Assembly (NCBI RefSeq): GCF_024343775.1
Contig: NZ_RJUF01000024.1
Span: forward strand, 1-52,363
Source: Lacihabitans soyangensis
GTDB taxonomy: Bacteria; Bacteroidota; Bacteroidia; Cytophagales; Spirosomataceae
Reading direction: 5' to 3'
DNA length: 52,363 nucleotides
Positions 1 to 52,363 of the stretch are shown in pieces; within the stretch, counting starts at the first letter, position 1; every line of letters starts with the position of its first letter. The position numbers were made by a program, and so were the translations under genes. The notes under the pieces are model-generated. The model saw only the letters and a list, made by a program, of their open reading frames with translations, was not told the origin of the DNA and ran no database searches.

Positions 1-3000
1 CTAGACCCGAGGCAATGGCAGCTGTCCCACCTGAAGGAGCCCATGAATAGGTATAATTAGGATTTCCACCAGATGCCGATACTGTAGCTGATCCGGTACT
101 TGCTCCATTACAAAATATTCGTTTGTGCAGAAATAGATGCGACCAGGCCGTAGGCTGAGTGATGTTGACCGTTGCTGTTTTCTGACAAGAGTTGGCATCC
201 GTCACCGTAACGGTGTAAGTTCCGGCTGATAGGCCGGTTGCTGTTGCTGCAGTACCCGTATAAGTGCCAGCTGCTAGACCCGTTGCCGTCGCCGCTGTTC
301 CACCTGAAGGAGCCCACGAATAAGTGTAGGGAGCAGTACCGCTTGATGCTGTTACTGTTGCAGTTCCGTTATTTCCACCATTACAGCTCACATCCGTTTT
401 GGAAAATAGACTTACTACAGGTGTTGAGACAATTGTTATTGCATTGGTGGCGACTCTACCGCTCACGCAGTTTGTTGATTCACAGGCTGCATAATAGGTA
501 GTGGAAACAGTCGGAGAATTGGATAAATTTGTTCCTGTTCCGATATTTGAGCCACCTGTAGCAGTAGTGTACCAAGTGAGCGTTGTACCACTAGGGCAAG
601 TACCCGATAGGGTTACACTTGTACCTGAACAAACAGTTGTGTTATTGACTGAAACAGAAGTAGGCTTTTTATTGTCAAAATCAAAAGGTACCACAAACGT
701 ACAAGTACCATCTGTTACTTGGGCATAAAGTGTTTGTGTACCAGTTGGGATAGTATTGTTTGCTGTAAACATATTTCCAACCGAAGTATAACTTCCTGCC
801 GAGGTAGTTGCTCCTGCATCCGTGAAAATGCCACTTACTGAATAATTATTACTTCCACCCAAAGTAAAGATTGGACAAGAATTTGTAATTACTACTTTGT
901 TATTTGTTATACCCGAAACAGCATTAGCTTTCAATACACCATTGTTTGTGAATGTGCCAGTGTTTGTAAAGCTATATGTATTTGGCATTTGAATTAAACC
1001 TGTATTGGTGGTTGTACCACCATTGGTGTAAGTACCACTCGCCATAAGTATTTTACCACAGGCATTGTTGTTAATTGTATTGCCAGTAGGGTTTTCAATA
1101 CCAGTTCCCGAATTTATGTTTACTGTACCTGTATTGGTGAAGTTTGTAGTTCCCAAAAACTTAAAGGCCAAAACCGTACCGTCATAATTTATAGTTCCCG
1201 CATTACTGAAGTTTACAACATCTGTTGGTAAAGCCATCTCCACTCCGATGCCCCCCACTATGTTTATGATACCGTTTAGGCTATTGGTAATTGTTGCTGG
1301 TGTTGAAACAGAGCCAACACCGATTGCTTCATCGGTGCTATTAATTTTTATAGTACCATTGTTGGTTAAAACCGCATCTGTTGCTTGAAGATAAATATAG
1401 GCTGGAATAGCAGTATTTGTTGCCGATTCAATATTTATAGTTCCATTATTAGTCAATGTTCCTCCCGCAATTGTAAATCCTTTGCTTAGACCACCATCAC
1501 CTCTTATGTTTAGTGTTCTTCCACTGTTGATTGTCAGAAGTGCTGTCGACTGAATTTCGATCGATTTAATATCAGGGACTGAAGAAGAGACAACTGGTTT
1601 ATTAGCAGTATTAGGAATAATAACTTTCCCAGTGGTGAGGTCAGGCACCCAAGCGGGGTTCCAGTTACAAGCCGTGTTCCAATCTGTACTCAATAGCCCT
1701 GTCCAAGTGATATTTACATTTCCGGGTGATGAACCGAGTGGTGTACACGGATTGTATGATACATTGACATTTGTACTTGGTTCACTCACGCAAGTATTTG
1801 TTCCTGTACATCTGGCGAAAAATGTTTTGTTTGATGAAATTGTTGGGGTATTATTCGGTAAAGCTACCAAAGGATTGGCTGAATCATACCACGAGATAGT
1901 ATTTGGTGAATTACAGCCGGAAGCCGTAAGAGTCGTTGTATTGCCAGAAACTGAAATGGTGGAGGGTAAGGCTACAGGGCTGGTTGGAGCTGGAGTAGAA
2001 TTTACAGTAACTACTGTTTGAGATGTACTGGATGTACATCCAGTAACCACGATGTTCAAACTGTATGTTCCTCCAGCAGCTGTTGTTACATTGTTTATCC
2101 CAGGATTTTGTAAGGATGAACTAAAACCATTCGGGCCAGTCCAAGAATAGGTGGCTCCAGATACCAAGGGAGAAGACAACGATAAGTTATTTCCAACACA
2201 AAGTGGAGAATTAGATGAAATGGATGGTGTGGCAGGCGTAGTGTTAACAGTCACACTTCCATTAATATTGCTTGAGGTACAACCGTTTGCATTTTTTACA
2301 GTTAAGACATAAGAAATACTTGGGCCAGATGCACCACTACTTAGACCTACAGTTATTGGTGATAATGAAGGCATTGTAGCATCTATCACAGGGGTAATAC
2401 CAGCTCCCGAAATTGAAAAAGTGGTTGGTGTACCTGAGGTAGTGGTATATGGAATTGTAAACGAGGTCGCTCCCGAACAAATTGCAGGGCTGGCACTGGT
2501 AGTAAGTGTAGGCAATGGATTTACTGTGACATTACCGATTACATTACTTGAAGTACACCCTCCAGCATTTCTTACTGTTAATGTGTAAGAAATACTTGAA
2601 CCTGATGCTGGACCACTCAAACTTACTGTGATAGGCGATGAACTAGGTAAAGCTCCATTAGTTACTGTTGTGATGCCTGTTCCTGAAATTGAATAGGTAG
2701 TCGGGCTACCTGTTGTAGCAGTATAAGGTATCGTAAACTGCGTTGCTCCGGTACATATAGCAGGACTAGCACTGGTAGTAATGGTTGGTATAGGATTTAC
2801 AACCACACTTCCCGTTACATTGCTTGAAACACAACCATTGGCATTTCTAACCGTCAGCGTATATGAATACGAGCTACCAGTGGCGGCACTGCTCAAATTA
2901 ACTGTTATTGGTGTAGCAGGCAAAGAAGCATTGGTTACTGTTGTAATACCAGTACCCGAAATAGAGTAGGTTGTTGGAGAACCTGTTGTAGCGGTATAAG

Positions 3001-6000
3001 GTATTATGAATGAAGATACACCTTCACAAATGGCAGGGCTTGCACTTACCGAAATTGTTGGTAAAGGGTTCACTGTAATAAGGCCTGAATTAGTCCTGGC
3101 ACTTTCACAGCCATTTACTTTACAAGCTGCTTGGTAAGTGGTGTTTGTGATCGGAGATTGACTAAAAGTAGCTCCAGATGCTGATGTGCCTAAAAGAGTA
3201 CTCGGTGCAGCAACTGTATACCACTGAACCGTACCGATCGAACAAGTAGCTGAAAGCGAAATACTTTGTCCTGTACATATCGAGGTAGCTGTTGTAACCG
3301 CTGTTGGAGGTGGTATTACTATATTGCTTGTCGTAGTATTTGAATTTACAGTAGAAAAGTTACTGCCCGAAACTGAAGCTGTATTTGTGATTGCACAAGT
3401 ACTTGGCGAATTGCTGATAGTAGCACTAAATGTAATAGTAGTGGATTTTCCGGCTGGAAGAAGGAAACCTGAGCCTGCACCGTTAACAGTTACGGTCTCG
3501 CCGGCCTCTATACCTGTCAAAGATTTTTGCGTATTATCCGAATCGTTTACATTTACTTTTTTCTCTACTAACGTGGCTTCTTCGTTTGAGGATTGCTTAT
3601 CAATTCTTAAGTTACTTTCAGACCTAGCTAAATCGTCTGAAATTTTGGAGGATTCTAAAGAGGCCATTGTTGCCTTTCCTGGTTCTGCAATTAAAGCTGA
3701 TGGTGCAGCATTGTTTGGGGTAAGGCATGTACCTCCCGCTCTAAATTCTAAAACACCAAAACCACTATCTCTAACACGAGTACTAAAAGGGGAGGAGCCT
3801 GGGCTATTTGGAGTATTACTGTTACCGTTCCAATATGTTGTAGAATTCGTTTCACCAACACCATTTATACCCTCTCTCCATATTCTACTGGCATTTCCTC
3901 CTGAAACTCCTTCAGTTCTAAATCTTAATAAACCGAGTCCGTTTACATCAATAGGGTTGATTGTATTTCCCGAAATTTTTACGCAATTGATTACATTTGA
4001 CCATGTAGCACCACTACTGCCATTTCCACTAAGCACATCAATACCGTAATTAGATAATAGTTCTTCTATGATATTATTGGTAATTGTTGCATCAAGGCGA
4101 GCCGTTTCAGCTGCGGCTTCTGGAGTATTTTCAGCAGCTTGTAAAGTTAGGTTTCCTTTAGTAATGGTATTACTATTTACTTGAACTACTCCATTACTTT
4201 TACCTCTTACTAAGATATTAACAGCAGTACCAGCATCTGTCGAGTGTCGGGTTAGGATATTGCCATTAAATTTACCTTCCATTCCTCTGCCAGAGGCAGG
4301 TGTGAAGTCAGACCCATCAAAGTTATTACTATAAAATTCAATCGGTAAGCCTCCTTTTGTAAGTATAGAAGTATTGTTCAATACATTAAAAGTGGTTTTG
4401 GCACTTCTGAGGTTATACAAGTGAAAAGCACCACCCACATATGTAGTTCCTCCATCATAATTTACACTACTTCCCTGAATACCTACATCAGTTATTGCTG
4501 AACCAGTAGAAGTGGTGTAGACAGCATAGTTGTTGAATCTATAGAAGGCTGAGTTTTTAATATTGAGTGTTCCCACTGTACTGCTGTTGGCAGCAGTTGT
4601 AGTTTCGTAAGCAAGACCATGATTGTCATTCGGGCTGGTAGTTAGCTGACCAGTGAATGTCGAATTATTTACATTGAGTGTCATGGCTACATTTTCGTTT
4701 AGAATATGTACACATCGACGGTCGTATGACGTGGTTGCGGGAGTAGTTGGTACGTTCAAGGCATTAGCTCCAAGCGATAGTGCAGAATTGTTAATAGCAC
4801 AAGTGCCCGATAAATTATTTGCATAAAAACAGCTCTTGGAGGTATTTGTGATATTCATGTAATTTAAACTTACGCTACTCACATTATTTAGAAAAACTCC
4901 ATTTTCAGTAGTATTCTGTATAGTACCACCGCTACCAGCCGTAGTTCCAGAACCAGTAATATTTAGTGCACCGGTAGTATTTTGAATATTGAGACCATTG
5001 GCAGCACCACTAGCCGAGACACTGACGAATGTAAGAGCTAAACCTACCTTGTTAGAACTATTTGTTCCTGTAATATTTACACCAACATTGTTTGTTGCCG
5101 AAATGGTACCAGTGGTATTTGATAAACTTCCGGTCACAGAGGTTGCTTTGAGAGCAGTTGCAGTTGATGAACTGGCAGATATTTCTTGAAAACTGCAGGC
5201 CAATATACCATTGGTTAAATCTAGGGCTGCACCTGTACCAATTAAGTCCATTTCGGATGCAGTGAGGGTTCCAAAGTTATTGCCTACAATATCCTTGGTA
5301 CTGTTGCCCATATCGAATCCTCTTAGTGTATTATTACTTCCTAGAGTAATGGTGGTTCCACTACTAATGGTAAGGTTAGGCTGGGAGAGATTAGTGGATG
5401 GCAATGCAGGGCTTGAATGGGCAGGTACCGTAACACCCGCAAAACTTGCTAGGGAGACAGTTGCTCCTGCTCCTAATACTTTCTGTCCTGATTTAAGAGT
5501 TGCGGCCCCCGTGTAAGTTCCCGAATACACAAATATTGTTTGATTTGCGGCTGGATTCGTCGCTCCAGAAAGTGCATTAGAAGCAGCAAAGTCAGACCAA
5601 TTTTTAAACGGATTGGCCAATGTTCCAATGTTTGTGCTAGTCGTTGCTGCAATATCAACAAACCATATCGGGCTTGTAACTGTAATAGTAACTGTTCCGG
5701 TGCCTGTTAGGCTGCTTGAAGAGCCAGTAGCAGTATATGAAAAAGTAGTGGTCCCACTAAAACCTGCGTTTGGTGTGAAAGTAAAACTTCCGTTAGGATT
5801 AAACGTAACTGTACCGCTAGTTCCTGCGGTATTTACGGCTGTTACAGTGATTGGCTCATTGGTGGGGCTGTTGTCATTAGCCAAAAGTCCGCTTCCAGCA
5901 GGCACGTTGATACCCACGTTCCCTATGCTCGAATAAGCATCATCTCCTGCAATTGGAGTAGCTTTTACACTACCAGCAACCAATGTCAAGTCACTAATTA

Positions 6001-6382
6001 ATTGATCTGTAAATAACACGCCTGTTGCATCATTAGCAGAACCAGAGGCCGTATTGCTCAAAATAATACTGTAATTAAGGATGCCTCCAGGTAAAGCATT
6101 ACCACCACCTTGTACTGTTACAGATTTAGTAGCAGTTATAGTAGGTAAAAAGAAGGTTTCTTCAACCCAGTTTTGTGTTCTGCTCAAGTAATTTGTTTCG
6201 CCGACTTGCGGTTTCAAAACCATAGAGCGATATTTTCTTGGAGGATTGGTCTGTTTTGCGGCATTGGCTGGCTTGCTTTTTAGGTAAGCAGTAGAATCTA
6301 CCCTATTTATATCTAAATTCGAAATACCAAACATGGTAAGTACAAATCCGATACTCGCAATTAAAAGATAAATTTGTTTCAT
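1..6382 (-). CDS. Giant multidomain secreted surface protein (partial, C-terminus off left edge)
   Basis: An open frame runs from an ATG at 6382 to the left edge without a stop, giving at least 2127 codons. Modules visible in order: a signal-peptide-like N-terminus (about 1-22); a DUF11-like repeat (about 77-147); a cadherin/Big_9-like Ig domain (about 148-230) with a TVTAVNTAGTSGTVTFNP stretch; a long Asn/Ser/Gly-rich parallel beta-helix region (about 235-960); another DUF11-like piece; an Ig-like domain; three tandem Ig-like copies of 91-92 residues; a WTGPNG module; a 'WTGLLSTDWNTACNW' module; a second NNGTI-rich beta-helix (about 1600-1860); an Ig-like domain; and SprB-type repeats (VSCNGGNNGTATVTASSG, YSWAPSGGTAAT) up to the edge. 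SprB repeats are known from T9SS gliding adhesins. The T9SS sorting tail, if present, lies outside the window. It starts 25 bp after the DUF6916-like gene, so co-transcription is likely. Role inferred: adhesin or surface filament. Confidence 0.9.
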   Translation of the reverse strand, partial: MKQIYLLIASIGFVLTMFGISNLDINRVDSTAYLKSKPANAAKQTNPPRKYRSMVLKPQVGETNYLSRTQNWVEETFFLPTITATKSVTVQGGGNALPGGILNYSIILSNTASGSANDATGVLFTDQLISDLTLVAGSVKATPIAGDDAYSSIGNVGINVPAGSGLLANDNSPTNEPITVTAVNTAGTSGTVTFNPNGSFTFTPNAGFSGTTTFSYTATGSSSSLTGTGTVTITVTSPIWFVDIAATTSTNIGTLANPFKNWSDFAASNALSGATNPAANQTIFVYSGTYTGAATLKSGQKVLGAGATVSLASFAGVTVPAHSSPALPSTNLSQPNLTISSGTTITLGSNNTLRGFDMGNSTKDIVGNNFGTLTASEMDLIGTGAALDLTNGILACSFQEISASSSTATALKATSVTGSLSNTTGTISATNNVGVNITGTNSSNKVGLALTFVSVSASGAANGLNIQNTTGALNITGSGTTAGSGGTIQNTTENGVFLNNVSSVSLNYMNITNTSKSCFYANNLSGTCAINNSALSLGANALNVPTTPATTSYDRRCVHILNENVAMTLNVNNSTFTGQLTTSPNDNHGLAYETTTAANSSTVGTLNIKNSAFYRFNNYAVYTTSTGSAITDVGIQGSSVNYDGGTTYVGGAFHLYNLRSAKTTFNVLNNTSILTKGGLPIEFYSNNFDGSDFTPASGRGMEGKFNGNILTRHSTDAGTAVNILVRGKSNGVVQVNSNTITKGNLTLQAAENTPEAAAETARLDATITNNIIEELLSNYGIDVLSGNGSSGATWSNVINCVKISGNTINPIDVNGLGLLRFRTEGVSGGNASRIWREGINGVGETNSTTYWNGNSNTPNSPGSSPFSTRVRDSGFGVLEFRAGGTCLTPNNAAPSALIAEPGKATMASLESSKISDDLARSESNLRIDKQSSNEEATLVEKKVNVNDSDNTQKSLTGIEAGETVTVNGAGSGFLLPAGKSTTITFSATISNSPSTCAITNTASVSGSNFSTVNSNTTTSNIVIPPPTAVTTATSICTGQSISLSATCSIGTVQWYTVAAPSTLLGTSASGATFSQSPITNTTYQAACKVNGCESARTNSGLITVNPLPTISVSASPAICEGVSSFIIPYTATTGSPTTYSISGTGITTVTNASLPATPITVNLSSAATGSSYSYTLTVRNANGCVSSNVTGSVVVNPIPTITTSASPAICTGATQFTIPYTATTGSPTTYSISGTGITTVTNGALPSSSPITVSLSGPASGSSISYTLTVRNAGGCTSSNVIGNVTVNPLPTLTTSASPAICSGATSFTIPYTTTSGTPTTFSISGAGITPVIDATMPSLSPITVGLSSGASGPSISYVLTVKNANGCTSSNINGSVTVNTTPATPSISSNSPLCVGNNLSLSSPLVSGATYSWTGPNGFSSSLQNPGINNVTTAAGGTYSLNIVVTGCTSSTSQTVVTVNSTPAPTSPVALPSTISVSGNTTTLTASGCNSPNTISWYDSANPLVALPNNTPTISSNKTFFARCTGTNTCVSEPSTNVNVSYNPCTPLGSSPGNVNITWTGLLSTDWNTACNWNPAWVPDLTTGKVIIPNTANKPVVSSSVPDIKSIEIQSTALLTINSGRTLNIRGDGGLSKGFTIAGGTLTNNGTINIESATNTAIPAYIYLQATDAVLTNNGTIKINSTDEAIGVGSVSTPATITNSLNGIINIVGGIGVEMALPTDVVNFSNAGTINYDGTVLAFKFLGTTNFTNTGTVNINSGTGIENPTGNTINNNACGKILMASGTYTNGGTTTNTGLIQMPNTYSFTNTGTFTNNGVLKANAVSGITNNKVVITNSCPIFTLGGSNNYSVSGIFTDAGATTSAGSYTSVGNMFTANNTIPTGTQTLYAQVTDGTCTFVVPFDFDNKKPTSVSVNNTTVCSGTSVTLSGTCPSGTTLTWYTTATGGSNIGTGTNLSNSPTVSTTYYAACESTNCVSGRVATNAITIVSTPVVSLFSKTDVSCNGGNNGTATVTASSGTAPYTYSWAPSGGTAATATGLAAGTYTGTAATATGLSAGTYTVTVTDANSCQKTATVNITQPTAWSHLFLHKRIFCNGASTGSATVSASGGNPNYTYSWAPSGGTAAIASGL
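212..301 (-). repeat. Tandem 15-codon duplication within a SprB repeat
   Basis: Codons at 301-257 and 256-212 encode almost the same 15 residues (GTAATATGL, then A or S, then AGTYT), back to back. The second copy then continues into the normal VTVTDAN ending. About 12 of 15 codons differ at the nucleotide level, mostly at third positions, so this is not a recent replication slip. Confidence 0.85.
2236..3070 (-). repeat. Three tandem Ig-like repeat units (91-92 aa) inside the giant protein
   Basis: The motif P-T-[IL]-[ST]-[VT]-[ST]-A-S-P-A-I-C recurs with its Thr codon at 3058, 2785 and 2509, so the units are 273 and 276 bp long. Each unit continues with a 'TYSISGTGIT' core and ends in 'NGC.SSN..G.V.VN'. 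Protein and DNA similarity between units is high, which points to internal duplication. Confidence 0.85.
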
Positions 6383-6407
6383 ATAAAAGGCCTTTAAAAA
6401 TTATTTT

Positions 6408-6716
6408 TTATGAGAAAACTGCTTCATATTTCATCCCTTCAGAATCATAGCCTTTGGGAGATAAAAACATTGGTATGTCGCCTAGTAAGGGATGTATAAT
6501 GATGTAAGTTGACTGTGGATAATATTCGTTTTTTTGTTTTGTTCTGAAAATAATCGAAAACGGTTTTCGCTCGAGTGGAGAATAACCATTCAGTGCTATC
6601 AATTCTACCAATTGAGCAGGAAGGGTTACTGTTGGCTCAAATTGAATGTCAAAACTTTTATCCAAAAAGTCTTTAAAATCATTATGTGTCAGTGTACTTA
6701 GTTTTTGTAATTCCAT
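6408..6716 (-). CDS. DUF6916-like small protein
   Basis: This 102-residue soluble protein has no signal peptide or membrane segment. The order of short motifs (an early THNDFKDFLDKSF segment, a LPAQLVEL segment, 'ERKPFSIIFRTK', then a C-terminal 'GDIPMFLSPKG') resembles the DUF6916 family. From memory, that family is found beside phage-collar-domain proteins; I could not search to confirm it. Its start overlaps the end of the GNAT gene by 19 bp, which implies translational coupling, and the giant surface-protein gene begins 25 bp after its stop. Its function is unknown. The context suggests an accessory role in assembly or display of the collar proteins or the giant protein. Confidence 0.65.
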   Translation of the reverse strand: MELQKLSTLTHNDFKDFLDKSFDIQFEPTVTLPAQLVELIALNGYSPLERKPFSIIFRTKQKNEYYPQSTYIIIHPLLGDIPMFLSPKGYDSEGMKYEAVFS

Positions 6717-7198
6717 TGTAATAAATGATATACTCCGTTTGTTTCGGAAATTTTCTGAAAACCCAATCTTTTGTATAATGCCATTGCTGGATTAAAACTC
6801 TCCACATGAATAGTTATATGCTGCTCTATTATTTTTGCATGTTCCATAATATCATGCAGGATTGTTGTGCCTAAACCTTTTTTTTGAAACTCAGGTAACA
6901 AAGCGATGTCTATAATTCTCAAAGTGGCCTCAAAATTTTCTTGGTAATACAATCGCCCAATGATTTCACTACCTTTTTCTATTATCAAGAAATTGGCACC
7001 CAAATAATTCTTTTGATAATACTCATGTTGAGCTTCAAACTGTTGCGTAAGAAATGCCTGCTTCATGCCTTCAGTCCAATCGCTAACCTGGTTAAGCTCG
7101 GCCTCTCTGGTACCGAAATAAATTTTTTTCAGAAAGGGAACATCCCTTTCTGAAAAAAACCTAAGTTTTAAATCCTTATTTTTCAAAGATAAAATCAT
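6698..7198 (-). CDS. GNAT-family N-acetyltransferase
   Basis: This 166-residue protein has the GNAT fold signature. Its acetyl-CoA loop reads QKKGLGTTIL (about residues 105-114), preceded by the 'IDIALLPEF' strand and followed by a NPAMALYKRLGFQ segment near the C-terminus, all classic motif A/B features. The substrate cannot be read from sequence. It lies 28 bp after the stop of a collar-domain gene and overlaps the DUF6916-like gene, so it belongs to the same transcript. Modification of a protein in this cluster is a reasonable inference but is not shown. Confidence 0.85.
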   Translation of the reverse strand: MILSLKNKDLKLRFFSERDVPFLKKIYFGTREAELNQVSDWTEGMKQAFLTQQFEAQHEYYQKNYLGANFLIIEKGSEIIGRLYYQENFEATLRIIDIALLPEFQKKGLGTTILHDIMEHAKIIEQHITIHVESFNPAMALYKRLGFQKISETNGVYHLLQWNYKN

Positions 7199-7226
7199 AG
7201 CCTTCTTATAGTTCTTAACCTAAAAC

Positions 7227-7745
7227 TCACTGCCGAGGCGGAAAAACACCCTGCAAAGCAATGCAGAAGTTAAGTGTCAAATAGGGCTGCATATTATTAT
7301 GAGGTAATGAACCACCGGTAATAGATAACTGATTGGGAGACATCGATGTATTGGCCACACTGTTGTAGGTCGGAATATTGGCAATGGCCAAATAACTTTG
7401 AGGCCCCGGAATTCCTCCAGAATTTGACAAATCAGCTACCACACTAACTTGGTGACTATGTATTGGCATTTCAGACTGGAGAAGTGTTATATTCTCAGAA
7501 CCAGATATTTCACCAATATCGTGCAAACTCAAGCCAGGCCCTTGCCCCCAAAACATAGGTGCCGAGCCTTGTAGATTTGGAAGTGCAAAATTTGACTTAC
7601 CATCACCACCGTATGTTGTTCCAAGAAGTGAAAATAAAGCCGTATTTTGAGATAAAGGCAATATTTGTCCTTGACAAAAAGCCCAACCTTTTGGAGCGAA
7701 ATTAAAGCCGAATATTCTTATTTCGGCTACAAATGGATCTGCCAT
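7227..7745 (-). CDS. Phage tail collar domain protein (copy 1 of 3)
   Basis: This 172-residue protein of the Tail Collar (PF07484-type, MdpB-like) family starts with MADPFVAEIRIFGFNFAPKG and WAFCQGQ. It then has GTTYGGDG followed by FALPNLQG, an H-S-H pair (MPIHSHQV, about residues 100-107), and a GGSLPHNNMQPYL-plus-hydrophobic ending. HxH pairs bind metal in the receptor-binding tips of T4-like tail fibres. There is no signal peptide. It is the third gene of a tandem triad, 105 bp after copy 2, and is followed by GNAT. Function in bacteria is not established; a surface or contractile-particle fibre role is only inference. Confidence 0.85.
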   Translation of the reverse strand: MADPFVAEIRIFGFNFAPKGWAFCQGQILPLSQNTALFSLLGTTYGGDGKSNFALPNLQGSAPMFWGQGPGLSLHDIGEISGSENITLLQSEMPIHSHQVSVVADLSNSGGIPGPQSYLAIANIPTYNSVANTSMSPNQLSITGGSLPHNNMQPYLTLNFCIALQGVFPPRQ

Positions 7746-7850
7746 AATGTTTTTAGTTTAAAGGCCAATTTTAGAATTGATAATATTTTTTAGAAAAGAT
7801 TCTACCCACAATCAGAATGCATTTGCATCGAAATATGGATCAATTTGTTA

Positions 7851-8369
7851 TTAGGTAGGACTTGGGTAAATACCAAATAATGAAATGATAAAGCTAACAC
7901 ATAAATAAGGCATCATATTCTCATGGGGTTGGCTACCTCCAGTATTATTAATCGAAGCAGCATTCATGGTATCGCTGGGGGTGTCCCTCAAATACAAATT
8001 AGCTGTAGCATTAGCCAAAGAGTTACCTTGTGGCGAGCTCGCCGATGCTGCAGTACCTGATACTAACATAAGGTGATTGTGAGCCGGTATCTGATTGTTT
8101 GTCAAAGTAACTGACTCAGAACCTCCTGTTTGTCCTATTATATAATTACTGCCGATACCAGGACCCTGCCCCATGTGCACTGGTAACCTTCCTCTCATGT
8201 CAGGTACAGCGTAAGTTTGCTGCCCATCACCTCCATAGGTGGTACCAATCAACTGAAAAAGAGTTTCGTATTCGCTTATTGGCAAAAGACTTCCATCACA
8301 AAAAGCCCATCCTGCGGGGGCGAAATTCCCCGCAAACATTCTTATTTCGCCTACATATGGTTGTGCCAT
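7851..8369 (-). CDS. Phage tail collar domain protein (copy 2 of 3)
   Basis: This 172-residue paralogue of its two neighbours starts with MAQPYVGEIRMFAGNFAPAG and has WAFCDG, GTTYGGDG, VPDMRGRLPVHMGQGPG, an H-N-H pair (IPAHNHLM) and the C-terminal GGSQPHENMMPYL signature. The middle, between the HxH pair and the last 35 residues, is poorly conserved among the three copies, as expected if it forms the variable tip. It lies 25 bp downstream of copy 3. The three copies have diverged well beyond recent duplication. Confidence 0.85.
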   Translation of the reverse strand: MAQPYVGEIRMFAGNFAPAGWAFCDGSLLPISEYETLFQLIGTTYGGDGQQTYAVPDMRGRLPVHMGQGPGIGSNYIIGQTGGSESVTLTNNQIPAHNHLMLVSGTAASASSPQGNSLANATANLYLRDTPSDTMNAASINNTGGSQPHENMMPYLCVSFIISLFGIYPSPT

Positions 8370-8394
8370 AATTTTCTTGTTTTAAGGTTAATAA

Positions 8395-8901
8395 TTAGTT
8401 TTGACTCGGAAAAATACCCTGCAAGGCTATACTAAAATTAATCGTTAGAAAGGGCTGCAGGTTGTTATGAGCTTGGCTGCCTCCGACTTGCGAAACAGTA
8501 TTGGCTGGTAATGATGTCGCTGCAGGCCCATTGGTATAAATGTTTGGAGGGGCAGAGTTAGAGAAAAAATTACCTATGGGACTGGTGACATTACCAGTAG
8601 TTCCATTGTTTGCACCCACAAAATGAGAATGGGCTGGCATTTGTGTTAAATTAAGGGTTACGTTTTCAGTACCCGCCCTCTCACCAAGCGTGTGTCCGTT
8701 TCCAAACGATATTGGAGTTCTACTTCTCATGTCTGGTAACCCGAAAGTAGTTTGACCATTTCCACCAAAAGTTGTACCCAATAGTGAAAAAAGGGCTTGA
8801 TTTTGATTGATGGGAAGTAATTGCCCGTTACATAATGCCCATCCTTTGGGGGCAAATCCAAAGGACATCAATCGAATTTCGGCTAAAAAAGGTTCTGCCA
8901 T
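8395..8901 (-). CDS. Phage tail collar domain protein (copy 3 of 3, first gene of the cluster)
   Basis: This 168-residue Tail Collar family protein has MAEPFLAEIRLMSFGFAPKG, WALCNGQ, GTTFGGNG, LPDMRSRTPI, an H-S-H pair (MPAHSHFV) and a GGSQAHNNLQPFLTI ending. It is the promoter-proximal gene of the cluster; a candidate TAATTTTG promoter element lies about 47-54 bases upstream. The gap to the next upstream gene on this strand is 121 bp. No capsid, portal, terminase, sheath or integrase gene is nearby, so this is not a visible prophage. Confidence 0.85.
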   Translation of the reverse strand: MAEPFLAEIRLMSFGFAPKGWALCNGQLLPINQNQALFSLLGTTFGGNGQTTFGLPDMRSRTPISFGNGHTLGERAGTENVTLNLTQMPAHSHFVGANNGTTGNVTSPIGNFFSNSAPPNIYTNGPAATSLPANTVSQVGGSQAHNNLQPFLTINFSIALQGIFPSQN

Positions 8902-8947
8902 AGTTTAAGTGTTTACATGGTTATAAAGAATCGGTCGAAATACTTTT

Positions 8948-8955
8948 CAAAATTA
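8948..8955 (-). promoter_or_regulatory. Candidate -7 element for the collar/adhesin cluster
   Basis: TAATTTTG fits the Bacteroidota TAnnTTTG element and lies about 47 bases before the first collar gene. No clear TTTG element is found at the expected distance upstream, so the call is weak. Confidence 0.35.
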
Positions 8956-9022
8956 CCCAAGCTCAAGTGGCGACACATGGGTAAAAATACCTGTTTTCAG
9001 TTTGGCCCTTCCGAAATATTCA

Positions 9023-9631
9023 CTAGACCAATATACTTGTCTCGTTTTTCTGCTTTTCCAGAAAAACAACCCTTTTCATTCCCTTACCTTCAAATGCCAG
9101 ACTGCCAACAATACCATTTTCCGCCAGATTTATTTTAATAATCATTCTTGAGGTATTACACATAAAAGAATTATTAAGACCATCAATCACCCGTCTTTGA
9201 GGTAAGATATCAGATGACTGAAAATTCGAAAGTTTTGTAAGTTCATTGGATAAAATCAGAAACAAATCAGCTTCATGTTGATTCAAAACACCTACATACT
9301 TCCAATTTTCGTGTTTGCAAAAAAGCAATACAACTTCGTCTATCAATTCGCCATGAATTTCTAATCTGATTGGGCTCACTGCATAATTTTTGGATGCATT
9401 GAGCAAACAACCTCCTGGAGAATTATTATAACCTAGTTTTCTGAATGAATCCGTATGACTTTGATGTAAACTTGCCAGTTCTAAAGGAAGAAAATGGGAA
9501 TGTAAACCAAACAAGTCTTTGAAAGTTTGACTTCGGCTTTTTGAATTGTTGGAGAAAATATCTTTTCTAGCAAAGGCTTGGTTGACTGCAAGCATGGCTA
9601 AAGCAATAAATCCTCTTCTTTTAATTTTCAT
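9023..9631 (-). CDS. Small secreted protein of unknown function
   Basis: I do not recognise this protein. I chose the ATG at 9631 (202 aa) because it gives a proper signal peptide: MKIKRRG followed by the hydrophobic stretch FIALAMLAVNQAFA. An upstream GTG at 9667 would place 12 extra residues before it. The mature part is mixed alpha/beta with no repeats and no obvious catalytic motif, and contains CLLNASKNYAVSPIRLEIHG and MIIKINLAENGIVGSLAFEG. The last stretch resembles beta-strands of a two-layer fold. It is downstream of the AraC-family gene on the same strand. A pair of direct repeats (9732-9764) lies just upstream and could be a regulator site. Confidence 0.6.
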   Translation of the reverse strand: MKIKRRGFIALAMLAVNQAFARKDIFSNNSKSRSQTFKDLFGLHSHFLPLELASLHQSHTDSFRKLGYNNSPGGCLLNASKNYAVSPIRLEIHGELIDEVVLLFCKHENWKYVGVLNQHEADLFLILSNELTKLSNFQSSDILPQRRVIDGLNNSFMCNTSRMIIKINLAENGIVGSLAFEGKGMKRVVFLEKQKNETSILV

Positions 9632-9731
9632 GACTAATGGGTTAGGGAAAAATCTAAAGGTTGTCACAATAACTGAAAACCACTAGAACTTTTTATTTAT
9701 GCAAAGCTATCGAAGGTCTTCATTAATAGTG

Positions 9732-9764
9732 TAGCCCGATAAGGTAATTCGATAGCCCGATAAG
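9732..9764. promoter_or_regulatory. Two 12-bp direct repeats at 21-bp spacing (operator-like)
   Basis: TAGCCCGATAAG occurs at 9732-9743 and again at 9753-9764, exactly 21 bp apart, or two helical turns. The second copy ends directly at the stop codon of the AraC-family gene, and the pair lies about 100 bp upstream of the secreted unknown gene. AraC-family proteins typically bind direct half-sites with about 21-bp spacing, so this is a plausible operator. Confidence 0.55.
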
Positions 9765-10853
9765 TTAAAGTAGACTTGGTTTTAAATTACTAAGAACCTG
9801 CGAAGGCAGCATTCCATGCACTTTCTTAAATGCATTCGAGAATTTGGAAGGATTTTCATAGCCGAAATATAGGGCAACATTTTTTATTTGAACATCGCCG
9901 TCTATTAACATTTTCATCGCCAATTTCATTTGCTCATTCCTGTAAAATTGAAATGGTGGCATTTTAAACGTTCTCTTAAAGTTAGACTTCAACTTTGATG
10001 GAGACATATTTATTTTTTCAGCAAGAACTTCAATCCCTGGAAATCCATTTTTCAAATTTTCCAAAAGTATTTGTTCAATTTTCTTTATGGAAACAGCCCC
10101 CAATTCATCTGGAGTGCCAAGAATACCTTCTTGATCGGTTTCTATTTTTTCCAAAAACCTTTTGAGTACCGCTAAAGTGTTAATCTTGAGTTTTAGTTTG
10201 CTAAAAAGTTGCTCAGACTGCTCAGAGAATCCTTTCCATATTTCTAAAGCATAGAAATTGGCATCTTGTAACAATCCTTCCCAACTTAAATATCCAAGTT
10301 CATTTTTTAAAAGTTTTTGAAGAATAAATTCATCTGAAAATCCTTCTATTCGAAAATTTTCGTTTACCCATTTTTGACTAAAAGCGAAATTAAAAAATAG
10401 ACCTTTCGTTCCTTTAAGATGAAAGGCATCGATCGATACTCCCGGTCTATAGATAGCCCAACTATTATTTTTGACTTTTTGATTATTGATGTTTATTTCA
10501 AGAACTGGTGCTGTGGGGTTTTCAAACATAGAAAAGGCCAAAAAATAATAATCGGAGGGTACATTGTCATAAACAGCTTTGGTACGTACGTTGGCCTTAA
10601 ACTCCAGCTCAGAAACCAACAACCAAAGGCCAGCTTCTACTTCATTATAGTGTAATACGCCTTTGGTGAACGGATTGTTGGAATACAATATATTTCTTTT
10701 AGGATCTTGGCTCACAAAAGGCATACTTCTGAAACTTTCCACCATCAATGCCGGCGTATTGTTTAGGTATGGAAGTACGAAAAAACCATCTTCGTAATAA
10801 AATAGATACTTCTCAAATTTCTTGAACCACTGGAGTACTCGCTTTAGCGGCAT
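9765..10853 (-). CDS. AraC-family transcriptional regulator
   Basis: The C-terminal ~100 residues form an AraC-type double helix-turn-helix: first helix pair around SPSKLKSNFKRTF, second around VALYFGYENPSKFSNAFKK, ending in HGMLPSQV. The N-terminal ~250 residues are not a recognisable cupin and probably sense an unknown ligand. A TTG at 10889 would extend the frame by 12 residues; the ATG at 10853 (362 aa) is the better start. The gene follows the GH32 gene on the same strand after 230 bp. That gap holds an inverted repeat and a palindrome, while direct repeats lie at its 3' end. Regulation of the neighbouring fructanase or of the secreted unknown is inferred from position only. Confidence 0.85.
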   Translation of the reverse strand: MPLKRVLQWFKKFEKYLFYYEDGFFVLPYLNNTPALMVESFRSMPFVSQDPKRNILYSNNPFTKGVLHYNEVEAGLWLLVSELEFKANVRTKAVYDNVPSDYYFLAFSMFENPTAPVLEININNQKVKNNSWAIYRPGVSIDAFHLKGTKGLFFNFAFSQKWVNENFRIEGFSDEFILQKLLKNELGYLSWEGLLQDANFYALEIWKGFSEQSEQLFSKLKLKINTLAVLKRFLEKIETDQEGILGTPDELGAVSIKKIEQILLENLKNGFPGIEVLAEKINMSPSKLKSNFKRTFKMPPFQFYRNEQMKLAMKMLIDGDVQIKNVALYFGYENPSKFSNAFKKVHGMLPSQVLSNLKPSLL

Positions 10854-10877
10854 TATTTTTAATTTTTCATGACAATT

Positions 10878-10953
10878 ATTCCTTAACAAGCTATGGGGAA
10901 GAGCGTTAATTTCTATTTTGAAAAATAGAAACTAAAAATTTGTGTTAAGGAAT
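10878..10953. promoter_or_regulatory. Inverted repeat with a nested palindrome upstream of the AraC-family gene
   Basis: ATTCCTTAACA at 10878-10888 is matched perfectly by its reverse complement TGTTAAGGAAT at 10943-10953. Between the arms lies a second symmetric site, TTCTATTTT (10911-10919) and AAAATAGAA (10922-10930). The whole lies 25-100 bases upstream of the regulator start, as expected for an autoregulatory operator. No function has been shown. Confidence 0.5.
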
Positions 10954-11083
10954 TTGAATAGCGGCTTTTTTTAAAGTCTTGTTAATACAAATGTGTCGAA
11001 AATTGCACCCAAAACAAAATGGAGTGGTTATTTTTTTATCAATCTCTCAAAGTATTTGTTCGAAATTTAGGCTTTATCGTAGG

Positions 11084-12553
11084 CTATTCTCTCCATTTCA
11101 AAACTTCTACGGTTTTCAGTCTTTCTGGAAATACCAAATCCGTTAAAACAACTTTTCCTCCATTTACATAAACTTCTACAAGGGTCCTATCTACCAAAAT
11201 ATCCAACCGAAGTTTATTCTTCTCAGGCATCACTTTAACAGACTCCACACTCGGAAAGCGTTGGTGAAAGTCAGTTTTACCTGAGTTGATACGATCTAGC
11301 GAAAGCATATTGGAAGCCACATCATATCTTAGTTTAAGATAATGTTCTGCAGTTTTAAGAAGTTCTAAATCAAAGCCTTTGGATGTACCAAGATTAATGT
11401 CCAAACTTAAAGCATAGGAATTTGCAGTCTTCTCGCCAAGCTTGCTATTTAAGGAATAACCTGGCGACAAGAACAATTCCTCTTTCGTTAGTTTTTCGCT
11501 TATAATGGGCTGTTGTTGAAGCTTATACGTGTTTCCTGTTTTGTAGAGTGATAATTTTCGGGCTACCGAAAAACCACCTCGATAGCCATCTGGTGCAGGT
11601 ATATCATTGGCATATTCCCAGTCGTTTGTCCAGCCTATTATAATTGGATTTTTCTGGTTTTTGGGGAGATTATAGAATGGAACGGCTGCATAAAAATCTT
11701 TACCTTCGTCTACATAAAAGACTTCGTTCTGCTTTTGAGGTTTAAAAGAATTTCCGTCAAAATCGCCAACAAAATATTGCATGGCCAAATAACCAGCCTG
11801 ACGGTGCCCGCTCGAAATCATCAATACCCATTTGGTTTCCGCTGTATTCACAATCGGTATTTTTACCAGTGATGGACATTCCCAAATCTTGGTCATATCG
11901 CCTTGTTTGCCAAATTCGCTCATAAAAGTCCATTTTTTCAAGTCTTTTGAGGAGTAAAATTGGACTATATATTCCAAAGGTTTCACCACGGTCATGATCC
12001 ATTTTTTCTCAGACGGCCACCAGATTACATTTGGGTCACGGAAATTGGTGAGACCTATGTCCAGAACGGGGTTTTTGTCGAAATATTTCCAAGTACGGCC
12101 TTTGTCTGAACTGTAAGCCAAGCTCTGATGTTGTGCCAAATCCTGTCCAGGTTTAGAGACATGAGAAGTAAAAACAGCTATCAAGCCTTTCTTAAAACCT
12201 GCCTTGAACAATCCGGAAGTATTGAAACTATCTACCACCACACAACCTGAAAAAATCATGGTTGTGCTACCATCACCATTTTGAATTTCAGGCAATGCAA
12301 GTGGCAAAGTCTCCCATTTTATTAAATCCTTGCTCACCGCATGCCCCCAACTCATGTGCCCCCATTTATCTCCAAACGGATTGTATTGATAAAACAAATG
12401 ATATTCGCCATCGAGATAAACCAGCCCATTGGGGTCATTTACCCAGTTTTTGGGTGGAGTATAGTGATAATTGGGACGAAAATCTTGGGCGAAAGATTGC
12501 ACTATTGCCATTTCGAAAACACATAACAGTAAAGTTATCTTAACAATTTTCAC
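11084..12553 (-). CDS. Secreted GH32 fructanase (levanase/inulinase/invertase type)
   Basis: This 489-residue protein has a signal peptide (about 1-22, ending QSFAQ). The GH32 signature is complete: NWVNDPNG with nucleophile Asp40, FRDPNV near residue 169 (transition-state stabiliser) and WECPSL near 221 (acid/base Glu). A five-bladed propeller is followed by a C-terminal beta-sandwich region (about 350-489). The family hydrolyses beta-fructosides such as levan, inulin and sucrose; the exact linkage cannot be read. It starts 12 bp after the stop of the 1701-residue propeller/Ig protein, so the two are probably one transcript from the promoter near 17.7 kb. No SusC/SusD genes are next to it. 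Confidence 0.92.
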   Translation of the reverse strand: MKIVKITLLLCVFEMAIVQSFAQDFRPNYHYTPPKNWVNDPNGLVYLDGEYHLFYQYNPFGDKWGHMSWGHAVSKDLIKWETLPLALPEIQNGDGSTTMIFSGCVVVDSFNTSGLFKAGFKKGLIAVFTSHVSKPGQDLAQHQSLAYSSDKGRTWKYFDKNPVLDIGLTNFRDPNVIWWPSEKKWIMTVVKPLEYIVQFYSSKDLKKWTFMSEFGKQGDMTKIWECPSLVKIPIVNTAETKWVLMISSGHRQAGYLAMQYFVGDFDGNSFKPQKQNEVFYVDEGKDFYAAVPFYNLPKNQKNPIIIGWTNDWEYANDIPAPDGYRGGFSVARKLSLYKTGNTYKLQQQPIISEKLTKEELFLSPGYSLNSKLGEKTANSYALSLDINLGTSKGFDLELLKTAEHYLKLRYDVASNMLSLDRINSGKTDFHQRFPSVESVKVMPEKNKLRLDILVDRTLVEVYVNGGKVVLTDLVFPERLKTVEVLKWRE

Positions 12554-12565
12554 TATAAATTTAAT

Positions 12566-15500
12566 TTAATCATTACCACATCCATCTATTACTGCCTTGA
12601 AAGTGGATCCAGGCAATACCTCAAATCCAGGATTCAGCAATATACTCTTTTGTGAGTCATAAACAATATTACTCACTGGACTAATCTTCGTTATGGAATT
12701 TATTTGGTCATTTGATTCAAACTTCGATTTTGTATTCGTTAAAAAACCGCTATAAATAGGGGAGTTATGACAATCATTAAAAACTATTTTCTGTGATGGT
12801 TTACTAATGCACCCATTTGTAACACATTTAACAGTTTGAAATACATTACTGGTCGGAGTATGGACAATACTGTTGGGTTCACTTAATGAACTATTGAAAC
12901 TCCAATCTGAAAATTGTGTGCAATTAGATGCGAAAGTAACCGCATCGCCAATTCTTGCGTTTTCAGGAGAGTAAGTGATGGTAGGTTCTGGAGTTTCTGT
13001 ATAGGTTAGTTGGACGGTTGAACTGGCCGTTCCAGCACACGAGCCTCCTGTAATGGTGGCTGTAAGGGTATAGATGCCTGCCATAGCCGCAGTTATGGGT
13101 GCATTAAAATAAAAAAATCGATCAGCTACACTAAAGCCATTTGGACCTGTCCAAGAATAAGCAGTACTCGCAATTCCATTATATTCTTGATTTGAACCGC
13201 CATCTAAAATCACAATATTACCATCGCAGGCGTTGGCTACAAAGTTATTTGTGGCTTGTGGATTGATGTTACCCACCGTCTCAGAGTAAATAAAGGGGGT
13301 TACTTTAGGGATATTTGAAAGTGTAACAATATTAGAAGCAACCCTCGTCTCTGGGCAACCATTAAACGATATTGTTGCTGAATACAAACCAGAGGAAGCT
13401 GCCGAAACAGGCGATACGCTATACCCACGACTGGAGTTTGTAACATTTAAGCCATTTGGGCCAGTCCAATTGATACTGCTAATGTTATCGCTTGAAAAAT
13501 TACTGTAATTTTCAACCTGAATATAAATCCCTCCTGTATTTACTAAGCAATATTCGCCTCCATATGATCCAGTACTCAATACAAATGAAGGGGCTGAATT
13601 AACCATGTTTAAACTAACACTTGCCGTACTGGTAACATTACAACCACCACCCAATACTGCTGTCAGACTATATAAGCCAACTTTATTTGCGTTCATTCCT
13701 GTTATTGTTGCGGAGGCTTGGGTGCTATTAAATCCATCAGGGCCCGACCATTGATAAGAAACAACTGGAATAGGACCCGAAGTACTTAAAGTTGTGTTAG
13801 CACCTGGGCATAGATTTGTCCCATTTAAGTTGATATAAACCCTTGGGTTTGTCAAAATAGAAAGTGTAACAGTAGCTGTAGCGGTAGATATACAGGAACC
13901 AGTGAAAGTAGCACTTAAAGTATATATTCCGGCATGAATGGACGAAAAATTAGAAATGGATAGATTTTGCCCAGTACTTGTAAATGAGTTCGGTCCTGCC
14001 CAACTATATGTCACTTGTCCAGATTTGTTAGTGCCTGCCACTAATTCTGTTGTACCACCTATGCAATATTGACGACTACCATTTACATAAGCAGTAAAAC
14101 TTTCTAAGCTTAATGTAACACTGCTGCTAGCTATTCCGGTACATGCTCCTGAATACGAGGCCGTAACGGTATAGCTACCTACTTTGGAAGCATTAAAATC
14201 TGTAAGTCCTAGAGAAACACCATTGCTAGAGAACCCATTTGGCCCGGCCCAAGAATATAAAACAGAAAGACTGGAATTACTAAATTGTGCGATATTGTTG
14301 GAACTTCCACCCTGGCAAATAGCTGTTGTGCCAGATATATAAACAGAGGGGGTAAACATAGTAAGATTAATGGTGCTTGTACTCGACCCACTACATGTAC
14401 CTGTGTAAGTTATGGTAGAAGTATAAACTCCAGCTTTCGATGAATTAAAATTACTGATGGTTGGATTAGAAATATTGCTTGAAAAGCCACCAGGCCCACT
14501 CCAAGAGTAAGTTAAGCTTAGGCCAGAAGTAGAGGCATTCAAAAAAGTTTGAAATGAAATGTTGGCTCCCGAACAACTGAGACCAGAATAAAAAGCCGCA
14601 CCAGGCAAATTGTTCGAAACGGTAATCGAATTCGTTGCAGTGGCTTTGCCTGAACACCCTCCGACATATGTTGCTGTTAAAGTATAAATTCCAGAGGCTT
14701 GCGTGGTAACGTTTGTCAAAGTCGGACTTGATTGAGTGCTGAAGAAAGAATTTGGCCCAGACCATGCGTAGCTGGGAGTTTGGCTGTATATCACCTCAGA
14801 GGAACTGTTCAAATTAAAAGATTGACCAGGGCAGACGATTCTTGGAGAAATTTGACTCAATGTCGGTGTTGAGGTTAAGGTCAAACTCACAGTGGCGGTA
14901 TATAACTTACAAGACTCCATTGCGATACTTGTAGTATAAGTTCCTTGGTTTGAAATACCCGCATTGATTATAGAAACGGGGTATCCCGTCCCAGTGAAAG
15001 CATTTGGACCTGACCAGTCAAATGGTAACGATGATGAGCCTAAGCTAATATTAAAAGTGGCAAAAAGACTGACATTAGAGCCGCTACAATACTTATATGT
15101 TCCATTCGAATTAGAGCCATTGGCATTGGCTATTAAACCAAAAGAATCTTTGTTTTGTAATAAAAATGATGAAGACTCATTACTGGTGGTTGTACCGCCA
15201 TTTACTTTAATTCTTATTTTGTAATTCGTACCTGTAGAAATATTTGTGGGTAAGGTTATACTTACAGGACTGGTAGTTCCGCTACCTATAACCGTAGGGC
15301 TAGTAAAAACCCCTAACGCATCAGAAAGCTCAACATTAAAAACTGTACCGTTCGCAAAAGTACCATTTAGATCAAATGGTATGTTTGCAGTTCCGCCAAA
15401 ACAAAGGATTGATTTGTTGAATTTATTGTCAATTGTAGGATATATAAAACCCCTCATAGCAGCTGTAAAAACACCTCTGCCTTCTGTACTGATAGCCAAC

Positions 15501-17671
15501 ACACTATCAGCAGTTCTAAAAGCAATCCTACTTACGGGCACATTTGGCAATCCAGTGTTGCTTTGTTCCCAACTTGGATTAGTGTCTGTTATATTATTGG
15601 TTGTAAAAATACCCAAACTGGTGGCTAAAATAACTTTTGGAGTAGATGGGGCAAAAACTGCGTGCTTCACTGGAATATTTGGCAAGCCATGACTTAGCTC
15701 GTCTTTATTTACCCAAGTAGTTCCGCCATTATTGGTGTACCAAACCGAACTCACGCCAAAATTGCTGTAGGTAACCAATATCTCATTTTCTGTTGCTCCT
15801 AAATCTATGGACGAAACCGAACCACTTGGTAGTTGCCCATTTGACAAACTGGTCACTACAGGTGTTGTATTGATGTTTGTCACTTTCACCAAGCTGGTGG
15901 AAGACATATTAAACTGATAGCCTACAAAAATCGTATTGGCGGTTTTTCCGACTTTAATATAATTGACAGGCATCAAAGTTGAAATTACTACATCTTGTGA
16001 TGTTATTAAATTATCCGTTGTGAGTTGTGTTATCCTAAAAGTTGTATTGTTACTACCAAAATTGGAAGTTACGAAACTGTAGATTTTATTATTGAAATAA
16101 TCCCAATCAGAGATTTTGGTATTTACCGGTATGGACTTTAAGTAGTTAAGACTTCCATCGTACAAATTTCCAGCTAAAACAACCTGATTATTATTTGTTT
16201 GATTTACCATGGCAGGGTAGTTTACAAAATAGCTATTGAAAGTCTTGCTTGTCGTGCCCAATGAATGCAACGCATTGTTTATGGCGAATTCCGGTGTAAC
16301 CACCAAACCGTTTTCCACAATGTTTTTTAGTGCAATGGCCGAAGAAAACCCAAGCCTTATATTTTTGTTTCTTGCTATTAAAGCTGACCCCGTGGTGGTG
16401 ATATTGGCAAAATCTGGGGAGTAATAAATCCCTGTTGCAGACGCAACCACAATTGACTGATTATCAGACCCAAGAGCTATTGTATTATAGCTATTTATAC
16501 TGCCATTTGCAGTTAATGATGTCCAACTGGCACCTCCATCTAGCGTTTTGGCGATATAATATCCTCCCAAAATAACTATGTCACTATTTTGTGGATGAAC
16601 ATTTAAAGAATGTCCGAGGGTGTGATTAAAAAGACTGTAACCATAGGCATTGTTAGGCACGTTTATATTTGTCCATGTAATTCCTCCATTTATAGATTTT
16701 TTAAACCAAGCTGCCGTTCCATTAGATATTGAGACAGCGTATATTACTTGAGTGGCACTATTTGCGGAATTCCCTAAACCTATTTGGGTTTTTCCGCCGG
16801 TTGAATTTGGAGTAATATCTGACCATGAAGTTCCTGAAGTATTAGTGGATTTATAAACCTTAGAGTTATTGAAATCACCAAAAGCCGCATATAATATCCC
16901 ATCATTTCCAATTTCAAGGTCGGTACCGTATGGAGTGGTCAATAAAAATGACCAATTGTCACCTCCATCTGTTGATTTTAACAGCCCTTGCCATGTCTGA
17001 ACAAAGATGCCCTCTGTATTTATGATTACTTTATTGATAAATTGCATGGCATAGGCCACAGTGCCAGTAACCGAAGAGTTAGGAATGGTACTATTAATTC
17101 TTATAAAAGTTATACCCCCATCAGTAGATTTGTAAATCCCCGAACCAGAGTATTGACCAAAATTAGCTCCGTAGTCGCCGGTTGCCACATACATTTCAAG
17201 AGTATTGGAAGGATTAAAAGTAATCCAACTAATATTTAGGCTTGGCCAGTTATCTCCATCATTAACCATTTGCCAGCTCGAATTAGAATCAGTTATGTCG
17301 TTGTTAAACCATAAGCCACCGCCAACTGAGCCAGCCCAATACTTTTTGCCCGCAACGTCATTTAGATCCCGAGTGACACACCTCATATCTCCACCTAAGT
17401 CTTTAGGTCCTCGTTCGTACCAAGTCAAATTTGGAGAAATAGCTGAATTTATAGACTTGTTAACAGAGGTTTTCTTCAACAATTCCTCACGTGCTTTTTC
17501 TATTTCGGTGAATGGAATTTTCCCTGTGGACGGGTCCGCATATTGCAGAACAAATCGTTGTTTCTCAACTTCAATACTATCAATTTGGGATTGATTGAAA
17601 ATTTGTGAAGATGAATTTTGAATTATAAAAAATAATAAAATGGATTTGAAGAGGGTTTTATAAGGTATCAT
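12566..17671 (-). CDS. Secreted beta-propeller (BNR/sortilin-like) protein with eight Ig-like repeats
   Basis: This protein of 1701 residues has an N-terminal signal peptide (about 1-22). Residues about 55-745 carry BNR/Asp-box repeats (GIYKSTDGGITF, LLKSTDGGDNWSF, WFKKSINGGITW and WYTNNGGTTWVN), as in sortilin/Vps10 or glycosidase-like propellers. Residues about 800-1580 hold eight Ig-like modules of roughly 85 residues, each with a W-[AST]-GP-[NGD]-x-F/L motif (for example YSWAGPNGFSS). The last 26 residues (beginning SILLNPGFEVLPGSTFKA) look like the '3-coathanger stack' type of C-terminus common in Cytophagales secreted proteins rather than a typical T9SS type A domain. Binding or scaffold function is inferred. 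It is co-transcribed with GH32. Confidence 0.85.
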   Translation of the reverse strand: MIPYKTLFKSILLFFIIQNSSSQIFNQSQIDSIEVEKQRFVLQYADPSTGKIPFTEIEKAREELLKKTSVNKSINSAISPNLTWYERGPKDLGGDMRCVTRDLNDVAGKKYWAGSVGGGLWFNNDITDSNSSWQMVNDGDNWPSLNISWITFNPSNTLEMYVATGDYGANFGQYSGSGIYKSTDGGITFIRINSTIPNSSVTGTVAYAMQFINKVIINTEGIFVQTWQGLLKSTDGGDNWSFLLTTPYGTDLEIGNDGILYAAFGDFNNSKVYKSTNTSGTSWSDITPNSTGGKTQIGLGNSANSATQVIYAVSISNGTAAWFKKSINGGITWTNINVPNNAYGYSLFNHTLGHSLNVHPQNSDIVILGGYYIAKTLDGGASWTSLTANGSINSYNTIALGSDNQSIVVASATGIYYSPDFANITTTGSALIARNKNIRLGFSSAIALKNIVENGLVVTPEFAINNALHSLGTTSKTFNSYFVNYPAMVNQTNNNQVVLAGNLYDGSLNYLKSIPVNTKISDWDYFNNKIYSFVTSNFGSNNTTFRITQLTTDNLITSQDVVISTLMPVNYIKVGKTANTIFVGYQFNMSSTSLVKVTNINTTPVVTSLSNGQLPSGSVSSIDLGATENEILVTYSNFGVSSVWYTNNGGTTWVNKDELSHGLPNIPVKHAVFAPSTPKVILATSLGIFTTNNITDTNPSWEQSNTGLPNVPVSRIAFRTADSVLAISTEGRGVFTAAMRGFIYPTIDNKFNKSILCFGGTANIPFDLNGTFANGTVFNVELSDALGVFTSPTVIGSGTTSPVSITLPTNISTGTNYKIRIKVNGGTTTSNESSSFLLQNKDSFGLIANANGSNSNGTYKYCSGSNVSLFATFNISLGSSSLPFDWSGPNAFTGTGYPVSIINAGISNQGTYTTSIAMESCKLYTATVSLTLTSTPTLSQISPRIVCPGQSFNLNSSSEVIYSQTPSYAWSGPNSFFSTQSSPTLTNVTTQASGIYTLTATYVGGCSGKATATNSITVSNNLPGAAFYSGLSCSGANISFQTFLNASTSGLSLTYSWSGPGGFSSNISNPTISNFNSSKAGVYTSTITYTGTCSGSSTSTINLTMFTPSVYISGTTAICQGGSSNNIAQFSNSSLSVLYSWAGPNGFSSNGVSLGLTDFNASKVGSYTVTASYSGACTGIASSSVTLSLESFTAYVNGSRQYCIGGTTELVAGTNKSGQVTYSWAGPNSFTSTGQNLSISNFSSIHAGIYTLSATFTGSCISTATATVTLSILTNPRVYINLNGTNLCPGANTTLSTSGPIPVVSYQWSGPDGFNSTQASATITGMNANKVGLYSLTAVLGGGCNVTSTASVSLNMVNSAPSFVLSTGSYGGEYCLVNTGGIYIQVENYSNFSSDNISSINWTGPNGLNVTNSSRGYSVSPVSAASSGLYSATISFNGCPETRVASNIVTLSNIPKVTPFIYSETVGNINPQATNNFVANACDGNIVILDGGSNQEYNGIASTAYSWTGPNGFSVADRFFYFNAPITAAMAGIYTLTATITGGSCAGTASSTVQLTYTETPEPTITYSPENARIGDAVTFASNCTQFSDWSFNSSLSEPNSIVHTPTSNVFQTVKCVTNGCISKPSQKIVFNDCHNSPIYSGFLTNTKSKFESNDQINSITKISPVSNIVYDSQKSILLNPGFEVLPGSTFKAVIDGCGND
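12960..15270 (-). repeat. Eight Ig-like W[AST]GP repeat modules
   Basis: The hallmarks DWSGPNAF, AWSGPNSF, SWSGPGGF, SWAGPNGF, SWAGPNSF, QWSGPDGF, NWTGPNGL and SWTGPNGF occur at about 85-residue intervals. Each is followed by a '[AG]xYT.[TS]..Y/F.G.C' strand. The same module occurs once in the giant protein at about 2010-2250. Confidence 0.8.
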
Positions 17672-17704
17672 AATAAGTTTTAAAAAGTAGAATTATAGTG
17701 GAAT

Positions 17705-17735
17705 CAAATTTATTGAAAAATATGCATTTGCAAAA
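17705..17735 (-). promoter_or_regulatory. Bacteroidota-type promoter for the propeller/Ig and GH32 genes
   Basis: TTTTG (17731-17735) and TAAATTTG (17705-17712) are separated by 18 bases, matching the TTTG / TAnnTTTG consensus in sequence and spacing. The predicted start of transcription is near 17699, about 28 bases before the ATG. Confidence 0.7.
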
Positions 17736-17757
17736 GAAAAGTTAATACAAAAGAGAA

Positions 17758-18678
17758 TTAGATTTTCGATTCATATAAGCACTCCGCATCCTCCCTCTTA
17801 AACAGTTGCGTGCCCTCATTCATAGTGGCTGCCGAGCCACAAGCTACGCCCCATTTCAATACATCTGAGAGAGGCAAATTTTGGCTCAATGCCCACACCA
17901 TTCCACCTACCATACTATCTCCAGCTCCTACTGTGCTTTTCTTTTCAACTTTTGGTGCTGCCACAAAGTGTGTTTGGTCGTTGTTAAAGAGCATAGCTCC
18001 GTCAGGCCCCATAGAAACCACTACAATTTCGCATTTGTACTTTTCTATTATTGCTTTGGCAGCACTTTCCACTTGGCTGGATTCTATTTTCTCGAGGCCT
18101 AGTAGTTTAGCTAGCTCCTTGTGGTTAGGCTTAATTAGATACGCCCCGCATTCAAGTGCATATTTCAAAGCATCACCAGATGTATCCACAATAATCTTCG
18201 GTTTATTTTCTCCAAAAATCTCTGATATGCGTTTAAAGATTATCGAAGATAGATTTTCTGGTAAACTTCCGCTAACTACCAATATTTCAGGATTTCGGTT
18301 TTTAACCTTCGCCAAAATTTCCTCAAGCTCCTCCAACGTAAGCTCAGGGCTGGGCATTCCGAATCTGTATTGAGCATTAGTTGCACTATCAACAGCAATA
18401 AAATTTTCTCTTGTCCAAGCCACTGTCTCCACTGTTTCAAAAAGTACATTCTCTTTTTTTACCAAATCTTTAAGCAAATCGCCAATGGGCCCACCAGCAG
18501 GAAAAAAAGCAATAGACTCACCACCCAGTCGGTTTATGGCCTTGGATACATTGATTCCGCCACCGCCCGCATCATAAACAGGCTGCTCGCATCTGATTTT
18601 GTGTTCAGCCACTAAACCTTCAAACTTGGTGTTTTTATCTACAGCGGGGTTTATGGTGAGTGTAACTATTTTGGACAT
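17758..18678 (-). CDS. PfkB-family hexose kinase (1-phosphofructokinase-like)
   Basis: This 306-residue ribokinase/PfkB-family sugar kinase starts with TLTINPAVDK and has the N-terminal GGGGINVSKAINRLGG substrate motif. The C-terminal STVGAGDSMVGGMVWAL motif carries the catalytic base Asp and the anion hole. The overall pattern fits 1-phosphofructokinase/tagatose-6-phosphate kinase enzymes. A TTG at 18705 lies inside the upstream protease gene, so the ATG at 18678 was chosen. Only 10 bp separate it from the protease stop, so read-through from the defence pair is likely. A role in fructose use would fit the nearby fructanase, but an intervening promoter and 87 bp of spacing separate the two units. 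Confidence 0.88.
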   Translation of the reverse strand: MSKIVTLTINPAVDKNTKFEGLVAEHKIRCEQPVYDAGGGGINVSKAINRLGGESIAFFPAGGPIGDLLKDLVKKENVLFETVETVAWTRENFIAVDSATNAQYRFGMPSPELTLEELEEILAKVKNRNPEILVVSGSLPENLSSIIFKRISEIFGENKPKIIVDTSGDALKYALECGAYLIKPNHKELAKLLGLEKIESSQVESAAKAIIEKYKCEIVVVSMGPDGAMLFNNDQTHFVAAPKVEKKSTVGAGDSMVGGMVWALSQNLPLSDVLKWGVACGSAATMNEGTQLFKREDAECLYESKI

Positions 18679-18688
18679 TATATTTATT

Positions 18689-21139
18689 TTAAACACCCAA
18701 TTCAATATTTACTAAATTATAAACGGGTGTATATAGGTCTGTATTAAGTTCTTCTGTTTCTAAACTAACAATTAAACTATAACGAACTTTTTCATTAAAT
18801 TTATTTTGTCGTTTCAAATTCTTGTACCAACCATTTTTAGGAAAAACTGCTAGAAAACTTCTTTCAGACATTTCCCTACCAGTTGAAATAATAAAATCTT
18901 TTCTAATTGACCCTTTTGAACTTATTGTACTACCAATTTCCCAACTAACACCAGATCTAGTTGGTTTATTTTCTTTTGTTTCATCATCTGGTTTTGAAAT
19001 TCTTGTTTGAAATTCATTAACACTTTCATATCGTTTAATAAGTTCAAAATCTAATTGATGTGAATGATAGGAATAATGAGTGGCTAATCTTCTACTTCCA
19101 GGATTTGGTTCTATATAGTATGATAGTGTTACTGATAATTTTACAGTTTTCTCTTCTAAATTTTCCAAAGCTTCTTTTGGCCAGGGAAGATTAAACAAAT
19201 GATATTCATTATATTTACCTCTTGAATCTTCATATTTATAGGGTTGAATTTCTCTTTCTGCTATTAATGTTAAAGAATTTTCAACACTAAACATAGCTTT
19301 TTGAATATTTGGCACACCATAACCAACAGATCGTAATAGATTTCTTTTTCCTGATATTTTTTTCATTGCTTCAGTCCAATCTGCTGAATGAACCATTAAA
19401 CCTCTTATAGTCTCAACCCAATAATTTGGGTACAAACTTCTCAATTCAGCAGCCATTTTTGATGCTAAAGCAGCTGCTCCACTTGAGTCTCCAAAAGAAA
19501 TAAAAATATCATTTAAAAATTCGGAATCGGTAGTTAAAAGTCTTAGTTCTGAGTGATCTGATGTTAAAATTCCATCGGTAGATCTATTTCCTCCTTCAAA
19601 AACCAAATCAGGTTTATTAGGCCAACTATTATCAAAAAGAATTGAGGTTGAATTACTTGGTGACATTGCACCATTTTCAGCTAATGCCCAATGACCTGTT
19701 GATATATTAATTTTGTCTTTTCGTGTGTAAGTACCAATTGTTAATGCATTATAAGCTTGTCCAGGATCACTTATACATTGTAACTCATTTAATTTAGGAT
19801 AATCTTCATGTTTATTTATTTCAACATTTCCTCCGCTTACAATAAATAATTGCTGTCCTAATTCTTTTCCATAACAAATTTTATCAATTGTTGAAGAGCT
19901 TGATGATGGTCTTCCCTTAAAAACATTATTTCTTAAAATAGTTAAACAAAATATTCTTAAATTATTTGGCTTATTAATAAATGATGTACTAATAGCATCT
20001 TCAAACTTTGGTCCATCAAATTTCTCATCCTCTTGAATGTTATTAAATATTTTAAAAGATTCTATTCCATGATAAATTTTTAAATTTTCAGAAGAACTCA
20101 ACGCATCAGTTAAATCACCGTAAATCGCTAAACCAGCGACACCAGTTCCATGCCCACCATTTGGATAACTATCTTGAAAACCCCATAATTCATTATAAGA
20201 ATACAAATTTTCATCGAAAATAAAATCTTTTAATAAAGGATGCCTATTATTTATTCCAGTATCTAAAATACATATTAACACACTATTTTCATCAAATTTA
20301 TTTTCTGTTCTATCTTTTAAATCATTTAACCATTCTCTTCTGTCTTCAAATGATTCAATAAAATTGGCAATCTCTTGAGGCTTTCTTAGTTCTGCTAAAT
20401 TATCTAATAACATTAATGAATCTGAGAGTTGCTTTGAAGTTCCTTTTATCAATTTAACAATATATTCCGCTAACTCTATTTGTGATTGACCAATTTGACA
20501 GCCTATTATTTCTAAATTATTATATACATGAACTAATTTATCTTGATAATTTTCAGACTTTCTAAACCAAACTTCCCACCAAATATTTTCATTTTCATTT
20601 GGGAAAGGGATTTCTGGTTCATCAACCCAAAAAGATTTTAGAGTAGCTATTTCAACTCTACTAATATTGTTTAATAAAGCTTGGTTTTTAAAATTCCCTT
20701 TAGCAGAATCTTTACTTGGGTCTAAAAATTGTTTTATTTTCTTTATAAATTCAGAAACTCCATTCTCATTAACTACAACTAACAAAGAATACCTAAATTC
20801 TTTTTTATTTTCAATTTCTCGTTCCTCTTCTTCAGTTTTTAAAAGTTGGAAAAGGATTTTGTTTTTTCCAACTCCATCTTTATCAAATTTATCAAAATCA
20901 AGTTTTGTTCCCCATTCTGAAACAAACTCAATATAAATTGAATTATCAAAAACTAAATCATTATTTTCTATTTGATGAATATCGAATAAATCTTTTATCT
21001 TTTCAATTTTTCCTAGTAAATAATTACCATAAGACCTGTCTCTTCTTAATGGTGGAGGAGAAATTGGATTAGACTTAGGAGTCTTATAAGTATTTTTCTC
21101 GTAATTACCTTCAAATGAAATATGTGGCTTATTTTTCAT
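18689..21139 (-). CDS. ietS: Subtilisin-like S8 serine protease, IetS-like defence component
   Basis: This 816-residue protein has a large N-terminal region (1-285) of unknown fold followed by an S8 protease domain. The catalytic triad is readable: Asp in ICILDTGINNRHPLL (about 292), His in GGHGTGVAGLA (about 330) and Ser in FGDSSGAAAL (about 551; the usual GTSMA is here GDSSGA). No signal peptide is present, so the protease is cytoplasmic. It overlaps the upstream AAA+ ATPase gene by 11 bp. AAA+ ATPase plus subtilisin-like protease is the architecture of IetAS, first known from plasmid maintenance and later shown to protect against phage. Codon use is more AT-rich than the flanking genes, which suggests transfer. 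The gene symbol is by analogy. Confidence 0.78.
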   Translation of the reverse strand: MKNKPHISFEGNYEKNTYKTPKSNPISPPPLRRDRSYGNYLLGKIEKIKDLFDIHQIENNDLVFDNSIYIEFVSEWGTKLDFDKFDKDGVGKNKILFQLLKTEEEEREIENKKEFRYSLLVVVNENGVSEFIKKIKQFLDPSKDSAKGNFKNQALLNNISRVEIATLKSFWVDEPEIPFPNENENIWWEVWFRKSENYQDKLVHVYNNLEIIGCQIGQSQIELAEYIVKLIKGTSKQLSDSLMLLDNLAELRKPQEIANFIESFEDRREWLNDLKDRTENKFDENSVLICILDTGINNRHPLLKDFIFDENLYSYNELWGFQDSYPNGGHGTGVAGLAIYGDLTDALSSSENLKIYHGIESFKIFNNIQEDEKFDGPKFEDAISTSFINKPNNLRIFCLTILRNNVFKGRPSSSSSTIDKICYGKELGQQLFIVSGGNVEINKHEDYPKLNELQCISDPGQAYNALTIGTYTRKDKINISTGHWALAENGAMSPSNSTSILFDNSWPNKPDLVFEGGNRSTDGILTSDHSELRLLTTDSEFLNDIFISFGDSSGAAALASKMAAELRSLYPNYWVETIRGLMVHSADWTEAMKKISGKRNLLRSVGYGVPNIQKAMFSVENSLTLIAEREIQPYKYEDSRGKYNEYHLFNLPWPKEALENLEEKTVKLSVTLSYYIEPNPGSRRLATHYSYHSHQLDFELIKRYESVNEFQTRISKPDDETKENKPTRSGVSWEIGSTISSKGSIRKDFIISTGREMSERSFLAVFPKNGWYKNLKRQNKFNEKVRYSLIVSLETEELNTDLYTPVYNLVNIELGV

Positions 21140-22115
21140 TTACAACATTTCTCAATTTTAATAGTTTTTTTAATGTTGCTAATTCTAATTTATCAAGGTC
21201 ATTAAGAATCATCTCCTTTATTGTATCGTTACAAATTCTAACAATTTCTGAATAATTCAGACCTAAAGCTAGTTTTGATAGTGCTTTATAGTCAATTTTA
21301 GTTGAAAACGAAAATGCTTTTGTCTGCTTCTTTATAATTTCAATTATATGATTTTCATCGGGTAATGGGTACTCTATAATTTCATCAAATCGTCTAAACA
21401 AAGCCTTATCCAAAGATTCGGGTAAATTAGTTGCAGCAATTATTATACTATTACTCTGATCTTTTTCGATATTAATCAAGAAAGAATTTAATACTCTCTT
21501 TATTTCTCCAATATCCTGATTTTGATTTCTATGTGAACCAATAGAATCGAATTCATCAAAAAGATAAACAGCTCTTTGGTCATTCATGGCATCGAAAATC
21601 AATCTTAGTTTTGCTATTGATTCTCCCAAATATTTAGACATTAATCCATCTAATCTAATAATAAAAACAGTTATGCCTAATTCTCCAGCTATGGCTTGAG
21701 CAGTCATTGTTTTGCCTGTTCCTGGAGCTCCTGTTAATAAGAGTTTGCGTTTTGGTTCTAAATTATGAGCCTTTAAAATTTGCCACTTTTCTTGTTCTTT
21801 AATAACTTTATAAAGTGTGTTTTTAATATTTTCATCCAAAACCATATCACTTAAATTAATTTTAGGTTGAAAAACCTCAATTAATTCTTGTAATTCTCTT
21901 TTTGGTAAATTTAATGGTAATGCTTTGCTGTGAATAGCATTTACAGACCTATCCTTTTTTGCTACATCAATTAGTTTTTTTAATTCTTGAGCAAATGTTG
22001 TATGTCCTTGTTTTGCTTCGGTTGCAGCAATTTGGAGGGCTGTAGAAAAAAAACGAATTTCATTATCTTCTCCAAATGATTTTATTAAGGATTTTATTTG
22101 ATCTGAAGCAGCCAT
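21129..22115 (-). CDS. ietA: AAA+ ATPase, IetA-like defence component
   Basis: This 328-residue protein has a short helical N-terminal region (about 1-100) and one AAA+ module. Walker A is LLLTGAPGTGKT (about 120-131), Walker B is AVYLFDEFDS (about 178-187), sensor 1 is IIAATN, and the Arg-finger segment is ALFRRFDEIIEYPLPD. The FtsH/spastin-like layout fits an unfoldase or switch that controls a partner. Its stop overlaps the protease start, so the two are translationally coupled. It is the first gene of the pair, 116 bp after fabI and behind a strong terminator. The pairing supports the IetAS assignment. The gene symbol is by analogy. Confidence 0.8.
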   Translation of the reverse strand: MAASDQIKSLIKSFGEDNEIRFFSTALQIAATEAKQGHTTFAQELKKLIDVAKKDRSVNAIHSKALPLNLPKRELQELIEVFQPKINLSDMVLDENIKNTLYKVIKEQEKWQILKAHNLEPKRKLLLTGAPGTGKTMTAQAIAGELGITVFIIRLDGLMSKYLGESIAKLRLIFDAMNDQRAVYLFDEFDSIGSHRNQNQDIGEIKRVLNSFLINIEKDQSNSIIIAATNLPESLDKALFRRFDEIIEYPLPDENHIIEIIKKQTKAFSFSTKIDYKALSKLALGLNYSEIVRICNDTIKEMILNDLDKLELATLKKLLKLRNVVNEK

Positions 22116-22169
22116 ATATTTAATATTTAACTCAATTTAGCGAAAACTACTGAAAACAAAAATCTATCT

Positions 22170-22197
22170 AAAAAAAAAGGTGAACAAAATGTCCACC
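22170..22197 (-). terminator. Intrinsic terminator of fabI
   Basis: On the minus strand GGTGGAC-ATTTT-GTTCACC forms a 7-bp stem with one G-T pair, followed by nine T. It lies 35 bp after the fabI stop and separates fabI from the ATPase/protease pair. Confidence 0.8.
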
Positions 22198-22231
22198 AAA
22201 ATCAATTCTGCGGTAAAATAAACAAAGTTTA

Positions 22232-23050
22232 TTACTCAGCAGGCTTTATCATTTCCAACAATTCAGCCGATACCCCTGTCATAGAGTAGCCACCGTCGTG
22301 GAAAAGGTTCTGCATGGTCACCATCTTTGTTAAATCAGAGAAAAGTGTTAAAACATAATCCGCACAGGCATCGGCTGAGGCATTGCCCAGTGGAGACATT
22401 TTTTCGGCAAATTCGTAGAATGAGTCAAACCCAGCTATACCACCACCCGCACGAGTTTTAGTTGGCGACTGTGAAACGGTGTTTACTCTTACGTTTTTCA
22501 ATTTTCCATATCTGTAGCCATAACTTCTGGCAATAGACTCCAACATAGCTTTGGCATCTGCCATGTCGCTATAGAAAGAGAATGTTCTTTGTGCCGCCAT
22601 GTAAGTTAAAGCCACTACAGAGCCCCATTCGTTGATGGCGTTCATTTTTTCGGCTGTTTGCAAAAACTTGTGGAATGACATGGCCGAAATATCCACACTT
22701 TGTTTATAAAAATCGTAGTTAAGGTCTCCATAAGCCCTGCCTTTACGTACGTTTGGTGACATACCGATAGAGTGCAAAACGAAGTCCACTTTTCCGCCCA
22801 ATATGTCCATAGATTTGGCGTAAAGATTTTCAATATCTTCTACACTGGTAGCATCAGCAGGGATTATTTCAGCCTCACAGGCCTCAGCAAGTTTGTTGAT
22901 TTCACCCATTCTCATGGCTATAGGTGCGTTGGTGAGAGTGAATATTGCCCCTTCTTCTTTAGCTTTCAATGCAACTTTCCATGCGATAGAATTCTCGTCT
23001 AAAGCACCTGATATGATACCTTTCTTACCTTTTAGTAATCCGTAAGCCAT
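22232..23050 (-). CDS. fabI: Enoyl-[acyl-carrier-protein] reductase (NADH), FabI
   Basis: This 272-residue short-chain dehydrogenase-type enzyme carries out the last step of each fatty-acid elongation cycle. The Rossmann start is KKGIISGALDENSIAW (the Gly-rich FabI form with SIAW). HSIGMSPNVRKGRAYGD matches the FabI substrate loop, and the catalytic pair is Tyr and Lys in FYSDMADAKAM (Y-x6-K). I chose ATG 23050; the longer frame to 23263 runs through the promoter region and into the divergent helicase gene. It ends at a strong terminator. The divergent neighbour is the SNF2 helicase. Confidence 0.95.
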   Translation of the reverse strand: MAYGLLKGKKGIISGALDENSIAWKVALKAKEEGAIFTLTNAPIAMRMGEINKLAEACEAEIIPADATSVEDIENLYAKSMDILGGKVDFVLHSIGMSPNVRKGRAYGDLNYDFYKQSVDISAMSFHKFLQTAEKMNAINEWGSVVALTYMAAQRTFSFYSDMADAKAMLESIARSYGYRYGKLKNVRVNTVSQSPTKTRAGGGIAGFDSFYEFAEKMSPLGNASADACADYVLTLFSDLTKMVTMQNLFHDGGYSMTGVSAELLEMIKPAE

Positions 23051-23094
23051 AATATTGGTTGGTTTGTTCGGTTTATGTTTTAAATAACGAATCG

Positions 23095-23102
23095 CAAAAT
23101 TA
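23095..23102 (-). promoter_or_regulatory. Candidate -7 element of fabI
   Basis: TAATTTTG on the minus strand matches TAnnTTTG and lies 44 bases before the fabI ATG. No perfect TTTG is present at the expected distance. Confidence 0.45.
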
Positions 23103-23238
23103 AGACATTTTTTTGATTTGCTCGCTAAAATTACTTCAAAGCACACTTCCATCCGCAATGTGGATATGTTTCCTAATCTTTTTTTTGCCATCAAAAGCCA
23201 ATCCATTACATTTGATTCCCTTTTTTCAAATCGAACTG

Positions 23239-26169
23239 ATGATTGTATCGCCAACAGAGCCATTCAAAATTATTTACAGCCTTTACGAACACGAGTACCT
23301 CGGTTTTCTTTTAGAGTCGTATGTGGTGCAGCTCAACGCTAGGGGAGAAGTCACTTTTCAAACCCAAAACATCTCATCAAAAAATATTTCGGACTTTGCA
23401 ACTGGCCTAGAGGAGGATGATTTTGAATTGGTAAAGCTTACTGATGGTATTCAGCAAGACGTAATTTTAAAGAAATTCAACACTAAGAAAATAACAGCCG
23501 AGGACTTTTTTAAGAAAACTTTCCATGCAGAAAAAGGCGATAAACTGCTGCGAGATTCTATTTTTGCTTATCTAGAAAATTACAAAAAAGAGATCTTTTC
23601 AAGAATTAAAAACAAGCATTTGTTCATAATGGGCAGCGATGGTGTTGCCACTTGGAAAGAAATAGAAATAATGAAAGAACCAGCTAAAGCTTACTTTCAT
23701 TTTGACAGACAAGAGGAGCAGACGGTGTATTATCCCATCATCAAATGTGGAGAGGAAAAAGTCAAGTTTCAGTTTAAAAATGCCTACATCATCAACGACT
23801 TGCCTGCCTGCATGTTGATAGACACCAAACTGTATATTTTTGATGATTTTGCGGATGGCAGGAAACTAAAACCGTTTCTGAATAAGCCAAATATAATTAT
23901 CCCCAAGAAAATAGAAGATACTTATTATCAGAAATTTATAGTACCATTGGTTGCAAATTTTAATGTATTTGCCAAAGGTTTTGAAATCATTAAGGAAAAA
24001 CAAGAATTAAAAGCCCAATTGCTCGTTTCGGAAGTAAAATCCCAGAAATCTAACGGTAATTTGTTCGAAAGCACCTCTGAGAATGCCAGTTTTGAAGAAA
24101 GTAAATTTTATCTGGAGCTGTCTTTTCAATACGGCAAATACAACTTTAAATACGATAATTTCAGTGCTCCGGCCTACGTTTTTTTGGAGAAAAAAGAAGA
24201 TTCTTGGGTTTTTCATAAAATCAAAAAGAACTTAGAAAAAGAAAAGGAAACGATACTTTTCATTAAAAACCTACATTTAGATTTAAGAAATGGACGCATA
24301 GCCAAACCCAAAAGTGAAGCTATAGAATGGCTTCAGAAAAATGCACTAAATCTGGAAGAATTGCAGATAGAAATAAGGCAAAATACAGAAAATACGGTAC
24401 AGTATTTCTTGGGTTATTCAAAACTCGAAATACAGATAGAGGAAAACCGTGACTGGTTTGATATCAAGGCTCTGGTGCAGTTTGGCGAGTACAAAGTGCC
24501 TTTTGTGAAACTCCGAAACTACATTTTGAATAATATCAGAGAGTTTGAACTTCCAAATGGCCAAATGGCGATGATTCCGGCTGAGTGGTTCAGTAAATAT
24601 TCCGAACTTTTCGAAAACATTGAGGTAGAAGACGAGGAACAGGGCCGTCTGAAAAAGCATCATGTGGGGATAATAAATTATTTGGAAGAAGACGGTCTGG
24701 CTGTAACAGTAATGAACCGCAAGTTGCAGGGCTTGAAAAACTTTGAGGAAATTGAAGAAATAGAGCTTCCAAAAAACTTCAAGGGCAGTCTAAGGCCTTA
24801 CCAGAAAGCGGGTTACGATTGGTTACATTTCTTAAAAAACTACAAATTTGGCGGATGCTTGGCGGACGATATGGGGCTTGGAAAAACTGTTACTACTTTG
24901 GCTTTTTTGCAAAAAATCAAGGAAGATAAGCCAGAAAATCCGAGTATATTGGTCATGCCGACCTCGCTGATTTATAATTGGCAAAAAGAGGCCACTAAGT
25001 TTACGCCAAAGCTAAAGATCCTCATACATTTTGGGCAAAACAGACACAAAGATGCGGGAGCATTTAAGTTTTATGATCTTATCATTTGTAGCTACGGTGT
25101 TTTGAGGTTAGATATTGATTTCCTGAAAAATTATAGATTCAATTACGCCATCTTGGATGAATCTCAGGCAATCAAAAACCCTAGTTCTTTGATTTTTAGG
25201 TCGGTTATTCAGCTCAATACTGAAAATAGACTCATTTTGACAGGTACTCCGCTCGAAAACAGCACTATGGATTTGTGGTCGCAGATGAGTTTTATCAATC
25301 CCGGACTATTGGGCTCAATGGCCTATTTTAGGGATAACTTCCAGAATCTGATAGAAAAGCAAAAAGACGAAGAGACGCTTCAAAAACTCTTTGCACGCAT
25401 AAAACCTTTTATGCTGAGACGACATAAAAAGCAAGTAGCCAAAGACTTACCGGAGAAAATAGAGTCTATTCAATACTGCCAAATGTCGGAAGAGCAGGAG
25501 AAAATGTATGAAGAAACCAAGGCATATGTAAGAAACCAGTTGTTAAGCGAAGCTGGTTCAGGAGGATTAAAAAAATCGAGCATTTTGGTGCTTCAAGGAT
25601 TAACCAAACTGAGACAATTGGCCAATAATCCACTAATGGTCGACGAAAGCTCCCCGGGCGATTCTGGTAAAGACAGAGACGTTATGCATAAGCTATTGGA
25701 CGTGGTGAAAGAAGGATACAAAACGCTGGTATTTAGTCAGTTTGTTAAACATCTTTCGTTGATTGCCAAGAAATTGGACGAACAAAATATCCCGTATTTG
25801 TACCTTGATGGTGCTACAAAAAACCGCATGGAGTTGGTGGAAAAATTTCAGAATGAGGACAGAGAAAAGGTCTTTTTGATTTCATTAAAAGCCGGAGGCG
25901 TGGGATTAAATTTAACAGCGGCTGAGTATGTATTTATGTTAGATCCATGGTGGAATCCAGCCATTGAGGCCCAAGCGGTAGACCGTGCCCATCGAATAGG
26001 TCAAACCAACACCGTCTTTAGTTATAAGTTTATTACAAAAAACACGGTAGAGGAAAAGATCTTGGATCTGCAAAACACCAAAAAGCAGCTTTTCAATGAG
26101 CTCATAACTGCCGAAGAAGGATTTATTAAGTCACTTTCAGAGAAAGATATTCTTTCGCTTTTGGAATAA
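23239..26169 (+). CDS. SNF2-family DEAD/DEAH-box helicase
   Basis: The ATG at 23239 gives 976 residues beginning MIVSPTEPFKIIYSLYEHEY. The longer frame from 23113 overlaps the divergent promoter region. The N-terminal half (1-500) is the helical/beta region typical of bacterial SNF2 proteins. The ATPase follows: motif I LADDMGLGKTVTT (about 562-574), motif II as ILDESQAIKN (DESQ instead of DEAH), motif III LTGTPLENSTMDLWSQ, then helicase-C motifs LKAGGVGLNLTAAEYV and AVDRAHRIGQ. It is a DNA translocase of unknown cellular job. It converges with ilvA with an 11-bp gap. It does not look like part of a defence cluster. Confidence 0.9.
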   Translation: MIVSPTEPFKIIYSLYEHEYLGFLLESYVVQLNARGEVTFQTQNISSKNISDFATGLEEDDFELVKLTDGIQQDVILKKFNTKKITAEDFFKKTFHAEKGDKLLRDSIFAYLENYKKEIFSRIKNKHLFIMGSDGVATWKEIEIMKEPAKAYFHFDRQEEQTVYYPIIKCGEEKVKFQFKNAYIINDLPACMLIDTKLYIFDDFADGRKLKPFLNKPNIIIPKKIEDTYYQKFIVPLVANFNVFAKGFEIIKEKQELKAQLLVSEVKSQKSNGNLFESTSENASFEESKFYLELSFQYGKYNFKYDNFSAPAYVFLEKKEDSWVFHKIKKNLEKEKETILFIKNLHLDLRNGRIAKPKSEAIEWLQKNALNLEELQIEIRQNTENTVQYFLGYSKLEIQIEENRDWFDIKALVQFGEYKVPFVKLRNYILNNIREFELPNGQMAMIPAEWFSKYSELFENIEVEDEEQGRLKKHHVGIINYLEEDGLAVTVMNRKLQGLKNFEEIEEIELPKNFKGSLRPYQKAGYDWLHFLKNYKFGGCLADDMGLGKTVTTLAFLQKIKEDKPENPSILVMPTSLIYNWQKEATKFTPKLKILIHFGQNRHKDAGAFKFYDLIICSYGVLRLDIDFLKNYRFNYAILDESQAIKNPSSLIFRSVIQLNTENRLILTGTPLENSTMDLWSQMSFINPGLLGSMAYFRDNFQNLIEKQKDEETLQKLFARIKPFMLRRHKKQVAKDLPEKIESIQYCQMSEEQEKMYEETKAYVRNQLLSEAGSGGLKKSSILVLQGLTKLRQLANNPLMVDESSPGDSGKDRDVMHKLLDVVKEGYKTLVFSQFVKHLSLIAKKLDEQNIPYLYLDGATKNRMELVEKFQNEDREKVFLISLKAGGVGLNLTAAEYVFMLDPWWNPAIEAQAVDRAHRIGQTNTVFSYKFITKNTVEEKILDLQNTKKQLFNELITAEEGFIKSLSEKDILSLLE

Positions 26170-26180
26170 AAATATTTCAG

Positions 26181-27431
26181 TCAAATCAAAAACTCAAACA
26201 AATCGGGCTTGTCGTTGATATAGGTAAATTGCACATTGGCTTTTTCCATGCGTTTGATGAGTTCGGAGAATTCTTCTTTTTTAGAAAGTTCAATACCCAC
26301 CAAAGCTGGGCCTCGTTCTCTGGATGTTTTTTTAGAATATTCAAAAAACACGATATCTACAGTTGGCCCTAAAACTACTTCCAAAAACTCTTTGAATGCT
26401 CCTGAACGCTGCAAAAACCGTATAATGAAATAGTGTTTTAATCCCTCAAAAAGTAGCGAACGTTCCTTTATCTCTTCTGTGCGTGTAATGTCATTGTTTC
26501 CACCGCCGATAATGCACACTACATTTTTGCCTTTTATTTTATCTTTTATTGTGTCTAAAGCCGCCACACTCAAGGCACCTGCTGGCTCAGCCACGATGGC
26601 TTCTTCGTTATAAAGCTGTAAAATGGTGGAGCATACTTTTCCTTCGGGAATCAGAAGGATGTTATCCAATTTGTCTTTTACTATTTCATAGGTCAATGTA
26701 CCAGCTTTTTTTACAGCGGCACCATCTACAAATTTATCGATATGCTCTAGCGGAGTTACTTTTCCATTGTCTATAGAAACCTTCATAGTGGGCGAACCAA
26801 GCGGCTCTACACCAATAAGTTTGGTTTTTGGACTCAAATTCTTGAAAACAGTGCTCACACCTGCCGCCAAACCACCGCCTCCAATCGCAAAAAGCAAGTA
26901 ATCTATTTTAAAATCCGCATCTTTGAATATTTCAAGGCCCACTGTTCCTTGCCCTTCCATTACCTGAATATCGTCAAAAGGGTGGACAAATATGCCCCCG
27001 TTTTCTTCTACGTATATTTGAGCTGCATCGAACGAGTCGTCGTAGGTATCACCTGTCAGCCGAACTTCTACCCATTCTTTGCCAAACATCTTCACCTGCT
27101 TTATTTTTTGAGCGGGTGTGGTGGTGGGCATAAAAATTTTACCGTGTACACCCATTTTCTGGCAGGCATAAGCCACTCCTTGGGCGTGATTTCCAGCACT
27201 GGCACACACCACTCCTTTGGCTAAATCCTCGGCAGACATAGATGCCATTTTGTTGTAGGCTCCTCTGATTTTGTATGACCTGACCACTTGTAAGTCTTCT
27301 CTTTTGAGATAAATGTTGGCTTGGTATCTTTCCGAAAGGTTTTGATTAAACATGAGAGGTGTTTTCAAAGCCACATTTTTTAATCTCGAAGCCGCGGTGT
27401 AAATGTTTTCTAGTTCTATGCCGTTGATCAT
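26181..27431 (-). CDS. ilvA: Threonine ammonia-lyase (threonine dehydratase)
   Basis: This 416-residue PLP enzyme converts threonine to 2-oxobutyrate and ammonia, the first committed step of isoleucine synthesis. The PLP lysine is Lys54 in YLKREDLQVVRSYKIRGAYN. The phosphate-binding loop is AIGGGGLAAG (about 186-195). A C-terminal ACT-like regulatory part (about 335-416) contains FLQRSGAFKEFLEVV, as in the shorter biosynthetic type with one ACT-like domain. A promoter with good spacing is at 27466-27493. It stands alone, without other ilv or leu genes nearby. Confidence 0.93.
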   Translation of the reverse strand: MINGIELENIYTAASRLKNVALKTPLMFNQNLSERYQANIYLKREDLQVVRSYKIRGAYNKMASMSAEDLAKGVVCASAGNHAQGVAYACQKMGVHGKIFMPTTTPAQKIKQVKMFGKEWVEVRLTGDTYDDSFDAAQIYVEENGGIFVHPFDDIQVMEGQGTVGLEIFKDADFKIDYLLFAIGGGGLAAGVSTVFKNLSPKTKLIGVEPLGSPTMKVSIDNGKVTPLEHIDKFVDGAAVKKAGTLTYEIVKDKLDNILLIPEGKVCSTILQLYNEEAIVAEPAGALSVAALDTIKDKIKGKNVVCIIGGGNNDITRTEEIKERSLLFEGLKHYFIIRFLQRSGAFKEFLEVVLGPTVDIVFFEYSKKTSRERGPALVGIELSKKEEFSELIKRMEKANVQFTYINDKPDLFEFLI

Positions 27432-27465
27432 GGTCGAACGCTTGTCTGATTAATTAAATATTAAG

Positions 27466-27493
27466 CAAACCTACAAAATTTATGATTCTCAAA
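27466..27493 (-). promoter_or_regulatory. Promoter of ilvA
   Basis: TTTG (27490-27493), a 16-base spacer and TAGGTTTG (27466-27473) match the Bacteroidota promoter. The leader to the ATG would be about 30 bases. Confidence 0.6.
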
Positions 27494-27566
27494 AATCATT
27501 TCGCTGAAAATTACCATGCAACCTTTGGCATAAAAATGCATCTTTCAGAAAAACTAAAATATAAAT

Positions 27567-28586
27567 ATGAAAAAGTATCACATTATCATTTTCTTAAGCT
27601 TGGCCATAAGCTTTTGTATGGCACAGACCAAAGAGCCTTTCACTACCAAGAAATTCACGGGTGTAAACATCCAGAGCGTTAAAGTAAATACTACTGGCGG
27701 TGGTATTAAGGTTTTCGGAACAGCAGCTAAAGACGCTGAAGTAAAGGTTTTTGTCAACACTAACAACTGGAACAAAACGGCCTCAAAAGGTGAAATTGAG
27801 GAAGAATTAAAAAACTACATCCTTGAAATGGAATACAAGGATGGAGCTATAATTTGCCTAGCTAAACCAAAAGACCCTGAGATGAAGCGACAAAAGATTT
27901 CAATCGGTTTCGAGGTGTATTCGCCATCAAAAGTGGATGTAAACTTGGGTACCGCTGGGGGAGGAATAACCTTGGATAATCTGGAAGGAGACTTGAATTT
28001 CAAAACCAGTGGTGGTGGAATTACAGTATCCAAACTTAAAGGTAAAGTTGAGGGAAAAACGAGTGGTGGCGGAATAAAAATGGAAGGTTGCGATGGCATA
28101 ATCAGCATGAAAACCAGTGGTGGGGGAATTTCTGCAAAGAACTCAAAAGGAAATATCAATTTGTCAACTTCAGGCGGTGGTATCGAACTCAGTCAATTGA
28201 AAGGAACCATTAAGGCATATACAAGTGGTGGTAGCATTGATTCTGAAGAAATTAAAGGTAGTTTGGACGTATCTACTTCAGGTGGAAGTATTGAACTGAA
28301 TCAAATAAGTGGTGATGTGGTGGCCAGAACATCTGGTGGTGGTATTGATGCCAACATCGTAAAATTGGGCAAAATATTGAGCTTAAGCACAAGTGCGGGT
28401 AATATTCGAGCTAATATTCCTTTTTCTGAAGGTATGGATCTAGACTTGAAAGGAAACAGAATTAAAAGCGATAAACTATCAAAGGTTTCTTCAAACCTAA
28501 CCTCAGGAAGAGTAAAAGGAAAAGTAAATGGCGGCGGAACAGAAGTTACAATGTCTGCCTCGTCGGGTACTATTTTTGTTGAATAA
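27567..28586 (+). CDS. Secreted DUF4097-type beta-repeat protein
   Basis: This 339-residue protein has a signal peptide (MKKYHIIIFLSLAISFCMAQ). After about residue 130 it is a regular repeat with a period near 20 residues, each turn marked by T-S-G-G-[GS]-I: KTSGGGITVSK, KTSGGGIKMEG, KTSGGGISAKN, STSGGGIELSQ, YTSGGSIDSEE, STSGGSIELNQ and RTSGGGIDANI. This is the pattern of DUF4097/putative adhesin beta-helix proteins. Around ten turns can be counted. The role is unknown; envelope association is inferred. It is divergent from ilvA and has a strong terminator 20 bp downstream. Confidence 0.85.
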   Translation: MKKYHIIIFLSLAISFCMAQTKEPFTTKKFTGVNIQSVKVNTTGGGIKVFGTAAKDAEVKVFVNTNNWNKTASKGEIEEELKNYILEMEYKDGAIICLAKPKDPEMKRQKISIGFEVYSPSKVDVNLGTAGGGITLDNLEGDLNFKTSGGGITVSKLKGKVEGKTSGGGIKMEGCDGIISMKTSGGGISAKNSKGNINLSTSGGGIELSQLKGTIKAYTSGGSIDSEEIKGSLDVSTSGGSIELNQISGDVVARTSGGGIDANIVKLGKILSLSTSAGNIRANIPFSEGMDLDLKGNRIKSDKLSKVSSNLTSGRVKGKVNGGGTEVTMSASSGTIFVE

Positions 28587-28607
28587 AAAGTAGTTTGTTG
28601 TTAACAG

Positions 28608-28644
28608 AAAAGGGAAAGGATTTTTAAAATTCTCTCCCTTTTTT
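28608..28644. terminator. Bidirectional terminator between DUF4097 and the beta-barrel gene
   Basis: AAAAGGGA (28608-28615) pairs perfectly with TCCCTTTT (28635-28642). T-runs follow on both strands, and two convergent genes end on either side. Confidence 0.7.
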
Positions 28645-28664
28645 GATTGTACGAAAATACCCTT

Positions 28665-30155
28665 CTACTTCATCTTAAATCTCACTCCGTAGTTTATCCC
28701 AAATGTTCTTGGCTTGAACCTTAAATTCTGTTCGCTCCTAACTCCGGAAATCAAGGCTTGTTGGTAGGTTGAGCCCAGATTGGCTTCCCAGCTATTGTTG
28801 ATGTCGTAATTGATTCTCAGGCCTCCCATTCCGCTGATATTTAGCAAATTAAAACTTGAATTAGCAGCAGTGAGATTGCTACTTTCAGAATTTTGACTGT
28901 CGAAATTACCAAAAACAAACATATCACCACTAACTCCACCCAGAGCCTCCATGTCAAGTTTTTTAATGAGAGGAATACTATAATTTAAAAGAACTGGCAC
29001 ATTGAAGTAGTTGTACAACTGCTTATTAGTAGCATTTACCGAAAGCACGGTTTGTGTATTGCTGCTTTTAGAATCCAGATAATTCGACTGAAAATAGCTG
29101 TTAACCTCACCCGTATTTTGATTGATAGCATAGACGTTTGTGCTCATGTAAGCATTGGCTTGCATATATCTAAGACCGCTTTCAATACCCAGTCTGTTTT
29201 TTATTTTTTTGCCAAAAGAAAAGCCAAAATTCACTGCTCTTCCGTTTCTAAAGCTGCTTTCAGGCAAGCTATTGGACAAAAAACCGGCAGTGTTTCCTTG
29301 AGGCGAAGGGCTTGAAGGTGACATTTCAAATTGCGTGCCTTTCGATACAAAAGCGGCATCATTTCTTGCTGAAGCCAATGCGTCTCCGGTAAAACCAGTA
29401 TTCTGAAAGTTGGGATTAAAAGGAGCCACACCAGAGTTTAAACCAAACCACATTTTGTCTTTTGACTCTTTGGTCTCAGCCACTGCATCCTCAAAATCTA
29501 CGCTTATGTGAGAACGAAAAGGTTGAAATCTATTGGCAAAATATTTAGCTCCTCTTTGCTTCAATGGATTAATCTCAATTTTCTCCGAATCGTTTGCGGC
29601 TAAATAACTTTCTGCAGCTTTCGGTTTGGCCGGATTCAGAAGTTCATTACTTAGGGTATTTTTTTGTGAAATTCCCTCGTCTGAAGTACCAACAGAACCC
29701 ATTTTTCTATTTCTTCCAAACAAATTTAGTTTTCTTCCAATTGACTTCTGTTCTTTGTTTTTAGTAAAAGACAATGTCGCCAATCTACCTTTTTCTTGAG
29801 TGTCAAAAGATTTGTTGTTTTCTTCTGAAATTTCTGCTTGCTTACTCTGAATCCGAGTCTTTTCGTCTGTGTTTTGTTTATCTATTTGTTGGTTAGTTTC
29901 TTTGCTATCAATAACTTGTGATATGTTTTTGGTTTGATTATTATTTACAAAAAGTACCGTAAGTCCTAAGACCAAAGCCGCAGCTATGCCTGACAATAGG
30001 GCAGGGTTTTTCCACCAAATAAAAGCTATTCTTTTCTTCTTCTTTTTGTCAAGCTCTTTTTCGATATTTTCCCAAACCAAGTCAGGGGGTGGCACAGAGG
30101 CGTCCTTGAAGGCCTCATTCCACTGGTTTTCGAAACTTTTAAATTCTGATTCCAT
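28665..30155 (-). CDS. Anti-sigma-like membrane protein with C-terminal outer-membrane beta-barrel region
   Basis: This 496-residue protein has no cleavable signal peptide. Residues 1-50 are charged and cytoplasmic-like, starting MESEFKSFENQWNEAFKDAS and including the DLVWENIEKELDKKKKK segment usual in anti-sigma-like proteins. One transmembrane helix follows (PALLSGIAAALVLGLTVLFV, 51-70), then a Gln/Lys/Ser-rich linker (70-230). The C-terminal part (about 320-496) resembles PorT-like outer-membrane barrels: GFSFGKKIKNRLGIESGLRY and SWEANLGSTYQQALISG, ending in Phe-Lys-Met-Lys. It begins 4 bp after the sigma-factor stop. Known pairs of this kind act as sigma-factor regulators; that role is inferred here. 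Confidence 0.75.
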   Translation of the reverse strand: MESEFKSFENQWNEAFKDASVPPPDLVWENIEKELDKKKKKRIAFIWWKNPALLSGIAAALVLGLTVLFVNNNQTKNISQVIDSKETNQQIDKQNTDEKTRIQSKQAEISEENNKSFDTQEKGRLATLSFTKNKEQKSIGRKLNLFGRNRKMGSVGTSDEGISQKNTLSNELLNPAKPKAAESYLAANDSEKIEINPLKQRGAKYFANRFQPFRSHISVDFEDAVAETKESKDKMWFGLNSGVAPFNPNFQNTGFTGDALASARNDAAFVSKGTQFEMSPSSPSPQGNTAGFLSNSLPESSFRNGRAVNFGFSFGKKIKNRLGIESGLRYMQANAYMSTNVYAINQNTGEVNSYFQSNYLDSKSSNTQTVLSVNATNKQLYNYFNVPVLLNYSIPLIKKLDMEALGGVSGDMFVFGNFDSQNSESSNLTAANSSFNLLNISGMGGLRINYDINNSWEANLGSTYQQALISGVRSEQNLRFKPRTFGINYGVRFKMK

Positions 30156-30159
30156 TTAT

Positions 30160-30714
30160 TTAATTGGCTTTAGCCAGTCTAATATTTTCTTTTTCTATTT
30201 TTTCTATCAAAAGCATCCGTGCTCTCGAAAACTGCGATTTTGAGGTTCCCTCGGTAATGTTCAGCATCTCAGCAATTTCTTGGTGTTTATGTCCTTCAAT
30301 AGCATATAAGTTAAAAACCGTCCTACAACCCTCAGGGAGCTCATTTATCAAACCCAGCAAGGTTTCCATTTTAAGATTTTCGAGTCCTAAATTTTCTGGA
30401 CTTTCGTCGAATTCGCCATGATAATCTGCAATATCGACAGTGGGCATTTGTCCACGTTTCTGGATAGCTTTTAGGGCCGTGTTTATGACTATTCGCTTAA
30501 GCCAAGCCTCTAAAGGACAATCAAATCGGAAAGAATGAAGGTTTTTAAAAATCTTTATAAACGCATCTTGCAATACATCCTGAGCCTCATCCTTGCCTTT
30601 CATGTACCGCAACGCCACCGCATAGAGCTTTCCAGCAAATTGTTCATACAATTGCCTTTGAGCCACCCGCTCCTCGCGTATGCAGGCCTCCACTACAAGT
30701 TTATCGTTTGACAT
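30160..30714 (-). CDS. ECF-type RNA polymerase sigma factor
   Basis: This 184-residue protein has sigma region 2 with the core-binding AVALRYMKGKDEAQDVLQDAFIKIF pattern (residues about 32-56). Region 4 is GHKHQEIAEMLNITEGTSKSQFSRAR, the helix-turn-helix that reads the -35 element (about 142-167). No sensory extension is present. It is followed after 4 bp by the anti-sigma-like barrel protein, the usual sigma/anti-sigma order. Upstream, 292 bp without a gene contain two inverted repeats. Target genes cannot be told from this window. Confidence 0.92.
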   Translation of the reverse strand: MSNDKLVVEACIREERVAQRQLYEQFAGKLYAVALRYMKGKDEAQDVLQDAFIKIFKNLHSFRFDCPLEAWLKRIVINTALKAIQKRGQMPTVDIADYHGEFDESPENLGLENLKMETLLGLINELPEGCRTVFNLYAIEGHKHQEIAEMLNITEGTSKSQFSRARMLLIEKIEKENIRLAKAN

Positions 30715-30934
30715 ATTTTATAAAAGGCAGAACACAAAATGCTGTATTCTAAGGGTACAACAATGATTCCAATAACGAAAAAAAGGTTGGAATTATATTA
30801 TAAATATTGGCGATGTGGCGGGATTAGAACTACTATCAGCCCTTAACAATAGCCTGTTAAATGTAGTTAAGCTGAAGGTAAATTACTAATGTTAACTTGA
30901 AAAACTGACAGCTCGAACTGATGTAAATAGTATT

Positions 30935-30997
30935 CCAAATGCTCATTGAATAACATTTGGACGCTGTAAAGCCAATAATGTATTAGTTGTAGGCTTT
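30935..30997. other. Two inverted repeats in the 292-bp gap upstream of the sigma gene
   Basis: CCAAATG (30935-30941) pairs with CATTTGG (30954-30960), and AAAGCC (30968-30973) pairs with GGCTTT (30992-30997). The second hairpin begins 10 bp after the DUF4261 stop and could be a weak terminator for the ribD/DUF4261 unit, although its T-run is short. Nothing else was seen in 30715-31006: no ORF or tRNA. Confidence 0.4.
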
Positions 30998-31006
30998 TGT
31001 TCGTCG

Positions 31007-31840
31007 TCAATAATCAATTTTTAAAGTCTGTCCTTCTAAATTTTTACCTTTTGATTGTTTAATTTTCAATTTCTGCGTTTCTGACATTCCAATAGTTTCT
31101 CCATCCTTTAGAATCACATCATTTTCAAGTACATAACTTGTCAAATTATACATCATTCCTAAAAGGTCCTCCAAACTATGTTTAGATTCAATAATTTCCA
31201 TTTCCTGTTTTCTGAAATCTTTAAGTCCATATGTATAAATTGAATTCTTATTATGTTCTGACCTAATTCCGAAATAAATTAAGTTGTTTATTGGCAAATT
31301 TTCTTCTGAAATGTCCTCTACATTTCCTTGATAAAAATCTTTACTTAATAGTAATGTTCTACCTCCAATGTATACACCTAACGATTTACTGTTGTTTAGA
31401 ATGCTAGAAATAATTTTGTTAAAAAGTAAGTTTTCTTTTATTGGATTTTTTCCACAGTTGGTAATTGAAACAATGATGTGTCCTTTATGTTCGCTTGATT
31501 CTGTTTTGCCGTTCTCCCAATAGTAGTTAAAAGAAGCTGTTTCTTCTATTTCATTTCCCGGAATAGGTATTGGCATATTACCAATAGCGATTTGATAATT
31601 ATCAATTATCAAAACTGATGTTTCATCACCTGAATCTTTGTCGTTAACTTTAAGTTTCCATTTATCCCTAAGTTCTTCAATAACTGGTTTGATTTTCATT
31701 GAGTTAGGTTCTTTAAGTAAAACCATTCCTAATAAAATCTCATTTTTATCTTGTTTTTCTTTTTTGCTATTCTTCTTGAAAAAACTAAAAAGTCCCATAG
31801 TTAAAATTATTGTTGAAAAAAAAGTCAGAATGATTTTCAT
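31007..31840 (-). CDS. DUF4261 domain protein
   Basis: This 277-residue protein begins at ATG 31840 (a TTG two codons upstream was rejected). An N-terminal hydrophobic segment (IILTFFSTIILTMGLFSFF) may be a membrane anchor. The remainder matches the DUF4261 pattern: LGMVLLKEPNSMKIKPVIEE, then IIDNYQIAIGNMPIPIPGNE, and later GVYIGGRTLLLSKDFY. Function is unknown. It lies 21 bp after ribD on the same strand and is more AT-rich than ribD, so it may have been acquired separately and is read from that operon. Confidence 0.75.
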   Translation of the reverse strand: MKIILTFFSTIILTMGLFSFFKKNSKKEKQDKNEILLGMVLLKEPNSMKIKPVIEELRDKWKLKVNDKDSGDETSVLIIDNYQIAIGNMPIPIPGNEIEETASFNYYWENGKTESSEHKGHIIVSITNCGKNPIKENLLFNKIISSILNNSKSLGVYIGGRTLLLSKDFYQGNVEDISEENLPINNLIYFGIRSEHNKNSIYTYGLKDFRKQEMEIIESKHSLEDLLGMMYNLTSYVLENDVILKDGETIGMSETQKLKIKQSKGKNLEGQTLKIDY

Positions 31841-31861
31841 TGTCAAATCAGTTTGAATTGT

Positions 31862-32914
31862 CTATTGGGTTCTAAAAGCTTTCGCCCAACTTGTAAATAT
31901 AAAAATCTGGTCGTTGAGAATTTTGTAATTGTTGATCAATGGTATGCCACTTGGTACTTTAGGAGCCGAAATTCCTTCTTTCAAAACCAAGTTGCTTTTA
32001 ATAACTCGTATTTCGTCGTAAAGCTGTTCATCAAAAAACGATTGAATTATTTGTGGGCCTCCCTCTACCAAAAGGCTGTTTATACCTCTGTTTTTGAGAT
32101 CAGAAAGCATGGTGTTTAGGAAATTCTTTTCCGCATTTAATTGTATAAATTCCAGATTGTCAATAGTTTCGTTTTTGTGAAGATTGTAAACCAAAGTTTT
32201 TTGTTTTTGGTCAAAAACATGTGCGTTTCGAGTAATTCTATGATTTTTATCAATAATTATTCGAGTAGGGTTTTTGCCTTCTGGCCAATTTCGGGAGTTT
32301 AGTTGGGGGTTATCGGTTAAAACAGTGTTGGTTCCCACCAAAATTCCGGATTCCTCGGATCTCCAACGGTGAACGGTTATGTTGGTAGTGGTATTCGAAA
32401 TGGCTATTGGATTCCCATCATTTTGTGCCACAAATCCATCTGCGGTTTCGGCCCATTTTATGATTATGTAAGGTATACCTGTTCGATGTGCTTTGAAGAA
32501 ACGCTTATTGAGCTCTTCGCCCTCTGCTTCCAAAACGCCGGTTTCGACCTCAATTCTAGCATCTTGCAATTTTTTAATACCTGTTCCCGATACTTGCGGA
32601 AATGGATCTAAGTTGCAAACTACTACTTTTCTGACCTTATGTTTTATCAATAAATCAGCACAAGGAGGTGTTTTACCGTAATGAGAGCAGGGTTCTAGCG
32701 TTACATAAACAGTAGATTCTGGTAGTAAATCTTTGTCTTTTACGGAATTAACGGCATTTACTTCGGCATGAGCTTCCCCATATTTTTGATGAAAACCCTC
32801 GCCGATAATCAAACCTTTATGCACTATCACGCATCCAACCATGGGATTGGAACCTACCCACTCTCTACCCAAGGCGGCTAGCTGAAGTGCTCGTTGCATG
32901 AAAATTTGATTCAT
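31862..32914 (-). CDS. ribD: Bifunctional riboflavin synthesis deaminase/reductase RibD
   Basis: This 350-residue enzyme carries out the second and third steps of riboflavin synthesis. The N-terminal deaminase has zinc ligands in GEAHAEVNAV (His and catalytic Glu) and TLEPCSHYGKTPPCADLL (two Cys). The C-terminal reductase (about 150-350) includes RPGI-like segments replaced by IIIKWAETADGFVA and SLLVEGGPQIIQSF. I chose ATG 32914; an in-frame TTG at 32932 overlaps the stop of the YciI-like gene. The upstream genes on the same strand are the YciI-like gene and the HNH/ATPase pair. Confidence 0.93.
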   Translation of the reverse strand: MNQIFMQRALQLAALGREWVGSNPMVGCVIVHKGLIIGEGFHQKYGEAHAEVNAVNSVKDKDLLPESTVYVTLEPCSHYGKTPPCADLLIKHKVRKVVVCNLDPFPQVSGTGIKKLQDARIEVETGVLEAEGEELNKRFFKAHRTGIPYIIIKWAETADGFVAQNDGNPIAISNTTTNITVHRWRSEESGILVGTNTVLTDNPQLNSRNWPEGKNPTRIIIDKNHRITRNAHVFDQKQKTLVYNLHKNETIDNLEFIQLNAEKNFLNTMLSDLKNRGINSLLVEGGPQIIQSFFDEQLYDEIRVIKSNLVLKEGISAPKVPSGIPLINNYKILNDQIFIFTSWAKAFRTQ

Positions 32915-32928
32915 ATTTTCGGACTCGC

Positions 32929-33222
32929 TCAAGATAAATCGGCTACTCTAAACGGTGTTATGGTGTAATTGGTCCAAACACCTTCTAAAATGTAAGGCTC
33001 ATTTTTGAGATATTCTAGAAGGTCATTTTCGTCTTCAAAATTCAAAATAACAGCCGAACCTTTCATTTTTCCTTCTTCAGAAAGTTGAGCACCTCCAACA
33101 ATAATTTTACCTTCTGCTTTCATGCGTCTGGCGTATTCAAAATGACGTGGACGAACTTCCATACGTTTTTCGAGTGCATTCGGGGCGTCACCATCAAAGG
33201 CGACTAGGAGATATTGAGGCAT
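32929..33222 (-). CDS. YciI-family protein
   Basis: This 97-residue single-domain ferredoxin-like protein begins MPQYLLVAFDGD and has the EVRPRHFEYARRMKAEGKI segment. The His of this segment and the following Asp/Glu-rich 'EDENDLLEYLKNEPYILEGV' helix are characteristic of YCII proteins. Biochemical role in this organism is unknown. It lies 11 bp after the HNH gene and 14 bp before ribD, so it is probably on the same transcript as both. Confidence 0.88.
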   Translation of the reverse strand: MPQYLLVAFDGDAPNALEKRMEVRPRHFEYARRMKAEGKIIVGGAQLSEEGKMKGSAVILNFEDENDLLEYLKNEPYILEGVWTNYTITPFRVADLS

Positions 33223-33233
33223 TTTAATAATAT

Positions 33234-33827
33234 TTATTCAAAAATAAATCTGAATGGATAATCAAGTAGGTTTTTTATGGAATCATTTTGAAATCTTTCA
33301 TAAGCATGTCTTCTCATAGTTTGCATACTCGGGTGATTAAAATTAAAAATTTCAATTGTTTTTTGAGCATTTACAGATTCAAAAGGGCTCAATTGAGGAT
33401 TAGGCTCAAGTTTGTGTGTAGAATAATTATAAATAAAATATTTTTGAAATTTATAATTCTGATCATCGGGCCTTAACAATACTGGGTCAAAATTTTCCAT
33501 TTTACACATCTGGCAATGATTACAAGACAAAAAAAGATTCTCCCATTTATATGCTATAGTATAAAATTCTGGAAGACTTTTTGGACAAAAATGATCTATA
33601 GTCAAATCTCCTTCCCCAAGCGGAAATTTATCACAATAATGACAATGATTGTCGGACATTTTCAAAAGAATAGGGATAAGTTTTGAGTTAATCTTAACTC
33701 CATTTATTGTCCTCCATTGAAAAACATGAGAATTACTTAAAGATTTATTTTTACTGTACTTTTCACCCCATTTTTTCCAGTTATTTTCTAAATCATTTGG
33801 TTGTGGTAATCTAGTTAACTGCCTCAT
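33234..33827 (-). CDS. ptuB: HNH endonuclease, PtuB-like (Septu defence)
   Basis: This 197-residue protein has a Cys-box HNH nuclease fold: Cys-x2-Cys at 62-65 (CHYC), the metal-binding DHF at 78-80, Asn97, and a second CNHC pair at 102-105 with Cys108. This arrangement is of the TIGR02646/PtuB type. It overlaps the upstream ATPase gene by 17 bp, and ATPase followed by HNH is the organisation of Septu (PtuA/PtuB). In studied Septu systems the complex degrades nucleic acid on infection. No reverse transcriptase or msr-like RNA is nearby, so a retron is not supported. AT-rich like the ATPase. The gene symbol is by analogy. Confidence 0.8.
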   Translation of the reverse strand: MRQLTRLPQPNDLENNWKKWGEKYSKNKSLSNSHVFQWRTINGVKINSKLIPILLKMSDNHCHYCDKFPLGEGDLTIDHFCPKSLPEFYTIAYKWENLFLSCNHCQMCKMENFDPVLLRPDDQNYKFQKYFIYNYSTHKLEPNPQLSPFESVNAQKTIEIFNFNHPSMQTMRRHAYERFQNDSIKNLLDYPFRFIFE

Positions 33828-35109
33828 TTTTAAATTCTAAATTAATTCCAAAATGATTTTTTAATTGTCGAACTTCCATAGAAATTATATTTTTAATTTC
33901 ATCACTTTGATCGCTTAAATAGTGAGCCAAGTCTACGAATTCTAGAATTAGTTTTTGATTTTCTTTATTCCTAATTATTTCAGTCCGAAGTGAATAAAAA
34001 TCCTTGAACTTTTTCTCTATTTCAATTCCGTACATGCTTTCTATTCCGAAAACCTCATTGAGGATTGTTAGAACACTATTTCCATCTTGCGAAAGTAAAA
34101 TCTCCTCTGAAATTTCAGATTTTTTCCCGTCAAATTTCAGTTTATAAATCCATGCATCATCTACTGAGCCTACAACGAAAGGAGAGTGAGTTGAAATGAA
34201 AATTTGAGCATTTTTGAAAAGTTTTTGAATTATTGGAAGAACTTTTCGTTGCCATGCTGGATGTAAATGAACCTCTATTTCATCAAGAAATAAAATAAAG
34301 CTTCTATCAAAAACCCCTAAATCATCCTTCCATTTTATTCGATCCATTCTCATTAATAGGTCAGCTATCCAACTAATAACTGATTTTAATCCATCTGGTA
34401 AATTATCGAATGTTAATGATTGCTCGTCTATAATCATACTTACACTGAAAGGATTTTCACCTAAATCAAATCTTACGTTTTTATCTATTATTTCAGAGAT
34501 TGCCTTTTCAATAGTTTTTAAGGTTGTTTTATATTTTACTGACTTTTCTCTATCATGCTTCATGAACGCTAATGCCTCATAAGCTTTCATATTAGCTATC
34601 CACTGTAACAATAGTTGAGGATTAACGGAGTTACTGAAACTTAAAATGTTTTCAAATGGGGAATTTCGAATTTCATTAATTCCGTTAATTGTACTCCCTT
34701 CAACTTTTCTGTACCCTGAATAGGCAAAAGTTACAAAATCAATAGGTTCAACATTAGGGGAATAATTTACATATTGAAAGTATTTTTGTAGATAGTACGG
34801 CATGCTATCATTCAATAGGTTGCCATTGTTGTTGTAGTATTTTATATGTTCATTATTGAAAAATAAAATTTTATAGTTACTTTTTTCATCTTTAAATCTA
34901 AACCTTGAAATTAGAGTAGGATTTGATTGAAGTGGATTTAACATTCCTGCCAATAACATAAGCAAAGTTGATTTTCCAGAACCATTTTCACCTGTAATGA
35001 TGTGAATTTCTGCTTTATCTTCATTTTTTTTAGGCTTAAATTCTAAATTGAAATTTTCAAAAACTCCAATATTGTTTATTGAAATACCTTTTATTTTAAA
35101 ATCTTCCAT
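33811..35109 (-). CDS. ptuA: SMC/ABC-type ATPase, PtuA-like (Septu defence)
   Basis: This 432-residue AAA/ABC-type ATPase has Walker A GENGSGKSTLL (40-50), an ABC-signature-like 'LPDGLKSVISW', Walker B FILFLDEIEVHLHP (about 265-280) and an H-loop STHSPF near 305. A C-terminal helical extension of about 100 residues follows. The frame continues upstream to 35211, but I chose ATG 35109 (beginning MEDFKIKGISINNIGVF) because a promoter lies between. It is the first gene of the ATPase/HNH pair. PtuA-type ATPases assemble with PtuB to form the defence effector. Confidence 0.82.
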   Translation of the reverse strand: MEDFKIKGISINNIGVFENFNLEFKPKKNEDKAEIHIITGENGSGKSTLLMLLAGMLNPLQSNPTLISRFRFKDEKSNYKILFFNNEHIKYYNNNGNLLNDSMPYYLQKYFQYVNYSPNVEPIDFVTFAYSGYRKVEGSTINGINEIRNSPFENILSFSNSVNPQLLLQWIANMKAYEALAFMKHDREKSVKYKTTLKTIEKAISEIIDKNVRFDLGENPFSVSMIIDEQSLTFDNLPDGLKSVISWIADLLMRMDRIKWKDDLGVFDRSFILFLDEIEVHLHPAWQRKVLPIIQKLFKNAQIFISTHSPFVVGSVDDAWIYKLKFDGKKSEISEEILLSQDGNSVLTILNEVFGIESMYGIEIEKKFKDFYSLRTEIIRNKENQKLILEFVDLAHYLSDQSDEIKNIISMEVRQLKNHFGINLEFKNEAVN

Positions 35110-35136
35110 TATTCTCTCAAGTAATGTTTGTTGTAT

Positions 35137-35168
35137 CAAAAGTAGCAAATTAAAGATATATATCCCAA
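35137..35168 (-). promoter_or_regulatory. Promoter of the Septu-like pair
   Basis: TACTTTTG (35137-35144) matches TAnnTTTG. A TTG (35166-35168) lies 21 bases upstream, slightly longer than ideal. Transcription would begin about 22 bases before the ATPase start, directly after the typA terminator. Confidence 0.55.
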
Positions 35169-35192
35169 TTACATCATATTTAGAATAAACGC

Positions 35193-35229
35193 AAAAAAAC
35201 AAAAGCCCCAATGAATCTCATCGGGGCCT
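35193..35229 (-). terminator. Intrinsic terminator of typA
   Basis: On the minus strand GCCCC (35227-35223) pairs with GGGGC (35209-35205) across a 13-base loop. A run of T interrupted by one G follows. It lies 55 bp after the typA stop. Confidence 0.75.
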
Positions 35230-35284
35230 TTCCATATTTTCAAATTGACTAATTTACAAATTAACTAATTGTCAAATCAAATTC

Positions 35285-37111
35285 TTAAACCAAAGCAGCG
35301 TTAGTCTCAGACATACGCTCAGAACGTTTACGCTCGTTTTCGTCAAGGTAGATCTTTCTCATTCTCAACGACTTAGGTGTTACTTCTAAGTACTCGTCTT
35401 TTTGGATGTATTCCATACATTCTTCCAAAGAGAAGTTCAACTTTGGCGTAATTTTTACGTTGTCATCAGAACCAGAAGCACGCATGTTGGTTAATTTTTT
35501 CGAAGTCTGTAAGTTTACCACGATGTCATTCTGACGGTTGTGCTCACCTACTACCATACCCATGTAGATATCTTCACCTGGATCGATAAAGAAAACACCT
35601 CTGTCTTGCAATTTGTCTATAGCGTAAGGTACAGCGGGGCCATTACCCATAGATATCATTGAACCATTAGTACGTCCAGGAATAACACCTTTATATGGCT
35701 CATAGGCCTTGAAACGGTGGTTCATAATAGCCTCACCTTGTGTTGCAGTCAAGACATTTGAACGCAAGCCTATCAAGCCTCTTGAGGGAATGTTGAACTC
35801 AAGGTGTTGTAAATCTCCTTTTGGTTCCATAATCAAAAGCTCACCTTTTCTTTGTGTGGCCAACTCAATTACTTTACCTGCGGTTTCTTCGGGAACGTCA
35901 ACTACCAAGGTTTCGATTGGCTCCATACGCTCTCCGTTTGGTCCATCCATGTACAATACTTGTGGTTGACCAACCTGGAACTCATATCCTTCACGACGCA
36001 TGGTCTCAATCAAAACTGATAAGTGGAGAATACCACGACCAAATACGATAAATTTATCTTCTGATTCACCTTGTTTTACTCTAAGAGCAAGGTTTTTCTC
36101 TGTTTCTTTCATCAAACGATCACGTACGTGACGTGAGGTAACGAATTTGCCCTCTTTACCAAAGAATGGTGAGTTGTTGATGGTAAACAACATGTTCATG
36201 GTAGGCTCGTCTATGGAGATTCTTTCCAATGCCTCAGGGTTTTCTGCATCAGCAACAGTATCGCCGATTTCGAAATCGTCCAAACCAGTGATCGCACATA
36301 TTTCTCCACAACCCACTGAATCAGTTTTAACTCTTCCCAATCCTTCAAAAACCTGCAATTCCTTGATTCTCATTTTTTTAATAGAACCGTCGGCCTTACA
36401 AAGCGATACTTGCATGCCTTCTTTCAAAGTTCCTCTGGCTACTCTACCAATGGCTATTCTACCCACAAATGAGTTGTAATCCAATGAAGTGATTTGCATT
36501 TGAGGCGTTCCTTCATTAATCGGAGATGCCGGTATAAATTCAATGATGGCATCCAAAAGTGGAGTGATTGAATCTGTCTGAACTTTCCAGTCTGTGCTCA
36601 TCCATCCTTGTTTTGATGAACCATAAAGACATGGGAAATCTAATTGGTCTTCAGTGGCATTTAAGTTGAACATCAAGTCGAAAACATTCTCATGAACTTC
36701 GTCAGGACGACAGTTTTCTTTATCGACTTTATTAACAACTACAATAGGTTTCAATCCTAAATCAAGTGCTTTGCCTAATACAAAACGCGTCTGAGGCATT
36801 GGACCTTCAAAAGCATCTACCAACAAAATAACACCGTCAGCCAATTTCAATACACGCTCTACCTCTCCACCAAAGTCGGCGTGACCAGGAGTGTCAATAA
36901 TATTGATTTTGATGCCTTTGTATCTTACCGATACGTTTTTCGACACGATAGTGATACCTCTTTCACGCTCAAGGTCGTTGTTGTCGAGGATTAAATCTCC
37001 AAACTCTTGGTTTTCTCTAAAGATTTTAGATGCGTGGATGATTTTGTCAACAAGGGTAGTTTTACCGTGGTCAACGTGAGCAATGATGGCGATATTTCTT
37101 ATTTCTTGCAT
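35285..37111 (-). CDS. typA: Translational GTPase TypA/BipA
   Basis: This 608-residue EF-G-like GTPase binds the ribosome and is involved in assembly and stress response. G1 is AHVDHGKTTLV (11-21), G2 is ERERGITI, G3 is DTPGHADFGGEVER and G4 is VVNKVDKENCRPDE. The C-terminal domain has GRTNGSMISMGNGPAVPYAI, typical of BipA. ATG 37111 was chosen; a TTG five codons upstream lies in the leader. A TACCTTTG element lies 67 bases upstream and a strong terminator follows. It appears to be transcribed alone. Confidence 0.96.
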   Translation of the reverse strand: MQEIRNIAIIAHVDHGKTTLVDKIIHASKIFRENQEFGDLILDNNDLERERGITIVSKNVSVRYKGIKINIIDTPGHADFGGEVERVLKLADGVILLVDAFEGPMPQTRFVLGKALDLGLKPIVVVNKVDKENCRPDEVHENVFDLMFNLNATEDQLDFPCLYGSSKQGWMSTDWKVQTDSITPLLDAIIEFIPASPINEGTPQMQITSLDYNSFVGRIAIGRVARGTLKEGMQVSLCKADGSIKKMRIKELQVFEGLGRVKTDSVGCGEICAITGLDDFEIGDTVADAENPEALERISIDEPTMNMLFTINNSPFFGKEGKFVTSRHVRDRLMKETEKNLALRVKQGESEDKFIVFGRGILHLSVLIETMRREGYEFQVGQPQVLYMDGPNGERMEPIETLVVDVPEETAGKVIELATQRKGELLIMEPKGDLQHLEFNIPSRGLIGLRSNVLTATQGEAIMNHRFKAYEPYKGVIPGRTNGSMISMGNGPAVPYAIDKLQDRGVFFIDPGEDIYMGMVVGEHNRQNDIVVNLQTSKKLTNMRASGSDDNVKITPKLNFSLEECMEYIQKDEYLEVTPKSLRMRKIYLDENERKRSERMSETNAALV

Positions 37112-37177
37112 TTTGATTCCCTTCAAAAAAGGATTTTTAGATTGAGTTTTTTGAGGGTTTTAGCCCTAAAAAGTCCG

Positions 37178-37185
37178 CAAAGGTA
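37178..37185 (-). promoter_or_regulatory. -7 element of typA
   Basis: TACCTTTG, followed by C, is the commonest form of the Bacteroidota element. It lies 67 bases before the ATG. The upstream TTTG element is not clear (TTTA at a distance of 15). Confidence 0.55.
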
Positions 37186-37279
37186 CGAATTTATTTTTAA
37201 TAAACTCATAGCCAATGTATTAATTTAAAGTAAACTATTGATTGTCAAATAATTAATTGGAGAAGTGCAATTTTGGATT

Positions 37280-38251
37280 TTAAACTTTTTCTTTCTCCAA
37301 AATCCTCTTCACAATCAATTCGGCATGTACACGGGAATTTTCTATGAACAAACTTCGGGTGTCCATTCCTCCACATATTACACCAGCGATAAATACGTTC
37401 GGGAGGTTGGTTTCCATGGTGGTTTCATCATATTGAGGCTTTCGCTGTGGGTCATCGGATAGTTTTATGCCTAATTTTTCTAAAAAAGGTAGATTTGGTT
37501 TATAGCCAGTCATGGCCAAAACCCAGTCGTTTTCTACTGTGATTTCGCCCCCAGTAGTATTTATTGTTACGCTGCTTTCGGTTATTTTAGAAATTTTAGA
37601 TTCGAAATATGCCTTTATAGAACCTTCTGTTATTCTATTTTCAATATCAGGCCGAACCCAATATTTCACGCTTTTGCCTATTTCGGGTTCTCGAATAACC
37701 ATTGTTACCTCGGCTCCTTTTCGCCAAGTTTCAAGGGCCACATCTACAGCTGAATTGTTGGCTCCAACTACCAAAACCTTCTGAAAAGCATAGAAATGTG
37801 GGTCTTTATAATAATGGGTTACTTTGGGTAAGTTTTCACCTTCGATACCCAGTGTGTTCGGAATATCGTAAAAACCAGTAGCCAAAATCAAATATTTGGC
37901 CTCATATTCACTCTTTTTTGTTGTAGTTTGATATAAATTTCCTACATTTTTAACAGACTGAACTTCCTCAAAAAGCCTAACATTCAAGGTTTTATTTTGA
38001 GTAACTCTTCTGTAATATTCTAAGGCTTCCGAGCGTGTGGGTTTTGCTGAAATAGACACAAAAGGCACCCCGCCAATCTCCAGCCTTTCGGATGTACTGA
38101 AAAAAGTCATGGTTGTTGGATAATTATATAGAGAGTTCACCAAGCAGCCTTTTTCTAAAATTACATAACTCAAGCCAGCCTGCTGACATTCAATTCCGCA
38201 CGCCAAGCCTATTGGACCACCACCGATTATAACAACATCATATTTTTCCAT
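37280..38251 (-). CDS. YpdA-family bacillithiol disulfide reductase-like flavoprotein
   Basis: This 323-residue thioredoxin-reductase-like FAD/NAD(P)H protein starts MEKYDVVIIGGGPIGLACG (FAD dinucleotide fold, 6-17). YNYPTTMTFFSTSERLEIGG is characteristic of YpdA/Bdr. A second Rossmann fold is LVVGANNSAVDVALE (about 159-173). No CxxC redox pair is present, in line with YpdA, which relies on a single Cys (Cys14-type; here Cys18 in GLACGIEC). The enzyme reduces bacillithiol disulfide in Bacillota; Bacteroidota carry homologues. It is on the strand opposite the GNAT gene that follows. Confidence 0.85.
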   Translation of the reverse strand: MEKYDVVIIGGGPIGLACGIECQQAGLSYVILEKGCLVNSLYNYPTTMTFFSTSERLEIGGVPFVSISAKPTRSEALEYYRRVTQNKTLNVRLFEEVQSVKNVGNLYQTTTKKSEYEAKYLILATGFYDIPNTLGIEGENLPKVTHYYKDPHFYAFQKVLVVGANNSAVDVALETWRKGAEVTMVIREPEIGKSVKYWVRPDIENRITEGSIKAYFESKISKITESSVTINTTGGEITVENDWVLAMTGYKPNLPFLEKLGIKLSDDPQRKPQYDETTMETNLPNVFIAGVICGGMDTRSLFIENSRVHAELIVKRILEKEKV

Positions 38252-38357
38252 GAAACAAATTTAAGGACAAACGGCCTTTTTTGGACTGCAATTCGGTTTT
38301 AAAAATGTTTTGCTTTGAAATAATTCTTAATTTTCGAACACCATAAATTTTCATAAA

Positions 38358-38861
38358 ATGTTCATTCATGAAACTGAACGATTTATCCTGCGAAAATTTG
38401 TCTTAGCCGACGCTCCATTTATCCTCGAATTACTAAATACGCCTACTTGGCTACAGTTCATCGGGGATAAAGGTGTTAAGAGTTTAGAAGATGCTGAAAA
38501 TTATCTCAAAAATGGTTCATTGAAAAGTTATGAAGAACACGGCTTTGGATTCTATTTGGTGGCTGAAAAATTGACACAAAGACCTATAGGAATGTGCGGT
38601 TTCATCAAAAGACAGGAACTGGAAAATGTCGATTTGGGGTTTGCCTTTTTGCCGGAGTTTATCGGAAAAGGCTTCGGATTTGAAATTGCACAAGCAACAT
38701 TGAACTTCGGAAAAGGGGTTTTGAAACTTGGCCGAATAATAGCTATAGTGGATCCCCTAAACACGGCTTCCAATTCCCTTTTACAGAAACTCGGGTTTGT
38801 TTTTGAAAAAACCATTCATTTTGGGGAGAAAAGGACTTCGCTGAATTTGTATGGGATTTGA
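38358..38861 (+). CDS. GNAT-family N-acetyltransferase (RimJ/RimL-like)
   Basis: This 167-residue protein matches the Acetyltransf_3 type: TERFILRKFVLADAPFILEL at the start, LGFAFLPEFIGKGFGFEIAQ (acetyl-CoA loop GKGFG near residues 96-103), and the end-strand NTASNSLLQKLGFVFEKT. Substrates of this group include ribosomal protein N-termini and small molecules; the substrate here is unknown. It is divergent from ypdA. It stands alone, 114 bp before the ABC ATPase. Confidence 0.88.
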   Translation: MFIHETERFILRKFVLADAPFILELLNTPTWLQFIGDKGVKSLEDAENYLKNGSLKSYEEHGFGFYLVAEKLTQRPIGMCGFIKRQELENVDLGFAFLPEFIGKGFGFEIAQATLNFGKGVLKLGRIIAIVDPLNTASNSLLQKLGFVFEKTIHFGEKRTSLNLYGI

Positions 38862-38934
38862 AATCTATTTCCTACCACCCATCCGCCAAATAATTCGTTG
38901 GTAGAAAATAAATGCTTCGCCAAAAAATAAAATA

Positions 38935-38942
38935 TAACTTTG
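38935..38942 (+). promoter_or_regulatory. Candidate -7 element of the ABC ATPase gene
   Basis: TAACTTTG matches TAnnTTTG and lies 33 bases before the ATG at 38976. A partial TTCG lies 15 bases upstream. Confidence 0.45.
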
Positions 38943-38975
38943 TTGCTTTCAATAAAATAAACAAAAACCGATAGT

Positions 38976-39710
38976 ATGGTTATTATCGAAACTAAGAATA
39001 TAGCTAAAAGATATGTGATGGGATCTGAGGTTATAGATGCATTGAAAGATGTAACAATTACCATCAAAAAAGGCGAATATGTGGCATTTATGGGACCCTC
39101 GGGTTCGGGGAAATCTACGTTAATGAACATTATTGGATGTTTAGATTCACCAACCTCTGGTACTTATGTGCTTAACAATAAAGATGTTAGTGGCATGAGT
39201 GAAAACGAACTGGCCGAAGTTCGAAACAAAGAAATTGGCTTCGTTTTCCAGACGTTTAACCTTTTGCCAAGACAATCCTCTCTAGAAAACGTGGCTCTTC
39301 CACTTATATATGCAGGCTATGGCAAAGCGGCAAGAACAGAAAAAGCACAGGCAGTTTTGGCAAGTGTGGGCTTGGGGGAACGTTCACAGCACAAACCCAA
39401 CGAACTTTCAGGTGGACAACGTCAGCGTGTGGCTGTGGCCAGAGCACTGGTAAATGACCCCTCTATATTGCTGGCTGATGAACCTACGGGTAACCTCGAC
39501 ACTAAAACTTCCTATGAAATAATGCAGCTTTTCCATGAAATATATGAGAAAGGCAACACCATAATAATGGTTACACATGAGGAAGATATAGCCAACTACG
39601 CCCACAGAATTATTCGACTTCGTGATGGATTGATAGAGTCGGACTTGGTTAATCCTAACCCAACGAATCCTTTGGAAATGGCAAAAAAATTGGCTGAGAA
39701 AACTAATTGA
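38976..39710 (+). CDS. LolD/MacB-type ABC transporter ATP-binding protein
   Basis: This 244-residue ABC ATPase has Walker [14 protein letters not shown] (about 37-49), Q-loop [13 protein letters not shown], signature [15 protein letters not shown] and Walker [14 protein letters not shown]. The D-loop and switch His are in [14 protein letters not shown]. This subgroup works with FtsX-like permeases (lipoprotein release, macrolide or peptide export). No permease gene is adjacent: the next gene encodes a DUF2911 protein, so the partner is probably elsewhere. Confidence 0.92.
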
Positions 39711-39767
39711 GACTTTCGGTCGTTAATACCTTGAAACAATTTTTTAAACTATAATATTTCAACAAAA

Positions 39768-40259
39768 ATGAAAAAAAGCATATTTGTATTCTTTGCCTTA
39801 ATCAGCACATTTGCATTTGCACAAAAACCAGCTGCTAGCCCAACTATTACCACAGAAAGTGCTAACGTAAAAGTTGTATATGGTCAACCTTCGAAGAAAG
39901 ATCGCGAAATTTTTGGTAAACTAGTCCCTTATGGTGAGGTTTGGAGAACAGGTGCCAACGCTGGTACAGAGGTTACTTTCAAGAAAGACGTTAATTTTGG
40001 AGGTGCTAAAGTAAAAGCGGGTACTTATACTTTGTTTACAATTCCTACCAAAGACGAGTGGACAGTAATTTTGAACTCAGAACTAAAGCAATGGGGTTCT
40101 TACGGTTACGACAAAATAAAAGACAAAAATGTTGCATCGGTTAAAGTTAAATCAATGAGTAATGAGGGTGTTATGGAAAAGTTGACCATTTCGGCTGAAG
40201 ATGCTCAGATTAGCATTGAGTGGGACAAAACAGTGGTAAGAATTCCTCTAAAGTGGTAA
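39768..40259 (+). CDS. DUF2911 secreted protein
   Basis: This 163-residue protein has a signal peptide (MKKSIFVFFALISTFAFAQ). The mature part matches DUF2911: VVYGQPSKKDREIFGKLVPY, GEVWRTGANAGTEVTF and VKAGTYTLFTIPTKDEWTVI. No catalytic residues are recognisable; it is all-beta by pattern. Function unknown. It lies 57 bp after the ABC ATPase on the same strand and ends in a bidirectional terminator. Confidence 0.9.
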   Translation: MKKSIFVFFALISTFAFAQKPAASPTITTESANVKVVYGQPSKKDREIFGKLVPYGEVWRTGANAGTEVTFKKDVNFGGAKVKAGTYTLFTIPTKDEWTVILNSELKQWGSYGYDKIKDKNVASVKVKSMSNEGVMEKLTISAEDAQISIEWDKTVVRIPLKW

Positions 40260-40281
40260 TTTTCTATAAAGAATTAACTAT

Positions 40282-40307
40282 AAAAGCCTTCCAAACGGAG
40301 GGCTTTT
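40282..40307. terminator. Bidirectional terminator
   Basis: AAAAGCCTTCC (40282-40292), loop AAAC, GGAGGGCTTTT (40297-40307): an 11-bp stem with one wobble pair. It separates two convergent genes and overlaps the stop codon of the dehydrogenase. Confidence 0.8.
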
Positions 40308-41253
40308 ATGGTTTTAAGACGTTTTGAGGTTTACCTTCTAAAAAACCTTTCAGGTTTTCAATCACTATTTCAATCAATTTTTTTCTGGCCTCTACACTTG
40401 CCCAGGCTATATGGGGACTTACTTTGCAATTTTTAACATCCGCCAAAATGTGGTCTTTTGCAGGTGGTTCCACCGTCAAAACATCCAAATAAGCACCAGA
40501 AATTTCTCGTGAGTTTAGGGCAATCTTCAAATCTTCTTCGTTTATCAACCCGCCACGAGCAGTGTTTATTAAAACCGCTGTGTTTTTCATTTTTAAGAAG
40601 GCTGCGGAGTTAATAAATTTTTCGTTATCAGCTGTTAGTGGGCAGTGTAGGCTTATGTAATCTGACGAAAGTAGAAGAGTTTCAAAGTCTACCTCAGTAA
40701 TTCCATCTATCGGTGAATCTAGTGGCGTACGTTTATTTACAAGCACTTTCATTTCAAAAGCAAGAGCTATTTTCGCCACCTTTTGTGCAATGTTTCCAAA
40801 TCCAATTAGGCCGATAGTTTTGCCTGAAAGCTCGGTGAGGGAGTTGTCGTAATAACAAAAATCGGGTTGTGAAGCCCATTTTTCAAAACTAGCATGCTCT
40901 GCTAAACGATTAGAAAACGACAGAATCATTGCAAAAACCTGCTGAGCTACCGAGTTAGAACTGTAATTTCGAGCGTTAGTAACCGTAATTCCAAGTTCAT
41001 TTGCAGCGGCTATGTCTACAATATTGTAACCTGTGGCCGTAACGCCAATGTACTTGAGTTTTGGTAGTTTTTGCATAGTTAACCTATCCAAAACCACCTT
41101 ATTGGTTAAAACTATTTCGGCGTCTTTAGCTCTTTCCCAAACCAATTCTGGGGGAGTTCTATCATAATGAATAAATTTACCAAAAGAACTAAAAACGGAG
41201 AGGTCAATCTCTTGCGGATGAATGGTGTAGGAGTCTAAAAAAACTATTTTCAT
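40306..41253 (-). CDS. D-2-hydroxyacid dehydrogenase (glycerate/hydroxypyruvate type)
   Basis: This 315-residue NAD(P)-dependent dehydrogenase has the dinucleotide motif TIGLIGFGNIAQKVA (about 146-160) and the catalytic triad Arg in INTARGGLINE (about 234), Glu in DVLTVEPP (about 262) and His in SPHIAWAS (about 281). It reduces or oxidises a 2-keto/2-hydroxyacid such as hydroxypyruvate; the substrate cannot be assigned. The leader contains a TATATTTG element. It is divergent from the DoxX-like gene. Confidence 0.9.
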   Translation of the reverse strand: MKIVFLDSYTIHPQEIDLSVFSSFGKFIHYDRTPPELVWERAKDAEIVLTNKVVLDRLTMQKLPKLKYIGVTATGYNIVDIAAANELGITVTNARNYSSNSVAQQVFAMILSFSNRLAEHASFEKWASQPDFCYYDNSLTELSGKTIGLIGFGNIAQKVAKIALAFEMKVLVNKRTPLDSPIDGITEVDFETLLLSSDYISLHCPLTADNEKFINSAAFLKMKNTAVLINTARGGLINEEDLKIALNSREISGAYLDVLTVEPPAKDHILADVKNCKVSPHIAWASVEARKKLIEIVIENLKGFLEGKPQNVLKP

Positions 41254-41276
41254 AAATCAGACAGGGTATTTTTTTT

Positions 41277-41284
41277 CAAATATA
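41277..41284 (-). promoter_or_regulatory. Candidate -7 element of the dehydrogenase gene
   Basis: TATATTTG on the minus strand fits TAnnTTTG, 23 bases before the ATG. No clear TTTG lies upstream. Confidence 0.4.
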
Positions 41285-41454
41285 AATCTATATTTAGCGG
41301 AAATAGTTAAAAAAGGGGACAAAACCGACAATTATAAATTAATAAATAAAGGAAACTTTACCTTTCATGCCATAAACCACAAATAAGAAAAATACCAAAA
41401 TAGCGTTTAATCAGCTTTCTATTAAAATATATACCCCACAAACAACATTTTTCT

Positions 41455-41462
41455 TACTTTTG
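41455..41462 (+). promoter_or_regulatory. Candidate -7 element of the DoxX-like gene
   Basis: TACTTTTG lies 16 bases before the ATG at 41479. The upstream TTTG element is not evident; the leader would be about ten bases. Confidence 0.45.
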
Positions 41463-41478
41463 AAAAACAAATATCACG

Positions 41479-42135
41479 ATGACAATATCGAACTTAAAGA
41501 AAAATACAGTACTTCAAATATTTACCATTTTCTTAAGGTACTTGATTGGTGCGGCTTTTGTGTTTGCGAGTATTGTTAAAATTCAGGGTTTGAGATTTAC
41601 CTCCGAGACTGGTGCAGGAAGTCCAATAAATTCGGCTTGGCATTTTTTCGAAACGATGTATGCCTCAGGAATATACTGGAAATTCATTGGTTGGGGGCAG
41701 CTATTATCAGGTCTGATTCTTATGACTCAGAGGTGGAGTACAATCGGGGCGATCCTCTTTTTACCTATCATAACCAATATTTTCTTCATCACCATTTCTT
41801 ATGAATTCGCTGGAACACCGATAATAACGTTTTTAATGCTGTTAGCCAACGTCTATTTATTAATTTGGGACTGGAATAAACTCAAGCTTTTGTTTTCCAA
41901 TCATAGTTACGAATACAGAGACGACAACCCACCATTTTCAAAACTCAACACCTGGGCATTTTTGGGTATATTCTATTTCTTCTTGGTTTTAATCATGCGA
42001 CTGGGTTCCGATTATTTATTTAAGTTGGGCTTAGTCAATCCTATTTACTTTATGATTGCCTGTTTCGGTTTAGGAGTATTGGTTGGTTTAATTCTCATTA
42101 TTTTCGAACATAGAAGAACAAAAAGATATCAATAA
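41479..42135 (+). CDS. DoxX-like integral membrane protein
   Basis: This 218-residue protein has about five hydrophobic segments: IFTIFLRYLIGAAFVFASI, a second around WGQLLSGLILMTQRW, LFLPIITNIFFITISYEF, TFLMLLANVYLLIWDW, and two near the C-terminus (GIFYFFLVLIMRLGSDYL, FMIACFGLGVLVGLILIIF). The first half resembles DoxX/DoxD-like proteins. No enzymatic residues can be identified. The function of such proteins ranges over quinone-related and small-molecule roles; none can be assigned. Confidence 0.75.
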   Translation: MTISNLKKNTVLQIFTIFLRYLIGAAFVFASIVKIQGLRFTSETGAGSPINSAWHFFETMYASGIYWKFIGWGQLLSGLILMTQRWSTIGAILFLPIITNIFFITISYEFAGTPIITFLMLLANVYLLIWDWNKLKLLFSNHSYEYRDDNPPFSKLNTWAFLGIFYFFLVLIMRLGSDYLFKLGLVNPIYFMIACFGLGVLVGLILIIFEHRRTKRYQ

Positions 42136-42183
42136 TAGCTTCTTTATCAATAATTAAATTTTCTTTTCTTTTGTGTTTTCCGT

Positions 42184-42191
42184 TACTTTTG
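42184..42191 (+). promoter_or_regulatory. Candidate -7 element of the GH95 gene
   Basis: TACTTTTG lies 22 bases before the ATG at 42214. A TTTG occurs only 10 bases upstream, too close for a normal promoter. Confidence 0.4.
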
Positions 42192-42213
42192 GAAAATATT
42201 CAAACCCTTAAAG

Positions 42214-44595
42214 ATGAAACTAAGATTTTTATTTTTTGTATTTTTCTCCCAAAGTTTAATTGCTCAAAAAGTTCCCCTAAAACTTTGGTACAACAAACCC
42301 GCAGAATACTTTGAGGAAGCATTAGTAGTGGGCAACGGAAACCAAGGGGCCACAATTTTCGGAGGTACAAAAACCGACAAAATATTCCTTAACGACATCA
42401 CTTTATGGTCTGGTGAGCCCGTAAACCCCTACATGAACAAAGATGCCTACAAGGCATTCCCAGCCGTAAAAGAGGCTTTACAAAACGAAAATTATCGAGC
42501 AGCAGACTCACTAATAAGACAAATACAGGGAAAATATTCGGAGTCCTTCGCACCTTTAGGAACCATGTACATTGATTTTGGCCATGAAAATCCTTCAAAT
42601 TACTACCGTGAACTATCCCTAGACGATGCCATTTCAAAAGTCAATTATAAAGCTGGTAAAACCATTATTTCGAAAGAATATTTTTATTCACATCCTGATA
42701 AAGCCTTTATTATCAAGTTTAAAAGCTCGGTACCCGGTCAATTAAATTTTACTATTCGGTTCGATTCTCAACTAAAACATTCTGTTAAATCTGAAAATGA
42801 TTTATTGCATTTTGCAGGAAGAGCACCCATCAAGGCAGATCCTAACTATGTCAATAACAAAATAGACCCTGTGGTTTTTGCAGATAATAGAGGTACAAGG
42901 TTTTCAGGAAACATCTTTATTAAAAAACAAACAGGTAAAACCGTAAAAACAGAAAATTCTATTGGCGTTCAAAACGGTACAGAAGCAATTTTAATGGTAT
43001 GTATGGCCACTAGCTTCAATGGTTTCGATAAAGACCCCGAAAAAGACGGCAAAAATGAACAAGCCATTGTTTCTCAAAGACTTTCAAGAATCAAAAATAC
43101 CCCTTACCTCGTCCTTAAAGACAAGCATGCTGCTGACTATAAAAAGTATTTCGACAGAGTAAAACTTGATTTAAAGCCAGATCTGAGCGTCAATCTACCC
43201 ACGGACGAAAGATTACGTAGATATGCCACAGGGGCCGAGGACAAATATCTTGAAACACTGTATTTCCAATACGGAAGGTATTTATTGATAAGCTCGTCGC
43301 GGACAGAAGGCGTTCCTGCCAATTTGCAAGGCCTGTGGAATCCGCACATGAGACCACCATGGAGTAGTAATTATACCATGAACATCAATGCCGAGGAGAA
43401 CTATTGGTTGGCCGAAAACACCAATCTTTCGGAAATGCACCAACCATTTTTGAGTTTTGTTGAAAACCTCGAAAAAACGGGTCGAATATCTGCAAAAACC
43501 TTCTACAATGCCAACGGATGGGTCTGTCACCACAATTCTGATATCTGGGGGATGACCAATCCTGTAGGTGACTTTGGTAAAGGCGACCCAGTTTGGGCCA
43601 ACTGGTCCATGGGAGCTACTTGGGCCAGTACACACCTCTGGGAGCATTATATTTACACAAAAGATGTAGATTTTCTTAAAAACAAAGCATATCCGCTTAT
43701 GAAAGGAGCAGCCGAATTTTGCTTGGATATGCTTATCAAAGACAAAAAAAATCAATTCATCACGGCAGTCGGAACATCGCCAGAAAACGTTTACATCACT
43801 GACAAAGGCTACAAAGGAGCTACGCTTTATGGAGCAACCGCCGACTTGGCGATGATCAGAGAGTTGTTTATCGATTTGATAGAGGCAACCAATGTTTTGG
43901 GTGGCGATTATGATTTTAAAAACAAATTGGAAGAGGTTTTAGCCAATATGCACCCTTACCAAGTAGGCAAAAAAGGAAACTTGCAAGAATGGTACTACGA
44001 CTGGGAAGATGCCGAACCAAAACACAGACATCAATCTCATTTGTATGGAATGTACCCAGGCAACCACATCAGTATGGCCGAAACACCTGGGCTGGCAGCT
44101 GCAGCCAAAACTTCTTTAGAAATAAAAGGCGACGAAACCACTGGCTGGTCAAAAGGCTGGAGGATTAACCTTTGGGCGAGACTTTGGGATGGAAATCGCT
44201 CCTATAAAATGTACCGCGAATTGTTGAAATATGTAGAACCTGACGGTGTAAAAGTAAGCTACCAAAGAGGTGGCGGAACCTACCCTAATCTTTTCGACGC
44301 CCATCCGCCGTTCCAGATTGATGGCAATTTTGGTGGAGCCGCCGCTGTAGCAGAAATGTTAGTCCAAAGTACCTTCGATAAGATTTACTTACTTCCTGCC
44401 CTTCCTGATGCGTGGAAAAGTGGCTCAGTAAAAGGTTTGAGAGCAAGAGGCGGTTTTGAAATAGACTTAGAATGGGAAAATGGTCAGCTAAAATCAGCTA
44501 GAGTTAAAGGAAAACCTGGTGGTGAGACCGAGTTGGTTTATAAAGGAAAAAGCAAAACCATAAAAGTGGCTAATGGCGGTGTGGCAACTTGGTAG
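42214..44595 (+). CDS. Secreted GH95 alpha-L-fucosidase/galactosidase
   Basis: This 793-residue protein has a signal peptide (MKLRFLFFVFFSQSLIAQ). The N-terminal GH95 beta-domain begins LKLWYNKPAEYFEEALVVG and contains IFLNDITLWSGEP. The catalytic (alpha/alpha)6 barrel has NYTMNINAEENYWLAENTNL and PFQIDGNFGGAAAVAEML near the C-terminus. GH95 enzymes cleave alpha-1,2-L-fucose from glycans or alpha-L-galactosides from plant xyloglucan. There is no lipobox or T9SS tail; the enzyme is probably periplasmic. It is followed by the DUF1800/DUF1501 pair after 138 bp, which contains a hairpin at 44632-44657 without a T-run. Confidence 0.92.
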   Translation: MKLRFLFFVFFSQSLIAQKVPLKLWYNKPAEYFEEALVVGNGNQGATIFGGTKTDKIFLNDITLWSGEPVNPYMNKDAYKAFPAVKEALQNENYRAADSLIRQIQGKYSESFAPLGTMYIDFGHENPSNYYRELSLDDAISKVNYKAGKTIISKEYFYSHPDKAFIIKFKSSVPGQLNFTIRFDSQLKHSVKSENDLLHFAGRAPIKADPNYVNNKIDPVVFADNRGTRFSGNIFIKKQTGKTVKTENSIGVQNGTEAILMVCMATSFNGFDKDPEKDGKNEQAIVSQRLSRIKNTPYLVLKDKHAADYKKYFDRVKLDLKPDLSVNLPTDERLRRYATGAEDKYLETLYFQYGRYLLISSSRTEGVPANLQGLWNPHMRPPWSSNYTMNINAEENYWLAENTNLSEMHQPFLSFVENLEKTGRISAKTFYNANGWVCHHNSDIWGMTNPVGDFGKGDPVWANWSMGATWASTHLWEHYIYTKDVDFLKNKAYPLMKGAAEFCLDMLIKDKKNQFITAVGTSPENVYITDKGYKGATLYGATADLAMIRELFIDLIEATNVLGGDYDFKNKLEEVLANMHPYQVGKKGNLQEWYYDWEDAEPKHRHQSHLYGMYPGNHISMAETPGLAAAAKTSLEIKGDETTGWSKGWRINLWARLWDGNRSYKMYRELLKYVEPDGVKVSYQRGGGTYPNLFDAHPPFQIDGNFGGAAAVAEMLVQSTFDKIYLLPALPDAWKSGSVKGLRARGGFEIDLEWENGQLKSARVKGKPGGETELVYKGKSKTIKVANGGVATW

Positions 44596-44733
44596 AGCGT
44601 TTTGAAAAATCGCTTAATGTTTTTAAATTTTAATTGTTGATTTTATTTTCGACAATTTGGAAAATCGTGTTACTTTATGTCTCGTTATAAACCTTTTCAA
44701 TAAAATTTAGTCAAAAGAAAAACTCTCAGCAAT

Positions 44734-46326
44734 ATGAAGGCATTTGGACCTATCAGTCACGAAAAATTTGCAGGAACATTTGATGATGAAGCTCTCAAGC
44801 ATTTGATGCGTAGGGCATTGCTGGGAATCAAACTTGATGATTTTAAAAAGTTTTCGGGTCAGAACCTAGATCAAGTTATCAATACTATCTTCAAAGAGAG
44901 CACTACCCCTGCACCACCTGTTAATCATTATGAGAATACAGTAAAAGATACTACAGGTGTTCCGCTGGGTCAAACTTGGGTGAATAGTACTTACGGAGAT
45001 GGCACTATCAATAGTAGGCGTAGGCAATCATTGAAGTCGTGGTGGTTACAACAGATGCATTTCCAAGCACCTACGATTCATGAAAAAATGAATTTGTTTT
45101 GGCATAATCATTTTGCTACTGAGGTAAATGTATATGACGACGCACGTATGGGATACATGTACCTTAGTACCATAAGAAAATTCGCCCTTGGAAATTTTAA
45201 AAATTTCGTAAAGGCTATTACACTTGAACCCGCAATGCTGAATTATCTCAACGGTAATCAAAATACTAAAACAGCCCCGGACGAAAATTACGCCCGCGAA
45301 CTTCAAGAGTTGTTTACATTGGGCAAAGGCCCTAACTCAAAATATACCGAAGAAGATGTCAAAGCCGCAGCCAAAGTTCTAACGGGATACAGATATACCA
45401 GAGAGCCATTAAAATCTTATTTTCAGGCAGATAGGCACGACAGTACCGACAAGACTTTCTCTTCATTCTATGGGAATAGAGTCATAAAAGGTCATCCAGG
45501 AGACTTCGCTGAAAACGAACTAGATGAGCTCATAAATATGATTTTTGAAAAAGAAGAGGTTAGCTTGTATATCATTCGTCGGCTTTACTTATTCTTTTTC
45601 TACTACGATATTACACCTGAAATAGAAGCAAATTTTATAAACCCACTAGCTAAAATCTTCAGAGACAGTAAATTCGAAATTTTGCCAGTCCTTAAGGTAA
45701 TGTTTTCCAGTAAACATTTTTTTGATACTGAACTGAGAGGCAGTATTATTAAAAGTCCAATTGAGCACCTGATAGGTACCACCAAACTACTTGAACCCAA
45801 CTGGCCAATTTATGAAAGTTTCATTAATGAATACTATTTACTAGCGAATGACCTTGCTACTGTTTCTGACAGAGGTCAGCAAGTTTTAGGTGACCCGCCT
45901 AGCGTAGCAGGTTGGCCCGCCTATTATCAAGCCCCCGTTTATCATGAAATATGGATAAACGCAAGTACTTTCCCCGAACGCACCAAGTTTACAGATAACT
46001 ATATTTCGAAAGGCTACAAACGGAATAACCAATCATTGTTGTTTGACCCGATTAGTTTTACCAAAAAACTTAAGGACCCCTCCGATCCAGTAAAACTTAT
46101 AGATGAGCTAACATTTTTGCTTTTTCAGATACCCATATCAAGTAAGCTCAAAACCAAACTCAAAACAGATATATTACTTGCTGGTCAAGCTTCTGATTAT
46201 TATTGGACTGAGCTTTGGAACGAAGCTTTACAGAAGCCGACCAACAATAATATTAGCATGGTTACTTCTAGATTAAAAAGCCTTTTAAGTTATTTTCTTG
46301 CATTACCTGAATACCAATTAAGCTAA
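44734..46326 (+). CDS. DUF1800 family protein
   Basis: This 530-residue protein has the DUF1800 hallmarks: HLMRRALLGIKLDDFKKF at the start, KMNLFWHNHFATEVNVY, PDENYARELQELFTLGKG, EEDVKAAAKVLTGYRY, and GDPPSVAGWPAYY. It lacks a visible signal peptide. DUF1800 and DUF1501 genes are almost always paired; the function of the pair is not established. It is separated from the DUF1501 gene by 3 bp, so both are translated from one transcript. Confidence 0.9.
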   Translation: MKAFGPISHEKFAGTFDDEALKHLMRRALLGIKLDDFKKFSGQNLDQVINTIFKESTTPAPPVNHYENTVKDTTGVPLGQTWVNSTYGDGTINSRRRQSLKSWWLQQMHFQAPTIHEKMNLFWHNHFATEVNVYDDARMGYMYLSTIRKFALGNFKNFVKAITLEPAMLNYLNGNQNTKTAPDENYARELQELFTLGKGPNSKYTEEDVKAAAKVLTGYRYTREPLKSYFQADRHDSTDKTFSSFYGNRVIKGHPGDFAENELDELINMIFEKEEVSLYIIRRLYLFFFYYDITPEIEANFINPLAKIFRDSKFEILPVLKVMFSSKHFFDTELRGSIIKSPIEHLIGTTKLLEPNWPIYESFINEYYLLANDLATVSDRGQQVLGDPPSVAGWPAYYQAPVYHEIWINASTFPERTKFTDNYISKGYKRNNQSLLFDPISFTKKLKDPSDPVKLIDELTFLLFQIPISSKLKTKLKTDILLAGQASDYYWTELWNEALQKPTNNNISMVTSRLKSLLSYFLALPEYQLS

Positions 46327-46329
46327 GCC

Positions 46330-47883
46330 ATGAGAAGAAGAAACTTTATAAAAAATACAATGTTAGGTGCACTTACACCTACGTTTTTGAGTAATCAAAG
46401 TTTGTGGGCCATGGGGAATGTAGACCAGAAATTGCTCGAAAATGAAAATGTTTTGGTTGTAATACAGCTCAACGGTGGCAATGATGGATTGAATACTGTC
46501 ATTCCTATAAATCAATATGGGAATTACAAAAATGCACGTTCAAATATAGCTCTAGTTGAAAATAAGATTCTGAAAATTCCTCAGAGCGATTTAATCGGCC
46601 TACATCCTTCTTTAAAAAATCTTGCATCATTAATGAGCGAAGGTAAAGGGAATATCATTCAGGATGTAGGATACCCCAATCCCAACTTTTCGCATTTTAG
46701 GGCTACTGATATTTGGCACACAGCCTCAAATTCAAACGAAGTTTTAGAAAGCGGTTGGGCGGGAAGACTTTTGGCACTCGATCACCCGAATTACCCCGAA
46801 GGTTATCCTTCTAGTAAATACCCAGATCCGCTTTCGATACAGATTGGTTCCGTGGTTTCTACTGCCCTTCAGGGACCCTTGTATAGTATGGGAATGTCAA
46901 TTTCTGATACTACAAATTTCTATAATCTCATTGAAAATGCCGACGAGCCTGTCCCTAATACTTTAGCAGGCAAAGAGTTAGATTACCTAAGGCAAGTATC
47001 TAAACAAACCAACAAATACTCTGAAACTATCAAAGCGGCTGCACTGAAAGTTAGTCAACAGAAAACATATCCGAATCTTAGTTTGGCCTCTCAACTTAAA
47101 ATTGTAGCAAGACTTATTGCGGGAGGGCTCAAAACTAAAATTTATTATGTAAACTTAGGTGGATTCGACACCCATAGCGGACAAGTTGTGACGACCGACA
47201 CCAGCACAGGCACACATGCCAACCTTATGGCCAATCTAGGAGATTCTATTAAAGCATTTCAGGACGATCTGAAGTTTTTAGGTGTGGCTGATAGAGTCTT
47301 AGGTATGACATATTCGGAATTTGGACGTAGGATAAAGTCTAATGCGAGCTCTGGAACTGACCATGGGGCTGCAGCACCAATGTTTTTCTTTGGGGAGAAA
47401 GTTAACCCAACTTATTTTGGTAAACCTACCACTATTTCTGCCAATGTGGGGAATAACGACAATATACCGATGCAACACGACTTTCGTTCGGTTTATGCCT
47501 CTATTATGAAATATTGGTTTTGTAGCGATTCGGTAGAAATGAAAAGTGTATTGTTCAGAGATTTTGCAACGATTCCGCTCGTTAACGGAAGTGTTTGCGG
47601 TTATGTGACCAGTACTGAGCCTGAATTAACAAACGCTCGTTTGAAGGCCTATCCAAATCCTGTTCAAGACATTTTGAATCTAAGATTTATCTCTGATGGA
47701 GGCCAAAATTCTTTTCAATTGCTGGATATGAGAGGTATAGAAGTAATTCCAGAAATAGATGAGGAAAGGGAGGCTGGGAGTCAAGAAATCACGCTCAATA
47801 TTAGCCACCTGAATTCTGGAATATATCTGGCGAGATTCAGAAACAATGATTATCAGGAGGTTGTAAGGGTTCTGAAAAAGTAA
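46330..47883 (+). CDS. DUF1501 family protein with T9SS type A sorting domain
   Basis: This 517-residue protein has a twin-arginine-like N-terminus (RRRNFIKNTMLGALTPTFL). The body is a DUF1501 sulfatase/alkaline-phosphatase-like fold: VVIQLNGGNDGLNTVIPI, YVNLGGFDTHSGQV, TYSEFGRRIKSNASSGTDHG and GAAAPMFFFG. The last ~80 residues (about 440-517) form a T9SS type A sorting domain: LKAYPNPVQDILNLRF at its start, ISHLNSGIYLARFRNN, and a basic tail. The combination means export across the inner membrane, perhaps by Tat, and then outer-membrane translocation by T9SS. Confidence 0.92.
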   Translation: MRRRNFIKNTMLGALTPTFLSNQSLWAMGNVDQKLLENENVLVVIQLNGGNDGLNTVIPINQYGNYKNARSNIALVENKILKIPQSDLIGLHPSLKNLASLMSEGKGNIIQDVGYPNPNFSHFRATDIWHTASNSNEVLESGWAGRLLALDHPNYPEGYPSSKYPDPLSIQIGSVVSTALQGPLYSMGMSISDTTNFYNLIENADEPVPNTLAGKELDYLRQVSKQTNKYSETIKAAALKVSQQKTYPNLSLASQLKIVARLIAGGLKTKIYYVNLGGFDTHSGQVVTTDTSTGTHANLMANLGDSIKAFQDDLKFLGVADRVLGMTYSEFGRRIKSNASSGTDHGAAAPMFFFGEKVNPTYFGKPTTISANVGNNDNIPMQHDFRSVYASIMKYWFCSDSVEMKSVLFRDFATIPLVNGSVCGYVTSTEPELTNARLKAYPNPVQDILNLRFISDGGQNSFQLLDMRGIEVIPEIDEEREAGSQEITLNISHLNSGIYLARFRNNDYQEVVRVLKK

Positions 47884-47896
47884 ATGCTTTAAGCGT

Positions 47897-47918
47897 AAAA
47901 CGATTATCAAATCGTTTT
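47897..47918. terminator. Bidirectional terminator-like hairpin
   Basis: AAAACGATT (47897-47905), loop ATCA, AATCGTTTT (47910-47918) is a perfect 9-bp stem between two convergent genes. The stem is A/T-rich, so its strength is uncertain. Confidence 0.55.
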
Positions 47919-47973
47919 AGAAAATCTAAATTCTGATTCTAGAAATTGTCGCTCACAAATTTGGAAATGACTG

Positions 47974-49491
47974 TTACAATTTCGAAATAATAATAGTGGT
48001 TATAGATTCTTGGGGTAAAGTGAATCTCTGACCGTTTATTTTTTTGTTCTTCAAATTATCCTCAGATGAAGTTATGTAAGCCTCTGCTTTCTGTTTTTTC
48101 CAGATGCTGGGTAATTCAATAGATTGATTTTCAACATTATTTATTAAAACCAAAACGACTTGATTTTTGCCTTTGTAAGCAGAATACAGCACTTTTTTAT
48201 TTTCCAAATCCACTTGAATCCTTTGCATTTCAGGGCGAACAAACCTCGAAAAATTCCCTAGCGTCCAAAGCAACTTTGACTCTAAAACATCTCCATCAAA
48301 CTTTTGATTGTCGTCTTCTCCTAATTTGCCTTTGTTTGAAATATAAATGAGGCCGTCCTTATAATCATTGGCACTTACAGACAGCCACCAATGCCAGGCA
48401 GAGGCGTTGGCCAAAGTCAAATCAGTATGAATAACTTTAGCCACATAAAGAGCCGTTTTCATTCCCAAATCCATCTTACTTCCATTTATTTCGCCTGCAT
48501 TGTCACCCAAAATACAATATTCCGATTGCCAGTAATTGATGTTATGTTTCTTTATTTTCTCTCCTAAATCCATCCTTTTCTTAACCAATTCATCATTTGG
48601 AGAAGTGGTAAAATAGCTATGTCCGCAAATTATTTTCTCTACAGATTTCAGATTTCCAACATAATTCGGACTTTCTGTTCCAAAGAAATCTTCAATTTGA
48701 TTGTCTTGATTTTCTTTTGAGCGATTGGTTTCGGTTTTGTACAAATAATCTATCTGAGCCGTTTCGGCTATGGTTAGCTTGGTTTTTAGGTTATTTTGGG
48801 TAAATTTTTCATCTATTTTCCGGACAGCCCAAGCCAAATCTGAATTGTCGATAGGCGTACCTTCTTGCGTTCCATAGCCTGATTTAGATTTCGGTCCCCA
48901 ATCCCACTGCGGCTCATTGAAAGGGCTCAGATAGTCCAGTTCTAACTTAGTCGAAACTTCCGCCAAAAAGTTGGTAAATTCATCAATTTTTGTTTTGTCA
49001 AAATTCCATTCACCTAATTTACCAGTGCCAATGGCTAAACCATTTTTGGTAAACGAAACAGGTGCTGAATTCAAAAATCCCAAAGTGAAATCAACTTTAT
49101 GGCGTTTGGCGGCATCCATAAACCATTGTTGTCCAGCTTGTTTGGTCCAATCGTATTTTCCATTTTCAAGAAAGCACTCTGCTCTTCGCCATTCGTTGGT
49201 AATCATGCTTTTGGTAACTTGTTCTGTACTTCCTGCACCAATATTGAACCGCCACATCGACAAACCTATGCCCTTAGGATTCCCCGATTTATCCATTTCT
49301 TGGCTAAATAATAACTCAGCTATCTTTTCCCGTTTTTCTAATGGATAGTACTTGCCCACCATCTGCATTGACCAGCAATCTGACGCACCAAAACTGTGCA
49401 TGGTTTGGTAGGTAATGGAGGTGTCAATTTTTATCTTTTGTGCGAAAGAAAAGTTATTCAACAAAAGGAAAAGGACTGCCAGTTTTTTCAT
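47974..49491 (-). CDS. Secreted GH30 family glycoside hydrolase
   Basis: This 505-residue protein has a signal peptide (MKKLAVLFLLLNNFSFAQ). It starts with the GH30-like YQTMHSFGASDCWSMQMVG strand. The acid/base Glu is in LSPFNEPQWDWG (about residue 191) and the nucleophile Glu is in QSEYCILGD (about 325). A C-terminal beta-sandwich (about 420-505) ends the protein. GH30 enzymes cleave beta-1,6-glucan, xylan or beta-1,6-galactan; the FGASDCWS start recalls the endo-beta-1,6-galactanase type, but the substrate is not certain. It is 105 bp downstream of the GH92 gene on the same strand, so an operon is likely. Confidence 0.85.
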   Translation of the reverse strand: MKKLAVLFLLLNNFSFAQKIKIDTSITYQTMHSFGASDCWSMQMVGKYYPLEKREKIAELLFSQEMDKSGNPKGIGLSMWRFNIGAGSTEQVTKSMITNEWRRAECFLENGKYDWTKQAGQQWFMDAAKRHKVDFTLGFLNSAPVSFTKNGLAIGTGKLGEWNFDKTKIDEFTNFLAEVSTKLELDYLSPFNEPQWDWGPKSKSGYGTQEGTPIDNSDLAWAVRKIDEKFTQNNLKTKLTIAETAQIDYLYKTETNRSKENQDNQIEDFFGTESPNYVGNLKSVEKIICGHSYFTTSPNDELVKKRMDLGEKIKKHNINYWQSEYCILGDNAGEINGSKMDLGMKTALYVAKVIHTDLTLANASAWHWWLSVSANDYKDGLIYISNKGKLGEDDNQKFDGDVLESKLLWTLGNFSRFVRPEMQRIQVDLENKKVLYSAYKGKNQVVLVLINNVENQSIELPSIWKKQKAEAYITSSEDNLKNKKINGQRFTLPQESITTIIISKL

Positions 49492-49596
49492 TGGGTTTGG
49501 TATATATTAATTTTTGATTAACCTCAAATTGAACTTTCAGATGACGTAAAGTTTTGAATTAAGTCTACAGAAATTCTATTCAAGGCATTCAATTAT

Positions 49597-51864
49597 TTAT
49601 TTCTCATTGCTCATGCTGTACGGAAAATCGCTTTCCTTAGTTCCACGCGTTTCGTTGGGTTTGTTTGACATTTTCAGGTCCAAAACGCCGCCTTTGGTGA
49701 TGTCCTCGTGGTTTAAGAAATTCTTCGAATAACTTTGAGCGTTCAGTTTGGCATCGTTAACATACACATGTTCTGTCGAGTTTGTGGGAGCATTTATTGT
49801 AAATTTTTTGCCATTTTCAAGCGTGAGCGTAGCTTTTTTGAAAAGCGGCGAACCCAAAACGTACTGGTTAGAACCCGGACAAACGGGATAAAAACCCAAT
49901 GCCGAGAAAACATACCAAGCCGAGGTTTGGCCATTGTCTTCGTCGCCACAGAGGCCATCAGGAGCATTTTTATAGAGTTTGTCCATAATGTTTCGAACGA
50001 GTTTTTGGGTTTTCCATGGTTGACCAGCGTAATTGTACAAATAAGGCATGTGCTGAATCGGCTGATTCCCGTGAGCGTATTGACCCATGTTCATGACTAA
50101 CATTTCAGTAATTTCGTGTATCTGCTGGCCATAATAGGAGTAGTCGAAAGTGGGTGCAGCAGTGAAAACCGAATCCATTTTGCCCACAAAATTCTGTTTT
50201 CCGCCCATTAGGTTTTGAAGGCCTTTAATATCATGAAAAACACACCAAGTCCAGTGCCACGAGCAACCTTCGGTGAAGGCATCCCCCCATTTGTCAGGCC
50301 TGAAAGGCGACTGGAAGCTTCCGTCAGAGTTGCGTCCACGCACAAAATTCACGCTTGGGTCAAACACGTTTTTGTAATAATGGGCTCTTTTGTAAAGTGT
50401 ATCTTGTTCAGCTTTAGGTCGGTTAAGGGCCTTGGAGAGTTTCCAAAGCGTGAAGTCATCGTAGCTGTATTCAAGTGTTCGGGCGGTGTTTTCGTTGATT
50501 TTTACATCGTAGGGTATATAGCCTTTACCATTGTAATATTCCACACCATACCGACCAACCGAGGTCAGCGGACCAGCATTCTGGGTGTTTTTGAGCATGG
50601 CTTCGTAAAGCGTGTTGATATCGTATCCTCTGATGCCTTTTAGGTAGGAGTCTGCTATAATAGAGGCCGAATTGGAGCCCACCATACAGTCTCTGTGGCC
50701 AGGACTGGCCCATTCGGGTAACCAACCGCTTTCTTTGTAGGTGTTTACGAGCCCTTCCATTATCTGGCTGTTGAGCTCAGGAAACATGAGCGTAAAAAAC
50801 GGAAATACCGCCCTGAAGGTATCCCAAAAGCCGTTGTCGGTAAACATATAACCGGGCAAAACTTGCCCGTTGTAAGGGCTGTAGTGCATCACTTTGTTGT
50901 TTTTGTCTAGCTCATAAAATTTCCTTGGGAAAAGCATTGTGCGGTAAAGTGCCGTATAAAAAGTTCCTTTTTCTGCCTCTGAACCACCTTCTGCGGCTAT
51001 TCTGCTCATCATTTTGTTCCATGTGGCTCTGCCTTCGGTGGCTATTTGGCCAAAGGTTTTGTTGCCAATTTCGCGTTGTAAATTGAGTTCGGCTTGTTCG
51101 GGGCTAATGAAAGAGGAGGCTATTTTGAGATTTACGGCTTCATTGGCTTTGGTTTTAAACTGTATCACAGAACCTACGTGTTTGCCAGTGGCTTCCAACA
51201 ATTTTATATCCAAACTGCCGTCTTTGGCGATGTACACTTGCTCAAAGGCCTTGTCGGCATATATCACGAAATAGTTCTTGAAGTTTTCGGGTACACCACC
51301 AGAGTTATTGCAAGAGTAGCCCACTATTTTTCGCTCTTCTGGATACACTTTTATGTGCGAGTTTTTGAAAAAGGCATCTACGATCAAATACGCCTTTTCG
51401 GTTTCGGGATACGTAATTCTGAATCTTGCGGCACGCTCAGTAGGGGTTATTTCTACTGTCATGTTATAGTCTGAGAGGTAGACTTTGTAGTAATGTGCTT
51501 GCACCACTTCGGCTTTGTGTGAATACCACGATTCACGCTTGTTTTCATCGAAGACGAGTTTTTCGGTGGTGGCGAATATCGAAAACGCACCATAATCATT
51601 AATCCACGGCGAGGGTTGGTGGGTTTGTTTGAAGCCCCTGATTTTTTTGGCGGCATACTGGTAAGCCCAACCGTCGCCCATTTTGTTGGTTTGTGGCGAC
51701 CAGAAATTCATTCCCCAAGGCAAGGCAATGGCCGGGTATGTGTTGCCATTTGATAAACTAAAGTCAGAATCGGTACCGATGAGTGGGTTGATGTATTTGG
51801 CCAAGTCGGCGTTTTGGGAAAAGGCATTAAATGCCAACAATACAAAAAGGGCTATTTTTTTCAT
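49597..51864 (-). CDS. Secreted GH92 alpha-mannosidase
   Basis: This 755-residue protein has a signal peptide (MKKIALFVLLAFNAFSQ) from ATG 51864; a TTG three codons upstream was rejected. The GH92 N-terminal beta-domain has INPLIGTDSDFSLSNGNTYP and IRGFKQTHQPSPWINDYG. The catalytic domain contains GYMFTDNGFWDTFRAVFPFF and GLCGDEDNGQTSAWYVFSAL (about 633-652), which carries conserved Asp/Glu residues of the metal-dependent inverting mechanism. Family members are exo-alpha-mannosidases acting mainly on alpha-1,2 linkages of N-glycans or yeast mannan. It is the first gene of the GH92/GH30 unit. Confidence 0.93.
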   Translation of the reverse strand: MKKIALFVLLAFNAFSQNADLAKYINPLIGTDSDFSLSNGNTYPAIALPWGMNFWSPQTNKMGDGWAYQYAAKKIRGFKQTHQPSPWINDYGAFSIFATTEKLVFDENKRESWYSHKAEVVQAHYYKVYLSDYNMTVEITPTERAARFRITYPETEKAYLIVDAFFKNSHIKVYPEERKIVGYSCNNSGGVPENFKNYFVIYADKAFEQVYIAKDGSLDIKLLEATGKHVGSVIQFKTKANEAVNLKIASSFISPEQAELNLQREIGNKTFGQIATEGRATWNKMMSRIAAEGGSEAEKGTFYTALYRTMLFPRKFYELDKNNKVMHYSPYNGQVLPGYMFTDNGFWDTFRAVFPFFTLMFPELNSQIMEGLVNTYKESGWLPEWASPGHRDCMVGSNSASIIADSYLKGIRGYDINTLYEAMLKNTQNAGPLTSVGRYGVEYYNGKGYIPYDVKINENTARTLEYSYDDFTLWKLSKALNRPKAEQDTLYKRAHYYKNVFDPSVNFVRGRNSDGSFQSPFRPDKWGDAFTEGCSWHWTWCVFHDIKGLQNLMGGKQNFVGKMDSVFTAAPTFDYSYYGQQIHEITEMLVMNMGQYAHGNQPIQHMPYLYNYAGQPWKTQKLVRNIMDKLYKNAPDGLCGDEDNGQTSAWYVFSALGFYPVCPGSNQYVLGSPLFKKATLTLENGKKFTINAPTNSTEHVYVNDAKLNAQSYSKNFLNHEDITKGGVLDLKMSNKPNETRGTKESDFPYSMSNEK

Positions 51865-52042
51865 TAAAATCAAGAAAGATATTTAGCCCGAAATTTATGG
51901 ATTTTTAGTGAGGAAATGGGTGGGGGAGAGGTTTTTTGTTTTGGGGTGGGGAGGAGAATTGTGTTTATAATATACATGTTAATTTTCAGGATTAGAATTA
52001 AATGAATTTGTTTATTTCTTGACGAATTCACATGACCCATGA

Positions 52043-52139
52043 GGGACAGAACGGCCTGTTTGAGCTCTTTTTGTTGGCCTGCCTTTAGGCGGAACGCAAA
52101 AAAGCGAGTAGTGATGGCCCGACCCCAGCTGCTGTGGGG
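52043..52139. other. GC-rich structured intergenic element
   Basis: In an otherwise AT-rich intergenic area (51865-52192, no gene found), this block is GC-rich and full of complementary segments. CTCTTTTTGTTGGCCTGCC (52065-52083) pairs imperfectly with 52088-52108 across a TTTA loop; CCCCA (52123-52127) pairs with TGGGG (52135-52139); outer GGGACAGAACGGCC and GGCCCGACCCC may pair further. It could be a chromosomal palindromic repeat or an RNA. The flanking part of the gap (51905-51960) is strongly G-rich on the plus strand; I see nothing else there. Confidence 0.4.
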
Positions 52140-52192
52140 AAGATTTTAGTTTGGGGGATGCTCAACTGACTTTGTTTGAATGTTATAAAATC

Positions 52193-52360
52193 TTAATTTA
52201 CTTTATCTAATTTGGCAGTTTTCTTCAAAATAAAAGAAGAAATCAAACAACTTATAAACCCCAAGACAAGGAGCAAATGGGCAAAATTCCAACCTGAATT
52301 CCAGTAGATAAACGTCAATAAAAAGAAACTTATAAAATTGAGTAAGAAGCTAATTCCTAT
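52193..52360 (-). pseudogene. Fragment of a small membrane protein
   Basis: Fifty-five sense codons end at TAA (52193-52195) and encode two hydrophobic helices (FLLNFISFFLLTFIYW and FAHLLLVLGFISCLISSFIL) followed by a basic tail, KKTAKLDKVN. A TGA is in frame at the last three bases of the window, and no ATG occurs, so either the gene starts at a TTG or ATA, is broken, or is shifted by a sequence error near the end. The hydrophobic pattern and charged C-terminus make coding origin likely. Confidence 0.4.
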
Positions 52361-52363
52361 TCA

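Follow-up and report, generated by a model that had tools for sequence, protein, structure and literature searches.

The locus described here is best explained as a cell-encoded surface module and not as a phage remnant. The window analysed is a stretch of 52,363 nucleotides from Lacihabitans soyangensis, and its minus strand carries, 5' to 3', genes for collar A (168 aa, 8395..8901), collar B (172 aa, 7851..8369), collar C (172 aa, 7227..7745), a GNAT acetyltransferase (166 aa, 6698..7198), a DUF6916 protein (102 aa, 6408..6716) and a giant, secreted-looking protein of at least 2127 aa (1..6382). Coordinates and Pfam matches (E-values of 1e-26 to 1e-28 for the collars, 2e-12 for the GNAT and 2.5e-20 for DUF6916, all exceeding the curated cut-offs) confirmed the gene set listed in a first-pass annotation of this DNA, namely three collar proteins with HxH tips, a GNAT, a DUF6916 protein and a giant of more than 2100 residues, including the 19-bp overlap between the DUF6916 and GNAT ORFs and the 25-bp gap between DUF6916 and the giant. 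The three collars score 91.8, 99.4 and 96 bits against PF07484 (cut-off 24), retain the HxH motif, and are the only PF07484 matches at E <= 0.001 in the 5.65-Mb genome. Absent from the first-pass list was O214 (9023..9667, minus strand), a small exported protein encoded 121 bp upstream of collar A that has no Pfam family, carries a twin-arginine-type signal (KRRGFIALAMLAVNQAFA) and measures 202 aa from its likely ATG start at 9631 (MKIKRRGFIALAMLAVNQAFA). An Rfam scan of the window gave no match, and a promoter and terminator scan gave no more signals than shuffled sequences did.

Analysis of other genomes demonstrated that the set recurs as a unit across phyla. The collar triad was found in at least nine phyla, the triad with a GNAT in eight and the triad with both GNAT and DUF6916 in six, the latter two genes being replaceable and not obligatory. 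Because the set recurs in this manner, and because the matches listed for the triad neighbourhoods revealed neither a prophage nor a contractile-particle cluster, the earlier suggestion of a dedicated cellular module is well supported. A prophage remnant, a domesticated prophage, a tailocin or a contractile injection particle would account for the collar domain itself, which is one of phage tails; the collars match PHROGs tail families and also 255 phage records, with identities of up to 38.9% among the best 30 of the 255. However, no tube, sheath, baseplate, capsid or lysis family was found in the window ORFs scanned by Pfam (AraC, O214 and a 1701-aa ORF, plus 20 ORFs of at least 170 aa at E <= 1e-10, three of them without a family) or by PHROGs (eight window proteins only, including AraC, O214 and a levanase-like ORF), and the reported lack of phage structural, lysis and integration genes held for the 24 further window ORFs covered by these scans. 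A sample of 146 proteins neighbouring other triads matched 52 PHROGs families, of which 25 were listed (seven described, none of these structural, and 18 unnamed). Their Pfam families (25 of 113 listed) are translation, metabolic, regulatory or unknown families, those of translation all deriving from four related Herpetosiphon loci. Plasmid-borne triads, among the 40 matches listed, are 44.9-65.7% identical to collar B. On the ORFs scanned and the families listed, we regard a phage remnant, tailocin or injection particle as extremely improbable here.

The three collars are old, separate paralogues whose split predates the spread of the module over phyla. Each of the classes A, B and C makes up a pure clade (85 of 89, 92 of 100 and 92 of 102 class members, with support of 0.98, 0.91 and 0.92 respectively), and their distances are correlated (r 0.85-0.86). 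They have been retained as one of each: of 113 typed triads, 105 hold a single member of every class, in five different gene orders; a tandem of three collars occurs in 85 of 94 loci, and two more loci hold six. The HxH motif is kept in 386 of the 386 collars that passed trimming, out of 473 collar ORFs. In T4 gp12 and gp37 the HxH motifs of three identical chains pin the trimer via a metal. The collar profile matches both gp12 (1ocy, E 0.0021) and a long tail fibre (8kec, E 1.6e-7), and its second half aligns with gp10 (2fkk, E 0.05). These phage tips are homotrimers within a virion, whereas the module encodes its collars in three distinct genes that are inherited together and lie in cellular surroundings. 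By analogy, A, B and C may assemble as a 1:1:1 heterotrimer in which the HxH of each chain contributes to one metal site on a pseudo-threefold axis. A monomer model of collar B is confident over its first 60 residues only (mean pLDDT 62.6, tip of low confidence), for which reason it was dropped as a fold-search query. Its poorly modelled tip may fit a tip that needs its partners, or may reflect the shallow 29-row alignment.

The reading that we hold tentatively, as possible rather than probable, is that A, B and C form a metal-pinned heterotrimer which caps or assembles a giant surface fibre, with twin-arginine export and N-terminal acylation of the collars. The window giant has an N-terminal signal peptide by eye and runs for 2127 codons without a stop down to window position 2; it is cut short by the contig, which begins at window base 1. 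It contains a bacterial Ig/cadherin-like domain at residues 142-234, a stretch (about 240-760) that by eye is a likely right-handed beta-helix, a domain that we term CAP (residues 760-889; 3716..4105, minus strand) and Ig_7 domains. The first-pass annotation raised the question of whether such a giant is the constant neighbour of the set, and it proved to be the usual partner though not a constant one. An ORF of at least 1000 aa lies within 2.7 kb of 55 of 61 triads drawn by similarity and of 38 of 58 drawn by Pfam domain (16 of 24 and 22 of 34). Judged by size only, such ORFs number 64 among 402 genes near triads and 6 among 393 far from them; the Pfam-drawn samples give 42 of 353 and 4 of 352. 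The 20 Pfam-drawn triads without one belong to Alphaproteobacteria (10), Bacteroidota (8), Gammaproteobacteria (1) and Acidobacteriota (1). Six doubtful large ORFs were checked against Pfam, the others being judged by size, position and termini by eye. Pfam ruled out L133 (an efflux pump) and L156 (a polyketide synthase) and assigned L109 and L110 to secreted glycosidases, leaving fibre-like giants in at most 34 of the 38; the large ORF of L108, which lies outside the flank-complete triads, is a sensor kinase, and that of L077, to which Pfam assigned no family, may have been read out of frame.

The CAP domain comprises about 120 aa at the end of the likely beta-helix, has no Pfam match, and is common to large triad-adjacent ORFs of several phyla. 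It was detected in 53 of 112 large neighbours against 7 of 4195 other ORFs, six of those seven standing directly beside collar genes. Among 149 Acidobacteriota genomes it occurs in six, all within the 15 that bear collars. Roughly half of the large neighbours lack it, among them those of 14 of 17 loci in the Bacteroidota sample, and a giant with CAP also occurs in one Chloroflexota genome that is devoid of collars. An Ig-like stretch ('LPAGKSxTITF...GSNF') was also considered as the shared giant domain and set aside in favour of CAP; it turned up in no more than 16 of 76 loci with a neighbouring ORF of at least 600 aa, a count whose final profile round lost the window giant and L085, both matched earlier by phmmer. 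In the preferred reading the collar trimer would cap the adjacent beta-helix and Ig-domain fibre, form its tip or nucleate its assembly, and CAP, where present, would be the most likely docking site for the collars.

The same neighbourhood would be expected if the trimer were an assembly chaperone that, in the manner of tail-fibre tips and chaperones, guides the giant beta-helix as a template while it trimerises or folds and is afterwards shed. Fibre chaperones act at the C-terminal end of the fibre. Of 31 CAP matches in ORFs that precede the triad on its own strand, 22 come to within 10 aa of the C-terminus, and DUF6916 and the twin-arginine partners are compatible with an assembly line. The results suit a shed chaperone and a retained cap alike, and we regard the former as quite unlikely.

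Collars might instead be independent, secreted or released soluble proteins of a lectin- or matrix-like kind comparable to RhiB, co-regulated with the giant and making no contact with it. The window-type collars presumably belong to COG4675, and the rhiABC genes show quorum-regulated expression in the rhizosphere. RhiB of Rhizobium rhiABC is listed under COG4675 as a 'microcystin-dependent protein' (MdpB), beside RhiA and RhiC, which are both assigned to no COG, and the listing of RhiB differs from the module in showing no triad, GNAT, DUF6916 or giant (PMC6969944). COG4675 proteins also appear among the entries of a soil metaproteome (PMC5579227). A soluble role would further suit the Pfam-drawn triads lacking a large ORF (at least 20 of 58, or 24 after removal of the four unlike ones), as well as the position of large neighbours on either side of the triad, sometimes divergent and with varied domain content. 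Against this stand the strong enrichment of large ORFs beside triads in two samples and the near restriction of CAP to triad neighbours in the loci fetched. We consider soluble collars unlikely, if by no means negligible, and retain the capping or assembly of a giant fibre as the preferred reading.

Export of the collars is a weaker part of the proposed mechanism. The collars have no signal peptide, so they would fold and bind metal in the cytoplasm, and they may leave the cell with a partner bearing a twin-arginine signal (O214, Tat-DUF6916 or Tat-PBP). Nine relatives of O214 adjoin triads elsewhere; eight come from Bacteroidota, and the ninth (L033) comes from a MAG that is labelled Alphaproteobacteria. 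By a text pattern used in place of a trained predictor, twin-arginine-like signals were found in 36 of 245 proteins near triads against 9 of 318 far from them, and in 23 of 272 against 6 of 295 in a second comparison. The proteins that show this pattern, in 31 of 59 and 23 of 58 loci, are of unrelated families. The titles and abstract beginnings listed from the open-access literature yielded no experimental localisation of collars. The most specific form of the proposal, a new pan-bacterial class of fibre in which a signal-less, N-acylated, one-metal ABC heterotrimer is exported folded by a Tat partner and caps a Sec-exported beta-helix giant via CAP, appears rather improbable.

The acylation component derives from the GNAT, whose nearest curated model is the RimI N-alpha-acetyltransferase (46.7 bits, E 3.3e-12, under the equivalog cut-off of 86.4). 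A formyltransferase replaces it in some triads, and either enzyme may acylate the conserved collar N-termini. Position 2 of the collars permits removal of Met in 205 cases at GNAT loci (24 not, 17 unread) and in 42 at loci with neither enzyme (14 not, 10 unread). At formyltransferase loci the counts are three removable, 19 not and 11 unread, the three being misreadings, as L104, L113 and L127 begin MEGTMSEIR. Two formyltransferase loci that truly start MS, L116 (among the unread) and L112 (excluded from the count as having two collars only), are counter-examples. Because of these exceptions, and because all formyltransferase loci found are in Bacteroidota, the link between N-terminus and enzyme is kept as a hint confined to related clades. 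Alternation of the two enzymes would also be compatible with the acyltransferase and accessory genes making a modified surface glycan or peptide, with the collars as carrier or receptor and the giant incidental, as would the polysaccharide or peptide-modification surroundings of some triads (Deinococcus ficus, Azospirillum). No such pathway is prominent among the 25 of 113 Pfam families listed for the 146 neighbours, and we find this explanation very unlikely.

The DUF6916 protein matches PF21880 with 72.8 bits against a curated cut-off of 27. The family occurs in nine of 296 genomes of the host's phylum, with a collar within 4 kb in all nine, the window's genome included. Its model, a predicted six-stranded beta structure, is confident (pLDDT 92.9). 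Comparison with PDB and BFVD gave nothing at E < 0.001, the best TM being about 0.5, and the model was therefore not used to assign a function.

Among known systems, giant adhesins of the two-partner secretion, T1SS and T9SS kinds resemble the module in that a very large surface protein of Ig or beta-helix type is served by small partners of its own. By eye, T9SS-like C-termini are present in some of the Bacteroidota giants, and in Comamonas a ShlB transporter gene adjoins the giant. To our knowledge, collar triads, the acyltransferase and DUF6916 are not parts of those adhesin systems. Tailocins and extracellular contractile injection systems likewise use phage-tail-derived parts in cells, whereas the module has the tip domain only, with no sheath, tube or baseplate family near triads among the matches listed. 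The titles and abstract beginnings listed from open-access PMC papers held no account of the function of the triad set. The set has stayed together in nine phyla or more, its three old paralogues are inherited jointly, and many of its giant partners carry a domain peculiar to it, all of which points to a common function without a name. If the collars do cap or build a surface fibre, this would be a phage-tip-derived appendage outside the pilus, adhesin and injection-system classes, and DUF6916, a group of giant genes and many proteins annotated 'tail fiber protein' outside phage DNA would thereby gain a function. Sinorhizobium meliloti, Ruegeria sp. TM1040 and several Deinococcus are among the cultivated species with the set.

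The arrangement reported in the first-pass annotation, three phage-tail-collar proteins, a GNAT and a DUF6916 protein leading into a giant ORF, proved exact on ORF and Pfam checking. All lie on the minus strand: collars A (8901-8395), B (8369-7851) and C (7745-7227), each matching PF07484 above the Pfam cut-off, GNAT (7198-6698) and DUF6916 (6716-6408), likewise above cut-off and overlapping by 19 bp, and the giant, which starts at 6382, 25 bp past DUF6916, and is open to window base 2. Since the contig starts at window base 1, the giant has at least 2127 aa. The gene list had omitted a gene upstream of collar A (9667-9023), which probably starts at 9631; its product opens with MKIKRRGFIALAMLAVNQAFA, a twin-arginine-type signal. 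The giant has a signal-peptide-like N-terminal stretch, Big_9/cadherin-like and Ig_7 domains, and a long region resembling, by eye, a right-handed beta-helix. The three collars are the only PF07484 matches in the L. soyangensis genome. An inverted repeat (17 pairs, 3-base loop, 7123-7159), flanked by T and A runs within the 5' part of the GNAT gene, could be an attenuator between collars and GNAT. The remainder of the window looks chromosomal from its gene content (AraC regulator, levanase-like and other glycosidases, threonine dehydratase, BipA, SNF2 helicase). On the same strand, upstream of a levanase-like gene, 12566-17671 encodes another giant that looks secreted (1701 aa, Ig_2 domain); no collar gene directly adjoins it.

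The collar triad with GNAT and DUF6916 recurs as a unit. A scan with one genome per species returned at least 80 loci, the best 80 being taken. Exactly three collar ORFs were present in 85 of 94 collar loci and six (two triads) in two more, while six of the other seven end at a locus or contig edge; L055 and L092 each hold two tandem triads. The full set occurs in six phyla (Bacteroidota, Pseudomonadota, Actinomycetota, Acidobacteriota, Chloroflexota and Verrucomicrobiota), and triads also occur in WPS-2/Eremiobacterota, Deinococcota and Bacillota (Paenibacillus); GNAT adjoins them in every phylum except WPS-2/Eremiobacterota. DUF6916 marks the module: it was found in 9/296 Bacteroidota genomes, the window's included, and in 9/9 the contig also held a collar no more than 4 kb away, while 103/395 genomes had any collar. 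Relatives of collar B are present in 65 plasmid records, at three places per record in 35 of the best 40 of these 65 (identity 44.9-65.7%), and in 255 phage records, with identity at most 38.9% among the best 30. No phage was recognised among the neighbours sampled, 146 of 165 proteins from 46 loci (every third triad locus, excluding module-like ORFs and ORFs below 110 or above 700 aa). These gave hits to 52 families in PHROGs and 113 in Pfam; no structural phage family was among the 7 described PHROGs within the 25 of 52 listed, and the 25 of 113 Pfam families listed were metabolic, regulatory, unknown or translational, the last coming from four Herpetosiphon loci that are related to each other. 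We conclude that this is very probably a dedicated non-phage module. On an Azospirillum oryzae plasmid (L018) triad and GNAT are clustered with genes for lasso-peptide B2, PqqD-like, asparagine synthetase, 2OG oxygenase and glycosyltransferase proteins, and two WPS-2/Eremiobacterota loci (L032, 10550-11443, and L038) carry an additional lipoprotein-like, collar-related ORF past the triad. No account of the collar/GNAT/DUF6916 set was found in the open literature searched; preprints or subscription journals could hold one. A table in PMC6969944 assigns RhiB to COG4675, and the soil metaproteome of PMC5579227 contains COG4675 proteins.

Subfamily profiles assigned one A, one B and one C in 105 of 113 typed triads (those of 144 three-ORF triads with all three collars past trimming; 31 were excluded), in the orders ABC (80), BAC (10), BCA (10), CBA (4) and ACB (1). 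All eight exceptions had margins below 10 bits; margins of at most 10 bits also occurred in three of the 105. After dereplication, 97 triads supplied 291 collars for a tree, in which three pure clades held 85/89 A (support 0.98), 92/100 B (0.91) and 92/102 C (0.92) collars. Across 46 complete loci, distances among A, B and C correlated at 0.85-0.86, against 0.67 for GNAT-DUF6916, 0.46-0.49 for collars-GNAT and 0.24-0.26 for collars-DUF6916, all values still including the genomes' common ancestry. Pure clades, one-of-each composition and correlated distances thus indicate, at the level of sequence, that the triplication is old and that A, B and C are co-inherited, with gene order free. This is the pattern expected for an obligate hetero-oligomer, which the ABC collars probably form. 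HxH was present in 386/386 collars past trimming. The solved relatives of the collar profile are T4 gp12 and long-tail-fibre tips, in which metal pinning occurs.

A giant proved a usual but not a constant neighbour, more often present in the similarity sample (L020-L099, picked for likeness to the window) than in the Pfam-drawn sample. In the former, 61/78 triads had at least 2.7 kb on each side, and an ORF of at least 1000 aa lay within 2.7 kb in 55/61 (one, L077, doubtful), GNAT in 50 and DUF6916 in 51. The latter comprised 79/80 usable regions from PF07484 searches over whole genomes, hand-picked among the matches listed, some with only one or two collars. With full flanks in 24/26 Bacteroidota triads, 16 had a large ORF, 7 GNAT, 8 DUF6916, 11 a formyltransferase and 11 a PBP-like (PF13458) gene; in other phyla (34/35) the counts were 22 large ORF, 27 GNAT and 20 DUF6916. 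Pfam showed the large ORFs of L133 and L156 to be unrelated and those of L109 and L110 to be secreted glycosidases; removing these from the 38, some checked individually by Pfam and others by size, leaves a fibre-like ORF in at most 34/58. A large ORF was lacking at 20 triads, which came from Alphaproteobacteria (10), Bacteroidota (8), Gammaproteobacteria (1) and Acidobacteriota (1). Over all triads, ORFs of at least 1000 aa made up 64/402 near genes versus 6/393 beyond 4 kb in the similarity sample (Fisher 3e-14) and 42/353 versus 4/352 in the Pfam-drawn one (2e-9), the samples sharing at least four loci (L102/L037, L105/L086, L147/L047, L148/L084). Where a giant is present, the collars are likely to work on or with it; that they are retained as its cap or tip, as opposed to acting as a shed assembly chaperone, we propose tentatively. 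Gene orders were giant-ABC-GNAT-DUF, GNAT-DUF-ABC-giant and, in the window, ABC-GNAT-DUF-giant, and in many Bacteroidota PBP-like and Fmt-like formyltransferase genes stand in for GNAT and DUF6916 ahead of the giant. Seven Bacteroidota loci form a second triad class of collars, PBP-like, Fmt-like formyltransferase and one more ORF (1582-2397 aa in L104, L114, L117, L124, L125 and L127, but 553 aa in L113), whose readable collar N-termini start Met-Asp/Glu.

The predicted DUF6916 structure has six strands (pLDDT 92.9) and no close resemblance to known structures. In many loci DUF6916 is present twice, the additional copy bearing a twin-arginine-like leader; elsewhere a twin-arginine-like PBP or a relative of the signal gene upstream of collar A is found. 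Such signals, called by text pattern, occurred in 36/245 near genes versus 9/318 far (Fisher 4e-7; 31/59 loci) in the similarity sample and 23/272 versus 6/295 (5e-4; 23/58 loci) in the Pfam-drawn one. The collars have no leader and their first ten residues are conserved, which together with these neighbours suggested that they might leave folded with a twin-arginine partner, a putative route to which we give low confidence. Putative acylation of collar N-termini is likewise of low confidence. The nearest model to the window GNAT is RimI, at a score under the RimI cut-off.

Many giants share a 120-residue domain, CAP, with G-N-T repeats (the last helix turns) followed by RLRQR..TTVRLPGY.G...DTAAV..FI...N......GGGF.GGAACP.P, and no Pfam family was found for it among 32 members searched. 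A profile built on upstream giants and iterated over those same loci matched 53/112 ORFs of at least 1000 aa adjoining triads (counted by size, unrelated ORFs admitted) and 7/4195 other ORFs. Six of these seven adjoin collar genes and are short, truncated or beside a triad cut at a contig end; the seventh, in L042, is an additional large ORF with its triad some 5 kb away. Among loci with a large ORF, CAP occurred in 40/60 of the similarity sample, 3/17 Pfam-drawn Bacteroidota and 9/22 other phyla. Matches ended within 10 aa of the C-terminus in 22/31 upstream same-strand ORFs and 1/22 downstream ORFs. In 149 Acidobacteriota genomes, the six with CAP all fell within the 15 with PF07484 (Fisher 4e-7; three of the six supplied model rows, and G399 was the draw centre with its triad already known), each with a match on a collar-bearing contig and one with a second match on a different contig. 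Only 2 of 151 Chloroflexota genomes had CAP (Fisher 0.15), and in one (G738) no collar, GNAT or DUF6916 was nearby, so the reciprocal CAP-collar test fails there. This result and the presence of CAP in about half of the large neighbours indicate that it marks some giants, not all. The G738 locus (L180, G738:C3), with a CAP giant of 2287 aa and collar, GNAT and DUF6916 absent from the 20 kb fetched, offers a natural test case for CAP acting alone.
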